From a virus, in IMG/VR virus record IMGVR_UViG_3300010935_000133, positions 1 through 47,367 of that record: a DNA stretch of 47,367 bases. The stretch is one strand, 5' to 3'. Both the position numbers and the translations under genes were made by a program. Below the pieces are notes generated by a model. It saw only the letters and a list, made by a program, of their open reading frames with translations. It was not told the origin of the DNA and made no database searches. Below are positions 1 to 47,367 of this stretch, in pieces (the first letter of the stretch is position 1; every line of letters starts with the position of its first letter).

Positions 1-32
1 AATATCCTTTAAAATTATAGTTTAATTCACCT

Positions 33-803
33 TTACATTTGGCTGATATTTTTTTCACTTCTACGCTTTTTATCGTCTTTACTCATTAGCGTATAAGCCT
101 TTTTTATAGCGACACCTCGTTTTTTGTTAATGTTATATTTTTGTTTTTGTGTTTGTTTTGCGACAGAGGCTTTCTGTCTTTCTATCTTATTGACTTTTTC
201 TTCGTCGCTCATGTTAGCGAATAAATCCTTAGCCAATTTAGATTTAGCTAATTTTGCTTCTGCGTTCATGTTTTGCTGAAATAATGATATTTTCCTAACT
301 CTTTCCACCTCTATATTAGGGTTTTTGGTTTTTGTATTTTTAGTTTTTATTGCTATTTCTTCTTTCTGTCTTGTTGTTCTTTCTGTCATAGCATTCCTCG
401 ATAGCATAGCGTGCATTTCTTTTTCTTTTGGTGATAAGCTGTGATAGTGTGCTGATATTTTAGCTCTTCTAATTTCTTCTTTTTCAACCGAAAGTAATGA
501 CCTATTACCTGTATTGCTACCTCCACATATTATGTTGTATGTATCATTTCTACGAACAAAATCTTCATTAACAAGTTCTCGTTCTTTACAATCCATTTCT
601 TCGAATGTATCATATGAGAATAATATTTCTTTAGTAAAATTATATATACGATGTTTTTTGATGGCTAGCTTTAATTTTTTTCCACTTCCAAGATAACCAT
701 CATCAAGGTTATTTGTAGAGTGTTGACCGATGTAAATCTTACTATTGATTAAATTTGTTGTCTTGTAGATAATATAATGCTTATAAATAGTGGAATCAGA
801 CAT
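33..803 (-). CDS. GIY-YIG homing endonuclease (free-standing, Seg-like)
   Basis: A 256-residue protein whose N-terminus carries a GIY-YIG nuclease core: Y-I-I-Y at residues 10-13 and I-Y-I-G at 23-26, followed by a basic helix with the KKHRIY motif and an acidic E-R-E-L stretch that fits the metal-binding Glu of the family. The C-terminal half is Lys/Arg rich and probably binds DNA. Such enzymes cut a target allele so that their own gene is copied in by repair, as the seg genes of T4 do. A strong ribosome site (AAGGAGG) lies about 6 nt before the ATG, and a late box sits 68 nt upstream. It reads opposite to the adjoining rnh fragment, whose N-terminal half is missing, so it probably sits inside rnh. 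Family assignment is firm; the cut site is unknown. Confidence 0.92.
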   Translation of the reverse strand: MSDSTIYKHYIIYKTTNLINSKIYIGQHSTNNLDDGYLGSGKKLKLAIKKHRIYNFTKEILFSYDTFEEMDCKERELVNEDFVRRNDTYNIICGGSNTGNRSLLSVEKEEIRRAKISAHYHSLSPKEKEMHAMLSRNAMTERTTRQKEEIAIKTKNTKTKNPNIEVERVRKISLFQQNMNAEAKLAKSKLAKDLFANMSDEEKVNKIERQKASVAKQTQKQKYNINKKRGVAIKKAYTLMSKDDKKRRSEKNISQM

Positions 804-870
804 GCTGAACCTCCTTACTAGGTTTAGAACAGTTGGATGTTAGTGCATCGTGAACTGTACTTCTTATCAC

Positions 871-878
871 TATTTATA
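871..878 (-). promoter_or_regulatory. T4-type late promoter box for the homing endonuclease
   Basis: The minus strand reads TATAAATA, the consensus T4 late box recognised by gp55 with gp33 and the sliding clamp. It lies 68 nt before the endonuclease start. Confidence 0.7.
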
Positions 879-900
879 TAATCCTTGATTTTTCCTTCTA

Positions 901-1320
901 GTGTGTTATCATCCTATAATGCAAACTATATATTTTACAAAACAAGAATTGAAATTTATGAATGCCGAGCACGTGCTTAGAGGCGATAAGGGCGATGGTA
1001 TTCCAAGCATCAAATGTAAGGCTAACCACTTCGTAAATGAAGATAGTGGTCGTGCTCCTCCAATGAAGAAAGCTGAGGTCATGTTATGGCGTACATTAAC
1101 AGGTCGTGCTTTGATGGCTGCATTACCACCTGAATATCACTATAACTTCATTCGCAATAAGAAATTGATTGACCTAAACTTTGCACCTGATTATATTACG
1201 CAAGGTGCAATTGATGCATACGAGAATGATGAAAGCAAGTATGATATGATGAAGCTTATAGCTTATTTCTCTAAGCATAAAATGCGTAGAATGCTTGAAT
1301 ATGTAGAGGATTTTAAATGA
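901..1320 (+). CDS. rnh: RNase H (5'-3' exonuclease) C-terminal fragment, split gene
   Basis: The 139 residues match the C-terminal part of T4 RNase H, the FEN-1-like nuclease that removes RNA primers. The G-D-K-G-D-G-I-P motif corresponds to the helix-3-turn-helix region with two metal-binding Asp residues, and the tail includes a conserved K-L-I-D-L-N-F-A-P-D stretch. The N-terminal catalytic half, with most metal ligands, is absent: the frame is closed by a TGA at 886-888 and the minus-strand homing endonuclease lies just upstream. The possible starts (GTG 901, ATG 919) have no good ribosome site, so this may be untranslated, or one half of a split protein with the other half left of position 1. 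It is followed by a decayed gene and then the accessory region rather than by gene 33. Confidence 0.75.
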   Translation: MCYHPIMQTIYFTKQELKFMNAEHVLRGDKGDGIPSIKCKANHFVNEDSGRAPPMKKAEVMLWRTLTGRALMAALPPEYHYNFIRNKKLIDLNFAPDYITQGAIDAYENDESKYDMMKLIAYFSKHKMRRMLEYVEDFK

Positions 1321-1614
1321 GGAAAAGCACAAAATAATCGATTCGAGCATAGTATGCTACTTAGGTTTATATGGTTTTACTCAAGATGTTATTGAAGGTA
1401 GATTGATGCTTTTTTTGAACTATTGGTTAAGGCTAATGCAGGGTATTATAATTCTCATACTGAAGAATTTTTCCTAAAAAGAGTTTGATTTATTAAGGAA
1501 AGATAGGACTGCAAATATTAGAGGTAGGGATTTATGTGTTCTATGATATACGCAAGTTCAAATGATAGACCACTTTGTTATGAAGCGATGTATCAATACA
1601 AGAGGATACAATAA
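1317..1614 (+). pseudogene. Decayed small gene with several frameshifts
   Basis: No intact reading frame spans this stretch, but consecutive pieces in different frames read like one protein of about 95 residues: E-E-K-H-K-I-I-D-S then Y-G-F-T-Q-D-V-I-E-G; after a shift I-D-A-F-F-E-L-L-V-K-A-N-A-G-Y-Y; then D-R-T-A-N-I-R-G-R-D; then Y-A-S-S-N-D-R-P-L-C-Y-E-A-M before a TAA. The ATG at 1317 overlaps the rnh stop but opens only six codons. At least three indels are needed to rebuild the gene. I do not know the intact family. It fills the space between the rnh fragment and the first promoter cassette, which overlaps its last codons. Confidence 0.5.
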
Positions 1615-1680
1615 AAGCTTGCAATTAGTTTTAGCCACCTTATAATACGCATATCGAAACATTGAACGGAGATTATTATT
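1611..1680 (+). promoter_or_regulatory. Promoter-leader cassette, copy 1
   Basis: Sigma-70-like promoter with -35 TTGCAA (1619-1624), 16-bp spacer and -10 TATAAT (1641-1646), then a leader ending GAACGGAG before the ATG at 1681. The cassette is identical over 69 bp to copy 6 at 31388-31456 on the other strand. It also overlaps the end of the decayed gene. Confidence 0.85.
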
Positions 1681-2478
1681 ATGACTAAGAAAAAAACAGA
1701 TGTAGTTGTTGATGGTATCATAAATTTAGGATATCATTCTATTCCTCTTACTAGGATTGTAGAGGCTAAAAAGACCTTTATTGTTGGTGAAGAAGTTTAT
1801 TATGGAAACTTACACAACTGCATAGTTACTAAGGTTTGGGGTGACGGTAGACTCTATTCACTAGAGGTAGATGTGCCATATACGAAAACCGAAGAGTTAA
1901 ATCGCGTAGAGCGTATAGCATATTGGTTCGACTTGTATAAGATGGACACACCAAATCAATTAGATGCTGCTAAGCTTGTTGAACAAAAATGTTACCTAAC
2001 CTATAAACAGGTTAGAAGTATTGACTTAGATTCGCTGCATAGAATGTCTATTGGTTGTGGTTTCGTTATGAATAATGAATATCAGCGTGATTATGTGTGG
2101 AAAGATGCTGAGAAGGTTAGCCTAATTGATTCAATTTTCAAAGGTTTAGGTATTGGTTCAGTATCATGCATAACACACGAATTTCCAAACACCACTATAG
2201 AAGTAATTGATGGTCAGCAAAGAATCACGACTATCCTAGACTTCATGCAGGATGGATTTTCATATAAGGGTAAATTTTGGTCAGATTTAACGTTCCGTGA
2301 TAGAGGGTTCTTTTCTAATACCCACATCACACAAGAGACTCATGAAGCGAAGTACCTAAAGAAATCTGATATCTTGCATATGTTCCTATGTGCAAATGTG
2401 GCAGGTGTTGCACAAGACGAATCTCATCTACGTATGGTAGAAGACAAATATAATTTAGCCTTAGCTAAAGGAGAATAG
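1681..2478 (+). CDS. DUF262 (GmrSD/ParB-like N-terminal domain) protein
   Basis: 265 residues. The C-terminal half carries the DUF262 signature: N-N-E-Y-Q-R-D-Y-V-W, then K-V-S-L-I-D-S-I-F, and the key D-G-Q-Q-R motif followed by I-T-T-I-L-D-F. DUF262 is a ParB/Srx-fold domain found in the GmrS half of the GmrSD type IV restriction enzyme, which attacks glucosyl-hydroxymethylcytosine DNA, and in many phage proteins. The DUF1524 HNH nuclease partner is absent here and no HNH motif is seen. The first 100 residues are unassigned. The gene follows promoter cassette copy 1 and is probably early. A role in NTP-dependent DNA transactions or in interfering with host GmrSD-like enzymes is inference. 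Confidence 0.75.
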   Translation: MTKKKTDVVVDGIINLGYHSIPLTRIVEAKKTFIVGEEVYYGNLHNCIVTKVWGDGRLYSLEVDVPYTKTEELNRVERIAYWFDLYKMDTPNQLDAAKLVEQKCYLTYKQVRSIDLDSLHRMSIGCGFVMNNEYQRDYVWKDAEKVSLIDSIFKGLGIGSVSCITHEFPNTTIEVIDGQQRITTILDFMQDGFSYKGKFWSDLTFRDRGFFSNTHITQETHEAKYLKKSDILHMFLCANVAGVAQDESHLRMVEDKYNLALAKGE

Positions 2479-2481
2479 AAT

Positions 2482-2607
2482 ATGAGCGAATTAACAGAAG
2501 AACAACTAAAATATAAGATTCGCGTCTACCAGCGTGAGATTCAGCTACTAGAACGTGAACTACGTGAAAAGAATAACCGAAAGCCTAAAGAGCAATTGAA
2601 CGGATGA
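2482..2607 (+). CDS. Small charged coiled-coil protein, hypothetical
   Basis: A 41-residue frame begins 3 nt after the DUF262 stop. The AAAGGAGAATAGAAT ribosome site lies inside the end of that gene, so the two are probably co-transcribed. The sequence is rich in Glu, Lys, Arg and Leu with heptad-like spacing (Q-L-K-Y-K-I, E-I-Q-L-L-E-R-E-L) and is predicted to form one helix or coiled coil. No family is recognised. Position, ribosome site and composition support it as real. Confidence 0.6.
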   Translation: MSELTEEQLKYKIRVYQREIQLLERELREKNNRKPKEQLNG

Positions 2608-2646
2608 AATCCACTACACCAAAAAGTCAATCAGGAATCAGATATT

Positions 2647-2940
2647 ATGAGTGATATAACAGAGGAAGAAATAAAAGTGATTGGAGAGAAGGTTTATCCA
2701 CATGAGAATAAGTCTGTTTCATCATTTGATTATTACATGAACAACAGTGCCAGAAGAAGCTTTAGCCCACTAACCAACAAATCCCATGCTTGGAAGTTGA
2801 TGCAGTGGTTGAGAGCAGAGTTAGTATTGAGCGCGGTGTTGTTTGAGGAAAGTGTAGTAATTATTTATTATGCAGCAGAATCACCTGAAGCATTATGTCG
2901 TGCATGTTTAGAATTTATTAAGGAGTACCACAATGAGTAA
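2647..2940 (+). CDS. Phage ABA-sandwich-domain-like protein
   Basis: 97 residues. The C-terminal A-E-S-P-E-A-L-C-R-A-C-L-E motif is typical of the phage ABA sandwich domain family, small proteins of unknown function found in many phages. The N-terminus M-S-D-I-T-E-E-E-I-K-V-I resembles that of the gene at 3679 (M-S-D-I-T-V-K-G-L-K-C-I), and both have a V-Y-P motif next, so the two may be paralogues. This is the first gene of the more G+C-rich accessory block. Its end overlaps the next gene by 8 nt. The family call rests on motif recall only. Confidence 0.65.
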   Translation: MSDITEEEIKVIGEKVYPHENKSVSSFDYYMNNSARRSFSPLTNKSHAWKLMQWLRAELVLSAVLFEESVVIIYYAAESPEALCRACLEFIKEYHNE

Positions 2941-3682
2941 ATCAATCGTATTAAACGGCGTAAATGTATCAGAGCAATCGATTCTGGACGCAGGGTATGT
3001 AAAGAAGTTTGAGTACCCAATCTATATGCAGAGTAGGAACAGCGGAGGTATTGTTAGATTTACTGGGCTTAGAGAAGGTATCGTTATGAAGAGGAAGGGG
3101 AACGGGGTACTTATCCCTAGTGATACGCATAAAGACTTGGTGCCGCATACCGACACAGAGGTATGGACACCCTACCTACCCCATGAACATTTGAAGTTAC
3201 AATACGCTGAGGACGCAAAGCTACACGCTAAACCTTGGCTGTTGTGGGAGTTTAAGAGTTTTGGTGATAAGTGGCTTACTGCCGATGTGCCGCCACTATG
3301 GAGGCTGGAAACCACATACCGCCGTAAAGCGAACACACCCGAGTTGTATGATGGGCTTACCGAAGCGCAATGGAAAGAGGTCATGGCGAAGGGTTGGCTT
3401 TGCGAGTTTTGGGATGACAGCATTAACCGTGATGGTTCACTGCAGCGTCTCAGAAACCTTAACACTTCCTTAAAATATAAGTTTATGAAGCTGAATAACT
3501 GTTGTTGGAAACACTGTCGTATCCATGAAAGCCAGCCGCAATTCGGTACAGGCAAGCGTCCAGAAGGGTTGGATGATGATAGCCTAGTTACGGTTCGTAC
3601 CAAGGAAGGGTGGTGGGGATGCGTGGCAGCACGGGATGTAGATTGGACACAAGTTAAATACTGGCAGAGGTGTGGGGTGTGA
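2933..3682 (+). CDS. Conserved phage hypothetical protein, Trp-rich modules
   Basis: 249 residues, start ATG 2933 with GGAGTACCACA upstream. The centre contains H-T-D-T-E-V-W-T-P-Y, K-L-Q-Y-A-E-D-A, K-P-W-L-L-W-E-F and L-W-R-L-E-T-T-Y-R-R-K, a layout seen in hypothetical proteins of many enterobacterial and related phages in which a mosaic of short Trp-rich modules is shuffled. The C-terminus repeats the style (G-W-W-G-C-V-A-A-R-D-V-D-W). No catalytic motif or membrane segment is visible. It overlaps both neighbours, which suggests translational coupling. Function unknown. Confidence 0.8.
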   Translation: MSKSIVLNGVNVSEQSILDAGYVKKFEYPIYMQSRNSGGIVRFTGLREGIVMKRKGNGVLIPSDTHKDLVPHTDTEVWTPYLPHEHLKLQYAEDAKLHAKPWLLWEFKSFGDKWLTADVPPLWRLETTYRRKANTPELYDGLTEAQWKEVMAKGWLCEFWDDSINRDGSLQRLRNLNTSLKYKFMKLNNCCWKHCRIHESQPQFGTGKRPEGLDDDSLVTVRTKEGWWGCVAARDVDWTQVKYWQRCGV

Positions 3683-4011
3683 GTGACATTACAGTGAAAG
3701 GCTTAAAGTGCATTGCCAAATTGGTTTATCCAGATGCAGACAACTACAGCGAAGTCCGTGACTTTTGGACAGGCAAACTTGCAGTAGATATACACACTTT
3801 CAAAGATTGCTCGCGTATCAGACTCCATGCAGATATGGATGCAGAGGTAGAGCTTCACCTTATTCGTTGGTATAGGGAGTGGTTAGTTGAGGCTAGGGGC
3901 GAATATAACTGCACAGACAAGATTGCTAGGGCTTTACTTGATGCCACAGAATCAACCACCACGCTACTAGAAGCAATGTGGAGGGATTGTGTTAAGGGAG
4001 GTGATGCGTGA
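3679..4011 (+). CDS. Hypothetical protein, possible paralogue of the gene at 2647
   Basis: Starting at GTG 3679, which overlaps the previous stop, gives 110 residues beginning M-S-D-I-T. This start is preferred over GTG 3670 because it restores the N-terminus shared with the gene at 2647 and has an AGAGGTGTGGG ribosome site. The C-terminal A-T-E-S-T-T-T-L-L-E-A-M could correspond to the ABA-sandwich tail of the paralogue, although it is poorly conserved. It is mostly helical by composition and has no membrane segment. Function unknown. Confidence 0.7.
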   Translation: MSDITVKGLKCIAKLVYPDADNYSEVRDFWTGKLAVDIHTFKDCSRIRLHADMDAEVELHLIRWYREWLVEARGEYNCTDKIARALLDATESTTTLLEAMWRDCVKGGDA

Positions 4012-4265
4012 AGTGCGGCGATTGTAGAATTATGATTGATGGAACATGTCAATGTGAGGATGAAAGAGAACGGGAAGACCAGACCCCTAAACAATACCTA
4101 CAAACCGAACAAGCAGAAGCTTTGAAACAGGTGTCAGATGCAATGTATGGGGGTCTTACCCGCCAGCTTAGGCAAATACATCAATATGGTGTTATTAGGC
4201 AAATTGATGCGCCGCCACAAATGATAGCATATATGGAATTAAAGGAGTATTTCAATGTTCATTGA
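4008..4265 (+). CDS. Small Cys-containing hypothetical protein
   Basis: 85 residues from GTG 4008, overlapping the upstream stop as GTGA with a strong GGGAGGTGATGC ribosome site. The N-terminus has four Cys in the first 16 residues (C3, C6, C14, C16), which could hold a metal. The middle contains a Q-T-P-K-Q-Y-L-Q-T-E-Q-A-E-A-L-K-Q-V-S-D helix. The next gene starts 10 nt before its end. No family recognised; Zn binding is inference from the Cys spacing. Confidence 0.65.
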   Translation: MKCGDCRIMIDGTCQCEDEREREDQTPKQYLQTEQAEALKQVSDAMYGGLTRQLRQIHQYGVIRQIDAPPQMIAYMELKEYFNVH

Positions 4266-4560
4266 AACAGATAGTAAAGCAGCGAGATTGTGTGGGCGTG
4301 TGGTATGGTCATCTGATGGTAAGGTTTATACCCGTACAGTTGGTGATAGTAAAGGGCTGACTACGTTTACCCTCTCAAACAAACACGACCTACTTGCCAC
4401 AGTGATTGCACTTGGTGATAAGCATAATGTTGTTATATACCCCGTCTATACGGACGATGATAGACTTCTTGGTTGGTCTTGGTGTAAGAACTCTAGCAAA
4501 GAAAATGGGTGTATAGGTTCATACATAGAAACCGTAGCATCGGCAGTGGAGTCAATATGA
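4255..4560 (+). CDS. Hypothetical protein
   Basis: 101 residues, soluble, mixed alpha/beta by composition, no motif recognised. The start ATG 4255 lies in the end of the previous gene after AAAGGAGTATTTCA, a good ribosome site. The last codons (Y-I-E-T-V-A-S-A-V-E-S-I) lie within a 44-bp sequence that occurs again as non-coding DNA at 7005-7048. The end overlaps the next gene as ATGA. Confidence 0.65.
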   Translation: MFIETDSKAARLCGRVVWSSDGKVYTRTVGDSKGLTTFTLSNKHDLLATVIALGDKHNVVIYPVYTDDDRLLGWSWCKNSSKENGCIGSYIETVASAVESI

Positions 4561-4564
4561 GTGA
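4521..4564 (+). repeat. 44-bp direct repeat, copy A (coding)
   Basis: This sequence recurs at 7005-7048 with two A/G differences. Here it encodes the end of the 4255 gene and the start ATGAGTGA of the next. Confidence 0.85.
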
Positions 4565-4955
4565 TGAACTACGGAATGAAATAATTGATGCTTATTGTTT
4601 TCTAAGAAAAAACAACCAAAGCATATCAGATAGGGCATTGGACTTTATTAAAGATGCCGCGCTTAACGCACTATCCGCACTGACTACAGAGCAGGCAAGC
4701 CATGCGGAGCCAGTTAGATACTGGAATAATACAAGAGGGGCGTTACCAAACAGTGACAAGAGTGTCTTAGTCTGTAGTACACTAGGTCTTGTTGTCGAGG
4801 CGTGGTACGATTATTCAGTCCACGAATGGGTATGCTTTGACGATAAGTTTACATTGGATGCTTGCGAGGTTGAAGTGTGGATGGAAAAAGACACCGAGCC
4901 TCAGCCATTAAAGAGGTTGAGTGATGATGATTTTAACAGCATAGTGAAGACTTAA
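4557..4955 (+). CDS. DUF551-like small accessory protein
   Basis: 132 residues from ATG 4557, chosen because it overlaps the upstream stop (ATGA) and gives the M-S-D-E-L-R-N N-terminus shared with genes at 5832 and 10314. The second half (V-R-Y-W-N-N, then S-V-L-V-C-S-T-L-G-L-V-V-E-A-W-Y-D, W-V-C-F-D-D, V-E-V-W-M) has the pattern of DUF551-type phage proteins, which usually read W-x-P..V-L-V..G..V..A-x-Y-D..W..W-M-P. An 82-bp part of its 3' end is repeated exactly in the chimeric gene at 10556. Function unknown. Confidence 0.7.
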   Translation: MSDELRNEIIDAYCFLRKNNQSISDRALDFIKDAALNALSALTTEQASHAEPVRYWNNTRGALPNSDKSVLVCSTLGLVVEAWYDYSVHEWVCFDDKFTLDACEVEVWMEKDTEPQPLKRLSDDDFNSIVKT

Positions 4956-5123
4956 TACGGCACAATCAGATACTAAAATGGGCAAGTTGTTCGACTAACC
5001 AAAGCTTGACCAAGGCAAGCCACCTGTGGGAGAGCCGAAGCGTGTAACTAAAACTAACAGGCACGTGCAATGTTAGTGATATGGAAATGGGCATATTGAT
5101 TAATGCAACAGAGGAGTACCGCA
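4956..5123 (+). other. 168-bp intergenic region with hairpin potential
   Basis: No open frame of note. A CTAACA/TGTTAG stem (5054-5059 with 5071-5076) encloses the palindrome GCACGTGC. The stretch AGGCAAGCCA also occurs in both flanking paralogous genes (near 4694 and 5989), so this may be eroded coding DNA. I see no clear promoter. Confidence 0.4.
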
Positions 5124-5627
5124 ATGAGTAAAACATATAATAAACTGAAAGAGGCTATTGATAAGGTAGCTGCGATTGATGTGGAAGGCTTTGACAATGC
5201 TTGGGTGTTGCATAAATTCGCCCGTGACCAAGCATTAATAAACATTTCATTGATTAAACCTTACACAGATAAGTATGCACTAATCGTGCGCTATCTGATG
5301 ACAGGCGATGAGTCTATTAGGAAAGAGGTGTGTGCCGCTGCCAATGCTGCTTATAGTTCTGCTTCCGATGTTACGGCTTATGCCGCTGCCAATTCTATTA
5401 TTGCTGCGGCTGCCCATTCTAATGTTGCTGATGTTACGGCTTATGTGGTGGCTGCGTCGGTGGCTGCTTATGCTTCTGGAGATACGGATTACTCAGAAGC
5501 AATCACTATGCTCAATGAAATGGTAGACGACTATATAGCAATACTTCCACAAGAAGAAAAAGCTAAGGACATGACAGTGGCTGATATTGAGAAGGCACTG
5601 GGGTATAAAGTGAAGGTGGTGAAATGA
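5124..5627 (+). CDS. Ala-rich repeat hypothetical protein
   Basis: 167 residues. ATG 5124 is chosen over ATG 5103 because of the GAGGAG site just upstream; the string GGAGTACCRCAATGAGTAAA is shared with the start at 2933. Residues about 70-125 are Ala rich with imperfect repeats of D-V-T-A-Y-A-A-A and S-V-A-A-Y-A, which probably form amphipathic helices rather than membrane segments. The C-terminus (D-M-T-V-A-D-I-E-K-A-L-G-Y-K-V-K-V-V-K) reads like a conserved end module. No known function. It overlaps the next gene as ATGA. Confidence 0.7.
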   Translation: MSKTYNKLKEAIDKVAAIDVEGFDNAWVLHKFARDQALINISLIKPYTDKYALIVRYLMTGDESIRKEVCAAANAAYSSASDVTAYAAANSIIAAAAHSNVADVTAYVVAASVAAYASGDTDYSEAITMLNEMVDDYIAILPQEEKAKDMTVADIEKALGYKVKVVK

Positions 5628-5839
5628 GTAGCAGGATTATCATAAACAACTTATCATCACTATCAGACATGGATGCGATGAATCGTGTTCTTGATGTGAT
5701 TAGTGCAGGAAAGATAAGCAACAATAATACACAATACTGCTACGCCGTAGTATTTCACGACAATGTGCGAGTGGTAGCTAGTAAGAATGAGCGTTCGCAT
5801 TCATTTAAAGTGACAAAGGAAGGTGATAGCCATGAGTGA
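5624..5839 (+). CDS. Conserved small phage protein
   Basis: 71 residues beginning M-S-S-R-I-I-I-N-N-L-S-S-L-S-D. This N-terminus and the following G-K-I-S-N-N-N-T-Q-Y-C-Y segment are familiar from short conserved proteins in many siphophages and myophages of Gram-negative hosts, none with a known role. It starts in the stop of the upstream gene and its end overlaps the next gene by 8 nt. Confidence 0.7.
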   Translation: MSSRIIINNLSSLSDMDAMNRVLDVISAGKISNNNTQYCYAVVFHDNVRVVASKNERSHSFKVTKEGDSHE

Positions 5840-6245
5840 TGAACTAAGAAAGGCATTTGAAACCCTATCCCACTTTGACTACAGCATGAAAAAGGATGCT
5901 TGGGGAAGGGATGTGTACCAATCAGACTTCATCCAGTGCAAGTGGGAAGGCTATCTGGCAGGAATCAAAGCCCAAGAGGATGCACAGGCAAGCCATGCGG
6001 AGCCAGCAATGTTTGGCAATGCGGAAGAAATCCAAAATGAGTTTTGCAATCACATGCCAACAGCATCTTGGTATAAAACTGGCTTCTGCGACAAGCCACT
6101 ATACACCCGCCCACAACGTAGGCTAACCGCCAAGCAAGTGCGTGAGTTAGTGACACCAATCATCGATGAGTATCAAATGGCGGCAACGCCTTTCATTGAC
6201 TTGTTAGAGGCAGCACAGGACAAGCTAGACATACGAGGAAAGTGA
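5832..6245 (+). CDS. Accessory protein sharing modules with neighbours
   Basis: 137 residues from ATG 5832, chosen because the ATGAGTGATGAACTA start is shared with 4557 and 10314. It carries the linker Q-A-S-H-A-E-P also found in the 4557 gene, and a C-terminal module A-K-Q-V-R-E-L-V-T-P-I-I-D-E-Y-Q plus T-P-F-I-D-L-L-E-A-A-Q-D. The same module, ended by a nonsense codon, closes the chimeric gene at 10556. The mosaic build suggests exchange between phages. Function unknown. Confidence 0.7.
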   Translation: MSDELRKAFETLSHFDYSMKKDAWGRDVYQSDFIQCKWEGYLAGIKAQEDAQASHAEPAMFGNAEEIQNEFCNHMPTASWYKTGFCDKPLYTRPQRRLTAKQVRELVTPIIDEYQMAATPFIDLLEAAQDKLDIRGK

Positions 6246-6248
6246 ACA

Positions 6249-6434
6249 ATGTTTAGTATATTAAGTAAGTGTGTAGACATGGCGTTACAGCCAGCGCGTG
6301 ATGCAGTGGATGTTCTTGACGGACTCACAGAAGGTGAGATAAGAGTGAAAGCAGCAGCGCGTTTTGGTGCTGATGTTGTTGGAGGAATGGCTGTTACAGA
6401 AATCATTAATATGATGGAGGTGAGTGATGAGTGA
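6249..6434 (+). CDS. Conserved small phage protein (A-V-D-V-L-D-G-L-T-E-G-E type)
   Basis: 61 residues. The core Q-P-A-R-D-A-V-D-V-L-D-G-L-T-E-G-E followed by A-A-A-R-F-G-A-D-V-V-G-G-M-A is a pattern I recognise from short proteins in many lambdoid and other phages, where it has no assigned function. It is amphipathic and has no clear membrane span. Ribosome site GAGGAAAG lies before ATG 6249. Its end overlaps the next gene. Confidence 0.7.
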   Translation: MFSILSKCVDMALQPARDAVDVLDGLTEGEIRVKAAARFGADVVGGMAVTEIINMMEVSDE

Positions 6435-6900
6435 ATCAACATTGGCGTTCGACAAGTGGAAAGAAGAAAACCAAGGCTGCATTGAAGATAAGGAACTATT
6501 TATGTGCATTTACAACTCACGCCAACAAGAAATAGATGAGCTGAAGTTTAAGTGTGAGTGCAAGACGAAGTTCTTAGAAGAAGCGGCGAAGGATAATGAT
6601 GCGCTGAAAGCACAAGTTGAGCATAATAAGGCAGCTTATTCATGGGCGCATATAGAAGCCTTCGGTGAGGACACACTTGACCGTGATATGTTTAATACTT
6701 TCCTAGCCGCCCATGATGCGAAGGTTAAGGATAGATTACTAATGATTGTTCGAGAGCATAAAGCTAGATATAGAAGGCTGCAAGACTATGCGATTATCAC
6801 TTGTATGCACACAGAAGATTGTGACTGCGGCGAATACGAACAAGGTCACATAACAGCAATGAATATGATTATGATTATGCTTGAATTAAATGGAGAATGA
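6427..6900 (+). CDS. Hypothetical protein with coiled coil
   Basis: 157 residues from ATG 6427 after GGAGGTGAGTG; the codon before is GTG 6424, which is less likely as start. Residues about 25-65 form a charged helix (Q-E-I-D-E-L-K-F-K-C, A-K-D-N-D-A-L-K-A-Q-V-E-H). The C-terminus has C-M-H-T-E-D-C-D-C-G, a cluster of Cys and His that may bind metal. This type of ruler-like accessory protein with a helical centre is common in phage accessory regions. Function unknown. Confidence 0.7.
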   Translation: MSESTLAFDKWKEENQGCIEDKELFMCIYNSRQQEIDELKFKCECKTKFLEEAAKDNDALKAQVEHNKAAYSWAHIEAFGEDTLDRDMFNTFLAAHDAKVKDRLLMIVREHKARYRRLQDYAIITCMHTEDCDCGEYEQGHITAMNMIMIMLELNGE

Positions 6901-6901
6901 T

Positions 6902-7012
6902 ATGAGTGAGAACGTATGGTTTATGATATTAGTTGTTGTTCTTGTAATACTTTGTGCAGGCGAGCCAGACTTGCTTGATGCGATAATTAAAAACGTAGGG
7001 GACTATACATAG
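6902..7012 (+). CDS. Micro-membrane protein
   Basis: 36 residues beginning M-S-E-N-V-W-F followed by the hydrophobic run M-I-L-V-V-V-L-V-I-L-C-A, then a polar tail. One membrane segment is predicted at residues 7-19. AATGGAGAATGAT lies upstream and the ATG follows the previous stop by 1 nt. Its stop codon lies inside the 44-bp repeat copy B. No family known. Confidence 0.6.
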   Translation: MSENVWFMILVVVLVILCAGEPDLLDAIIKNVGDYT

Positions 7013-7048
7013 AAGCCGTAGCATCGGCAGTGGAGTCAGTATGAGTGA
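7005..7048 (+). repeat. 44-bp direct repeat, copy B
   Basis: Matches 4521-4564 except for two A/G changes. Here it covers the end of the micro-membrane gene and supplies the ribosome site and start of the 7041 gene. A shortened relative, CCGTATGAGTGAAC, occurs at 7341-7354. Confidence 0.85.
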
Positions 7049-7136
7049 ACATACTATAGATATGTTGGTAGGCAAGGTGAAAGCGCAATCTAAAGAGATT
7101 GCTGAACGTGCGGCGATTGCAGCAGGTAAGAAATGA
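7041..7136 (+). CDS. Very small hypothetical protein
   Basis: 31 residues, M-S-E-H-T-I-D-M-L-V-G-K-V-K then an Ala-rich helix ending A-A-G-K-K. The start is supplied by the 44-bp repeat (TGGAGTCAGT before ATG). It may be the stump of a longer gene whose front was replaced by the repeat. Coding status is uncertain. Confidence 0.45.
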   Translation: MSEHTIDMLVGKVKAQSKEIAERAAIAAGKK

Positions 7137-7148
7137 AGGTGGTTAATT

Positions 7149-7337
7149 ATGAAGGTTAATGTGAATTGTAAACATAATGAAAAAGGTGCTTGGTGTAAAA
7201 ACAAAAGTGTTAAACGTTCATTGTTTGGTATTGGCGCAAGATGTTGTGTTAAGTTTGGTTCTTGTTCTGCGCATTGTGACCATGTAGAAGAATATATAAA
7301 ACCATCTTCGCCACCACCACCATCAAGCAGACCGTAG
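7149..7337 (+). CDS. Cys-rich conserved small phage protein
   Basis: 62 residues with six Cys (C7, C16, C32, C33, C39, C43). The core N-C-K-H-N-E-K-G-A-W-C-K-N-K-S-V-K-R-S-L followed by G-A-R-C-C is a pattern seen in small proteins of several phage groups, and the C-terminus is Pro/Ser rich. The Cys/His arrangement suggests zinc binding. GAAGGTGGTTAATT precedes the ATG. Function unknown. Confidence 0.7.
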   Translation: MKVNVNCKHNEKGAWCKNKSVKRSLFGIGARCCVKFGSCSAHCDHVEEYIKPSSPPPPSSRP

Positions 7338-7344
7338 AAGCCGT

Positions 7345-7492
7345 ATGAGTGAACAACACATCAGTGTTGATATGAGCCAATTGGGTATCATTGATGGCGA
7401 TACAAAAAGCATTGTGCTGTTTCTTTTGTGAAGATGCTACCGATATGTGGTTAGTTGCCAAGAAGGGCTTCGGTTCTACTATATTGACGTGA
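7345..7492 (+). pseudogene. Possible broken small gene (two overlapping short frames)
   Basis: A 28-residue frame (7345-7431, M-S-E-Q-H-I-S-V-D-M-S-Q-L-G-I-I) and a 32-residue frame (7394-7492, ending W-L-V-A-K-K-G-F-G-S-T-I-L-T) overlap in different registers. Either one shifted gene or two unrelated tiny frames would fit. The first has the ATGAGTGAAC start common in this block. Confidence 0.35.
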
Positions 7493-7493
7493 G

Positions 7494-7501
7494 GATAAAT
7501 A
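7494..7501 (+). promoter_or_regulatory. Possible late promoter for the tail-fibre gene
   Basis: GATAAATA, one base from the TATAAATA late box, lies 18 nt before the ATG at 7520, with an AGAGGATAAC ribosome site between. A late promoter here would make sense for a structural gene isolated among accessory genes. Confidence 0.4.
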
Positions 7502-7519
7502 ATAACAGAGGATAACTAA

Positions 7520-10024
7520 ATGATTGATATTACGATGAACTCATCAGACTACACGTATGCAGATGGAAACTTAGCAAGCGGCACACTTACCATCACACCA
7601 AACGCAGTCTGGGAGTATCTTGAAGCAGGTGTTATACAGACCGTAACGAAACGTGCTGTTGTATACAGAGTTAGAAACGGTAAGGTGGCTGACGCTTCAG
7701 GTAATCCAATAACCTTTAGCTTAGCACCTACGAGTGGTGCTGGGCATGATGTCCTCAATGCCGCGTATGAGGTCATCTTCAATTTTGGTAACCGTACATG
7801 GACGGAAGTATGGGATTTGCCAGCATCGCCTACATCGGTTGAAATCGTGGATATAGCAAAACTATCGACAACAGCTACAGCGACAACCCCAGTGGGCGCA
7901 AAAGGTGCGGCAGGCTCAACCGTTCTTAATGGAACAGTTGACCCAACCACTGAGGGTGTTGATGGTGATTTCTATTACAACACCGCTACCAATACTATGT
8001 ACGGTGCTAAATCACTAGGTGTGTGGGGCGCAGGGACATCACTTATCGGTGCTACTGGAGCGAAAGGTGCTGATAGTACAGTTGCTGGTCCGCAGGGTGC
8101 TACAGGTATTCAAGGTATTCAAGGTGCACAGGGTCAATCCATTAACCATACTACTCGCACAAGCGGCACAGGCGCAGCAGGCACGACTGATACTTACACC
8201 GTATGGGGTGATGTTGGTGAGACTATTAACCTCGGAACATTCACCGTTTATAATGGAACTAACGGGGTTGGTTCTGGTGATATGCTCACTGCCACTTATG
8301 ACCCAACAGCCGTAAGTGGTGATGCTTTCGCTATGGATAACATGGTTGAGGGCACACTAACAAAAGTGATGACCGCAGCAGAGCGTAGTGCAATTGCTGC
8401 AAATAGCGCGAAGGTAGGTATTACAGCAACCCAAGCTAATGCTATTGTGGCAAATAGCGCGAAGATAAGCTATACAGATGCAACAGCCGTAGCTTTGAAC
8501 ACAGCTAAAATATCTGCTGACGGCTCAGTGAATACGCATTCCGATGTGAATTTTACAACGCCTACAAATGGGCAGGTTGTTACCTTTAATAGTACCAGTG
8601 GTAAGTGGGAGAATGTTACACCAGTAGCAGGTATTACTGACCATACATTAATGTCTAATATTGGTACACAAACCCATGCGCAGCTAGAGGCGGCTATTGC
8701 TTTGAACACTGCTAAGGTAACATACCCTTCGGCTGATAGTACGAAGCTTGCAGGTATCGCAGCAGGAGCCACTGTAAATAGCATAGACGCAGTTCTACTT
8801 GCAAGAGCTAACCATACAGGCACACAACTGCTAGCTACCATCAGTGATGCAGGAACAGCAGCAGCTAAGAATATTCCAGCCGCGGGTGACGCAGCAGCTA
8901 CGCAAGTTGTATTGGGTACAGATACAAGGCTAACTAATTCTCGCACTCCATCAGCTCATACACAAACTGCATCTACTATTACAGACTTTTCTACAGCAGT
9001 TGCAGCTAATACAGCGGTTTCTGCTAACACTGCTAAAGTAACAAATGCTGTGCACACAGGTGACGTAACAGGTAGTGGTGCTTTAACCATAGCTACTGGT
9101 GCAGTTACGCTTGCTAAGATGGCAGCAGGGACTACAGGCAATCTAATAACCTATGCACCTGATGGCACAGCGGTGGCAATAGCTACAGGCGCAGCAGGTG
9201 AAGTGCTAACAAGTGGAGGCGCAGGTGTTGCACCTACATTCCAAGCTGCGGCTAGTGGTGGCGGTGGCTACACATGGCAAGTGAAGACGGGTGCATACAC
9301 AACAGTTGATAACGATGGTGTACTTGCAGATACAACAGCAGGAGCATTCACCAATACTTTACCACCCGTTGGCACAGCAGGTCAGAAAGTCATGTTCTTT
9401 GATGGGGCAGATAATGGTTCATGGGGAACAAACAATTTCACCGTCGCGCCAGATGGGGTAGATACTATCAAAGGTGTTGCAGGCAGCTTCGTGGCAGATG
9501 TGAATGGCGGTTGGGCAGAGTTCCTTGATGACGGCACGACTTGGCAGGTGAGAACAAGCCTTTCTGGGAGCGGTGTAGCTGCGCCTTTAGTTTTCCATGT
9601 GCAAGACCAAAAAGCCGCTGGCTCGCACGGGGGCGCAGGTGTTGCTGGGGTTAATACGCGAACTCTTAACACAGTGCTCACTAATACAATCACTGGTGCT
9701 AGTCTCGCAGGCAATCAAGTAACACTTCCGCAGGGCACTTATGATGTAACGGGTAGTACATCGGCTTTTATTACAAATGGTGCGCAATCAGTATTAAGAA
9801 ACGTGACAGACAGCGTAGATGCCATTGTAGGAATGTCCGAGTACGCGAATGGGGCTAATACGGTAGCCTCAAGCTTAGAGGGTAGGCTAATAATTACCTC
9901 GCCCAAGGTGTTTAATTTACAAACCTACCTACAAACAGCGCAGCCAGTATATGGTTTGGGCGCATCGTCCAGTTCTGGCAAAGCAGAGATTTTTTCTAAC
10001 TTACGCATCGTGAAGGTGGCTTAA
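7520..10024 (+). CDS. Tail fibre / receptor-binding-like structural protein
   Basis: 834 residues rich in Ala, Thr, Gly and Ser. Residues about 177-205 form a short collagen-like G-x-y stretch (G-A-T-G-A-K-G-A-D, G-I-Q-G-I-Q-G-A-Q-G-Q), often seen in fibre shafts. Residues about 285-340 repeat A-N-S-A-K-V / A-N-S-A-K-I / L-N-T-A-K-I, and later T-H-A-Q-L-E-A-A-I and A-N-H-T-G-T-Q recur, typical of trimeric beta-helical or coiled-coil shaft modules. The last 200 residues lack repeats and could be the receptor-binding tip. The N-terminus may attach it to the virion. No chaperone or peptidase domain is visible. It stands apart from the other structural genes and on the opposite strand, suggesting acquisition as a host-range cassette. 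Confidence 0.8.
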   Translation: MIDITMNSSDYTYADGNLASGTLTITPNAVWEYLEAGVIQTVTKRAVVYRVRNGKVADASGNPITFSLAPTSGAGHDVLNAAYEVIFNFGNRTWTEVWDLPASPTSVEIVDIAKLSTTATATTPVGAKGAAGSTVLNGTVDPTTEGVDGDFYYNTATNTMYGAKSLGVWGAGTSLIGATGAKGADSTVAGPQGATGIQGIQGAQGQSINHTTRTSGTGAAGTTDTYTVWGDVGETINLGTFTVYNGTNGVGSGDMLTATYDPTAVSGDAFAMDNMVEGTLTKVMTAAERSAIAANSAKVGITATQANAIVANSAKISYTDATAVALNTAKISADGSVNTHSDVNFTTPTNGQVVTFNSTSGKWENVTPVAGITDHTLMSNIGTQTHAQLEAAIALNTAKVTYPSADSTKLAGIAAGATVNSIDAVLLARANHTGTQLLATISDAGTAAAKNIPAAGDAAATQVVLGTDTRLTNSRTPSAHTQTASTITDFSTAVAANTAVSANTAKVTNAVHTGDVTGSGALTIATGAVTLAKMAAGTTGNLITYAPDGTAVAIATGAAGEVLTSGGAGVAPTFQAAASGGGGYTWQVKTGAYTTVDNDGVLADTTAGAFTNTLPPVGTAGQKVMFFDGADNGSWGTNNFTVAPDGVDTIKGVAGSFVADVNGGWAEFLDDGTTWQVRTSLSGSGVAAPLVFHVQDQKAAGSHGGAGVAGVNTRTLNTVLTNTITGASLAGNQVTLPQGTYDVTGSTSAFITNGAQSVLRNVTDSVDAIVGMSEYANGANTVASSLEGRLIITSPKVFNLQTYLQTAQPVYGLGASSSSGKAEIFSNLRIVKVA

Positions 10025-10025
10025 T

Positions 10026-10317
10026 ATGTATGGACTAATAGTGAACAATGTACTTAAACAGAAGCAGGAAGCTAAAGCAAAGGGCTTTGTTACCATACCC
10101 CATGACGCGATATGTGGGCAGGTGACATTGGACGGTGGCGTAAGCTTTACTAATCCACCGCTTTCACCTGTCCAAATACCCACAGCATCGAGCCTCAGCT
10201 TACCCGCCACAGTCGGACTACCTTGATGCTACAGTGAAGGTCGATATCACTTTGCACTACACGCATAAAGAGATTGTAGCGAGACTAATAAGTAAATTTA
10301 ACGAGGTGATGGTATGA
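10026..10317 (+). pseudogene. Tail-fibre-associated small gene, apparently frameshifted
   Basis: The first frame gives 66 residues (10026-10226: M-Y-G-L-I-V-N-N-V-L then A-K-G-F-V-T-I-P). Overlapping it near 10170-10205, another frame continues as A-Y-P-P-Q-S-D-Y-L-D-A and runs to 10317. A Y-P-P-x-x-D-x-L-D-A motif is typical of the C-terminus of small proteins encoded just after phage tail fibres, so the two pieces are probably one gene of about 95 residues broken by an indel, or a product of frameshifting. The second frame ends overlapping the next start as ATGA. Confidence 0.55.
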
Positions 10318-10559
10318 GTGATGAACTAAGAAAGGCAGCAGAAAAAGCGTTAGTGCGGCTAGATGAGTACAGTAAGCACGTGCGGGAGGCAGCAACATTG
10401 TTCGCAGCTTGTGAATACCAAGGAGCTGCCTCGATGCGCTCATGGCAGGCTGAAATTGAGGTGCAGATTGCAAGAATAGATGTTGATGCAGACAACCTAC
10501 GCCAAGCCCTAGCCGCAGCAGTAGATAGCGTTGCCATCGAAAACGAGGTGATGAAATGA
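10314..10559 (+). CDS. Small helical accessory protein
   Basis: 81 residues, nearly all predicted helix, starting M-S-D-E-L-R-K-A like the genes at 4557 and 5832. The start is preceded by CGAGGTGATGGT and overlaps the previous stop. Its end overlaps the chimeric gene at 10556. The shared first residues and DNA suggest that 5' ends are exchanged among these genes. Function unknown. Confidence 0.6.
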   Translation: MSDELRKAAEKALVRLDEYSKHVREAATLFAACEYQGAASMRSWQAEIEVQIARIDVDADNLRQALAAAVDSVAIENEVMK

Positions 10560-10735
10560 TTGATGATAAGTTTACATTGGATGCTTGCGAGGTTGAAGTG
10601 TGGATGGAAAAAGACACCGAGCCTCAGCCATTAAAGAGGTTGAGTGCTAAAGAACAGCGTGAGTTGATTACGCCCCTTATCAAGGAGTACCAAATTGCAG
10701 CAACGCCTTTCATTGACTTGTTAGAGGCAGCATAG
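10556..10735 (+). CDS. Chimeric small gene built from two neighbours
   Basis: 59 residues. DNA 10565-10646 is identical to 4842-4923 (end of the 4557 gene), and 10700-10732 is identical to 6183-6215 (end of the 5832 gene). In the next base CAG of the 5832 gene has become TAG, which ends the frame early. The gene overlaps the upstream stop (AAATGATT). It may be a recombination relic rather than a functional gene. Confidence 0.55.
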   Translation: MIDDKFTLDACEVEVWMEKDTEPQPLKRLSAKEQRELITPLIKEYQIAATPFIDLLEAA

Positions 10736-10795
10736 GACAGTCTAGCAGAGTAAGAGGAAGCGGGTTTTGACTATCTTACATTGATAGAAATAGAA

Positions 10796-10863
10796 AAAAG
10801 CTTGCTATTAGATTCTACCAAGTCATAATACGTATATTGAAACGTTGAACGGAGAATCTACTA
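10796..10863 (+). promoter_or_regulatory. Promoter-leader cassette, copy 2
   Basis: -35 TTGCTA (10802-10807), 16-bp spacer, -10 CATAAT (10824-10829) and a leader ending GAACGGAG before ATG 10864. The sequence just upstream (TTACATTGATAGAAATAGAAA) resembles the 3' end of the very gene it drives, at about 11115-11140, a sign of duplication. Confidence 0.8.
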
Positions 10864-11157
10864 ATGACTGATAGTGTAATAGTAAAACGTAGACCTAGAA
10901 ATGGTGCTACATGGAAAGATGAAGAAATTGAAGATATGATTCTAATGGTTAAGTCTAAAGTTTCATTACAAGATATAGCCAAGGAGTTTTTTCGTTCTGA
11001 AAGTGCGGTATTACATCGAATCATGACAAATCGAACGTTATATAATAGCGATAAGATGTATATACCTGAAGCTGAAAAGTGGATAAATTCTCATAATTTC
11101 TTTAGTGATAAGTCTTACATTGATAGAAATAGAAATAGAAATAAAAGGTTGCAATAA
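10864..11157 (+). CDS. Putative HTH DNA-binding protein
   Basis: 97 residues, basic. Residues 15-55 (W-K-D-E-E-I-E-D-M-I, then V-S-L-Q-D-I-A-K-E-F, R-S-E-S-A-V-L-H-R-I) read as a helix-turn-helix of the Myb/SANT-like or homeodomain-like type found in small phage and bacterial proteins. The C-terminus is a basic tail (R-N-R-N-R-N-K-R-L). It has its own promoter cassette. It could regulate phage or host genes early in infection; that role is inference. Confidence 0.6.
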   Translation: MTDSVIVKRRPRNGATWKDEEIEDMILMVKSKVSLQDIAKEFFRSESAVLHRIMTNRTLYNSDKMYIPEAEKWINSHNFFSDKSYIDRNRNRNKRLQ

Positions 11158-11470
11158 AGATTTAAACGATTAGCATACGGTTATGGGCTTTTGTTACTAG
11201 ATAAACCAATAGCGCATCAAATAAAATGGTAAGGTGTGAGGAAATTTGAACCAGCTAGTACCATAAGACTAGCATTATATCAGGATGAAGCTTTTTTTGT
11301 TTTGTGTTCTTTTTCCAATGATATTTACAATGAACCTAAGAGTCCAATAAACGGATGACTCAAGGAACAGCAACAAAACCACTAGATACCATGGCATATG
11401 ACGTGAATTTTCTAGAGGAAGTCTGACGTAACCATTCGTCGTTGATAACTGTTTGTCGAAAAACTCTTTT
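11158..11470 (+). other. 313-bp region without a convincing gene
   Basis: Only short frames are present: a 21-residue hydrophobic frame (11285-11350) without a ribosome site and a 23-residue frame (11355-11426, ending T-M-A-Y-D-V-N-F-L-E-E-V) that may be a gene remnant. A stem around 11250-11275 resembles a tRNA arm but no cloverleaf can be built. It leads into tRNA-Lys and may include its promoter. Confidence 0.4.
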
Positions 11471-11546
11471 GCGCCTTTAACTCAGTTGGTAGAGTACCAC
11501 ACTTTTAATGTGGGAGTCGATGGTTCGAGTCCATCAAGGCGCACCA
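11471..11546 (+). tRNA. tRNA-Lys (anticodon TTT)
   Basis: Full cloverleaf: acceptor GCGCCTT/AAGGCGC, D stem ACTC/GAGT, anticodon stem CCACA/TGTGG with loop CTTTTAA, T stem GATGG/CCATC with TTCGAGT loop. The CCA end is encoded. Confidence 0.97.
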
Positions 11547-11604
11547 ATTTACAGTAGTAAAAATGAAAGAAGTGTTGAAAATAAATATGTGAGATATAAT
11601 AATT

Positions 11605-12819
11605 ATGATAAAGTCTGATGATGTAGTAGTGCCAAACATTAAATTAGTGGTAGGTGATGGTAAGCCACTAACCAATGCTGCAATACCTGTACGTTGGTGT
11701 CTGAGTAAAGCAACACTAGAAAAAATTGCTAGTGAAGATGGCGAATCTAGTGCACAAATCATTATTGTTGCTATGGATGACAGAGGCTACCAACATCGTA
11801 CAATTGCACCATTGAGTCAAGGTATGACTTATATTAATCTTAATCGTGCAGGAATCAACAAAATCCATGCATTAATCCTGTATAATCCTAAATATGATTA
11901 CAGCGTAAAAGCGATAAAAGACATGTATTTGTCTAAAGAAACAAGAAATCATTTCGAAGCCTGTCTTATAGTCCATGACGATGTGATTAGTCCTTATTCA
12001 AGTACAGTATGTAGCTACATCAATACTAACCATTTTGTTAGTATTGATGTTCCAATTGAGTTGTTTGGTAAAGAACCGCCTGAATGGTTGAAAGGTCTAG
12101 TCAATACTTGGCAAGATTCTAGTATGGATGACCAATGTTCGTGGAGGCGTAGAGTTATGTTCTTTGCCTTTGTTAAGAGTTGGGTCATGCTAACAGTTGC
12201 TGTATTGAGTTATATTTTGCATACTTTCCTAGTGGTGTTCATGGTGTTCATTGGTATCCGACCACATAAGATGGATTATTCCTTCCTGAAAAGACCTTTG
12301 TTATCATTGGGAAATATTAACGAATTTTTCAGTGACATTCCAAGTTTTAACCATATCGTATACGACAAAAAGCATCAGTTTAAATTATGGCGTATGTTGC
12401 TAGTTCCTGCTTATGTAAGTGTATTGGTGTTTATTGGTGATATGTTATTAAATATTCCATGGTCTTTAGATAATGTTGTGATGCTTTTATATATGATGGG
12501 TGCATCTTTAGCTACTCCTTTTGTATTAATACTAGGTGTGATGTATGTTGTTAATAACTTTAAGTCTGTTAGAAGCTTTGGTTCATGGTTAAACAACAAA
12601 TTAATTGCACCTATCATTAAGTGGGATAATGAACGCAAACTTAAAGCGACTATTAAGTATAATGCACTCATGAAAGAGCGATATCTTGAATCAGTTAGCT
12701 ACTTGTCATGCATCAATAACAGTGAAGCTTCAGTATGCTTAGTACCAAAACAAAATATGACTATGAAGTTACGCTATGATGCAATCAAGAATAAAGTATG
12801 TAAACCAATGATGCGGTAA
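11605..12819 (+). CDS. Large membrane protein, hypothetical
   Basis: 404 residues. The first 190 residues are soluble with no family I recognise (contains L-V-V-G-D-G-K-P-L-T-N-A-A and D-D-Q-C-S-W-R-R-R). Hydrophobic segments lie at about 193-218 (M-L-T-V-A-V-L-S-Y-I-L and on), 258-282 (L-V-P-A-Y-V-S-V-L-V-F-I-G-D-M-L-L) and 286-316, followed by a basic cytoplasmic-looking tail. Three or four membrane spans are likely. It lies between tRNA-Lys and the candidate RNA. A role at the host inner membrane, for example in exclusion or lysis timing, is speculation. Confidence 0.75.
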   Translation: MIKSDDVVVPNIKLVVGDGKPLTNAAIPVRWCLSKATLEKIASEDGESSAQIIIVAMDDRGYQHRTIAPLSQGMTYINLNRAGINKIHALILYNPKYDYSVKAIKDMYLSKETRNHFEACLIVHDDVISPYSSTVCSYINTNHFVSIDVPIELFGKEPPEWLKGLVNTWQDSSMDDQCSWRRRVMFFAFVKSWVMLTVAVLSYILHTFLVVFMVFIGIRPHKMDYSFLKRPLLSLGNINEFFSDIPSFNHIVYDKKHQFKLWRMLLVPAYVSVLVFIGDMLLNIPWSLDNVVMLLYMMGASLATPFVLILGVMYVVNNFKSVRSFGSWLNNKLIAPIIKWDNERKLKATIKYNALMKERYLESVSYLSCINNSEASVCLVPKQNMTMKLRYDAIKNKVCKPMMR

Positions 12820-12826
12820 AAAAGTT

Positions 12827-13044
12827 TGCGGTGACTCGCATAGGGTAATGTCCTACCATTATGGTATTCATACACGCCATTAAAAAAGCATTAGTATGAT
12901 GCATTGAGAAACGTTATAAAGGAAACGTCCACTGGGTCGGTACGCACTAAACCTAAGTCAAAAATTAGCGGCGAGATAGGCTACATGAGCTTATCGAAAT
13001 GTGATGCGACATTGGGGGGTATTAAAATCTTCAATGTCGCATCA
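12827..13044 (+). ncRNA. Candidate structured RNA beside the tRNAs
   Basis: The gap between the membrane gene and tRNA-Met has no frame but several hairpins in series: TGCG/CGCA (12827-12840), ACCA/TGGT (12855-12865), ACGTT/AACGT (12911-12928), GATAGGCT/AGCTTATC (12975-12995) and a perfect 13-bp stem TGATGCGACATTG/CAATGTCGCATCA (13002-13014 with 13032-13044). The last may be a terminator or processing signal. T4 encodes two stable RNAs of unclear function in its tRNA cluster, so a similar RNA here is plausible. No homology is recognised. Confidence 0.45.
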
Positions 13045-13052
13045 TTATTAAA

Positions 13053-13128
13053 GGGCGAGTGGCGCAATTGGTAGCGCACTCGGCTCATAACCGAATGGTT
13101 CTAGGTTCGAGTCCTAGTTCGCCCACCA
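13053..13128 (+). tRNA. tRNA-Met (anticodon CAT), possibly Ile2
   Basis: Acceptor GGGCGAG/TTCGCCC, D stem GCGC/GCGC, anticodon loop CTCATAA, T stem CTAGG/CCTAG, encoded CCA. The paired first base pair argues against initiator tRNA. A CAT anticodon could also be a lysidine-modified tRNA-Ile. Confidence 0.93.
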
Positions 13129-13251
13129 AATTAATGAATGGAGAATAACATTTCGAGGTATTGATAAAAAGTTATAATTATGAAATTTGGGTTAGCTTAT
13201 TGACAACCTGACGAAAAAGGGTAAGAAAAAGAATAAAGGTAATAGAAAAAA

Positions 13252-13336
13252 ATAAAAGCTTGCTATTATAAATCATTCAATTATAATACACATATTGAAA
13301 CATTGAACGGAGAATATTAACATGGAACAATTATAA
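13252..13336 (+). promoter_or_regulatory. Promoter-leader cassette, copy 3, with a four-codon frame
   Basis: -35 TTGCTA (13260-13265), 16-bp spacer, -10 TATAAT (13282-13287), leader ending GAACGGAG, then ATG 13322 that opens only M-E-Q-L-stop. The 16-mer CAATTATAATACACAT is present twice (13278-13293 and 13328-13343), so the gene appears to have been lost and replaced by a duplicated -10 region just before tRNA-Arg. Confidence 0.75.
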
Positions 13337-13353
13337 TACACATCGTACAATAT

Positions 13354-13430
13354 GCGCTTGTAGCTCAGCTGGATAGAGCATCGGATTTCTACTCCGAATG
13401 CCGTAGGTTCGACTCCTACCAAGCGCACCA
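13354..13430 (+). tRNA. tRNA-Arg (anticodon TCT)
   Basis: Acceptor GCGCTTG/CAAGCGC, D stem GCTC/GAGC, anticodon stem TCGGA/TCCGA with loop TTTCTAC, T stem GTAGG/CCTAC, encoded CCA. It would read AGA, a codon common in A+T-rich phage genes. Confidence 0.97.
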
Positions 13431-13512
13431 AACATATCATACCAAAATACTAGATGGTTTGAATATATTAAAATGTTGAAATTCTAGTTAAATTATATTG
13501 AGGTAAACTAAA

Positions 13513-15534
13513 ATGCCAGACTTTAAAATCTTTAAGAAAGCAGTACAGAAACAATTTCTACATATGGAACAAACAGGCGAACTATTTCGTGTTGATTTGG
13601 ATAAAGATGCTATGTGGGATTTATACCTAGCATCATTCCCTGAAGGAACTAATCCAATGTTCCGAGAAAAAACCGAATATGACTGTAATTGTTGCAAACA
13701 ATTCATTCGTGCTATTGGCGATGTTGTCATTATCAGTGGTGGTCAATTATATTCGATTTGGGATATTGATGTTGATGGTACATTTAAAGTTGTATCCAAT
13801 GCATTATCAGAGTTCGTCAAGTCTCATAAAGTCGGTAATGTATTTCGTCACTATGAAAAGAAGGTTGGTACAGATTTCAACCTACAACATGATGACCACT
13901 CAATTCGATGGGAGCATTTCTATATACAGATTCCAAAGGGTAAATATGTCATGAAAGAAACCGACATTGCTACTAAGTTAGGCGAGTTCCGTACATCCAA
14001 AGAAATGTATATGCGTGCTTGTGAAGAAATTACACAAGAATCTATTGATACTGTCATTGAGCTTATTGAACAAAATTCGTTGTATCGTGGGGAAGAACAT
14101 TTAGCAAGTATCCAAAAATTTGCTGAATTGAAACGTCCATACGTTAATCAGAAATCACCAGAAGCAAAAGATTTGTTTGCTTGGTCTATGGCAGCTACAC
14201 ATAACATGGCATTGCGTTTTCGTAATACTGTTATTGGTACTCTTGTTGTTGACATATCGAACGACGTTCCATTGGATGAAGCTGTGCGTATGTTTGAAGC
14301 TAAAGTAGCACCCGCAAACTACAAACGTCCTACAGCAGTGGTGACCAAAGGTATGATTCTTAAGGCACAAGCTAAAGTTGAAGAATTGGGTATCATGGAT
14401 TCATTAGCACGACGATATGCCACCACAGAAGATTTAACTATCAATAACGTGTTGTTTGCTAATCGTGATGCTAAAACTGTTATGGCTAAAGGTGATGTGT
14501 TTAGTGATATGATGTCAGGCGCACCAAAACGTAAGGCGAACTTGGATAAGGTTGAAGAAGTTTCGATTGCTAAGTTCATGAGCGATATTTTGCCTACTGC
14601 TACTAAGCTTGAAGTGATGTTTGAGAATAATCAAACACAGAACCTACTAAGCTTGATTGCACCTACACATTTATCATCCACAAACATCTTGAAATGGGGT
14701 AACAACTTCACTTGGTCTTATAATGGTGAAGTGACTGATTCTATGAAGCAAAATGTTAAATCTGCAGGTGGTGATGTTGAAGGTGTGTTACGATTCTCTA
14801 TCCAATGGAATGATGAAGGTAATAACAACATTGACTTCGATGCACATTGCCAAGAGCCTTGTGGAAACCGTATCTATTATAGGTCTAAGCATAATTCACT
14901 AACATCAGGTAAACTTGATGTTGATATTATCTCACCAGGTGGTAAAGTTGCAGTTGAAAACATTACTTGGTCTGATGAAGGTAAGATGAGTAAAGGTAAG
15001 TATGTCTTCTCGGTGAAGAACTATTCATCATCAAGAAGTAATGGTGGATTTACTGCAGAAATTGAGTATAATGGCGAAGTCCATAGTTTCACATATGACA
15101 AAAACTTGAATGGTGATGAAATTATTGAAGTGGCTGTTGGTAAATTGGGTAGCGGTAAGTTCGAAATCCAAAAATCAATACCATCATCAACATCATCTAA
15201 AACCGCATGGGGTTTGACTACTAACGAGTTCCACAATGTATCCATGGTGATGAACTCACCTAATCATTGGGATGGTGAAGAAACAGGCAACAAGCATGTG
15301 TTCTTTATGTTAGAAGGTTGTATGAATGAAGGCACACCACGTGGGTTCTTTAACGAGTTCCTGAGTGATGAACTAACAGAACATCGTAAGGTGTTTGAAG
15401 TGTTGGGTAGTAAGATGCGCGTAGAGCCATCAGAACATCAGCTAAGTGGTTTGGGTTTCTCTTCTACTAAGCGTAGCCATGTGATTGTAAAGGTAACAGG
15501 AAGCTTCACACGTATCGTCAAGGTACTATTTTAA
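13513..15534 (+). CDS. Large conserved phage protein with a YfaP/DUF2135-like beta domain
   Basis: 673 residues. The N-terminal 300 residues (start M-P-D-F-K-I-F-K-K-A-V-Q) resemble hypothetical proteins found in many unrelated phages. Residues about 425-545 (L-R-F-S-I-Q-W-N-D, then N-I-D-F-D-A-H-C-Q-E-P, N-R-I-Y-Y, L-D-V-D-I-I-S-P-G-G, V-E-N-I-T-W) follow the pattern of the YfaP/DUF2135 beta-sandwich, W..D-I-D-L-H-V..P-x-G..Y, which often accompanies VWA-type proteins. The C-terminus has T-N-E-F-H-N-V-S-M-V-M and G-S-F-T-R-I-V-K-V-L-F. No signal peptide. GAGG lies before the ATG. It forms a unit with the next gene, ended by a terminator. Function unknown. Confidence 0.75.
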   Translation: MPDFKIFKKAVQKQFLHMEQTGELFRVDLDKDAMWDLYLASFPEGTNPMFREKTEYDCNCCKQFIRAIGDVVIISGGQLYSIWDIDVDGTFKVVSNALSEFVKSHKVGNVFRHYEKKVGTDFNLQHDDHSIRWEHFYIQIPKGKYVMKETDIATKLGEFRTSKEMYMRACEEITQESIDTVIELIEQNSLYRGEEHLASIQKFAELKRPYVNQKSPEAKDLFAWSMAATHNMALRFRNTVIGTLVVDISNDVPLDEAVRMFEAKVAPANYKRPTAVVTKGMILKAQAKVEELGIMDSLARRYATTEDLTINNVLFANRDAKTVMAKGDVFSDMMSGAPKRKANLDKVEEVSIAKFMSDILPTATKLEVMFENNQTQNLLSLIAPTHLSSTNILKWGNNFTWSYNGEVTDSMKQNVKSAGGDVEGVLRFSIQWNDEGNNNIDFDAHCQEPCGNRIYYRSKHNSLTSGKLDVDIISPGGKVAVENITWSDEGKMSKGKYVFSVKNYSSSRSNGGFTAEIEYNGEVHSFTYDKNLNGDEIIEVAVGKLGSGKFEIQKSIPSSTSSKTAWGLTTNEFHNVSMVMNSPNHWDGEETGNKHVFFMLEGCMNEGTPRGFFNEFLSDELTEHRKVFEVLGSKMRVEPSEHQLSGLGFSSTKRSHVIVKVTGSFTRIVKVLF

Positions 15535-15559
15535 TAAAAAGGTAATAGGAGTAATTACT

Positions 15560-15922
15560 ATGTTTGAAAATGCAGCACGATTGAAATTACGGTTTAATAC
15601 ACCTGTAGGAAATTTGTCAGTAGAAGATTTATGGGATTTGCCACTAACCAAGCTTAACATTGTGGCACAAACCATTCACCGTGAAATCAAAAATGGTGAA
15701 GAAGAATCTTTCATCGCCACACCTACAAATAAAGATACAGTTTTGGTATTAAAGCTTGATATCCTGAAACATATCATTAAGGTTCGTATGGAAGAAAATG
15801 CAGCTAACTTGGCTTCAAAAGCAACACTTGCTAAGCGCGAAAAAATCTTGGGTCTTATTGAGAAAAAGAAAGATGAAGACTTGGGTGATTTATCGGTTGA
15901 AGAGTTGGAAGCACTTCTTTAA
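15560..15922 (+). CDS. Conserved small phage protein (M-F-E-N-A-A-R-L-K family)
   Basis: 120 residues, starting M-F-E-N-A-A-R-L-K-L-R-F and including G-N-L-S-V-E-D-L-W-D-L-P-L-T, a family widely distributed in phages and often found beside the type of large protein encoded just upstream. The rest is helical and charged, ending L-S-V-E-E-L-E-A-L-L. AGGAG precedes the ATG. The pairing suggests the two products act together. Function unknown. Confidence 0.8.
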   Translation: MFENAARLKLRFNTPVGNLSVEDLWDLPLTKLNIVAQTIHREIKNGEEESFIATPTNKDTVLVLKLDILKHIIKVRMEENAANLASKATLAKREKILGLIEKKKDEDLGDLSVEELEALL

Positions 15923-15940
15923 TTAGAGTGTAATTTTAAC

Positions 15941-15977
15941 AAACCCACGCCAAATTAATTTGGCGTGGGTTTTTTTT
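15941..15977 (+). terminator. Rho-independent terminator
   Basis: A perfect 16-bp palindromic arm (AAACCCACGCCAAATT with its complement) followed by a T run. It closes the 13513-15922 transcription unit. Confidence 0.93.
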
Positions 15978-15989
15978 GGAGTTTGTTAA

Positions 15990-16328
15990 ATGGATGTTAT
16001 GTATATAGAAAATGTTATTAAAGAGTTCATCGAGGATAATAATGATGAATTATTAGGTCAGATTGCATCAATAGATAATTTGCTTAGAATCCAAGATAAG
16101 TTCGATGTATGCCTAAAAGCTTATGAAGAACATGGTATTATGTTAATCACGGATAATAATGAGGAAATTCATAGTGTTCGATGTATGTATAAATCAGATG
16201 CAGGTGATGGTATAGTCGTGCACTTTGAAGTGAAAACAAAGAAATTGTTTATTGCTGAAGTAGAGAAAAAATCAGATAAGCGTATTGCTGAACAACTAAG
16301 TTTACCTTTTAGGTCAAAATCTATCTGA
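15990..16328 (+). CDS. Hypothetical protein
   Basis: 112 residues, acidic at the N-terminus, mixed alpha/beta (I-E-N-V-I-K-E-F-I, G-I-M-L-I-T-D-N-N, V-H-F-E-V-K-T-K-K-L-F). It has a TTTGGAGTTTGTTAA leader directly after the terminator. No family or motif recognised. A second, out-of-frame coding-like stretch begins within its last codons. Confidence 0.65.
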   Translation: MDVMYIENVIKEFIEDNNDELLGQIASIDNLLRIQDKFDVCLKAYEEHGIMLITDNNEEIHSVRCMYKSDAGDGIVVHFEVKTKKLFIAEVEKKSDKRIAEQLSLPFRSKSI

Positions 16329-16473
16329 CCTAAAGCTACCAACACACCACGAATTGTATGAAAAGCTTCTGCATAATGATGAAGATGCATTACATTTCTT
16401 TGATGGTATTCAAGTTGATGATTTTAGGGAAGATGCACAACAGCTTATTACTCATTGGATACTTTGGAAGTAG
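16300..16473 (+). pseudogene. Coding-like stretch without a clear start
   Basis: An open frame of 57 codons (L-P-T-H-H-E-L-Y-E-K-L-L, then H-F-F-D-G-I-Q-V-D-D-F, Q-L-I-T-H-W-I-L-W-K) has protein-like composition but no ATG; a TTG at 16354 has no good ribosome site. It may be the severed C-terminus of a gene or be reached by frameshifting from the gene at 15990. Confidence 0.4.
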
Positions 16474-16499
16474 ATAAGAATAAGGTATCATAGCGACGA

Positions 16500-16570
16500 A
16501 ATAAAAGCTTGCAATTGATTTCAAGATTGTCATAATACGCATATCGAAACGTTGAACGGAGAATATTATT
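16500..16570 (+). promoter_or_regulatory. Promoter-leader cassette, copy 4
   Basis: -35 TTGCAA (16509-16514), 16-bp spacer, -10 CATAAT (16531-16536), leader ending GAACGGAG before ATG 16571. It is nearly identical over its whole length to copy 5 at 29520-29590 on the other strand. Confidence 0.85.
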
Positions 16571-16765
16571 ATGATTAACATTAAAAACATCGCATTGGCA
16601 TCTGTAGTAATGATAATGATTATCGCTGCATTTGAAGCACTACCTGAATATGTAGAAGTTTATGTATCTTACAATACAGGAAAATGTGTAAAGGTATTAA
16701 GCGAACATAATAATTGGTCATGCGATAACCTACCTGAAAAATACACACAGATTATGGTGAAATGA
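16571..16765 (+). CDS. Small exported or membrane-anchored protein
   Basis: 64 residues. A basic start (M-I-N-I-K-N) is followed by a hydrophobic segment at 7-22 (I-A-L-A-S-V-V-M-I-M-I-I-A-A) and then a polar domain with two Cys (C39, C51) that could form a disulphide, so it is probably anchored or secreted to the periplasm. Driven by cassette copy 4 and first gene of a run of small genes leading to the DHH gene. Function unknown. Confidence 0.65.
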   Translation: MINIKNIALASVVMIMIIAAFEALPEYVEVYVSYNTGKCVKVLSEHNNWSCDNLPEKYTQIMVK

Positions 16766-16766
16766 T

Positions 16767-17087
16767 ATGAGCGACTTACAAGCAAAATACACACAACTAT
16801 TAGAGGTTCATGATAATCTTAAGCTTCTCTTTGAGAAATTAATAAGTGCATCCGAATCCGTACTTGTTGTTTATCAGGATATCAACCCAAATAACGGTGT
16901 TTCCTTAACACAAGTTCAAACACTACACACAACGATGAAACACCTTCATAAGGTGACTAATGAATGGCCAGTAGATACATCAGAAAAATTCAAAGCTGAC
17001 ATTGTTAGTGCTATCGTACGTCTAAATGACACACATCAAACTATCACTATCGAAAATATCAATAAGGTACTCTATGAACAAAATTAG
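16767..17087 (+). CDS. Hypothetical helical protein
   Basis: 106 residues, mostly helical (M-S-D-L-Q-A-K-Y-T-Q-L-L-E-V-H; L-F-E-K-L-I-S-A-S), soluble, no motif recognised. Starts 1 nt after the previous stop; its end overlaps the next start by 14 nt, so the cluster is translationally coupled. Confidence 0.65.
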   Translation: MSDLQAKYTQLLEVHDNLKLLFEKLISASESVLVVYQDINPNNGVSLTQVQTLHTTMKHLHKVTNEWPVDTSEKFKADIVSAIVRLNDTHQTITIENINKVLYEQN

Positions 17088-17211
17088 AACATATACACTT
17101 GCATTATGGCTTGAGTTTGTTAATCTTTGGATATTTAGACCATGGGCATTTACCGATAAAGATAATGTTCCAATCAAACCAAAACCTAAAGCAAGACGGA
17201 GAGTTACCTAA
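17074..17211 (+). CDS. Small hypothetical protein
   Basis: 45 residues starting at ATG 17074 (AATAAGG upstream). Hydrophobic and aromatic front (T-L-A-L-W-L-E-F-V-N-L-W-I-F-R-P-W), then a basic Pro/Lys tail (K-P-K-P-K-A-R-R-R). It may sit at the membrane surface. Stop and next start overlap as TAATG. No family. Confidence 0.6.
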   Translation: MNKIRTYTLALWLEFVNLWIFRPWAFTDKDNVPIKPKPKARRRVT

Positions 17212-17387
17212 TGACAGATGATGCTCAATACCTAGTATATCGTCTAGATTCACACCCAAAACCTAATCGCGTATTTTATGATAATAAATTTAGAACTAGA
17301 CAAAAAGCTAGATTGTTCTGTAGGAATCGAATAGGTGAAGAAGGTTTGACTATCGTTCATCCTGATGGAACAAGAGAGGCTTATTAG
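17211..17387 (+). CDS. Small hypothetical protein
   Basis: 58 residues, basic (Y-D-N-K-F-R-T-R-Q-K-A-R-L-F), soluble, ending in I-V-H-P-D-G-T-R-E-A-Y. A ribosome site GGAGAG lies in the end of the previous gene, and its stop is directly followed by the ATG of the DHH gene. No family recognised. Confidence 0.6.
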   Translation: MTDDAQYLVYRLDSHPKPNRVFYDNKFRTRQKARLFCRNRIGEEGLTIVHPDGTREAY

Positions 17388-18290
17388 ATGGGAATCGCCT
17401 TAATTACAGACTATGACCTTGATGGTTGTGGTTCAACTATCTTTGCTAAGAAGAATTGGAATTTTGCAGAAACTTTTGCACAAGGATATAAGAAAACCAC
17501 TCATAATCTTGAGAAGGTTAGTACAGACAATGCAAGTATAATTTGTGCTGATATTTGCATGACACCTGAAGAAATCTTGTATATTAGAGAAAAGCATAAG
17601 TGGGTGATGTATTTTGACCACCATCTTAACTCTATACCATACCTAGATGAGGCTACAAAGCACTTTAATCCAATAGTAGACCTGAAACGATGTTCCACTA
17701 TGATTATGTATGATTATGTTGTTAGTGCAGGCTACATGCCTTCTGAAGAAGAGACTATGTTAGCCAAGCTGATTAATGTATACGACTTATGGAAAACTGA
17801 TGACCCATTATGGGATGTTGCTTATAACCTGAATATCATCTTTTGGATGTATGGATTTTGGGATTTTGAAAAACGATTTGAAAATGGGTTTGATGGTTTC
17901 AATGTAGAAGAAGATAAGCACTTAGCAGTATTTTGGGCTGAGTCGAATGATGCAATGGCGAAATGCGCTATTGAAGATTTATCAAATGATGCTATCATTA
18001 TCGGACTACACGAGGCACGCTTCATGACGGAGGCTACGTTTTATTTTGATACCTATAAATTGTTCTTCATTGTGTATGCAGATAAGGATGGTGATTTAAA
18101 GCTATCTATTCGTGCAAGGGATGATAGCATTGACGTTAATGAAGTATTGTCTACATTCAATGACCATCATCATCTAGTCAAGTCTGCAGGTGGTCACAAG
18201 CAAGCATGTGGCGTGACTTGGAAAGACCCAAGCATACAGCTAGATGAAATCATGGACTTCATTAAAAATGAATTATGGGAGAGATTTTAA
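17388..18290 (+). CDS. DHH-family phosphoesterase
   Basis: 300 residues. Motif I D-Y-D-L-D-G (8-13), motif II A-D-I-C-M, motif III F-D-H-H-L-N, and a C-terminal DHHA1-like G-G-H-K-Q-A-C-G give a complete DHH/DHHA1 phosphoesterase of the NrnA/NrnB/RecJ superfamily, which uses manganese to cleave nano-RNA, oligonucleotides or cyclic dinucleotides. At 300 residues it matches NrnB-like enzymes rather than RecJ. It lies directly upstream of gp33, gp59 and gp32. Possible roles are recycling short RNA or breaking down signalling nucleotides used in host defence; the substrate cannot be told from sequence. Confidence 0.85.
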   Translation: MGIALITDYDLDGCGSTIFAKKNWNFAETFAQGYKKTTHNLEKVSTDNASIICADICMTPEEILYIREKHKWVMYFDHHLNSIPYLDEATKHFNPIVDLKRCSTMIMYDYVVSAGYMPSEEETMLAKLINVYDLWKTDDPLWDVAYNLNIIFWMYGFWDFEKRFENGFDGFNVEEDKHLAVFWAESNDAMAKCAIEDLSNDAIIIGLHEARFMTEATFYFDTYKLFFIVYADKDGDLKLSIRARDDSIDVNEVLSTFNDHHHLVKSAGGHKQACGVTWKDPSIQLDEIMDFIKNELWERF

Positions 18291-18587
18291 GTGGGAATAT
18301 TTGAAGATGATGAAGACGATGAAGATACATTGGTGATTGTTGCGCCTGAAATTGTACTTAGGACACTGACACGTTCAGAGTTTTCAAGTCGTGTCGAAAG
18401 TATTTTCAACACAAAAAACACCACATACCTAACTGCAGTGTATGAAGCATGTGAGGTTTTTTGTGTTGATTATGAGTCAGTGAAGAAATTCCTTAGTAAA
18501 ACATTGCTACAAAAGATTACCATTGAGGCTGCGTCAGAAAACCAACTAAAACGTGTTTTCTGTGAAAAAACTACGTCACTAATTTAG
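18291..18587 (+). CDS. 33: gp33-like late transcription co-activator
   Basis: 98 residues from GTG 18291, directly after the DHH stop with GGGAGAG upstream. The C-terminal half (K-K-F-L-S-K-T-L-L-Q-K-I, then E-A-A-S-E-N-Q-L-K-R-V-F-C-E-K-T) follows the T4 gp33 pattern K-I..E-A..E-N-x-L..C-E-K-T..L. gp33 links RNA polymerase to the sliding clamp so that late promoters fire. Position next to 59 and 32 is as in T4. Similarity is short but supported by synteny. Confidence 0.8.
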   Translation: MGIFEDDEDDEDTLVIVAPEIVLRTLTRSEFSSRVESIFNTKNTTYLTAVYEACEVFCVDYESVKKFLSKTLLQKITIEAASENQLKRVFCEKTTSLI

Positions 18588-19205
18588 GTGTCGGCGTTTA
18601 CAGCTTACAAAACGTATTGTGGCGTGGTAGCACACTTTTCAGGGTCATATGACTACATTAAGCAAAGGGGTGCAACACGTCAAAATTATAACCACTTCAA
18701 GAAGCGTAAAGATAAACACTTCTTTAATAAGATAGCAAAAAAGTATAGAACCAATGAATACTGTGCTTTCTTTGTAGCCAATTTTGCTGAACGTAAAAGT
18801 TGGATTGGTGATTTGGTTATGGATGAAGACGCACACGAAGTGTATCAAGGATGGAAAGGTAAGATGCAGAATCTTACTTATCATGTTACTACAGAAATGC
18901 GTGCAATCAAAAGATTTATCGACAGCAAGGAAATGAGCAAACAGGAACTGTTTAAGTATGATGGCAAAAAGCTACCCATAATAATGAGGTTGACTATGCA
19001 GAATATCATATCAAAAGAAACGTTCCTAGCCATGAATAGAGCACTTCATTTTGTTGACTATTTCGATAAAGTTTGTGGGGAAGATATTATCTATAAGACC
19101 CACATAGATATTCTCAAAGATTACGATGCGTTTTTAACGTTCCGTGAAGAGGATATCAAACAGGACTTGCTATCAATCTTTAAAGATGCTAGCAAGGATG
19201 TGTAG
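18588..19205 (+). CDS. 59: gp59 helicase loader
   Basis: 205 residues from GTG 18588, which follows the gp33 stop directly. The N-terminus (A-Y-K-T-Y-C-G-V-V-A-H-F, Y-D-Y-I-K-Q-R-G) and the K-R-K-D-K-H-F-F motif match T4 gp59 (217 residues), the all-helical protein that loads gp41 helicase onto gp32-coated forked DNA for recombination-dependent replication. It lies just upstream of gene 32, as in T4. Confidence 0.93.
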   Translation: MSAFTAYKTYCGVVAHFSGSYDYIKQRGATRQNYNHFKKRKDKHFFNKIAKKYRTNEYCAFFVANFAERKSWIGDLVMDEDAHEVYQGWKGKMQNLTYHVTTEMRAIKRFIDSKEMSKQELFKYDGKKLPIIMRLTMQNIISKETFLAMNRALHFVDYFDKVCGEDIIYKTHIDILKDYDAFLTFREEDIKQDLLSIFKDASKDV

Positions 19206-19208
19206 TAA

Positions 19209-19247
19209 AATACAACTAATACAACTAATACAACTGAGGATACAACT
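19209..19247 (+). promoter_or_regulatory. Tandem 9-mer leader of gene 32, probable translational operator
   Basis: AATACAACT is present three times in tandem (19209-19235), then the ribosome site GAGG (19236-19239), then ATACAACT before ATG 19248. T4 gp32 represses its own translation by binding an unstructured, A/T-rich repeat leader; this leader has the same character. Confidence 0.65.
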
Positions 19248-20246
19248 ATGGGAAGCTGGAAAAAGAATAGAATGAGTTTCGATGACGTGTCGAAAAAAGC
19301 TGAGGCTGAAAAAAGCAGTGGCTTTGAAAAAGATGCGCGTATGTGGAATTGCCACAAAGAAGAATCAGGTATTGGGTCGGCTGTAATTCGATTCCTACCA
19401 CCATCTGAAGGCGAAGAATCACCATGGGCTAAGGTATATTCCCACGGTTTCGAAGGTCAAGGTTGGTTCATAGCGAACTGTCCTACAACATTGGGTAAAG
19501 AATACGATTGTCCATTGTGTGAAGTAAACCGTGAAATGGTAGAAACCAATTCACCTGATAGTAAGTGGAAGATGTTGCCTGACCGTTTCAAAACTATTGT
19601 TCGTGACCGTAAGCGCAACTTGTCTTACTACTCTAATATTTTGGTTATTGAAGATAAGGCACATCCTGAAAATGAAGGTAAAGTATTCATCTACCGTTTT
19701 GGTGTTAAAGTATACGCTAAAATCATGGATGCAATCAGCCCTGAATTTGCAGATGATGTTGCTATCAACCCATTCGACTATATTGAAGGCGCAAACTTCC
19801 GTTTGAAGATTCGTAAAGTTGATGGTCATGCAAACTATGATTTGTGTAAATTTGATGATGCATCAGCATTGTTTGATGGTGATGAAGCTAAATTGGATGC
19901 GTTGTATGCCTCACAGCATTTACTTGCACCACTAGCAGCACCCGACCAATTCGACGAATATGCTGATTTGAAGAAACGTTTGGATAAAGTGCTTGGTCAG
20001 AAAACAGCACCTATTGTTGATTCTGTGGACGAAGAAGAATCTCCTTGGAAAACCGATGATGCTGCTGTATCTGATGATGAAGATGATGTTGAAGTAGAAA
20101 AACCTGCTAAGAAAGTTGCTAAGAAAGCAACTAAGCCTAAGAAGGTAGAAAAGGCAGTAGAAGAAGTTATTGAAGAAACACCATCTGATGATGATGATGT
20201 TGATGACGCTTTGGACTTTTTCAACAACCTAGAAGATGATGACTAA
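19248..20246 (+). CDS. 32: gp32 single-stranded DNA-binding protein
   Basis: 332 residues. The zinc site H-x11-C-x9-C-x2-C lies at about residues 65-90 (C-P-T-T-L-G-K-E-Y-D-C-P-L-C), close to T4 gp32 (H-x12-C-x9-C-x2-C). A basic N-terminal segment for cooperative binding and the OB-fold region follow the family order. The C-terminus is unusual: a Lys/Ala-rich stretch (K-P-A-K-K-V-A-K-K-A-T-K-P-K-K) precedes the expected acidic tail that contacts replication partners. It coats ssDNA during replication, repair and recombination. A bidirectional terminator follows. Confidence 0.96.
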   Translation: MGSWKKNRMSFDDVSKKAEAEKSSGFEKDARMWNCHKEESGIGSAVIRFLPPSEGEESPWAKVYSHGFEGQGWFIANCPTTLGKEYDCPLCEVNREMVETNSPDSKWKMLPDRFKTIVRDRKRNLSYYSNILVIEDKAHPENEGKVFIYRFGVKVYAKIMDAISPEFADDVAINPFDYIEGANFRLKIRKVDGHANYDLCKFDDASALFDGDEAKLDALYASQHLLAPLAAPDQFDEYADLKKRLDKVLGQKTAPIVDSVDEEESPWKTDDAAVSDDEDDVEVEKPAKKVAKKATKPKKVEKAVEEVIEETPSDDDDVDDALDFFNNLEDDD

Positions 20247-20267
20247 TCGTTAAGTCTTCAAAATTAG

Positions 20268-20299
20268 AAAGGGTGGCTAAAATAGCCACCCTTTTTTTG
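20268..20299. terminator. Bidirectional terminator between gene 32 and gene 29
   Basis: 12-bp stem AAAGGGTGGCTA/TAGCCACCCTTT with an AAA loop and T runs on both strands, placed between convergent genes. Confidence 0.95.
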
Positions 20300-20364
20300 T
20301 TTTGGTATCATTGTATACATTTTAATTAAAAATGCCTTGGTGACCCATAGAACAGCCCAGAAAG

Positions 20365-22176
20365 TTACATTGCACCTGACATGTTAGCTGCAATGAATGA
20401 TGTATCACTGTTTGCTAGATGTGGTCGTTGTCTGATAGTCGTTGTGGCATTATTATTGACTACCGTATTACTTGGTGCATGTACAACACTATTTCCACCT
20501 GTAGGTGCTACTGTAGGTCTATCAAGCTTACGAACTTCAGCACCTGTTGAAGCTATTGCATCTACTTTACGTAATGATGTAGTTTTAACATTATCCTTAT
20601 TCGCCTGTTTCATCCTCAACATCTGTAGAGTCTCTTTCAGTCTACCTTGTGACATCGCTGCTTTAGCTTCTTTTGGTGTTGCACCTGCCTTCATCAAAGA
20701 ATTAAGATTTTTCAGGTATGTGTGTTTCTTTTCTTTATCATTATCAGCTTCAGTTTTTGGATTCAGCATACCATGTAGTAAGTTGGCTACTTTTCCACTA
20801 CCATCTTTATTGGTTAGTAGATTATCATTGATTAAAGCACCTGCACCATAACCAACAGCACCTGCAGCACCTACAGCTAGACCTGTTGCACCACCCAATA
20901 ATGTTGCACCACCTCTTAGTGCAGCACCACCATATTTAGCACCACCCTTAAGCATTTTACCTAAGAATGAGCCTTTCTTTTTAACAGGTTTAGGTGAATC
21001 TTTCTTAGGTGGATTACTTCCATCCTTTGTAGGTATAGGAGCATCCGATGAACCAAGATTAACACCAGGAATTAATGATGCCATACCTTTGAGTGCAGTT
21101 GGAACAAATCGCACTAGGGAACTCACAGCACCCACCAAAGGACTTAAAGCCTTCAATGCGATAGTTGCTAAGCTACTTCCTAATACAAACCCTAGAAGCT
21201 TCACAATCAACCCTAATGGGTTAGAACCTTTAGCTTTAGGCTTACTGACCTTTGATGCCTTGTTGATGATACCACTATTAGCTTCTCTACGCTTTTCTTC
21301 ATCCATCAGAGTAGGTTTTTTTGGTGCAACGATAACAGGTGTAGTAGGCTTCTTATTTTTATTGGTGTCAACTACATTGTTATCTTTCTTTGCGTTGTCT
21401 GGTTTAGCCTCAGCAACCTTTTCTTTCTTTTCACCTGTCGAATCAGAAACAATAGCAACCGATTTGGCTTGACCAACAATTTCAACCTTCTGAACCTTAT
21501 CAGGTTTATTAGCCTCAACAGCTTCAGCAACTTCTCTTGAGGCATGGATAGCCTTAGCTGCATCTTTAGCTGCATCGGAGCGTGCAATTTTAAGCTCAGA
21601 CCTACGCTTGAATCCTTCGCGTATTGACTTGATGAAGAATTTTGTTACCATACCTGCAAGTGGACTATTACCTAGAACAGCACCAAATACGCCACCGATG
21701 TTATCAGCTTGCCTATCGAATTTTTCAGCAATGGTAGATGTAAGGTTAGTCTGTCTAGAAAGACCCTCTTTAAGGAGGTCAGCTTGCTCTTGTAAAAATG
21801 CCTTTGTTGATTTATCATTGACATTGGCAATCTGAGTATTAAGACCTTCAAGTTTTGCTAGACCTTTCTTCTGCTCTTGATTAGACTTGCCATTTAATGC
21901 ATTTAGGGTTTCGAGGCTTTCAACAATTTTAGCTACTTGTGGGTCACCACCTTTACCATCTTTATCAGGTGAAGATACTTCTTTGAGTTTAGCACTAGCA
22001 CTAGCCATATTCACTTCAAACTGTGAAAATGCCATTTTATTCTTCTTAGTGTATTGCTCAATATCTGATATTGATTGCTGTCTAGCTTTAGACTCATTAG
22101 CAAATTCTTTTCTTTTCTTCATAGTCATTGACTGCTCAGATGCCGCTAAGAATCGTGTGGTCTTGTCTAAACTCAT
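20365..22176 (-). CDS. 29: Tape measure / baseplate hub protein (gp29-like)
   Basis: 603 residues, close to the 590 of T4 gp29. The first 170 residues are helical and Gln/Lys/Ala rich; a linker rich in Lys, Pro and Asp follows (240-330); hydrophobic helices lie at about 330-370 and 420-450 (G-G-A-T-G-L-A-V-G-A-A-G-A-V-G-Y), as in tape measure proteins that span or insert in membrane. The C-terminus has V-V-N-N-N-A-T-T-T-I-R and ends in A-N-M-S-G-A-M. It sets tail length and sits in the tail tube lumen. Placement directly after the chaperone-like pair supports the call. The start overlaps the preceding frame as ATGA. Confidence 0.85.
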   Translation of the reverse strand: MSLDKTTRFLAASEQSMTMKKRKEFANESKARQQSISDIEQYTKKNKMAFSQFEVNMASASAKLKEVSSPDKDGKGGDPQVAKIVESLETLNALNGKSNQEQKKGLAKLEGLNTQIANVNDKSTKAFLQEQADLLKEGLSRQTNLTSTIAEKFDRQADNIGGVFGAVLGNSPLAGMVTKFFIKSIREGFKRRSELKIARSDAAKDAAKAIHASREVAEAVEANKPDKVQKVEIVGQAKSVAIVSDSTGEKKEKVAEAKPDNAKKDNNVVDTNKNKKPTTPVIVAPKKPTLMDEEKRREANSGIINKASKVSKPKAKGSNPLGLIVKLLGFVLGSSLATIALKALSPLVGAVSSLVRFVPTALKGMASLIPGVNLGSSDAPIPTKDGSNPPKKDSPKPVKKKGSFLGKMLKGGAKYGGAALRGGATLLGGATGLAVGAAGAVGYGAGALINDNLLTNKDGSGKVANLLHGMLNPKTEADNDKEKKHTYLKNLNSLMKAGATPKEAKAAMSQGRLKETLQMLRMKQANKDNVKTTSLRKVDAIASTGAEVRKLDRPTVAPTGGNSVVHAPSNTVVNNNATTTIRQRPHLANSDTSFIAANMSGAM

Positions 22177-22340
22177 TTCGTAGCCTCGTTTTTCCTATCT
22201 TGTAGTCGCTTCATAATTTGAAACGTCAAAACTTCTCTTTCCCATGGCATCATATTGTCTACATCATTCACGCTCATACCATGTTCAAAGGTCAATTCAA
22301 AGTTCAACGAATAGAACGCTTGGATAGAGTCGCTTATCAC
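22173..22340 (-). CDS. -1 frame extension of the gp26-like protein
   Basis: A 55-codon frame (from GTG 22340: D-S-I-Q-A-F-Y-S-L-N-F-E-L then M-S-V-N-D-V-D-N-M-M-P-W-E-R-E) runs to a stop that overlaps the tape measure start as ATGA. It has no ribosome site of its own. It is in the -1 frame relative to the gp26-like gene, whose stop it spans, and a TTTTTTC slip site lies just before that stop. A fused product by programmed frameshift is the best explanation; an independent start at GTG is the alternative. Confidence 0.65.
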   Translation of the reverse strand: MISDSIQAFYSLNFELTFEHGMSVNDVDNMMPWEREVLTFQIMKRLQDRKNEATK

Positions 22341-22342
22341 TA

Positions 22343-23065
22343 TTAGCCGAAAAAATTATCAATACCTGCTATCTTAACATCTTCTTTATATCCACACTTC
22401 TCACATACGAAGTTTGCAGTAACAACAATTTTTGGTGCATTATGAACATACTCAATGAGCATATCTAATTGGTCGCCTGTGAGGTCATTAAGGAAGTTTT
22501 CGATAGCTTCTTTTGCCAAATCAGAGGCAACAAATACATCATCACCAAAAAAGAATTGGTCAAGGGAAGCAACTACCAAATCAAAATCACGTGTACTTGG
22601 TTCTGCTGCGGTAATAGTCATATTCTCTTTCAATGAAATGCGCTTCATCTTGACACCATTAACGCTATCAAAATTAATCACATCTGATACCTTATTGTCG
22701 ATAACCATAGCATCAGATAACTTAACACCGATTGTATTACGATGTTTGCATTCTTTATCATTGACTTCATTGCAACAATCAAGTACAAGTTCTACGCTAT
22801 CACCTTTAGACTTGATTCTGATTTGTAGTAATAGCCATTCCATATCAACAGAACTTAATGTACTTGAGATAACAGCACCAAATGTACAGTTTTCAATTAT
22901 CTGTGATAGTACACTATCAATGTCGCTATCATCAGATTCTGCAGCTACAACCATGTACTTTTCTTCTTTAACCAAATAAGGACGAAACTTTACTTCAACC
23001 TTTGAATCAGGTAGTGTTGTGTTATATGTTGGTGCATTAATTTTCGGTAGTTCGAAGTTGCTCAT
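22343..23065 (-). CDS. 26: gp26-like baseplate protein / tail assembly chaperone
   Basis: 240 residues that resemble the T4 baseplate gp26/gp51 family: a short N-terminal arm (L-P-K-I-N-A-P-T-Y), the V-K-F-R-P-Y-L-V-K-E-E-K segment, a C-x-x-C-x-x-C-like insert in the middle (D-C-C-N-E-V-N-D-K-E-C-K-H) and a C-terminal V-C-E-K-C-G-Y. In T4 this family helps build the baseplate hub. Here the gene lies directly before the tape measure with a likely -1 frameshift at its end, the genetic setting of tail assembly chaperones such as lambda G/GT. It follows the tube-like gene by 15 nt. Confidence 0.8.
   Translation of the reverse strand: MSNFELPKINAPTYNTTLPDSKVEVKFRPYLVKEEKYMVVAAESDDSDIDSVLSQIIENCTFGAVISSTLSSVDMEWLLLQIRIKSKGDSVELVLDCCNEVNDKECKHRNTIGVKLSDAMVIDNKVSDVINFDSVNGVKMKRISLKENMTITAAEPSTRDFDLVVASLDQFFFGDDVFVASDLAKEAIENFLNDLTGDQLDMLIEYVHNAPKIVVTANFVCEKCGYKEDVKIAGIDNFFG
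22349..22355 (-). promoter_or_regulatory. Putative -1 ribosomal slip site TTTTTTC
   Basis: On the minus strand T TTT TTC fits the X-XXY-YYZ rule in the zero frame, one codon before the TAA of the gp26-like gene. Slipping back leads into the 55-codon extension that reaches the tape measure gene. Confidence 0.6.
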
Positions 23066-23080
23066 AATAGTGTTCCTCTT

Positions 23081-23866
23081 TTATAGTGTTTCTGCTGACC
23101 AAGATTTATAAACCCAGCTTGTCGTGAATGTTTCAATTTGGTCAAATGCATCCCAAGCTAGCTGAATTTCGCCAACAGCTACAGGAAAAGCCTCATGTAA
23201 TGTGTACTTCCTGACTTCGTTTGTGGTAGCATCCAATTGTATTATATATACGTCAACCATATAGTCATCAGGGTATCCAAATACATTAGTGATTGGATTA
23301 TAGATGATATCTTGCCATGCATCAAATAATGCACGCTCTTTCATACCTTTGGTCACCTGAAACATCATATTAACTTCAGGGTACAAAACATCATACGGAA
23401 TTTTTTGCATGATAGGTGTACCACGTCTAGCATCACCTGTAGAAAATCTACGACCAGGAAGTGTACAGTTTTGGCATGAATAGCTGACTACTTGTGCATC
23501 ATGAGCAACAGCAATTTTTACAGGAAGACCGATAATAGTCTTGAATAAGGTTGGTCGAATAAACTGACCACCGCTATAGGGGTTTAATATATTACCCTCA
23601 TAACTTTTTCCTGCCTCTTTAGAGTATTTTCCTTGTGATGTGGGTGTATTAAAAGTACCTAATTTGGTAGCAGAAAATCTTATGTTTCCACCAAAAGGAA
23701 TCTTACTACCTAGCTTACCTAGAGCACCATTTAATTTGTTTTGCAAACCAACCAAAGGTGTTAGGTTAGGCGAACGTGTTAAAGACGTACCAAGACCACC
23801 AGGAGAGGATTTAATGTTTAGTGCAGGAATACCTACAACCTTGAGTACATCACCTAAAGCTGACAT
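23081..23866 (-). CDS. Baseplate tube protein of the gp19/gp48/gp54 fold
   Basis: 261 residues. After a Gly/Leu-rich N-terminal 95 residues, the body has the tail-tube pattern: S-Y-S-C-Q-N-C-T-L-P-G-R, G-T-P-I-M-Q-K-I-P-Y-D-V-L-Y, then V-N-M-M-F-Q-V and M-K-E-R-A-L-F-D-A-W, ending V-G-E-I-Q-L-A-W-D. T4 gp48, gp54 and gp19 share this fold and stack to start and extend the tail tube. Which T4 protein it replaces cannot be settled by eye; a gp54-type initiator is likely. It is co-transcribed with the genes on both sides. Confidence 0.75.
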   Translation of the reverse strand: MSALGDVLKVVGIPALNIKSSPGGLGTSLTRSPNLTPLVGLQNKLNGALGKLGSKIPFGGNIRFSATKLGTFNTPTSQGKYSKEAGKSYEGNILNPYSGGQFIRPTLFKTIIGLPVKIAVAHDAQVVSYSCQNCTLPGRRFSTGDARRGTPIMQKIPYDVLYPEVNMMFQVTKGMKERALFDAWQDIIYNPITNVFGYPDDYMVDVYIIQLDATTNEVRKYTLHEAFPVAVGEIQLAWDAFDQIETFTTSWVYKSWSAETL

Positions 23867-23875
23867 TTGAAACTC

Positions 23876-24430
23876 CTATACACTTTGTGAGTACACATAA
23901 GCATTTGACTTCTTAGCAAATCTAGCAAGAGGCAAGGTAACTGTATTGTGCCATTCTGATTGCGGTATCATAGCAAGCTGTGTACGCATATGACTATAAA
24001 GATATCTATGAACAGTAGGCGCAACAAGTTTATGTGCAGATGCAGCTTTAAGTAGATTCCAACTAAGCTTCAGTTTTGCATTATCACTTGTGTTTTTATT
24101 ACCTGAAATGGCTATCAACTTGTCCAATAGAACAACACGTAGTCTAGGTGGTAAATAGTGGAAATTTATGCCTATGAAGCCTGTAGAGTTCATACTAAAT
24201 GGCATTACAAGCGGAAACTTATCATAAAACGGAAGTTCCACTTTTCCTTTAGGGTCGTATGCATACAGAAACATCTTACCAACTGTAGGCAATGATTTAA
24301 CATGTGCCTTATTAGCAAGCTTAATCTTATTCTTAAGCCAAGATTCACTTCTAGCAGCATTACGACGAATCGTGTCTTTCTTAAGACCACCAAGTACATC
24401 TGTGATTGATTGTTTAACTCTTAATGCCAT
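23876..24430 (-). CDS. Conserved virion structural protein (tail/baseplate cluster)
   Basis: 184 residues, basic. The core Y-D-P-K-G-K-V-E-L-P-F-Y-D-K-F-P-L-V followed by G-F-I-G-I-N-F-H-Y-L-P-P-R-L-R recalls a family of structural proteins in T4-like cyanophages and Ackermannviridae-like phages with no T4 name. It starts the tail transcription unit. The late box CATAAATA is only 6 nt before the ATG, so its mRNA may be leaderless. Diverges from gp4. Confidence 0.65.
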   Translation of the reverse strand: MALRVKQSITDVLGGLKKDTIRRNAARSESWLKNKIKLANKAHVKSLPTVGKMFLYAYDPKGKVELPFYDKFPLVMPFSMNSTGFIGINFHYLPPRLRVVLLDKLIAISGNKNTSDNAKLKLSWNLLKAASAHKLVAPTVHRYLYSHMRTQLAMIPQSEWHNTVTLPLARFAKKSNAYVYSQSV

Positions 24431-24436
24431 GGATAC

Positions 24437-24452
24437 TATTTATGCCTAAATA
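24437..24452. promoter_or_regulatory. Divergent late-type boxes between the 24430 gene and gene 4
   Basis: Minus strand CATAAATA (24444-24437) and plus strand CCTAAATA (24445-24452) lie back to back, each 6 nt from the start codon it faces. Both differ from TATAAATA by one or two bases. Confidence 0.4.
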
Positions 24453-24458
24453 TACATC

Positions 24459-24926
24459 ATGACTAAGAAACGTTATCATCAGGGTAAATTTTCACCCACC
24501 AATCCACAAAAGTATGTTGGTGATGTGACTAATATTGTATTCCGTTCCTCATGGGAAAGGATGTTTGCTGGTATCTGCGACACCCATAAGAACATTATTA
24601 GGTGGTCAAGTGAAACAGAGGTCATACCTTATGTAAAACCTGCTACAGGTCGCATACATCGCTACTTCATGGATTTCACTATAGAAATGATTATGGAAGA
24701 TGGTTCTAAGGTTATTAAGATGATTGAGATAAAACCTCATGCAGAAACTCTACCACCTATTAAGAGGTCTAGGATATCAAAATCATACATCAATGCATGT
24801 ATCACTTATACCACTAATCAAGCTAAATGGAAAGCTGCTAAGATTTATGCCAAAAAGAAGGGATGGCAGTTTCAGATATTTACAGAATTTGAACTTGGAT
24901 TGAAGAAGCGACCACAGAAGAAATAG
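24459..24926 (+). CDS. 4: gp4 head completion protein
   Basis: 155 residues matching T4 gp4 (150): G-K-F-S-P-T-N-P-Q-K-Y-V-G-D, then R-S-S-W-E-R-M-F, W-S-S-E-T-E-V-I-P-Y, H-R-Y-F-M-D-F, E-I-K-P-H and N-Q-A-K-W-K-A-A. The fold is a TnsA-like endonuclease with catalytic D and E-x-K motifs (F-M-D-F and I-E-I-K). gp4 finishes filled heads before tail joining. It is alone on the plus strand among tail genes and lacks a clear ribosome site. Confidence 0.95.
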   Translation: MTKKRYHQGKFSPTNPQKYVGDVTNIVFRSSWERMFAGICDTHKNIIRWSSETEVIPYVKPATGRIHRYFMDFTIEMIMEDGSKVIKMIEIKPHAETLPPIKRSRISKSYINACITYTTNQAKWKAAKIYAKKKGWQFQIFTEFELGLKKRPQKK

Positions 24927-24998
24927 GGTTATAGACCTTTATCAGGTGGACAAAAATAGCTTTTATGCTCTAGATTCCACTTTATATTTTTTTTGTTA

Positions 24999-25079
24999 TT
25001 AATAATCTTCAAACCACGCTGCTATACCTACAAAAATAAATAGAAAAGTCAATGCTATTATAATCCACGACTCATTCAT
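24999..25079 (-). CDS. Micro-membrane protein (26 residues)
   Basis: M-N-E-S-W-I-I-I-A-L-T-F-L-F-I-F-V-G-I-A, then A-W-F-E-D-Y and stop. One membrane helix fills most of it. The start overlaps the stop of the Cys-rich gene as ATGA, which supports translation by coupling. No family known. Confidence 0.55.
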   Translation of the reverse strand: MNESWIIIALTFLFIFVGIAAWFEDY

Positions 25080-25426
25080 TTTGGTAATAAACCTTTAAGA
25101 AATTCTAGCTGTTTACGAGATGCATCTTTCCATATTTTTTGTTGACTATAATTACGATTAAATAACACATAACCATATAATCCAATTTTAGCCATAGGTA
25201 CTTCTGAATACGGCGAATCACCACAATTCGCACATCCTGTTGATTCATAAACAGGACAACCAATACAAGATGAGGTTGATATTGGATAATGAAACATATT
25301 ACATAATGCACATGAACTTGAACCAATACCACCTACTTCATTGATTTCGTCGTATGTGTTGCAGGCATGAAGTTCTTCCCAATGGGCAATTGATTCTTTA
25401 AGTGCCTTTAAAGTTTCTTCTGTCAT
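25076..25426 (-). CDS. Cys-rich zinc-binding-like phage protein
   Basis: 116 residues. Start M-T-E-E-T-L-K-A-L-K-E-S-I-A-H-W, then C-A-L-C-N-M-F, S-S-C-I-G-C-P-V-Y, G-C-A-N-C-G-D-S-P-Y. This H-W..C-x-L-C..C-x-G-C-P-V..C..P-Y layout is a recurrent phage family of unknown function with two apparent metal knuckles. The leader ends GAACGGAGAATAAA, like the promoter cassettes. Confidence 0.8.
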   Translation of the reverse strand: MTEETLKALKESIAHWEELHACNTYDEINEVGGIGSSSCALCNMFHYPISTSSCIGCPVYESTGCANCGDSPYSEVPMAKIGLYGYVLFNRNYSQQKIWKDASRKQLEFLKGLLPK

Positions 25427-25436
25427 TTTATTCTCC

Positions 25437-25481
25437 GTTCATTTATTATAAGAAAAGCACGCCAAATTAATGACGTGCTTT
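25437..25481 (-). terminator. Terminator of the HU gene followed by a cassette-like -10 and leader
   Basis: AAAGCACG/CGTGCTTT stem (25454-25481) downstream of HU. Next on the minus strand come TATAAT (25450-25445) and GAACGGAG before the Cys-rich gene. No good -35 is seen, so this is a degenerate relative of the cassettes. Confidence 0.6.
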
Positions 25482-25503
25482 CTCGGGCCAGAATATTTAG
25501 GTT

Positions 25504-25764
25504 TTAGAAAAAGCCTTTAGCGAACTTGAAGACCGCTTTAAGTTTTGCCTGAACCTGAATAGCTTCACCTGTACGTGGGTTACGTGCAGTACGTGCCGCC
25601 ATTTGTTTTGTAGAGAATGTACCAAAACCTGCAATAGAAACCTTTTCGTTATTATCCATCGCATTACCAATAGTATCAGTAATTTCCTGTAGGATTGTAC
25701 CTACAACTTTCTGTGTTTCGCCTGTAGCATATGCTACATTTTTAATCAATTCAGCTTTATTCAT
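25504..25764 (-). CDS. HU-family DNA-binding protein
   Basis: 86 residues, the full length of HU/IHF subunits. Signature I-A-G-F-G-T-F-S-T-K-Q, then A-R-T-A-R-N-P-R-T-G-E-A-I-Q-V, and a V-F-K-F-A-K end. Start M-N-K-A-E-L-I. A ribosome site AGGAG precedes the ATG. HU bends and compacts DNA; in a T4-like phage it might shape the nucleoid, support recombination with gp46/47 or help packaging. It closely resembles bacterial HU and was probably acquired from a host. Ends at the 25454-25481 terminator. Confidence 0.96.
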   Translation of the reverse strand: MNKAELIKNVAYATGETQKVVGTILQEITDTIGNAMDNNEKVSIAGFGTFSTKQMAARTARNPRTGEAIQVQAKLKAVFKFAKGFF

Positions 25765-25838
25765 ATTTTTTGTTACTCCTATTTTTGTTGCTTAATTGGT
25801 TATGCTAAACTAACAGCAACCCCATAGCAACTAATTTC

Positions 25839-25961
25839 TCACCCTAAAGAGTGACCATCTACTAGGTTTTTCATCCATCGTTGATTATAACAATCACGAT
25901 ACCATATATCTAGCTTACCTTTTGAGTTATTAGTGCATTGATGCATTGTCAGATAACTCAT
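25839..25961 (-). CDS. Possible small protein downstream of the 25970 gene
   Basis: 40 residues from ATG 25961: M-S-Y-L-T-M-H-Q-C-T then W-Y-R-D-C-Y-N-Q-R-W-M-K-N-L-V-D-G-H. Composition is protein-like and the frame follows the upstream membrane gene by 8 nt, but the ribosome site is weak. The same frame is open further upstream, where it only overlaps the membrane gene. Confidence 0.4.
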   Translation of the reverse strand: MSYLTMHQCTNNSKGKLDIWYRDCYNQRWMKNLVDGHSLG

Positions 25962-25969
25962 GATATACT

Positions 25970-26143
25970 TTAGACTAAACAAAACGTCAACATAATTTTC
26001 TCTACTAAGTACCATGAATAGAATGGAATTAAAGCGAATACTGTTTGCCAAAATCCGTGTGCTAATACTAGACCACCCAACCAACTCACCAATAGTATGA
26101 ATCCTATTATTGTTGCCATGAAACCATTTGCACTTATACGCAT
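25970..26143 (-). CDS. Small membrane protein downstream of gene 46
   Basis: 57 residues with two hydrophobic segments: M-A-T-I-I-G-F-I-L-L-V-S-W-L-G-G-L-V-L-A (9-28) and F-W-Q-T-V-F-A-L-I-P-F-Y-S-W-Y (31-45), joined by H-G. The ATG overlaps the gp46 stop by one base (TAATG). The G-F-W-x-T-V-x-A..P-x-Y-x-W-Y pattern is common in tiny phage membrane proteins. Function unknown. Confidence 0.7.
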   Translation of the reverse strand: MRISANGFMATIIGFILLVSWLGGLVLAHGFWQTVFALIPFYSWYLVEKIMLTFCLV

Positions 26144-27858
26144 TAATTTATTACCATCCTTGTCATTTTATTAACACGTTCAAATAGAATCTGATTTGTG
26201 TATTCATCTTGCAACTTCACATCATGTGATATAATGAAAACATTTGAAGCTTTTGCTGTTTCTCTTATGATTCGATTGAACGCTTGCATACCTTCAACAT
26301 CCATAGTGCTAGAGCCAATTTCATCTAAGATGAGGATTGACGTAGCTGCAGAATTTTTCAAGCGTGCAACTTCACGGAAAACAAAAAGCAATACTAAATT
26401 GATTCGCATCTTTTGTCCATCAGAAAGATTCTTATAGCTGTAATTGTCACGATGATTCATCTTGATAGTTTCACCAAAGTTCTCATCGAACACAAAAGAA
26501 ATATTAAAATCCATCACTTCCAAGAATTTCTTAATGAGTGAATTGATAATAGGGATATAGGTCTTGATGATAATAGACTTAACACCTGTATCCTTCAACA
26601 TGGCATAACAATGCTGCATGTATCGGTTTTTATCTTCAATACCCTTAACCGCTTCAGCTACACTAATGAGTTTATTTCTTAGTGCTTTGATTTCAGCTTT
26701 GAGTGGTGCGGTATCTTCTTTTTCACCTAATGTATGTAGTTCCTTATTTAAGGATTCACCTTGTCTACTTAATGCAGATATTTCACGTTGGGCTAATGAT
26801 ACTTCAGCTTCCTTTTTATGAATAGCAGACTGAATAATACTGATAGCATCAATTTGGTTTGTTAGCTTAGTAATATGCTTATCACCTTCTTTAGATTTTG
26901 CTGATAGACTTTCAATAGTCGAAGCACAATCATCTACGATGTCTTGTTTCGCCTCTAAAGGGATTTCCATAGTACATGTGGGGCATACATCATTTTCAGC
27001 GTAAAAACGCATTCTAGATTGGTTGTCGCTTATTCTAGCACCCAGTTTAGCCACAACGGAGTTACCTTTGCGTCTTGTTTCTTCCAACTTAGCCTTATCA
27101 CCTACGATAGTACCCAATAATGCTAGAACTTCATCCTGAGAACCTGTAATAGAATCCTCTAGGGTTTTAGTTTGGTTTGTGATTGAAATTAGCTTAGCTT
27201 GGATTTCGGCTACACGTTCATCCTTATTAGAGTTCATAGCACATAGATGACTATCCTTAGCACCAATGAGGCTTCTAGTGGACTCTAAGGTGTATCCAAA
27301 TGTCTCATTTTCAGCTTTAGATTCTTTAATCATACTCTTGATGACTGTATTCATGGTGCTGAATACTTGGATATCCAATAATTCTTCAATAACATTACGT
27401 CTATCAGGTGTGCTAAGCTTCATGAATGGTACATAATCTGTAGAGCCTAAAACAACAATTTGTCTAAAAGTAGTATCATCCATCTTCAAAACTGATGATG
27501 CAAACCATTTCTGATAATCTTTAAGGCTTGCAGGTGGCTCACGTAGAACACCATCAATATAGACTTCGAATACACTTGGCTTAGTACCACGCACAACACG
27601 GTATGCTTTAGTACCAATATCAAATGTGATGTCAACCAATAGGTCTTTCTTATTTGTGCTGTTCACCATTTCGGGTAATGTTAGCCCACGGAAACTTTTA
27701 CCATATAATCCATAATAGATAGCTTCAATCATAGTGGACTTGCCATCACCATTAATACCCAAAATTAGAGTGATATGGAACTTCTTAAAGTCGATTTCGA
27801 TTGGTACATTACCAACAGAAAGGATATTTTTGTAGGATGCAGTTTTGAAGTTAATCAT
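26143..27858 (-). CDS. 46: gp46 recombination nuclease ATPase subunit (Rad50/SbcC-like)
   Basis: 571 residues from ATG 27858 (T4 gp46 is 560). The longer frame starting at 27924 is rejected since 27858 gives the family N-terminus M-I-N-F-K-T-A-S-Y-K-N. Walker A G-I-N-G-D-G-K-S-T (about 35-43), zinc hook C-P-T-C in mid coiled coil, ABC signature L-S-D-G-Q-K, Walker B I-L-I-L-D-E and D-loop, and a switch His near I-I-S-H-D. With gp47 it resects DNA ends for recombination-dependent replication and host DNA breakdown. Coupled to the 27973 micro gene upstream and the small membrane gene downstream. Confidence 0.97.
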   Translation of the reverse strand: MINFKTASYKNILSVGNVPIEIDFKKFHITLILGINGDGKSTMIEAIYYGLYGKSFRGLTLPEMVNSTNKKDLLVDITFDIGTKAYRVVRGTKPSVFEVYIDGVLREPPASLKDYQKWFASSVLKMDDTTFRQIVVLGSTDYVPFMKLSTPDRRNVIEELLDIQVFSTMNTVIKSMIKESKAENETFGYTLESTRSLIGAKDSHLCAMNSNKDERVAEIQAKLISITNQTKTLEDSITGSQDEVLALLGTIVGDKAKLEETRRKGNSVVAKLGARISDNQSRMRFYAENDVCPTCTMEIPLEAKQDIVDDCASTIESLSAKSKEGDKHITKLTNQIDAISIIQSAIHKKEAEVSLAQREISALSRQGESLNKELHTLGEKEDTAPLKAEIKALRNKLISVAEAVKGIEDKNRYMQHCYAMLKDTGVKSIIIKTYIPIINSLIKKFLEVMDFNISFVFDENFGETIKMNHRDNYSYKNLSDGQKMRINLVLLFVFREVARLKNSAATSILILDEIGSSTMDVEGMQAFNRIIRETAKASNVFIISHDVKLQDEYTNQILFERVNKMTRMVIN

Positions 27859-27973
27859 GAATTGTACCTGTAGTCTTGAATAATTTATAGGCGAAATACA
27901 ATAAAACAACACCAAGGATACCAAGTGCAGTCATACAATACATAACAAAATCGCTTGTTTCACATATCAACAT
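27851..27973 (-). CDS. Micro-membrane protein between genes 47 and 46
   Basis: 40 residues: M-L-I-C-E-T-S-D-F-V then a membrane segment at about 12-29 (Y-C-M-T-A-L-G-I-L-G-V-V-L-L-Y-F-A-Y) and a short basic end. It starts 11 nt after the gp47 stop and its end overlaps the gp46 start. GAGGT lies rather far (about 15 nt) upstream. T4 also has tiny genes near 46/47. No family assigned. Confidence 0.6.
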   Translation of the reverse strand: MLICETSDFVMYCMTALGILGVVLLYFAYKLFKTTGTIHD

Positions 27974-27984
27974 AATAATAATAA

Positions 27985-29055
27985 TTAAACCTCATTTCCC
28001 ATAGCTATAGCTTCATTATAAACTTCGCCAATCATGGCTTTTAACTCATCTTTGTCTATATTTTCATCAGATAGATTATCAGCAGCTTTGAATAGGATTG
28101 AAAGTGTATCTTCAATATTCAAGCTTTCCACATCAATATCTTCTGTCATGTCTCCAAAATCGGTGTCAATCACTTTGATGTCTGCGGGGTTAGCTTCGGT
28201 AAGCTGCATCCAGAAAACGTCCATAGCGTCTTGATTAGACCTATCCACTACGATAAATTTGATAATCTTATCTTCGTATTGAGCAAAATCAAAGTCTGAG
28301 TAGTCTTTAGTTGAGTCATATTCAATTTTATGATGAAGGTTACATGGGTTAGGAACAAATTCAGTCTCACCTGTTTCTGTATCAAACACATGGAAACCTT
28401 TGATATCGCCATAATCAGACCATGTTAAATCGTATGGTGTTCCCAAGTAATAAACATTATCTTGGTTAGATTGTGTATGGAAGTGACCACTGAATACTTT
28501 CTTGTAGTTATCAGAAAATACTTTATGACTCATACCACCTTGTGCAGGAACACCTTTGTACATATCGAACCCTGAGAACTCAAAGTGTCCAAGTGCATAC
28601 TCAGCTTTTGATTTAGACATGTAAGCAATAGCATGCGCTTTATCTTCAGTATTAATCCATGGGAAGACATCAATGCTACATGTAGGTGATAATTGGATGG
28701 TGCTAGGCTCTAGATGTACAGTTACACCTATCGTGTTACAATAGTTTTCGCTTTGTAGAGTGAGTAACCCACTATGCCTATAATACTGGTCATGATTTCC
28801 TGCAATTAAATCCCATATAATCCCATAATCAGTGTAGCTATCATTAAAGATTGAATCAAGCAAGTGCTTAGTCTTTGTACACATACCATTTCGTTTATCT
28901 CCTAAATCACCTGCTTGAATGATACGATTCAATTTATGCTTAGCCATGTAAGGGAATAATACATCATAGAAGAATTTCTTTTGGTGTGCGGCAAACAAAT
29001 CAGAGTCATTACGAACTCCAAGATGTGTATCCATTAATAGTACAGCTTTAGTCAT
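27985..29055 (-). CDS. 47: gp47 recombination endonuclease subunit (Mre11/SbcD-like)
   Basis: 356 residues (T4 gp47: 339). Calcineurin-type phosphoesterase motifs in order: D-T-H-L-G (9-13), G-D-L-G-D-K-R, G-N-H-D-Q, G-H-F-E and G-H-F-H-T-Q. It is the nuclease half of the gp46/47 complex, acting with two metal ions on DNA ends. It follows the 29061 gene by 5 nt and precedes a micro-membrane gene and gp46. Confidence 0.97.
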   Translation of the reverse strand: MTKAVLLMDTHLGVRNDSDLFAAHQKKFFYDVLFPYMAKHKLNRIIQAGDLGDKRNGMCTKTKHLLDSIFNDSYTDYGIIWDLIAGNHDQYYRHSGLLTLQSENYCNTIGVTVHLEPSTIQLSPTCSIDVFPWINTEDKAHAIAYMSKSKAEYALGHFEFSGFDMYKGVPAQGGMSHKVFSDNYKKVFSGHFHTQSNQDNVYYLGTPYDLTWSDYGDIKGFHVFDTETGETEFVPNPCNLHHKIEYDSTKDYSDFDFAQYEDKIIKFIVVDRSNQDAMDVFWMQLTEANPADIKVIDTDFGDMTEDIDVESLNIEDTLSILFKAADNLSDENIDKDELKAMIGEVYNEAIAMGNEV

Positions 29056-29060
29056 CAGTA

Positions 29061-29519
29061 TTATTTCCCCATAGCCTTTCTAGCCATTTTTAGATTTCGA
29101 TTAACACGCTTAATTTCAACATCAATAACCTGACGTGCCTCTTTAATAGCAAATGGTGTATTGGCATACTTATAGAATGCTTCGCTATATCCAATATCAG
29201 CTTCTTTACGTGTGGCATAGTCAACTGTATTGCAGTTACCAACCATATCAAACACAGCTACTTTAAATGTAGCATCAGGTGAACCTTTCATACTACGAAT
29301 AATAATCACATAGTGTAGTGGCGTAACATACCGAGAAGCCACAATCTTAGCATCAAAATATTTTAGAGAAGAATCATCAGCAAAGTGCGTCTTACCATTT
29401 AGATTCAACTGAGCATCAATCTTTGTATCATGATGTCTTGTTTCAAATCCTGAATATCCTAAAAAGCATGCTGCAGATACAAGGTTGTTAATAGTTTCAA
29501 GCTGTTTCAAAGTTGCCAT
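29061..29519 (-). CDS. Hypothetical protein upstream of gene 47
   Basis: 152 residues, soluble, basic C-terminal helix (V-I-D-V-E-I-K-R-V-N-R-N-L-K-M-A-R-K). No known motif. It has its own promoter cassette (copy 5) and is directly upstream of 47, so the recombination genes may be expressed early from that cassette as well. Possible function in DNA metabolism is only contextual. Confidence 0.7.
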   Translation of the reverse strand: MATLKQLETINNLVSAACFLGYSGFETRHHDTKIDAQLNLNGKTHFADDSSLKYFDAKIVASRYVTPLHYVIIIRSMKGSPDATFKVAVFDMVGNCNTVDYATRKEADIGYSEAFYKYANTPFAIKEARQVIDVEIKRVNRNLKMARKAMGK

Positions 29520-29590
29520 AGTAATAATCTCCGTTCAAAGTTTCGATATGCGTATTATGACAACCTTGAAATCAAGTGCAAGCTTTTATT
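29520..29590 (-). promoter_or_regulatory. Promoter-leader cassette, copy 5
   Basis: Minus strand: -35 TTGCAC (29581-29576), 16-bp spacer, -10 CATAAT (29559-29554), leader ending GAACGGAG before ATG 29519. Nearly identical to copy 4 at 16500-16570 on the plus strand. Confidence 0.85.
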
Positions 29591-29592
29591 TT

Positions 29593-30408
29593 CTATAGTG
29601 TAATTGATACATTATAGTTTGCATCAACTATTGGGTGTGTGAAAATAGATTCAATCTCGCCACAGAAAACAATATCTCTAGTCATACTATTATTATTGCA
29701 ATATCGGTTAAATGCTGATTCTACGGTATCACCATCTACCATATCAATACCAGTGCCGATAGTTCCACCTTTCCAACTACCCTTACGCTTACCTGTTTCG
29801 ATATTAAAGGTGATATCCAAAGTACGCCTAATGAAGTTTGGTTTGAACCATTTCAACCATGAACACCATTTAACGCCATGACTCCACTCACGTTCTGATA
29901 TATAGACTGTAGCAATACCTTCTTCACCATCGAAGTCAAAAAAGGTGAAGACCTTAGATACAGCATCAATGCTAGGTTGCTCATCTTCATAATTATCAAT
30001 GATATTACAAACAACCTCAAAATCAGAACTAAGTATACGCTTTTCGATATACTTCATTTCTAGCCATGGGATAAAGAAGCCAAAATACTTACTTTTTGGT
30101 GCATTTACTTGCACAGAATTAACCTGTTCAAAATCAATACCATATCGAATACTTACATGTGAGTCATCATCATTCTTCAAGATACTAAATTCTCTTGGAC
30201 AGCTAATATCATATGACTTATCTGCACCATGGTTATCTTTATACTTATGAAGATAATTAAAAGGCTTAATCCATGTAGTATCAAACTTATAGGTGATAAT
30301 CTTAGACTTTAGGAAAAACGTCAATCGACATCCAGGATAGTCACCATCGTCACCTGAAGAGAAGATGAATCCTCTTAGTCCATTTGGCTTTTCAATTTCT
30401 TTAATCAA
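29593..30408 (-). CDS. Hypothetical protein
   Basis: 271 residues, start overlapping the previous stop as ATGA. Rich in aromatic residues: R-L-T-F-F-L-K-S-K-I, W-I-K-P-F-N-Y-L-H-K-Y, F-G-F-F-I-P-W-L-E-M, W-C-S-W-L-K-W-F-K-P. The W-L-x-W-F pattern with charged flanks hints at membrane-surface contact but no true span is present. No family recognised. Last gene of the unit started by cassette copy 6. Confidence 0.65.
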   Translation of the reverse strand: MIKEIEKPNGLRGFIFSSGDDGDYPGCRLTFFLKSKIITYKFDTTWIKPFNYLHKYKDNHGADKSYDISCPREFSILKNDDDSHVSIRYGIDFEQVNSVQVNAPKSKYFGFFIPWLEMKYIEKRILSSDFEVVCNIIDNYEDEQPSIDAVSKVFTFFDFDGEEGIATVYISEREWSHGVKWCSWLKWFKPNFIRRTLDITFNIETGKRKGSWKGGTIGTGIDMVDGDTVESAFNRYCNNNSMTRDIVFCGEIESIFTHPIVDANYNVSITL

Positions 30409-30827
30409 TGTACTAACCGTAGGTGATTTTTACGGCGTGGCTTATCAACTTCTTCAGGTTCTACTTCATCACGTTCTTCATCAGGTAATTCTGATGCTGC
30501 AAGCTTAACAGAAAAGTTTAATAATGCACCACCATCTAACACACTGATTTCAACAATATCAGCATAATCAACTGTGACACGTGTAGGTGCACCACCAATC
30601 ATAAGGTCGGCATAATAATAAGTACCATTCATCTGAGGCTTTTGTGCCTTCAATCGTGGGTTATGAATATATGTGATAGCTGTAGGTTCAGCACCATTCT
30701 CAACAATATCTTTTGAGTTAGTGATTGATACCACTTGAAATCGCATATCCATATTACTTAGGCTGAATATTGCAGCTTCTACCATCAAAGCCTTACTGTT
30801 GAAATGTAAATTTGTATCTTGGGTCAT
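30405..30827 (-). CDS. Hypothetical protein, weakly SspB-like
   Basis: 140 residues. The segment D-L-M-I-G-G-A-P-T-R-V-T-V-D-Y-A-D-I-V-E faintly recalls the F-G-G-x-P-x-x-V-x-V-P..A-V-x-A-I strand region of SspB, the ClpXP adaptor, and the acidic-then-basic tail (P-D-E-E-R-D-E-V-E-P-E-E, K-P-R-R-K-N) would fit a flexible adaptor end. The match is too short to name it. It overlaps both neighbours, so it is coupled to them. Confidence 0.6.
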   Translation of the reverse strand: MTQDTNLHFNSKALMVEAAIFSLSNMDMRFQVVSITNSKDIVENGAEPTAITYIHNPRLKAQKPQMNGTYYYADLMIGGAPTRVTVDYADIVEISVLDGGALLNFSVKLAASELPDEERDEVEPEEVDKPRRKNHLRLVH

Positions 30828-31009
30828 AGCGTGTTTTCTCCTTGGGAATTTAGATATGCTTTAAGAGCATTTCTTAGTTTATCTCTTTTTATGCGACCAT
30901 CAGTTTGTGCAAAGTCTAACAAGAAATCTATTGATTCTGAGGTGTCATCACATACCTCACCAACGGCATTCAATAGGTCTTGAAGTGGTGTACCATCATC
31001 AGCACTCAT
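30824..31009 (-). CDS. Small hypothetical protein
   Basis: 61 residues from ATG 31009, which overlaps the previous stop (ATGA); the longer frame from 31096 lies inside the upstream gene and is rejected. Acidic front (M-S-A-D-D-G-T-P-L-Q-D-L-L), helical, ends N-S-Q-G-E-N-T-L. No family recognised. Confidence 0.6.
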   Translation of the reverse strand: MSADDGTPLQDLLNAVGEVCDDTSESIDFLLDFAQTDGRIKRDKLRNALKAYLNSQGENTL

Positions 31010-31389
31010 GGTGTTTGATTCACTGAATCGATAAGGGTTACAAGTCCTTCCATAGCATAATAAAATTCCAAGTGGTTTGCTGGGTGCATATCGCATTCAT
31101 TAGATAAGTAAATTCGTATCTTATGAAAAACAGGTTTAGTAATACCCAAATCAGCTTGAACATCAGCTAAGAACTTTTTAAGCTGAGCAGTATTATATGT
31201 ATGTACTAAATCATTATCAATATCATACTCATCTTTTAGTTTAGTGTATTCCCGTAATGCCTCAATATGCTCATTCAATTTTTCCAAATTACTACTATCA
31301 GTAGCACTAATTTGTGGTAACTTTGGTCTAGATATCGTACAACGCTTTTGGTCGTATACGCCATCTTTAATGTTTGTAATAATGTTCAT
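31006..31389 (-). CDS. Hypothetical protein driven by cassette copy 6
   Basis: 127 residues, soluble, helical middle (N-L-E-K-L-N-E-H-I-E-A-L-R-E-Y). The end (N-H-L-E-F-Y-Y-A-M-E-G-L) has no known match. First gene of a four-gene overlapping unit (31389-29593) that lies between the gp23 terminator and cassette copy 5. The strong promoter suggests early expression, unlike the surrounding late genes. Confidence 0.65.
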   Translation of the reverse strand: MNIITNIKDGVYDQKRCTISRPKLPQISATDSSNLEKLNEHIEALREYTKLKDEYDIDNDLVHTYNTAQLKKFLADVQADLGITKPVFHKIRIYLSNECDMHPANHLEFYYAMEGLVTLIDSVNQTP

Positions 31390-31456
31390 AATAATCTCCG
31401 TTCAATGTTTCGATATGCGTATTATAAGGTGGCTAAAACTAATTGCAAGCTTTTAT
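31388..31456 (-). promoter_or_regulatory. Promoter-leader cassette, copy 6
   Basis: Minus strand: -35 TTGCAA (31448-31443), 16-bp spacer, -10 TATAAT (31426-31421), leader ending GAACGGAG. Identical over 69 bp to copy 1 at 1611-1679 on the plus strand, 30 kb away. Confidence 0.9.
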
Positions 31457-31465
31457 TTTAGGCAT

Positions 31466-31496
31466 AAAAAAACCACCTAGTATTTCTACTAGGTGG
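31466..31496 (-). terminator. Terminator of gene 23
   Basis: Minus strand: perfect 10-bp stem CCACCTAGTA/TACTAGGTGG with a GAAA tetraloop, then seven T before a break. It ends the capsid gene transcript just before cassette copy 6. Confidence 0.95.
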
Positions 31497-31538
31497 CTTG
31501 ATATTACGCTAAGTCGAACTCTTAGCTAGTTTGTTATC

Positions 31539-32738
31539 TTACATACCTGTTACTAGGAATGTACGATAGAAGATGTTCTGACCTGCAGTACCACTTACAA
31601 ACGGATTGTGAGTAGTTGCATAACGTGTCTTCATGCCGATACGTGGTTGGAAATCTTCTTCTCCAACAGCTTTCACCATTTGCAATGGAACGTATGGACA
31701 GTAGTACAAACCTGAATCATACTGAGTTTTACCTTTGTAACCGATGATGATTTTGTCAGTAACCATGTAAGGGTCAATATAAACACGGAAACGACCTGCA
31801 AGAACACCAACAAACGATACACCAACACCATCTGCGCTTAGGTTACCTGCAACCAAGCTAGTGTCGATTGTAGAAGCCATATCCAAAGCAGCTACAATGT
31901 TTGTAGAAGTGATGATGAAGTTGCCTAAGCCACGACGTGACTGTGTAGCAATCAAACCAGCTTCACGGTTAATCTGTACCAACAGACCTTTATAACGTTC
32001 AACAGACCAACGACCATCTGCATCAGCGGTCAAGTTGAATGTACCCGCTACTGTAGCCAATGAAGCACCAACAACAGCCTGAGATTCAATCAACGCGATG
32101 ATTTCGCGATTCATTTCAGCAACAACTTCACCTGACAAGATGTTAGCCAATTCAGTTTCAGCATCCAAGCCATGAATTGCTTTCAAATCCTGAGCCAATT
32201 CAGTTGTGTACTTAGCTTTAAGTGCACGTGATTCAGCGGTTACAGTCTGTTTAACAATTTCCATGCTCATTTCTGGCCATGGATTAGTCTGTACAACAGG
32301 TGTAAGACCAACAGCAGCAGCATCAACTTGTGAATTAACACCCAACTGTTCAGCAGCAGCGGTAGCTTGCTTAGCAGCAAATGCAGCATCAGGCATAGTT
32401 GAAGTGAATGCTTCAGCACCTGTAGATGCATCGCCTGTATAGTGTGCTTTCATTGCGAAAACAAGACCAACAGGACCAGACATAGGCTGTACACCCAAAA
32501 TATCATTTGCTACCAATGTAGGCATTACACGGCGTACCATGCTTAGAATCACTGGGTCATATGCAGTCAAGTTAGCAGAAGACGTAGCTTCTTCCAATTG
32601 TGCTTTTTCAGTGTTTTCCAAAAGACGAATTGTGTTGTTACGCACAGTTACATCTTTAATTGCTTCGCAGCCTTCAGCCGTAATATGACCTGACCACTTT
32701 TCTTTAATTTCTTCTGACAACAGAGCCTGTTCAGCCAT
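31539..32738 (-). CDS. 23: gp23 major capsid protein
   Basis: 399 residues, shorter than T4 gp23 (521), similar to the compact capsid proteins of more distant T4-like phages. Diagnostic segments: Y-D-P-V-I-L-S-M-V-R-R-V-M-P, G-V-Q-P-M-S-G-P-V-G-L-V-F-A-M, and R-I-G-M-K-T-R-Y near the C-terminus. A gp21-type site (L-E-E followed by Ala) at residues 48-51 fits removal of the first 50 residues during prohead maturation. Own late promoter 45 nt upstream, strong terminator downstream. Confidence 0.97.
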   Translation of the reverse strand: MAEQALLSEEIKEKWSGHITAEGCEAIKDVTVRNNTIRLLENTEKAQLEEATSSANLTAYDPVILSMVRRVMPTLVANDILGVQPMSGPVGLVFAMKAHYTGDASTGAEAFTSTMPDAAFAAKQATAAAEQLGVNSQVDAAAVGLTPVVQTNPWPEMSMEIVKQTVTAESRALKAKYTTELAQDLKAIHGLDAETELANILSGEVVAEMNREIIALIESQAVVGASLATVAGTFNLTADADGRWSVERYKGLLVQINREAGLIATQSRRGLGNFIITSTNIVAALDMASTIDTSLVAGNLSADGVGVSFVGVLAGRFRVYIDPYMVTDKIIIGYKGKTQYDSGLYYCPYVPLQMVKAVGEEDFQPRIGMKTRYATTHNPFVSGTAGQNIFYRTFLVTGM

Positions 32739-32782
32739 GATTTTTTTCTCCTAGTATATTAATAAAATTTATTCTTGTATGC

Positions 32783-32790
32783 TATTTATA
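32783..32790 (-). promoter_or_regulatory. Late promoter box of gene 23
   Basis: TATAAATA on the minus strand, 44 nt before the gp23 start. Confidence 0.85.
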
Positions 32791-32814
32791 TAATAACAAA
32801 CTTTGGTACTTTTC

Positions 32815-33687
32815 TTACTCTTTGGTCGCAAGCATACGTAAAGACTGTTCACGTGCGGTTAAAGGTTTAGCATCTTCATCCAATACTACCTTCTTAACCA
32901 CTTCTTCAGACAAGGGTGCTTTTCCTTTGAAATAACTTTCTCTCAAAGTTGAAAGCTTTTCGCCAAATGCTTCAGCAGTATCAGCTTCAATACCTTCAGC
33001 AAGTTCCAAAAGTTTTTCTTTCTGTGTATCTGCCAAACCTTCAGACATAACAACAACTCTTAGTGCCTTTTCAGCTTCTGTTAATTCTTTAGTAGCAGTA
33101 ATAGATGCTTCGATAGACTCATCAAGCTTGCCTTCAAGTTCTTCAACTTTAGCAGCCAATGATTCAACCAAATCTTCTTTACCTTCAGGAATTGTTACAT
33201 AATGTGCTTTGAACAATTCAGCCATACCAGACATGAAAGATTCATCCATTTCAGCTTTAAGACCTGTAGAAATAGCTAGTTTGTTTTCTTCTAGCCATTT
33301 AGCTACAACAGTACCCAAATAGCCGTCTACTTTCTCAGACAACTCTTTAGTGATACGTGCTGTAGTATCTTCTTCCAAATATGCAACTTCAGCTTTAACA
33401 CGTGAAGCAACAGCAGATTCAAAGATAACCTTAGCTTTAGCCTGAAATGCTTCAGACAAATTTTCGCCTTCGCATAGAGCATTGATATCTTCGTCAATAG
33501 ACGCAACAACAACTTCAGCATCTTCTTTGATTTCGGTTTGTTCGATTAATCCAACTAGGTCACCTGATTCAAACTTAGCGGTGGCTTCGTCAAGAGTTAA
33601 TGTCACATCGCAATCGGTACATGTATGTGTAGACTTATCTTCGGATAAAGACATTGCTTCACTGCACTCGGGACATTGGTAGTCCAT
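32815..33687 (-). CDS. 22: gp22 prohead core scaffold, with N-terminal zinc ribbon
   Basis: 290 residues. The body is acidic and helical with the gp22 pattern N-L-S-E-A-F-Q-A-K-A-K-V-I-F-E-S-A-V, as expected for the main scaffold that shapes the head and is later degraded by gp21. The N-terminus is unusual: C5-x2-C8 and C23-x2-C26 form a zinc ribbon (C-P-E-C, C-T-D-C) not found in T4 gp22. Immediately upstream of gene 23 as in T4; the preceding gene 21 is 6 kb away. Confidence 0.88.
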   Translation of the reverse strand: MDYQCPECSEAMSLSEDKSTHTCTDCDVTLTLDEATAKFESGDLVGLIEQTEIKEDAEVVVASIDEDINALCEGENLSEAFQAKAKVIFESAVASRVKAEVAYLEEDTTARITKELSEKVDGYLGTVVAKWLEENKLAISTGLKAEMDESFMSGMAELFKAHYVTIPEGKEDLVESLAAKVEELEGKLDESIEASITATKELTEAEKALRVVVMSEGLADTQKEKLLELAEGIEADTAEAFGEKLSTLRESYFKGKAPLSEEVVKKVVLDEDAKPLTAREQSLRMLATKE

Positions 33688-33723
33688 AATTATTTCTCCT
33701 AATAAAAATATTTTTGTTATACC

Positions 33724-33731
33724 TATTTATA
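33724..33731 (-). promoter_or_regulatory. Late promoter box of gene 22
   Basis: TATAAATA on the minus strand, 36 nt before the gp22 start. It lies back to back with cassette copy 7 on the plus strand. Confidence 0.85.
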
Positions 33732-33754
33732 CAATTAAAATCTTTGGTGTTTGA

Positions 33755-33826
33755 ATAAAGCTTGCTATTAAATTTAACCACCCTATAATTCGACACCTAA
33801 ACTACATTGAACGGAGATTATTTATC
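33755..33826 (+). promoter_or_regulatory. Promoter-leader cassette, copy 7
   Basis: -35 TTGCTA (33762-33767), 16-bp spacer, -10 TATAAT (33784-33789), leader ending GAACGGAG before ATG 33827. The upstream half is almost identical to copy 8. Confidence 0.85.
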
Positions 33827-34054
33827 ATGGAACAAGCATTCTTAAAAGAACTAAGGTCATTATTAATTAAGCACAATGCATCGCTTGGGTTAGGGTTCAG
33901 TGCTTGGTCAGATACCCATGGTATGTCTGATGTTGGTATGGAAGTAACTTTTCGTGTTCCTGTAGAAAAAGGATACCCTAAATCAGTAGTCAAAAAACTA
34001 TCATATGATTATGATGTATGCGTGAGTGACTTAACAGACCGTATAGAAGAATAA
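33827..34054 (+). CDS. Small hypothetical protein
   Basis: 75 residues: M-E-Q-A-F-L-K-E-L-R-S-L-L-I-K-H then G-L-G-F-S-A-W-S-D-T-H-G-M. Helix then strands, no motif recognised. The start M-E-Q matches the M-E-Q of the four-codon frame at cassette copy 3, suggesting copy 3 once served a relative of this gene. Confidence 0.65.
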   Translation: MEQAFLKELRSLLIKHNASLGLGFSAWSDTHGMSDVGMEVTFRVPVEKGYPKSVVKKLSYDYDVCVSDLTDRIEE

Positions 34055-34140
34055 ATAAAAGCTTGCTATTAAATTTAACCGCCCTATAATTCGCTACATC
34101 AGCTACACAAATTTAGAAACATTGAACGGAGATTATTATC
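34053..34140 (+). promoter_or_regulatory. Promoter-leader cassette, copy 8
   Basis: -35 TTGCTA (34063-34068), 16-bp spacer, -10 TATAAT (34085-34090), a longer leader ending GAACGGAG before ATG 34141. Confidence 0.85.
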
Positions 34141-34338
34141 ATGAAAACTTATACCTTGAAACTTAAAAGTGGTGCACAGCTTGAACTCACATACAAACAG
34201 GCTGAACGTTTATGTGCATATGAGTATCTAAACAAAGGCTATGCTGTAACCCTATCATATGAGTTAGGTGCAAAGCTTCTAGCCCGTCGTCGTAACCTAA
34301 CTTTGACTGGCGGTGACACTTTGAGCAAGGAAGGTTGA
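34141..34338 (+). CDS. Small hypothetical protein
   Basis: 65 residues, basic: M-K-T-Y-T-L-K-L-K-S-G-A-Q-L-E-L-T, then Y-E-L-G-A-K-L-L-A-R-R-R. The start resembles a capsid-targeting leader for four residues only and lacks the Glu cleavage site, so it is not counted as one. Probably early. Function unknown. Confidence 0.65.
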   Translation: MKTYTLKLKSGAQLELTYKQAERLCAYEYLNKGYAVTLSYELGAKLLARRRNLTLTGGDTLSKEG

Positions 34339-34340
34339 AT

Positions 34341-34550
34341 ATGAAAGTGTATATACTAACAAACACACTCATAAACGAAGTAGATTCTGTATGGGATGAT
34401 TTAGGTAAGCTTGCTTATCATCTATCCATGTATCGCATTGAAGGCGGTATTAGAGAATTACGACCTGTTGTAGCCACATTATTAGATGGTACAAAATTAA
34501 TCGGTGCAGGTGGTCAGCGTAAAAAATTAACTTATATGGAGATTAAATAA
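34341..34550 (+). CDS. Small hypothetical protein
   Basis: 69 residues from ATG 34341 (AAGGAAGG upstream); the TTG at 34335 is rejected. Contains G-G-I-R-E-L-R-P-V-V-A-T-L-L-D-G-T. Immediately follows the previous gene, so it belongs to the copy 8 unit. No family. Confidence 0.6.
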   Translation: MKVYILTNTLINEVDSVWDDLGKLAYHLSMYRIEGGIRELRPVVATLLDGTKLIGAGGQRKKLTYMEIK

Positions 34551-34554
34551 CATT

Positions 34555-34716
34555 ATGACTACCACTATACGATATACACAAAATGGGTATGAGAATAGAA
34601 GGGCATACCTCAAATCATTAGCAGAAGATTATGGTGATGCAGTATACGACCTAGCAGACTTGTTAGGTGAAGATGAAGATTTTGATGGTCTAGTAACAGC
34701 ATTGGATGATATGTAG
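34555..34716 (+). CDS. Conserved small T4-like phage protein
   Basis: 53 residues: M-T-T-T-I-R-Y-T-Q-N-G-Y then L-A-E-D-Y-G and L-A-D-L-L-G-E-D-E-D-F-D-G-L-V-T-A-L. This acidic pattern is familiar from short proteins in many T4-like genomes; no function is known. Follows the upstream gene by 4 nt. Confidence 0.65.
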   Translation: MTTTIRYTQNGYENRRAYLKSLAEDYGDAVYDLADLLGEDEDFDGLVTALDDM

Positions 34717-34720
34717 CGAT

Positions 34721-34954
34721 ATGAAAACTTACCCTAAAACAATTAAAGTAACCCCTACACAATGCGGTAATGGCTTTGTAGTCGGTGAAGTATATGAAGC
34801 ACACTATTTGATGAACTCTTTGTACACCATCACATTAGGCTTAGCTGAAAAGATTATACAATACCCTAATGGGGCTAATAGCCCTCATTTATGGGATGGT
34901 AGAAATATCGAAGAGATGGGTTCTTTTGAATTATTATTGGATGATGCATCATGA
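34721..34954 (+). CDS. Small hypothetical protein
   Basis: 77 residues from ATG 34721 (an in-frame ATG at 34706 lies inside the previous gene): M-K-T-Y-P-K-T-I-K-V-T-P, then G-F-V-V-G-E-V-Y-E-A, reads like a small beta-rich (SH3-like) domain. Ribosome site weak. End overlaps next gene as ATGA-type coupling. Confidence 0.55.
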   Translation: MKTYPKTIKVTPTQCGNGFVVGEVYEAHYLMNSLYTITLGLAEKIIQYPNGANSPHLWDGRNIEEMGSFELLLDDAS

Positions 34955-35415
34955 TTACACCAATGGCATTATCAGTTGATATTATAGCATCAAAATTATT
35001 AGGGTGGAAACATCATAAGTATATTTATTGTTGGGATTCGCCTGATGGTAGTGGTATAGAAACTATAGGTGATATGCAATACGATGAATTGTTCATGTTT
35101 ATGTGTGCAGTCGAACCGTCTAGGTTAGACCATTATGAAGATATCAAGAATCTAGATGAATCGGTTCGTAAAACAATCCAAGAAAATCTATTCACTCCTA
35201 TCCCTAGTCTATCAAAAAATAAAGATTTTTTATTCGATATTATTAGAAAGTTATGTGATATAGGAATAGTGGTAAAATCCAATCCAAATAAAACATATTC
35301 ATTTGTGGTATCGGAGGATGATAGTTTTGGTAACTATCACGAGTATTTTCTTGCTATTGAAGGTGCGTTGATTTATCATCAAGCGAATGAAAATAACAAA
35401 ATGAAGGAGCAGTAA
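34951..35415 (+). CDS. Hypothetical protein
   Basis: 154 residues, acidic, soluble (W-D-S-P-D-G-S-G-I-E-T-I-G-D; D-F-L-F-D-I-I-R-K-L-C). No family or motif recognised. Starts within the end of the previous gene; the copy 8 unit runs on to the Mom-like gene, so this product is probably co-expressed with it. Confidence 0.65.
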   Translation: MITPMALSVDIIASKLLGWKHHKYIYCWDSPDGSGIETIGDMQYDELFMFMCAVEPSRLDHYEDIKNLDESVRKTIQENLFTPIPSLSKNKDFLFDIIRKLCDIGIVVKSNPNKTYSFVVSEDDSFGNYHEYFLAIEGALIYHQANENNKMKEQ

Positions 35416-35419
35416 AAGT

Positions 35420-35686
35420 ATGAGAATTATTGATTGGTTGATAGTTATAGTTGGTATTGGTGTATTAATTATTGGTAGTTGGTTTGTTATCAATATGGGT
35501 GGAAACTTATTTACATGGTTCACCCTAGAGCAACCTGACCATAAATATGAGATTGATACCTTCATGAGCAATTCAGAAGTGTATGAATTCACTCCTAAAT
35601 CAAATACTAATATGACATGTGTTATGTTAATGTTGGATTCAGGTGCATCGGTTGGTCTACAATGTTTTCCAAAGGTTTCTAAATGA
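35420..35686 (+). CDS. Small membrane protein upstream of the Mom-like gene
   Basis: 88 residues with one N-terminal membrane segment (I-V-I-V-G-I-G-V-L-I-I-G-S-W-F-V, residues 8-23) and a polar domain that would face the periplasm, with C67 and C82 that might pair. Overlaps the next start as ATGA. Function unknown. Confidence 0.65.
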   Translation: MRIIDWLIVIVGIGVLIIGSWFVINMGGNLFTWFTLEQPDHKYEIDTFMSNSEVYEFTPKSNTNMTCVMLMLDSGASVGLQCFPKVSK

Positions 35687-36561
35687 GTCTATTCGATGAA
35701 GCTGATATCAATAAGCCTTCAGTTTATAAAATTATAGCAGAAGCTAGATATAGTAGTGGTACCGTATCATTAGTTGGTGACGTATCACAAGAAGATGCTA
35801 ATATTACATATAAACCAAAACAATTTAAACCTACGAATAAGAATTATTCATGTTGCATAATAAAGGCAAATTTTGCGAATGATATTGTAAAGCAATTCCA
35901 CTATTCAGGTAAAGTTGTGTCAAATAGTATATTGCATTTGGGAATTTTCAATATTAATGATGAGTTAGTTGGTTGTCTTCAATTTGGATATCCTATGAAT
36001 GGTGAAAAAACAGCATCAAAGATTTCAAACCAAAACCCCATGTTAGAACTAAATCGTATGGTTATGACGGACGATGAACCTAGAAATGCAGAATCACAAG
36101 CAATATCTTTATCATTAAAATGGCTAAGGGCTAACACAAATATAAACTACATACTTAGTTTTTCTGATGGTAAAGAATCGAACTGCGGATACATATATCA
36201 AGCCACAAACTGGAAGTATTTAGGTTATGCCTTATCTAGTAGTTTTTATGATATAGATGGTGTTATAATGCATTCCGTATCAGTGTGGCATAAGTATAAA
36301 GAGAAACATAAATTGAGGGATAAATTAACCACCCATGAGATTATGGGAACAGAACACCAAAATATCAGCATTATCACAGCAAAACAACATATATATGTTA
36401 TGCCTGTTGTTAAGCGAGTATCATTTAAACATACCGAAAAAGCATATCCAAAAGTCGATACCGAAACGCCAATAATTAAACGACAATGGGTATATAAACA
36501 CGGTGTAAAGGATAATACTTTGATTGTGTATGATGACGCTAAAATGGAAAGTATACTATGA
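35683..36561 (+). CDS. Mom-like DNA adenine modification enzyme (GNAT-like)
   Basis: 292 residues. Residues about 65-200 follow the Mu Mom family closely: Q-F-H-Y-S-G-K-V, then L-V-G-C-L-Q-F-G-Y-P-M-N, L-E-L-N-R-M-V-M-T-D-D, N-A-E-S-Q-A-I-S, Y-I-L-S-F-S-D-G and G-Y-I-Y-Q-A-T-N-W-K-Y-L-G. Mom is a GNAT-fold enzyme that converts adenine to a carbamoylmethyl-type N6 derivative and shields phage DNA from many restriction enzymes. The extra N- and C-terminal parts here are not in Mu Mom. It belongs to a plus-strand unit inserted between late genes 21 and 22. No Com-like translational activator is seen; the downstream gene is a candidate partner. Confidence 0.88.
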   Translation: MSLFDEADINKPSVYKIIAEARYSSGTVSLVGDVSQEDANITYKPKQFKPTNKNYSCCIIKANFANDIVKQFHYSGKVVSNSILHLGIFNINDELVGCLQFGYPMNGEKTASKISNQNPMLELNRMVMTDDEPRNAESQAISLSLKWLRANTNINYILSFSDGKESNCGYIYQATNWKYLGYALSSSFYDIDGVIMHSVSVWHKYKEKHKLRDKLTTHEIMGTEHQNISIITAKQHIYVMPVVKRVSFKHTEKAYPKVDTETPIIKRQWVYKHGVKDNTLIVYDDAKMESIL

Positions 36562-36926
36562 TTGCTTGGCTAATGCGGAAAGTATTGGGAACTGTGGAAA
36601 CACAGTTCCCTAACGCTATACATAAAGATGATAGAGACCTATTGGATGTTCTTTATATCAATCAAGATATGATGCGCGAAACTATTAATATTATGCCCGA
36701 CCAAATACGTAAAATTTTGCATACTAAACAATCTTTCTTTGGAAAGTATGGTGATATATATTTTCTTGATACACTAGAAAGATTTAACTACAACCCACAA
36801 GTATTATTATATTGGTTATGTAATAGACCTAATCACAATTTGGATGAAGATGTATTAGCAATAGAAATAGAAATGATAAACAATAAAATAAAAGCTATTG
36901 TGGGTGTTCCTAAGCACTTATTATGA
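36558..36926 (+). CDS. Hypothetical protein coupled to the Mom-like gene
   Basis: 122 residues starting in the stop of the Mom-like gene (ATGA). Helical, with L-L-D-V-L-Y-I-N-Q-D-M-M and F-N-Y-N-P-Q-V-L-L-Y-W-L-C. A perfect 10-bp hairpin with a GAAA loop lies within codons 10-18. It converges with and overlaps the end of the 36921 gene by 6 nt. No family; a partner in DNA modification is inferred only from coupling. Confidence 0.65.
   Translation: MIAWLMRKVLGTVETQFPNAIHKDDRDLLDVLYINQDMMRETINIMPDQIRKILHTKQSFFGKYGDIYFLDTLERFNYNPQVLLYWLCNRPNHNLDEDVLAIEIEMINNKIKAIVGVPKHLL
36587..36610 (+). repeat. 10-bp GAAA-loop hairpin inside coding sequence
   Basis: GGGAACTGTG, GAAA, CACAGTTCCC, a perfect inverted repeat forming a very stable GNRA tetraloop hairpin about 30 nt after the start codon. 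No T run follows. Confidence 0.8.
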
Positions 36927-37319
36927 TAGTTGGTCTTTAATTTCCTGTACAGTAAATTCCACAATATCACGGAATCTACCTGTACTTTTTTCTAAGTCTT
37001 CAAGCTTATTCACAATACCAACTTTTTCAAACGACACAAGATGTTTACGTTTCTTGGCTCTACTTGAAGCATCAGCCGTAACCGTACCATCTAATTGAAC
37101 CTGAAAACCAAGATATTCAACCTTATTTTTACCAATAACAACATCAATAAACCTAAATTGTAATTCAGCACCACCAAATACACGTTGATACTTGGCTGTA
37201 TTGGTTTTAAACGACACACCAAGCGATTTTAGCATAGAAGATAGGTTAGTGCTAACTTTATGGACATCAACGGCTTCAAGGGCTACTGATTCATCTAGAT
37301 ATTTGATAAATGGTTTCAT
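36921..37319 (-). CDS. Capsid-targeted internal protein candidate
   Basis: 132 residues. The leader M-K-P-F-I-K-Y-L-D-E followed by Ser matches the T4 capsid-targeting pattern (M-K-T-Y-Q-E-F-I-x-E), with L-D-E as gp21 cut site after residue 10. The mature part is a small basic domain (V-F-G-G-A-E-L-Q-F-R-F-I-D-V-V; R-A-K-K-R-K-H) without a family I can name. Last gene of a run of leader-bearing genes; the upstream gene overlaps it as ATGA. Confidence 0.7.
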   Translation of the reverse strand: MKPFIKYLDESVALEAVDVHKVSTNLSSMLKSLGVSFKTNTAKYQRVFGGAELQFRFIDVVIGKNKVEYLGFQVQLDGTVTADASSRAKKRKHLVSFEKVGIVNKLEDLEKSTGRFRDIVEFTVQEIKDQLS

Positions 37320-38050
37320 GGTAATTTAACCTTTAGTTGTGTTAATTCTGTTCTAATATTTTGGTAAAATTCTGGTGTTATGGAGTACATTGCAACTTTA
37401 GTCAAAGACCGTTTAATAGGAAATCTATGCAAATCTTTATTGGTGCTTAGACCCAAAAAGAATTCTGCACCACTATGACGTTCAGCGAATTTCATTAATG
37501 ACTCATGATTAGTTTTATAAAACTTAGAAGTGAACAAGACCACACCATGTTCAATCTGATTGTGAATTGAAATCCAAACACCAACTTCAGCTTTATCACT
37601 ACCTGCAACAACAAAATTAGCACCATCTTCACTTTTTGTTATCACAAAAGGAACTTTCTTATTGAGTGCATTTAGCTTAGCCATAAACTCTTTACCATGC
37701 ACTTTAACATCATGACCTTCATTATAGCCTTGTTCGCGCATCCACATATGAATCATTTCATGGACGAGAATTGATTTATAATTCTCATCAGAAAATTCAA
37801 AGAATGTAGATAACTTGATAGAAATATGTTCAAACCCAGTGACTACACTTTTACCATTAATCTTCTTAGTATATGTATAAGAATGGTATGAACCTGCACG
37901 CTTCTTTGAATTTTCGGTTTCTAGCTTAATACTAGGCAACTCATTATTAAAAAGTGTGTGATTGAACTCCATAAACCACTTTGACACCTTAGCTAATAGT
38001 TCTGTACTTTTAGCTTCGGTTAGGTAGTCTTGAAAACTTTCCACCCTCAT
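37316..38050 (-). CDS. Capsid-targeted SprT-like zinc metalloprotease
   Basis: 244 residues. Leader M-R-V-E-S-F-Q-D-Y-L-T-E then Ala fits the targeting sequence with L-T-E as cut site. Residues 20-135 form a SprT-like domain: F-N-H-T-L-F-N-N-E-L-P start, H-E-M-I-H (97-101) metal site, and a third ligand at V-H-G-K-E-F (H118). The C-terminal 100 residues are unassigned. SprT/Spartan proteases cut DNA-bound proteins. If packaged and injected it could remove proteins from incoming DNA or attack host DNA-binding factors; this is inference. Coupled to genes on both sides. Confidence 0.82.
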   Translation of the reverse strand: MRVESFQDYLTEAKSTELLAKVSKWFMEFNHTLFNNELPSIKLETENSKKRAGSYHSYTYTKKINGKSVVTGFEHISIKLSTFFEFSDENYKSILVHEMIHMWMREQGYNEGHDVKVHGKEFMAKLNALNKKVPFVITKSEDGANFVVAGSDKAEVGVWISIHNQIEHGVVLFTSKFYKTNHESLMKFAERHSGAEFFLGLSTNKDLHRFPIKRSLTKVAMYSITPEFYQNIRTELTQLKVKLP

Positions 38051-38052
38051 TA

Positions 38053-38289
38053 TTATACACTTGTCAACTTATTCAATTCTTTCATTGTATTTTTCATCTT
38101 AGTAAACGCTATAGAAAAAGACCTCATATCTTCATTATCAGCAGCAACGTTCATAGTGGATGAAAGCTGTACAATCAGTCCAGCAGCAGTTTGAATCTTA
38201 TCGGTATTACGACCATCACCATAATATTCAAACTGCTTATCGGTAGACTTGGTTACTGCTTCAGTTAGGTAGTCTTGGTAAGTTTTCAT
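38053..38289 (-). CDS. Capsid-targeted internal protein candidate
   Basis: 78 residues. Leader M-K-T-Y-Q-D-Y-L-T-E then Ala, nearly identical to the T4 internal protein leader, cut expected after E10. The mature part is about 68 residues, helical and charged (F-T-K-M-K-N-T-M-K-E-L-N-K-L), the size of T4 IPI/IPII. A GATAAATA box lies 6 nt before the ATG, inside the previous gene. Confidence 0.75.
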   Translation of the reverse strand: MKTYQDYLTEAVTKSTDKQFEYYGDGRNTDKIQTAAGLIVQLSSTMNVAADNEDMRSFSIAFTKMKNTMKELNKLTSV

Positions 38290-38474
38290 TAGATGTATTT
38301 ATCTAATTCTTTCTCAAGGTCTTTCTTGCTAACATGAGGGAACTTCTTAAGTGCGGCTTTAAGGTAGTGACCATACATATCTTGACCATCATCTTCAGAA
38401 TCCATACCCTGTAGAACAAATGATGCTGCAGGTGATTTTTTAAATTCTGTTATAAACTGTTTAAATGTTTTCAT
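38289..38474 (-). CDS. Capsid-targeted internal protein candidate
   Basis: 61 residues. Leader M-K-T-F-K-Q-F-I-T-E then Phe, cut expected after E10, leaving a 51-residue basic helical peptide (H-Y-L-K-A-A-L-K-K-F-P; K-K-D-L-E-K-E-L-D-K-Y-I). The G-H-Y-L-K-A-A-L-K motif also appears in other small T4-like head proteins. GAGGAA lies upstream. End touches the next ATG. Confidence 0.72.
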   Translation of the reverse strand: MKTFKQFITEFKKSPAASFVLQGMDSEDDGQDMYGHYLKAALKKFPHVSKKDLEKELDKYI

Positions 38475-38476
38475 AC

Positions 38477-38545
38477 TTAAGATTCCTCGAATATAGTAGT
38501 ATTAAAACCACTATTAAGATTTTGTGCAAAGGATTTGCTATTCAT
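38477..38545 (-). CDS. Possible 22-residue peptide
   Basis: M-N-S-K-S-F-A-Q-N-L-N-S-G-F-N then T-T-I-F-E-E-S. Its ATG overlaps the stop of the 39144-38542 gene as ATGA, and it fills most of the gap to the next gene. Support is only positional. Confidence 0.25.
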   Translation of the reverse strand: MNSKSFAQNLNSGFNTTIFEES

Positions 38546-39144
38546 AGACTCATCCATAATTTTTGCGCATCATCAGAACTTAGATTTTGCTTCATGATAG
38601 CTTTCAGGTTCTGAAGAATTTCATACTTATACTTACCCAAACCTTCAGGCATAGAACGTTCAAGGTCTTGGATTTCAGATATTTTACTAAGAATCTTAAC
38701 ATACTTAGTAGCACCAAGATACTTAGCAAGACGTAATGCAGCTTCAGTATGGTCATTATGATGAGTTAGGTCAGCTAACTCAGCAGCCATACCATCTACA
38801 GACTGTACTTTCTTTTCATTTATGATTTCTTCGGTAACAGCCTTACGAAGGGTAGTAATACCATCAACACCATCAACAGGCATCAATACACTATCAAGTT
38901 CTTTCGATACATCACGTAGTTCACCTTTCGCACCAAATCGAACCTGCATAACTCTTTTACCATCAATCATAGCAGAACCTGTATCTTTCAAGGTGAACTT
39001 AGACTTCTTGATAGCGTTCTCGATGTCCTTAATCATCCGTGTGCCATCTTTCGATGCAGGAACACGTACAAGGAAGGTATTAGCTACAGAACCTGGTGTG
39101 AGCGTTAAGTGTACTTCATTTATGTATGTTGAAAAGCTTTTCAT
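38542..39144 (-). CDS. Capsid-targeted internal protein candidate
   Basis: 200 residues. Leader M-K-S-F-S-T-Y-I-N-E then Val, I-N-E as cut site. The mature part has an N-terminal alpha/beta half (T-F-L-V-R-V-P-A-S-K; M-Q-V-R-F-G-A-K-G-E) and a helical C-terminal half (L-R-L-A-K-Y-L-G-A-T-K-Y-V-K-I-L). It has no catalytic motif I recognise. A GATAAATA late-type box lies 20 nt upstream with a GGAGAA ribosome site between. Confidence 0.7.
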   Translation of the reverse strand: MKSFSTYINEVHLTLTPGSVANTFLVRVPASKDGTRMIKDIENAIKKSKFTLKDTGSAMIDGKRVMQVRFGAKGELRDVSKELDSVLMPVDGVDGITTLRKAVTEEIINEKKVQSVDGMAAELADLTHHNDHTEAALRLAKYLGATKYVKILSKISEIQDLERSMPEGLGKYKYEILQNLKAIMKQNLSSDDAQKLWMSL

Positions 39145-39163
39145 GTGTTATTCTCCATGTTAC

Positions 39164-39171
39164 TATTTATC
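39164..39171 (-). promoter_or_regulatory. Late-type box for the 39144 gene
   Basis: GATAAATA on the minus strand, 19 nt before the ATG, followed by ATGGAGAATAACAC. Confidence 0.5.
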
Positions 39172-39173
39172 AA

Positions 39174-39836
39174 TTATTTTATAGTGCGTAAAAGGCTTCT
39201 AATGTTATGGGTTTTATCATCCAATGACCATAACCTTTTATCAAAATCTTTATCATAATTACCTTGATGCAGCACAACGTTTCTATCTACATATTCGCCT
39301 GTATCTATATCAACAATATCAACAACAATATCATTTGATTTAGACAACCTAGACCATAAGGCTCTTGCTCCAAAATATTGTGTCTTGTCTCCAAGAATAT
39401 TATAACCTTCTACTTGAGCAAGGTAATTGTACAAAACTATAGCTAACGAATTGTTTCTAAAATCCTTATCAACAATAACTAAGTCGATATTGACGACATA
39501 TTTTCTATCAAACTGATACTGAACCTTTTTATCCCTTGATGCATCCAAATACACGATGTTGACAAATTTATGTATTGTTTCAACCCCACCTTTTATGGCT
39601 TTGTCACGGTGTATCCAATAACCCAATCTAAATTTAGGTTCAGTCTTATGTTTATACAAAGAAAGTGTTTTCCCTTGTGTAGTCAAAAACACTTTCTCCA
39701 CCAACTTAAAGGCTTTCAGGAACTCTCGTTTGCTTGATGCATCTGCACGTAGAGTTGGCTTCTTTGGGTCACTACCAACCCAATCACCTTCAACAGCTTG
39801 TGCTTGTTCAGCTATAAATTCCTTAAAAGTTTTCAT
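39174..39836 (-). CDS. Capsid-targeted GNAT-like acetyltransferase
   Basis: 220 residues. Leader M-K-T-F-K-E-F-I-A-E then Gln, almost the same as T4 IPI (M-K-T-Y-Q-E-F-I-A-E). The second half reads as a GNAT fold: V-N-I-D-L-V-I-V-D-K-D-F-R-N-N-S-L-A (acetyl-CoA loop region), V-L-Y-N-Y-L-A-Q-V, then Y-F-G-A-R-A-L-W-S-R-L-S, as in phage GNAT-like proteins where R-G-x-G-L-A..L-Y..G-A..L-W is conserved. The usual R-G-x-G is degraded to R-N-N-S, so activity needs testing. The leader before the ATG ends GAACGGAG as in the promoter cassettes. Confidence 0.72.
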   Translation of the reverse strand: MKTFKEFIAEQAQAVEGDWVGSDPKKPTLRADASSKREFLKAFKLVEKVFLTTQGKTLSLYKHKTEPKFRLGYWIHRDKAIKGGVETIHKFVNIVYLDASRDKKVQYQFDRKYVVNIDLVIVDKDFRNNSLAIVLYNYLAQVEGYNILGDKTQYFGARALWSRLSKSNDIVVDIVDIDTGEYVDRNVVLHQGNYDKDFDKRLWSLDDKTHNIRSLLRTIK

Positions 39837-39893
39837 AATTTTCTCCGTTCATAATTACGCACAATACATGTATATTATGAACAAGCAAGAAAT

Positions 39894-41651
39894 TTATAGA
39901 CCTTTAATAAAATTCTCAAACATATTAGCTTGGTGCTGTACAACTCTAGCAGCAGGCATACGCTTAATCTGTTTCATGATGCGTTCAGCCTTTTCTTCAT
40001 TATGTTCCCATACGAAGCCTTTACATTCCATGATGCCATTAACGAATGCAGAAGGTGCGCTTGGGTCAGCAACCACATCAACACAAACAAGACCGAAATC
40101 TTCATTTACGATATTAGCTTTAGCACCTTCAGTAACAGTACCCATACCACGTGTAGAAACACCCATGGACACGCCATCTTCAACAAGACCACGAACAAGG
40201 TTACCCATAGGTGTGTTCAGAACCTTAGCCTTGCCTATGTAGTCGCTTCCTGACTCTACAAGTGAGGTAATGAGGTGACTAGCGCGTTCAGGATTGACTG
40301 TGGGTGAATTTCCTGTTAAGTAAGCCTTACCATTATCTCTAATATAGAAATTACCTTGTTCAGTGGTAATACAATATGCGCCTTTGGCTGGATGAGGAAC
40401 TTTATCTATAAAAAACTTATGTCTAGTATCCAAGAATATGCCGCTAGTTCTGCTAATATTTAGCACATACAATATAGCCTTTTTATGGGTTTCAATTAAA
40501 TGCCCTGCAAACATGTAGTCTGGAAGACCAACAGGGTCGCTGATTGTGATGTTGCCACTAAGCCCACATTTAATCACACACTCCTGTAAATCGTCCACCA
40601 ATTGTTTAGATGTGCTAAAAATATTTAGTAATTTTCCTACATTAGAATCACTACCATTAATAACTTTTCTACCATCCCCATAACCAAACCATTCAACCAA
40701 TGACATTAGATGGTTACTTGATAGAGATTTAATGTCTGTCGGGATATACTTATTATAACAATTACCTAGTTTACTTAAATACTCATGAATACGTCTATCA
40801 GAAAATGTCCACGATATTAAATTACTTTCCCTAAAGGATGAGTATCTATTTACTTTGATTTCGCTAGGGAATTTGGATAGCATATCATCTACCATATCAG
40901 ATACATCACCTTCATTCTGACAAATGCTTACATCATATTTATCTTTTGAAATATGACCTTCTGCCAAATAAAAACCTAGAAACTTAACAAATGTATCAGT
41001 TGGTATGATTAAGTCTTGAGTGACATCATTCTTATACTTGTATAATTGATTCGCATCAACAACAACACCAGGTATAGTGATAAATTCTCTATCATCACCA
41101 ACAAACGAACACTGTTTTATTATTTTAGAGTGCCTTTGTACTGAGGTGTGTCTATTATCATACAACTCCTGAGCAGTTACCACCTCGATTGAACCATTGC
41201 GCCGCTCAACATAAAACCGATGATTTGGTGTCACTTTACTATCAATCTGACGACCACATATATGGATGCAGTCTCCAGCATAGTCATTATCTTTAGTGAT
41301 GTCAGTAATATCGGAGTTTACTAAATTACCATTCTTATCCATACTCATAACACTTTCGCCTATGGTTAAGTCAGCAAACTTCTTCCATCCGTCGGAGGTC
41401 AATACGTCAAAATCGCTATTAAAATAACACTGTGGGTGGTTTAACTCACCTAGAGCACGTCTAGTCTGTATATGAGACTCATTGTATCGTTTAACTTCTC
41501 GACCCAAAACAGCTTTAGGGTAGATACGACCATTATGGTTCTTTTGGTCAGCCTGTGCAAAAATACCTTCAATAAAGAGATTCTTTTTACCATCTTTACC
41601 TTCTTCAAGATAAGAGCGTGTTTCGAGTACATGTTCTGTAATTAATAGCAT
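39894..41651 (-). CDS. 21: gp21 prohead protease interrupted by an intein
   Basis: 585 residues encoded; extein parts are residues 1-74 and 449-585, together 211, the size of T4 gp21 (212). N-extein: L-F-I-E-G-I-F-A-Q-A-D-Q-K-N-H-N-G-R and A-L-G-E-L-N-H-P with the catalytic His. C-extein: V-N-P-E-R-A-S-H-L-I, G-V-S-M-G-V-S-T-R-G-M-G with the catalytic Ser, and V-V-A-D-P-S-A-P-S-A. gp21 degrades the core and cuts capsid and internal proteins after (L/I)-x-E in the prohead. The intein sits right behind the His motif, so the protease should be inactive until splicing. Flanked by genes for its likely substrates. Confidence 0.95.
   Translation of the reverse strand: MLLITEHVLETRSYLEEGKDGKKNLFIEGIFAQADQKNHNGRIYPKAVLGREVKRYNESHIQTRRALGELNHPQCYFNSDFDVLTSDGWKKFADLTIGESVMSMDKNGNLVNSDITDITKDNDYAGDCIHICGRQIDSKVTPNHRFYVERRNGSIEVVTAQELYDNRHTSVQRHSKIIKQCSFVGDDREFITIPGVVVDANQLYKYKNDVTQDLIIPTDTFVKFLGFYLAEGHISKDKYDVSICQNEGDVSDMVDDMLSKFPSEIKVNRYSSFRESNLISWTFSDRRIHEYLSKLGNCYNKYIPTDIKSLSSNHLMSLVEWFGYGDGRKVINGSDSNVGKLLNIFSTSKQLVDDLQECVIKCGLSGNITISDPVGLPDYMFAGHLIETHKKAILYVLNISRTSGIFLDTRHKFFIDKVPHPAKGAYCITTEQGNFYIRDNGKAYLTGNSPTVNPERASHLITSLVESGSDYIGKAKVLNTPMGNLVRGLVEDGVSMGVSTRGMGTVTEGAKANIVNEDFGLVCVDVVADPSAPSAFVNGIMECKGFVWEHNEEKAERIMKQIKRMPAARVVQHQANMFENFIKGL
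40308..41429 (-). mobile_element. Intein with LAGLIDADG homing endonuclease in gp21
   Basis: 374 residues from C75 to N448 of the precursor. Block A starts C-Y-F-N-S-D-F-D-V-L-T-S-D-G-W; block B has V-T-P-N-H-R-F-Y; the DOD endonuclease motifs are F-L-G-F-Y-L-A-E-G-H-I and L-V-E-W-F-G-Y-G-D-G-R; the end is Y-I-R-D-N-G-K-A-Y-L-T-G-N with Ser as the +1 residue. The penultimate residue is Gly rather than the usual His. The endonuclease motifs look intact, so the element is probably still mobile. Confidence 0.95.
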
Positions 41652-41652
41652 A

Positions 41653-41886
41653 TTAGTTGTTTGCCTCGTTGCTAATCAATATAGAATTATGTGTTACTTT
41701 CTTAATGTCGCCTACACTGAAGGTGAACTCATCGCCATCAGCATCAACAGCAACATAAACATCACCACCAGTATGCTTATCAACTTTCATAGAAACAACT
41801 TTACCTACATCATGACCAAACTCGATAACACGTTTGCCTATGGATGGGTCTTTAGCTTCAACTATAAACTGTTTGAATGTTTTCAT
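41653..41886 (-). CDS. Capsid-targeted internal protein candidate
   Basis: 77 residues. Leader M-K-T-F-K-Q-F-I-V-E then Ala, cut after E10. The mature 67 residues look like a small beta barrel (V-G-K-V-V-S-M-K-V-D; V-Y-V-A-V-D-A-D-G-D-E-F). Own late promoter at 41933-41940. It ends 1 nt before the gp21 start, so it is cotranscribed with its likely protease. Confidence 0.75.
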   Translation of the reverse strand: MKTFKQFIVEAKDPSIGKRVIEFGHDVGKVVSMKVDKHTGGDVYVAVDADGDEFTFSVGDIKKVTHNSILISNEANN

Positions 41887-41932
41887 GTTTCTTAACTCCG
41901 TAAGTTACGTTTTCACATAACCTATTTATATG

Positions 41933-41940
41933 TAGAAGGA
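41933..41940 (-). promoter_or_regulatory. Late promoter box upstream of the 41886 gene and gp21
   Basis: TATAAATA on the minus strand, 46 nt before the 41886 start. Confidence 0.85.
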
Positions 41941-41951
41941 TTTTGGTGCTT

Positions 41952-42839
41952 TTACTTGTAGTCTGTTGCTAAACCAACATCAACATTCTTCTTGCCATCA
42001 ACAGTTGCAGTAACTTTACCTGACTTATTATCAACCTTTACAGCACCTACAGTTTTGGCATTAACCTTCTTCTTAATCTTAGCAACAATATCTTTAGCTT
42101 TTTGACCTGTTAATACAGTAGAATAGTTACCATTCTTGATATCGTTTGAATATGATGCACCTGCAGAGCCAGCCCAATAGTCTTCAAATGCAGCTTCAGT
42201 CATAGACTCAATCAGGAAAGGATTATTCCATTCGCCAACACTCACCTTTACGTAGAAGCCAACATCAAAATAATCAGACTGCACATCAGAATTATCATAG
42301 TTTGTTTTTTGGATTTGCTCAAACAATTCAACCAAAAAATTATGAGTTTTTCCTTTAGCTTTACCGTGTTTATCATACTGATGGATTTGAACATAATCTT
42401 TAGCCACACCATTATTATGAGGTATACCTGCCAAATACTCATTGACAATATCAAAAGGTGCTGACTTGATATTAACAAGGAACTGTGAACCATCACGTAC
42501 ACCAAATGTAGCCTTGACCTTATACTTCTTCATGATAGGTTTCAATCTAGAAACAATCTTTTTCTTTTCATCTTGGGTAATGTATGCTTCATTAACAGCA
42601 CCCTCACCTATTAACTTAGAAAACTTCTTCTTGTCAGCAGCGTTTTCAGCACCAACAATAGCATAGAAAGTATTCATGTCCTTCTTGTCGATAGCAATAA
42701 GAGCAGCATCAATTTCATCACTGTACTCTTTTTCGATTCGGCTAGGGTCATTGAAACCACCAACCACACCAAATACCTTAACGATATCTGCTCTAGTTAC
42801 TTTCTTTGCTTCTTTTAGGTATGTTAGAAATGATTGCAT
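41952..42839 (-). CDS. Capsid-targeted internal protein candidate, large
   Basis: 295 residues. Leader M-Q-S-F-L-T-Y-L-K-E then Ala, a divergent targeting sequence with L-K-E as cut site. A further site-like L-I-G-E occurs near residue 78. The mature part is alpha/beta (K-A-T-F-G-V-R-D-G-S-Q-F-L-V-N-I) with a C-terminal beta-rich Lys/Val/Gly domain (K-V-D-N-K-S-G-K-V-T-A-T-V-D-G). No family recognised. Confidence 0.68.
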   Translation of the reverse strand: MQSFLTYLKEAKKVTRADIVKVFGVVGGFNDPSRIEKEYSDEIDAALIAIDKKDMNTFYAIVGAENAADKKKFSKLIGEGAVNEAYITQDEKKKIVSRLKPIMKKYKVKATFGVRDGSQFLVNIKSAPFDIVNEYLAGIPHNNGVAKDYVQIHQYDKHGKAKGKTHNFLVELFEQIQKTNYDNSDVQSDYFDVGFYVKVSVGEWNNPFLIESMTEAAFEDYWAGSAGASYSNDIKNGNYSTVLTGQKAKDIVAKIKKKVNAKTVGAVKVDNKSGKVTATVDGKKNVDVGLATDYK

Positions 42840-42882
42840 GGTTGTCCCTTATTTTAAGATATGTACATATTTACGCATATGA

Positions 42883-43227
42883 TTATAATTCCTTCAGTAA
42901 AGCACCTAATGTGCCTTTCTGACCAATGAATTTTTTAGCATTTTCTTCTGTAGCAGTCTTGATACCAACAGCGCGGAATAAAGACATCACCTTACGGATA
43001 GCATCAGCGTCAACAGCCTCTTTTAAGGGCTTAAAGGTCTTCACAGCAGCACTAACATCAGATGCCATGTAATAACCTTCTGTGGGCTGTTTAAGAGCAC
43101 TTAGTGACTCATTAGCAGCTATCATGTTGGCTTCGCTATCGAAACCTGCATCATAGAACATACGAAGTGCAGATTTTTTAGAAATTCCAGTCTTAGCTTC
43201 AGTTATAAATTGCTCAAATGTTTTCAA
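42883..43227 (-). CDS. Capsid-targeted internal protein candidate, TTG start
   Basis: 114 residues if started at TTG 43227, which gives M-K-T-F-E-Q-F-I-T-E then Ala, the exact targeting leader, with AGGAG 8 nt upstream. The longer ATG frame from 43257 would bury this leader and is rejected. The mature part has two similar helical domains (S-A-L-R-M-F-Y-D-A-G-F-D; V-M-S-L-F-R-A-V-G-I-K). Function unknown. Confidence 0.75.
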   Translation of the reverse strand: MKTFEQFITEAKTGISKKSALRMFYDAGFDSEANMIAANESLSALKQPTEGYYMASDVSAAVKTFKPLKEAVDADAIRKVMSLFRAVGIKTATEENAKKFIGQKGTLGALLKEL

Positions 43228-43228
43228 C

Positions 43229-43978
43229 TTAGCTTCTCCTAGTCTGACGTTTACCACTTGAAGTCTTACCCAATTTACCTAAACGCTTAGCTTTGGCTTT
43301 ATACTTCTTGAAGCTTGCAGTGCGTCTAAATTTCTTTTGGCTAAGTTTAATCTTAGCTTTATTTTTGCGATACTTATTTTTACGCTTAAGTTTGTCAAGC
43401 GGTTTAGTACGCTTAAGTAATCTAGCTTCTTGTAAGAATAATTCAACAGTTGGCTCTACACGATAATGACCGAGTTTCAAGAACAAATCCCAATCTTTAT
43501 TAGATAATGAATAACCTAATGCAGATTCAGCATCTTTCTTGTTTTTAATTTCAATATTTTCTTTGTTGTTTTTGACAACATACATAGCACCTTTCTTAGC
43601 ACCATCAATGTTAGATGTAGTGGATTCATCGACAGAATCAATCTCATCATATTCATATTCATCATCATCAGAATCGACATCGAAAGGGATATCCTGAGCA
43701 TCAACCAAGTCAAAGAATGCATCAATGACTGATTGCTCATTGGTATCATCAATAACCATAGTGCCTTCACCATCTTCAACTTCAATGGAATATGTAAGCT
43801 TTACAGAATCAGCAAGATTTCTAAGAATAGCTAGGTCATCCTCTTCATCAGGTTCAACCTCAACACCTTCCAAGATATCATCTTTAGCAAGTGCCAATGC
43901 TTCGTGTGCTTTTTCAGTTAGAGCTTTTGATACTGAATCAAAAAATTTACTAGGTGATGTGAAATCAAAATCACTCAT
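43229..43978 (-). CDS. Prohead core protein (gp67/gp68-like)
   Basis: 249 residues with a strongly acidic middle (V-E-P-D-E-E-D-D; D-S-D-D-D-E-Y-E-Y-D-E) and a very basic C-terminus (K-L-K-R-K-N-K-Y-R-K-N-K-A-K; F-K-K-Y-K-A-K-A-K-R). The Y-R-K-N-K-A-K..K-K-F-R-x-T-A-x-F-K-K-Y end is typical of minor core proteins in the gene 68 position of T4-like phages. Likely gp21 sites: L-T-E near residue 22 and I-L-E near 37. It would be shredded in head maturation. Lies between the 45209 gene and the leader-bearing genes. Confidence 0.75.
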   Translation of the reverse strand: MSDFDFTSPSKFFDSVSKALTEKAHEALALAKDDILEGVEVEPDEEDDLAILRNLADSVKLTYSIEVEDGEGTMVIDDTNEQSVIDAFFDLVDAQDIPFDVDSDDDEYEYDEIDSVDESTTSNIDGAKKGAMYVVKNNKENIEIKNKKDAESALGYSLSNKDWDLFLKLGHYRVEPTVELFLQEARLLKRTKPLDKLKRKNKYRKNKAKIKLSQKKFRRTASFKKYKAKAKRLGKLGKTSSGKRQTRRS

Positions 43979-43982
43979 AATT

Positions 43983-45209
43983 TTACCCTTCCTTTCTTAC
44001 TGTGATTTTTACCTTTGCAAACAACTTCTTAAGCTTAGGAATATCACTTTCAACTACGCCTGATAAATCATATTCGATAGGCTCTTTAATAGTTGCACCT
44101 GATACACCAATTTGCAATTTGTTCTCGATATACCGCCATACATCACCACCATACTCTTTATCGGCAGCTTTAATCATAGCTTCAGTAGGTGATACTTTAG
44201 CTTCAACATAGCGATAATCTTTAACGTCATCTTCCTTAACCGATTTACCATCAAGGATAGCCTGAAGCTTTTTAGCTGTATCAGGGTGATAACGAGTATA
44301 ACCACTATTTAGCCAAGTGTTAGTACCACTATGAATCAACTCTCTACCGATTGCGGTTTCGATTTTAAACTCTTTCTTGCCGTATGGGTAGTTTAGGTAT
44401 GAAATGTACTTGTCATCAATCTTAGTGATAAAGATTCCATCAGGTGAACTAGATGCACCCATATAGACGAACATATTAGGTTTAAGTGCCATAGAGACAC
44501 CATTAAGACCTCTCACGCCTGAACCAGTAATAGCTTGGAAACGAGATTCATCAATAATATCTTCTGAAAAGATGGTACGCATTTTTCCTTTGAAACCTGC
44601 AGAATCCCATAGGTCAGAAGCTTCTTTAGAATATCTATCCAAGTTTTTAGACCTACGTAACTTATCAAACTCATCATCAAGTTTTTTGACTGATGCAGTT
44701 TGCTTTGGTGTCCATGCACTTGCTTCATCAAGAGATTCATTAACAGCAGCCTCAGAACCGTTCAACTGGAAGATTAAGTTATTAATAACCTTTAAAGTCT
44801 GCTCATCAGATAATTTATCAACAACCTGTTCAGCAATATTAACACCTAGACCTCTACCACTTAACCCTGTTCCCATACCAATAAAACCTTTAAGCTTTTT
44901 GCGGAAATTAAGCATACCTTTCTTGGATACTGTTTTAGGTGTGCCAAAGTCAGCTTTGATGTCTCGTACTTTCCAAATACCACGTGTATCACCTGCGGTA
45001 GTTAATAAGTCATGAAATGCATCAATCGACTTTTTAGCCCATCCTTTAGTCTGAACTACCTTAACTGTTTTAGATACAACATCAACAGCTTCATCTAAAA
45101 CACTAAAGTTACTAACCGCATCATGCGCCTTAGCATCCAAAACAGATTTAACCTGTTCATGCAATTTATGTGGACTACCTAAGCAGTCAGTTAAATCAAT
45201 TTTAAGCAT
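43983..45209 (-). CDS. Probable head/core-associated protein, hypothetical
   Basis: 408 residues from ATG 45209 with GGAG 6 nt upstream; the TTG at 45221 is rejected. No family recognised. The first 45 residues (L-H-E-Q-V-K-S-V-L-D-A-K-A-H) resemble the start of the next core protein, and two L-D-E followed by Ala sites (near residues 40 and 160) fit gp21 cleavage. A Gly-rich segment G-F-I-G-M-G-T-G-L-S-G-R-G-L lies in the middle. Own late box at 45235-45242. A packaged, processed protein is likely but unproven. Confidence 0.65.
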   Translation of the reverse strand: MLKIDLTDCLGSPHKLHEQVKSVLDAKAHDAVSNFSVLDEAVDVVSKTVKVVQTKGWAKKSIDAFHDLLTTAGDTRGIWKVRDIKADFGTPKTVSKKGMLNFRKKLKGFIGMGTGLSGRGLGVNIAEQVVDKLSDEQTLKVINNLIFQLNGSEAAVNESLDEASAWTPKQTASVKKLDDEFDKLRRSKNLDRYSKEASDLWDSAGFKGKMRTIFSEDIIDESRFQAITGSGVRGLNGVSMALKPNMFVYMGASSSPDGIFITKIDDKYISYLNYPYGKKEFKIETAIGRELIHSGTNTWLNSGYTRYHPDTAKKLQAILDGKSVKEDDVKDYRYVEAKVSPTEAMIKAADKEYGGDVWRYIENKLQIGVSGATIKEPIEYDLSGVVESDIPKLKKLFAKVKITVRKEG

Positions 45210-45234
45210 GTTTATCTCCAAAACCTATACATAG

Positions 45235-45242
45235 TATTTATA
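45235..45242 (-). promoter_or_regulatory. Late promoter box of the 45209 gene
   Basis: TATAAATA on the minus strand, 25 nt before the chosen ATG with a ribosome site between. Confidence 0.75.
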
Positions 45243-45269
45243 CATTACAAAAAGCTGCTCACGTGGCGA

Positions 45270-46757
45270 TTACGCATCTTCATCTTCTACGCCTATGCCA
45301 TTCTTCTTGTCTTCTTCAATCTCTTTATCCATTTCCTTAATTTCATCATCAGACATCATAAGAATATTCTTCTTAACATAGCTTGATGAGAAATACTTGC
45401 CAACATATTCATCAATATTACGCAATGACTCTAAACGTGTTGCCATAACTTCAGCAGCTTTCATTTCAGTGAAATGTGAATCACTATTAAATATATAATG
45501 AACATCAGCAAGTAGTTCGGCAACCTCTTCAGCGGTCATGATGTTTTTATATACCAACTGACGTTTTAGTGTCTCAGAAAACAGGTTAGCAAACTTCTTA
45601 CGTAGCTTGGCAATATACTTACCAAATTTGATTTCGTCACGTGTAATCTCATTCGAACCACCAAGACTAAATGCTGATTCAGTTTCCATACGTGATGCAG
45701 GAATTTTAAGTGCTCTATACAACTTCTTATTGAAGTATAAAACATCATCCATTTCACCTAAGTTCGTAGCTGCAGGTAATGTATCAATTTCGGTGGTATT
45801 AGAGCCATTTTTACGTGGAATGAAGATATCTTCAACCATAGACTTAATATGCACGTTATCTTTAACAGAACCACTCTTAGAATCATAAGCAGTTTTGTTC
45901 TTATGATTAGAGATAACAGAGTTCATATACTGTTCTGCACGCTTCTTAGGTAGGTTACCAATGTCAATATAGAACACACGTCTTTCAGGTGCTCTTGTGA
46001 TACGGTAAACAACAACCGAATCTTCCAATGCAACCAACTGATTGAAAGGACGAATAATAGTATGTAGATGTGAAATGATGGTCTTGCCATCTTCGCTCAA
46101 AAGACCGCTATGATTATAAACAATAGCTTGTTGGTCAATCTTTAATGCTTTGTTCTGACTTGATAATTTACTAGCAGGGTCATTGTATACAAAATAGGTC
46201 TTAATCTCAGATACTTCTTCAACACCCGAAGATGCATTCTTAACCTTGATTGCATCAGATACTTTAGTGATATGGGATGGATGCAATTTACGCATTTCCA
46301 CAATACCATCACCAGTCTTATCTTTATTAACCATGGCATGATAGTAAAGCTTTCCGTCAACAAACCATTGTCTGAAAAGTTCATCACCAACTTGGTTAAA
46401 TTTTAATAGTCTCAATACCGTTTCGAACTCATCTTTAACTTTCTCTTTAATGGAATCTGAAAGTTCTGTTTCGCTTAGGTCGATTTCAACTGGTGATGCA
46501 TTCTGCTCAAATACGATAGCATCATTAATAATCTCATCTAAAGCAATATCGACATCAGAATTACCTGCCATTTCACGATATTTCTTGATAAGGTCACCAT
46601 TAGTCTTAAACTTAGGGTCTAGGTCATAACCAATGGTATACGTACCGCCAGCAGAAATAGAACCATCTGAAGTATCAGGCTCAGCAAATGACTTAACTTT
46701 TTTATCAATTTCAGGCTCTATAGGCTTTTTGTTGAAAGAGTATCCAAATATTTCCAT
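45270..46757 (-). CDS. 20: gp20 portal vertex protein
   Basis: 495 residues (T4: 524). Diagnostic segments: K-L-Y-Y-H-A-M-V-N, I-I-R-P-F-N-Q-L-V-A-L-E-D-S-V-V-V-Y-R, R-A-P-E-R-R-V-F-Y-I-D-I-G-N-L-P and I-D-T-L-P-A-A-T-N-L-G-E-M. It forms the 12-mer through which DNA enters and leaves, and nucleates prohead assembly. The CATAAATA box lies just 5 nt before the ATG and no ribosome site is seen, so the mRNA may be leaderless or the gene may rely on readthrough from gene 19. Confidence 0.96.
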   Translation of the reverse strand: MEIFGYSFNKKPIEPEIDKKVKSFAEPDTSDGSISAGGTYTIGYDLDPKFKTNGDLIKKYREMAGNSDVDIALDEIINDAIVFEQNASPVEIDLSETELSDSIKEKVKDEFETVLRLLKFNQVGDELFRQWFVDGKLYYHAMVNKDKTGDGIVEMRKLHPSHITKVSDAIKVKNASSGVEEVSEIKTYFVYNDPASKLSSQNKALKIDQQAIVYNHSGLLSEDGKTIISHLHTIIRPFNQLVALEDSVVVYRITRAPERRVFYIDIGNLPKKRAEQYMNSVISNHKNKTAYDSKSGSVKDNVHIKSMVEDIFIPRKNGSNTTEIDTLPAATNLGEMDDVLYFNKKLYRALKIPASRMETESAFSLGGSNEITRDEIKFGKYIAKLRKKFANLFSETLKRQLVYKNIMTAEEVAELLADVHYIFNSDSHFTEMKAAEVMATRLESLRNIDEYVGKYFSSSYVKKNILMMSDDEIKEMDKEIEEDKKNGIGVEDEDA

Positions 46758-46762
46758 ATGAG

Positions 46763-46770
46763 TATTTATG
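46763..46770 (-). promoter_or_regulatory. Late-type box directly before gene 20
   Basis: CATAAATA on the minus strand, 5 nt from the ATG, after the gene 19 terminator. Confidence 0.45.
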
Positions 46771-46774
46771 CAAT

Positions 46775-46805
46775 AAAAAATGGGTGCTTAAATCAATAAG
46801 CACCC
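46775..46805 (-). terminator. Terminator of gene 19
   Basis: Minus strand GGGTGCTTA/TAAGCACCC stem with a 6-nt loop, then ATTTTTT. Confidence 0.9.
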
Positions 46806-46811
46806 AAATTA

Positions 46812-47306
46812 TTATAGCGTTCTATCCCATACAGTATAGGATAGAGTTACAGTGTACTCTTCAATTGTATCTACACTTTCAAATGACAAGTCGACTTGAC
46901 CAACTTCCAATGGGAAGCAATCAACAAGTTCATATTCAGCAATAACAGTACCATTGTTACCAAACTGCGTAACGATAGCATTATGTAGTGATTCTTTGAA
47001 AGATGCTGGACCAGTATTAGTCCGATGACCATTGATAAAGTTAGACCAATCTTCTAACTGTTTCTTAATTACCATTGATTCATCATTCATAATGGTAATA
47101 GTCCAATCTTGGAAAGTTCTATCACCAGGGATTTTCTGTTTACGACCTTGGAAAGGAACTTCAATCACACCCAATGTAGAAGGCGGCAATGAAGCACCCT
47201 TACATAGGAATTTGATATTCTCATCCAATAGGCTCGGGAATGTTACTTCGAATAAAGTCGGTCTTGCGAAAGCCGATACTGAAGCACGAAAAGCATCAAT
47301 TGACAT
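46812..47306 (-). CDS. 19: gp19 tail tube protein
   Basis: 164 residues (T4: 163). R-P-T-L-F-E-V-T-F-P, then F-L-C-K-G-A-S-L-P-P-S-T-L-G, I-E-V-P-F-Q-G-R-K-Q-K-I-P-G-D-R and W-T-I-T-I-M-N-D, ending D-L-S-F-E-S-V-D-T-I-E-E-Y. Hexamers stack to form the inner tube. Ribosome site AGAGGTAAA and a late box about 50 nt upstream. Followed by its own terminator and gene 20, the T4 order. Confidence 0.97.
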   Translation of the reverse strand: MSIDAFRASVSAFARPTLFEVTFPSLLDENIKFLCKGASLPPSTLGVIEVPFQGRKQKIPGDRTFQDWTITIMNDESMVIKKQLEDWSNFINGHRTNTGPASFKESLHNAIVTQFGNNGTVIAEYELVDCFPLEVGQVDLSFESVDTIEEYTVTLSYTVWDRTL

Positions 47307-47354
47307 TATATTTTACCTCTTTTAAATAATAAATATAGTTAAGTGTTATATTGC

Positions 47355-47362
47355 TATTTATA
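47355..47362 (-). promoter_or_regulatory. Late promoter box of gene 19
   Basis: TATAAATA on the minus strand, 48 nt before the gp19 start. Confidence 0.85.
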
Positions 47363-47367
47363 CATAT

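Follow-up and report, generated by a model that had tools for sequence, protein, structure and literature searches.

Nine genes with a putative capsid-targeting leader surround the prohead protease gene of an uncultured T4-like virus

Introduction

Why should nine neighbouring genes of one virus, encoding separate proteins of 61-295 aa, open with the same ten-residue design and cluster around the gene for the head protease? The question is raised by the window analysed here, the 47,367 nucleotides of IMG/VR record IMGVR_UViG_3300010935_000133 (positions 1-47,367) from an uncultured T4-like virus, in which M-x-x-[FY]-x-x-[FY]-[IL]-x-E opens nine minus-strand genes between positions 36921 and 43227. 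The internal proteins IPI, IPII and IPIII of T4, together with those of T-even ip loci (Ip4, Ip7, Ip9 and Ip5 of RB32), carry the same ten-residue capsid-targeting leader and are served by the same protease family. T4 Ip1-3 are injected inhibitors of GmrSD (PMC12373910), and the idea of a portable leader has already been published and is established for T4 (PMC9026906). The original prediction for this locus held that T4 has only a few such proteins, a statement that needs qualifying in light of the many ip genes of T-even relatives, at least 10 of which have been reported (PMC12373910). Although the leader itself is known from T4, a battery this large around the head-protease gene is unusual; the canonical ip genes of T4 and RB32 lie away from gp21, whereas all nine are clustered around it here. 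Also new are a SprT metalloprotease cargo and the many leader proteins of public viral contigs.

Organization of the locus

The features of the head region, all on the minus strand, are as follows.

45270..46757, minus: gp20 portal protein
45235..45242, minus: T4-type late promoter TATAAATA, preceding the gp67-position gene
43983..45209, minus: gp67-position protein, exceeding its counterpart in the relative L113 by about 180 aa
43229..43978, minus: gp68-like core protein, N-terminal half acidic, C-terminal tail very basic
42883..43227, minus: leader gene 1, 114 aa, LKTFEQFITE
41952..42839, minus: leader gene 2, 295 aa, MQSFLTYLKE
41923..41930, minus: T4-type late promoter TATAAATA, preceding gene 3 and gp21
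41653..41886, minus: leader gene 3, 77 aa, MKTFKQFIVE, immediately preceding gp21
39894..41651, minus: prohead protease gp21 (Peptidase_S77), interrupted by an intein that spans residues 75-448
39174..39836, minus: leader gene 4, 220 aa, MKTFKEFIAE
38542..39144, minus: leader gene 5, 200 aa, MKSFSTYINE
38289..38474, minus: leader gene 6, 61 aa, MKTFKQFITE
38053..38289, minus: leader gene 7, 78 aa, MKTYQDYLTE
37316..38044, minus: leader gene 8, 242 aa, VESFQDYLTE, predicted SprT-like zinc metalloprotease
36921..37319, minus: leader gene 9, 132 aa, MKPFIKYLDE
32815..33687, minus: gp22 scaffold
31539..32738, minus: gp23 major capsid protein

The head operon thus runs from the portal through the gp67/68-like genes, three leader genes, gp21 and six further leader genes, and is interrupted by the leader genes between the gp68-like and gp22 genes. 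The protease is recognised by a Peptidase_S77 match (5.1e-35) and the motifs GELNHP and GVSxRGxG; its intein must splice if gp21 is to serve as the cognate protease. The TATAAATA promoters and the shared operon with gp21 predict that the leader genes are expressed late, alongside the head genes. The gp68-like protein is named by its architecture, as a family search returned no match, and a search of named phages found no relatives of the gp67-position protein. A megablast search with the region likewise gave no matches among phage records. Alignment with RB32 gp23 did not place the cleavage site of gp23 securely, and the site is left out of the evidence.

The leader sequence

The original prediction described an aromatic residue at about position 4, Ile or Leu at position 8 and Glu at position 10, usually followed by Ala. 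Each of the first three holds throughout, with Phe or Tyr at position 4, Ile or Leu at position 8 and Glu at residue 10 in 9/9 leaders, and a second aromatic that had gone unnoticed, Phe or Tyr at position 7, is equally invariant. The trailing Ala is found in five of the nine, the other four having Q, V, F or S at residue 11. Two of the starts differ from the longest-ORF call, gene 1 beginning at the TTG at 43227 and gene 8 at an in-register GTG at 38044 instead of the ATG at 38050.

AT-rich late genes could favour MKT-type starts, and a common N-terminus might on that account reflect chance, composition or a preference in translation start, an explanation whose probability is close to nil. 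All nine predicted leader genes are present, and the case is stronger than had been claimed: an order-3 Markov null (60 replicates) yielded a mean of 0.03 leader ORFs per window and a maximum of one, against the nine observed, and a chance origin was rejected on this basis. A pattern scan of the whole record returned nine matches, precisely the nine leader genes, with no control matches, and the leader core occurs once among 13,571 internal positions. The four fixed positions also span ten codons with synonymous variation. T-even-style repeats were sought upstream of each leader gene and none were seen; the leaders themselves are the most recurrent repeats of the region.

Mutagenesis of IPIII in T4 has assigned positions 4 and 7 to capsid targeting and positions 8 and 10 to processing by gp21 (PMC9026906), and these four critical residues are kept in 9/9 leaders here. 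Together with a cognate protease in mid-cluster and late promoters ahead of the cluster, this conservation makes the capsid-targeting, gp21-cleaved reading of the original prediction the best explanation of the sequence, with a probability of roughly 0.8: the nine would be internal proteins, packaged by means of the leader, cut by gp21 and injected. Under this scheme the cluster would be an internal-protein locus of a T4-superfamily phage, its genes transcribed late in infection, and the leader would dock on the prohead core through positions 4 and 7 and so bring about incorporation of the protein into the prohead. The protease would then cut after Glu10, within the (I/L)-x-E motif, and the mature cargo would remain with the DNA and enter the cell at infection, where it would most likely blunt first-contact defences or remodel host proteins ahead of phage gene expression. 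New cargo may be gained by recombination in which the leader is retained and the downstream part replaced.

A cargo difference at the leader boundary

The nearest relative, L113, offers a natural comparison for this last step. As far as the end of the first leader, DNA identity to it is 73-77%; it then falls to the shuffled level precisely from the start of the cargo, the position of gene 1 being occupied in L113 by an unrelated leader gene. The comparison covers this one contig and a fragment of nearly identical sequence (L039). Gene 4 has a 59% identical leader gene in the same place in L113, and gene 5 has a weak relative there on the opposite side of gp21. A leader kept while the cargo differs at an orthologous junction supports the modularity of the locus, as do stand-alone, leaderless versions of the LPD29-like domain of gene 2, and the predicted modular arrangement gains ground accordingly. 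Two cargos that differ naturally in one and the same position should also help the study of how these proteins are gained.

The same comparison bears on whether the leader proteins are mainly parts of the prohead core or its assembly, akin to additional gp67 or gp68 proteins, that are packaged and cut with no role in the next host. Their genes do sit between those of the gp68-like protein and gp22 in the head operon, late expression is predicted, several of the proteins are very small, and IPIII mutants of T4 show mild head-assembly defects (PMC9026906). However, close relatives with 84-86% identity in their core head genes carry different cargo, family match assigns gene 8 to an enzyme family, and anti-defence enzymes are found among leader proteins elsewhere, all of which render a purely structural role unlikely. 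Small acidic leader proteins, the product of gene 3 (mature pI 5.4) among them, may nonetheless belong to the core.

Identity of the cargos

The likely protease of the original prediction is confirmed by family assignment. Gene 8 matches the SprT-like family PF10263 (E=5e-12; 46.1 bits against a cut-off of 25.6) and contains the zinc-binding HExxH as HEMIH at residue 95 and a downstream HGxxF as HGKEF at residue 116, which together identify its cargo as a predicted SprT-like metalloprotease. A PDB search gave nothing useful, no relatives were found in IMG/VR, and matches to named phages are weak and partial. As a candidate capsid-delivered metalloprotease, it would represent a testable new type of effector. 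In gene 2, residues 85-219 form a phrog_10415/LPD29-like domain; there is no direct match to the LPD29 profile PF18847, but its homologue L261 (29% identity, 3e-10) matches LPD29 at 3.7e-8.

The predicted acetyltransferase fared less well. Gene 4 is at best acetyltransferase-like and unproven as such, since a test for GNAT found no Pfam or PDB profile match and its PHROG matches are solely to families of unknown function. Its AlphaFold model is too poor for a fold comparison (pLDDT 38), no relatives were found in IMG/VR, and matches among named phages were limited to a partial one in Campylobacter phages. The model of gene 5 is likewise too poor (pLDDT 48), and a search of named phages found no relatives of it. 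Six of the nine cargos received no assignment, none of the nine matched known anti-defence proteins, and no ADP-ribosyltransferase was recognised in the window.

Descent from a single duplicated leader gene, with copies that have diverged past recognition, would provide another origin for the nine than the gain of a leader by unrelated genes. Genes 7 and 8 adjoin one another and their leader DNA is 84% identical, and paralogous leader genes exist elsewhere, with four related copies in L205. Such an origin is nevertheless doubtful for the set as a whole: the mature parts share no significant similarity (best E about 0.27), the SprT protease and the LPD29-like domain belong to separate known families, and the latter is also found without a leader.

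Relation to other delivered proteins

The nine resemble the internal proteins of T4 and the T-even phages in being mostly basic and small and in joining a common leader to unrelated mature parts, and T-even ip loci are likewise polymorphic among close relatives (PMC12373910). No similarity of the nine to the T4 and T-even cargos was found, and the SprT metalloprotease sets the present locus apart. An enzyme carried in the head has a precedent in the ADP-ribosyltransferase Alt of T4, which gp21 trims and which accompanies the DNA on delivery (PMC9026906), much as proposed here. Several anti-restriction proteins of the Dar system are similarly packaged in the head of phage P1, and the N-terminal packaging signal of DarB can direct a reporter (PMC9024508); the Dar proteins, however, have no recognisable common leader, and head assembly in P1 follows a different scheme. 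DarA, DarB, DdrA, DdrB, Hdf and Ulx were named by none of the family scans of the cargos. Polyvalent proteins, known from phages and conjugative elements, share LPD29-like, ADP-ribosyltransferase and zinc-peptidase themes and are believed to enter the cell together with DNA (PMC5512222), but they unite 2-15 domains in one polypeptide, whereas here every cargo has a gene and a leader to itself.

Leaders in other viral contigs

The leader search in related phages that had been proposed as a check found different cargo behind the leader in L113. In public viral contigs many leader proteins occur, and 86 cargo clusters were sampled. A scan for leaders near head genes covered relatives identified through the portal (about 80) and others identified through gp23 (79, at 41-49% identity); very few have any, and the cluster is therefore lineage-specific as far as sampled. 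It is somewhat favoured that the leader acts as a general, portable delivery tag in T4-superfamily phages, such that any gene placed behind it, enzymes included, would become a virion-delivered effector. If so, the leader would be an address readable in sequence that predicts which proteins reach the cell before phage gene expression, and the window would contain a dedicated battery of nine around the protease that activates them. A leader scan would then list injected counter-defence proteins and offer a cheap inventory of candidate first-strike proteins from uncultured phages. Acb1 and SAM-lyase are known anti-defence families, and Acb1-like and SAM-lyase-like proteins are already among the leader-bearing proteins found in other contigs, as are leader-bearing ADP-ribosyltransferases, for example in L191.

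Leader genes in the head-gene cluster

The 47.4-kb virus record derives from a T4-superfamily phage in which the portal (gp20), tube (gp19), protease (gp21), scaffold (gp22) and capsid (gp23) genes are recognisable, and its capsid protein is less than 60% identical to that of every named phage, about 46% being the highest value among the top matches listed. On the minus strand, gp19 and gp20 are followed by a 412-residue protein in the gp67 position and a gp68-like protein, then by gp21 with three leader genes before it and six after; gp22 and gp23 come last, beyond a block of plus-strand genes. The gp68-like protein has the architecture of RB32 gp68, with an acidic start and a very basic tail. 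Five named relatives have 0.6-1.6 kb between gp20 and gp21 and 9-71 bases between gp21 and gp22; the corresponding gaps in the window are 3.6 and 6.2 kb. The gaps ahead of the gp67-position gene and of gene 3/gp21 contain exact T4-type late promoters (TATAAATA), which are also present upstream of gp19, gp22 and gp23. Adjoining the leader cluster is a further gene:

35683-36561, plus strand: Mom-like DNA modification gene (phrog_1384, 1.3e-50)

In T4, injected proteins serve to protect DNA that carries modifications, so this pairing may be meaningful.

All nine leader genes (numbered 1 to 9 from the highest coordinate) encode the N-terminus M-x-x-[FY]-x-x-[FY]-[IL]-x-E, two of them from non-ATG starts in exact register (TTG at 43227, GTG at 38044). 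Positions 4, 8 and 10, on which the original prediction had based the leader, are thus conserved throughout, as is an aromatic residue at position 7 that it did not mention. The latter is significant in the light of T4 IPIII mutagenesis, in which residues 4 and 7 were the main determinants of targeting and residues 8 and 10 those of processing (PMC9026906). The nine leader ORFs compare with 0.03 expected under an order-3 Markov null, and the leader core was found a single time in 13,571 internal positions. A pattern scan over 30 records gave nine matches in the window and none in the controls. Most T4-like genomes have few matches, T4 itself having ipII, ipIII and one more canonical site and RB32 five or six; such counts outside the window are lower bounds, since atypical leaders, for example that of RB32 Ip5 (MKTFKEFATK), escape the pattern.

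Cargo of the nine proteins

The nine mature parts share no significant mutual similarity, and seven have a pI above 8. By sequence, gene 8 encodes a SprT-like zinc metalloprotease (E=5e-12; HEMIH and HGKEF). From residue 85, gene 2 encodes a domain that Sinorhizobium phage phiN3, Methylophilales phage Melnitz and two viral contigs carry as a separate gene with no leader; one of these contigs has a match to LPD29, which is found in polyvalent proteins (PMC5512222). Within 42183-42587 (minus strand), a second possible gp21 site, LIGE-G, was observed at residue 79 of the gene 2 protein; as it directly precedes the LPD29-like domain, this cargo might be released alone. The acetyltransferase originally proposed for gene 4 was not confirmed, and no family assignment was obtained for the six proteins other than those of genes 2, 4 and 8.

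Possible cargo exchange behind a fixed leader

The nearest relative contig, L113, carries its own leader genes around gp21 (portal 84% and gp21 86% identical to those of the window). At the junction of gp68 and the leader, the two upstream 150-base blocks have DNA identities of 0.62 and 0.73 and the 30-base leader 0.77; the value then falls to 0.47, the shuffled-sequence mean. L113 and the window therefore differ in the cargo that follows the shared leader at this position. The second junction, between gp21 and gene 4, shows conservation of leader and cargo alike, and this gene 4 pair recurs in L113 (59%) and, remotely, in another viral contig, L198. A weak relative of gene 5 lies on the opposite side of gp21 in L113, along with one composite ORF:

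L113:15084-16418: ORF with leaders at residues 1 and 266, having the appearance of two fused leader genes

Such a pattern is expected if cargo is exchanged while the leader stays fixed, in either direction of change, and it supports the modular locus originally envisaged.

Leader-bearing proteins in other viral contigs

A scan of IMG/VR with a stricter leader pattern returned at least 120 matching stretches. The leader served as search key and is present by construction, the result being the diversity of cargo: a sample of 163 different leader proteins, among them the nine of the window, grouped into 86 cargo clusters. Leader genes form clusters of three to seven in other contigs. A head gene was detectable within the fetched stretch in 9 of 103 leader loci, and T4-superfamily membership is accordingly supported in only those nine. 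Selected loci are as follows:

L191:3442-9422: second head-adjacent battery, with seven leader genes close to gp20, six directly adjoining gp19-like genes
L251:8603-9130: Acb1-like (anti-CBASS) protein with a leader, encoded shortly after gp23 (Pfam 4e-12; PDB 7t26, 2e-7)
L163:1441-2151, with 12 proteins in other loci: 13-member leader-bearing cluster whose representative matches SAM lyase (PF23780, 2.4e-17)
L205:7002-10326: four leader genes in tandem, related to one another and containing YRG motifs, ADP-ribosyltransferase-like in appearance

SAM lyase is a known anti-restriction activity. RB32 57B, which resembles the L251 Acb1-like protein, adjoins ip genes and has no leader. ADP-ribosyltransferases and a GNAT are among the cargos sampled, and the L191 battery includes a protein matching ART-PolyVal and one from a GNAT-containing cluster. 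The one L205 gene scanned against Pfam gave no match.

Proposed function and precedent

In published work, T4 proteins bearing a capsid-targeting sequence (CTS) are built into the prohead, cut by gp21 and then injected. T4 Ip1-3 inhibit GmrSD enzymes (PMC12373910), and leaderless IPIII is functional if produced in the host (PMC9391042). From their sequence features, we infer that the nine window proteins would likewise be packaged, cut and injected, and that most of their cargos may act on first-contact defences or host proteins. The idea of a portable leader is already published, the CTS having been suggested as a possible means for T4-like phages to take up varied proteins in the course of evolution (PMC9026906). 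Within the part of the literature searched, what appears to be new is how large the battery is and where it lies, its inclusion of metalloprotease and LPD29-like cargos, the change of cargo at a leader boundary between relatives, and the wide range of cargo that carries the leader in uncultured phages, some of it enzymes from known anti-defence families.

An intein in the prohead protease

The gp21 protease retains the GELNHP and GVSxRGxG motifs and is interrupted:

39894-41651, minus strand: gp21 with an intein at residues 75-448 (Hint and LAGLIDADG matches)

The insertion point lies three residues past the histidine of the GELNHP motif (GELNHPQ, then intein), a site at which the gp21 of the nearest relative has no intein. 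Formation and activity of the protease would, on this arrangement, depend on intein splicing.
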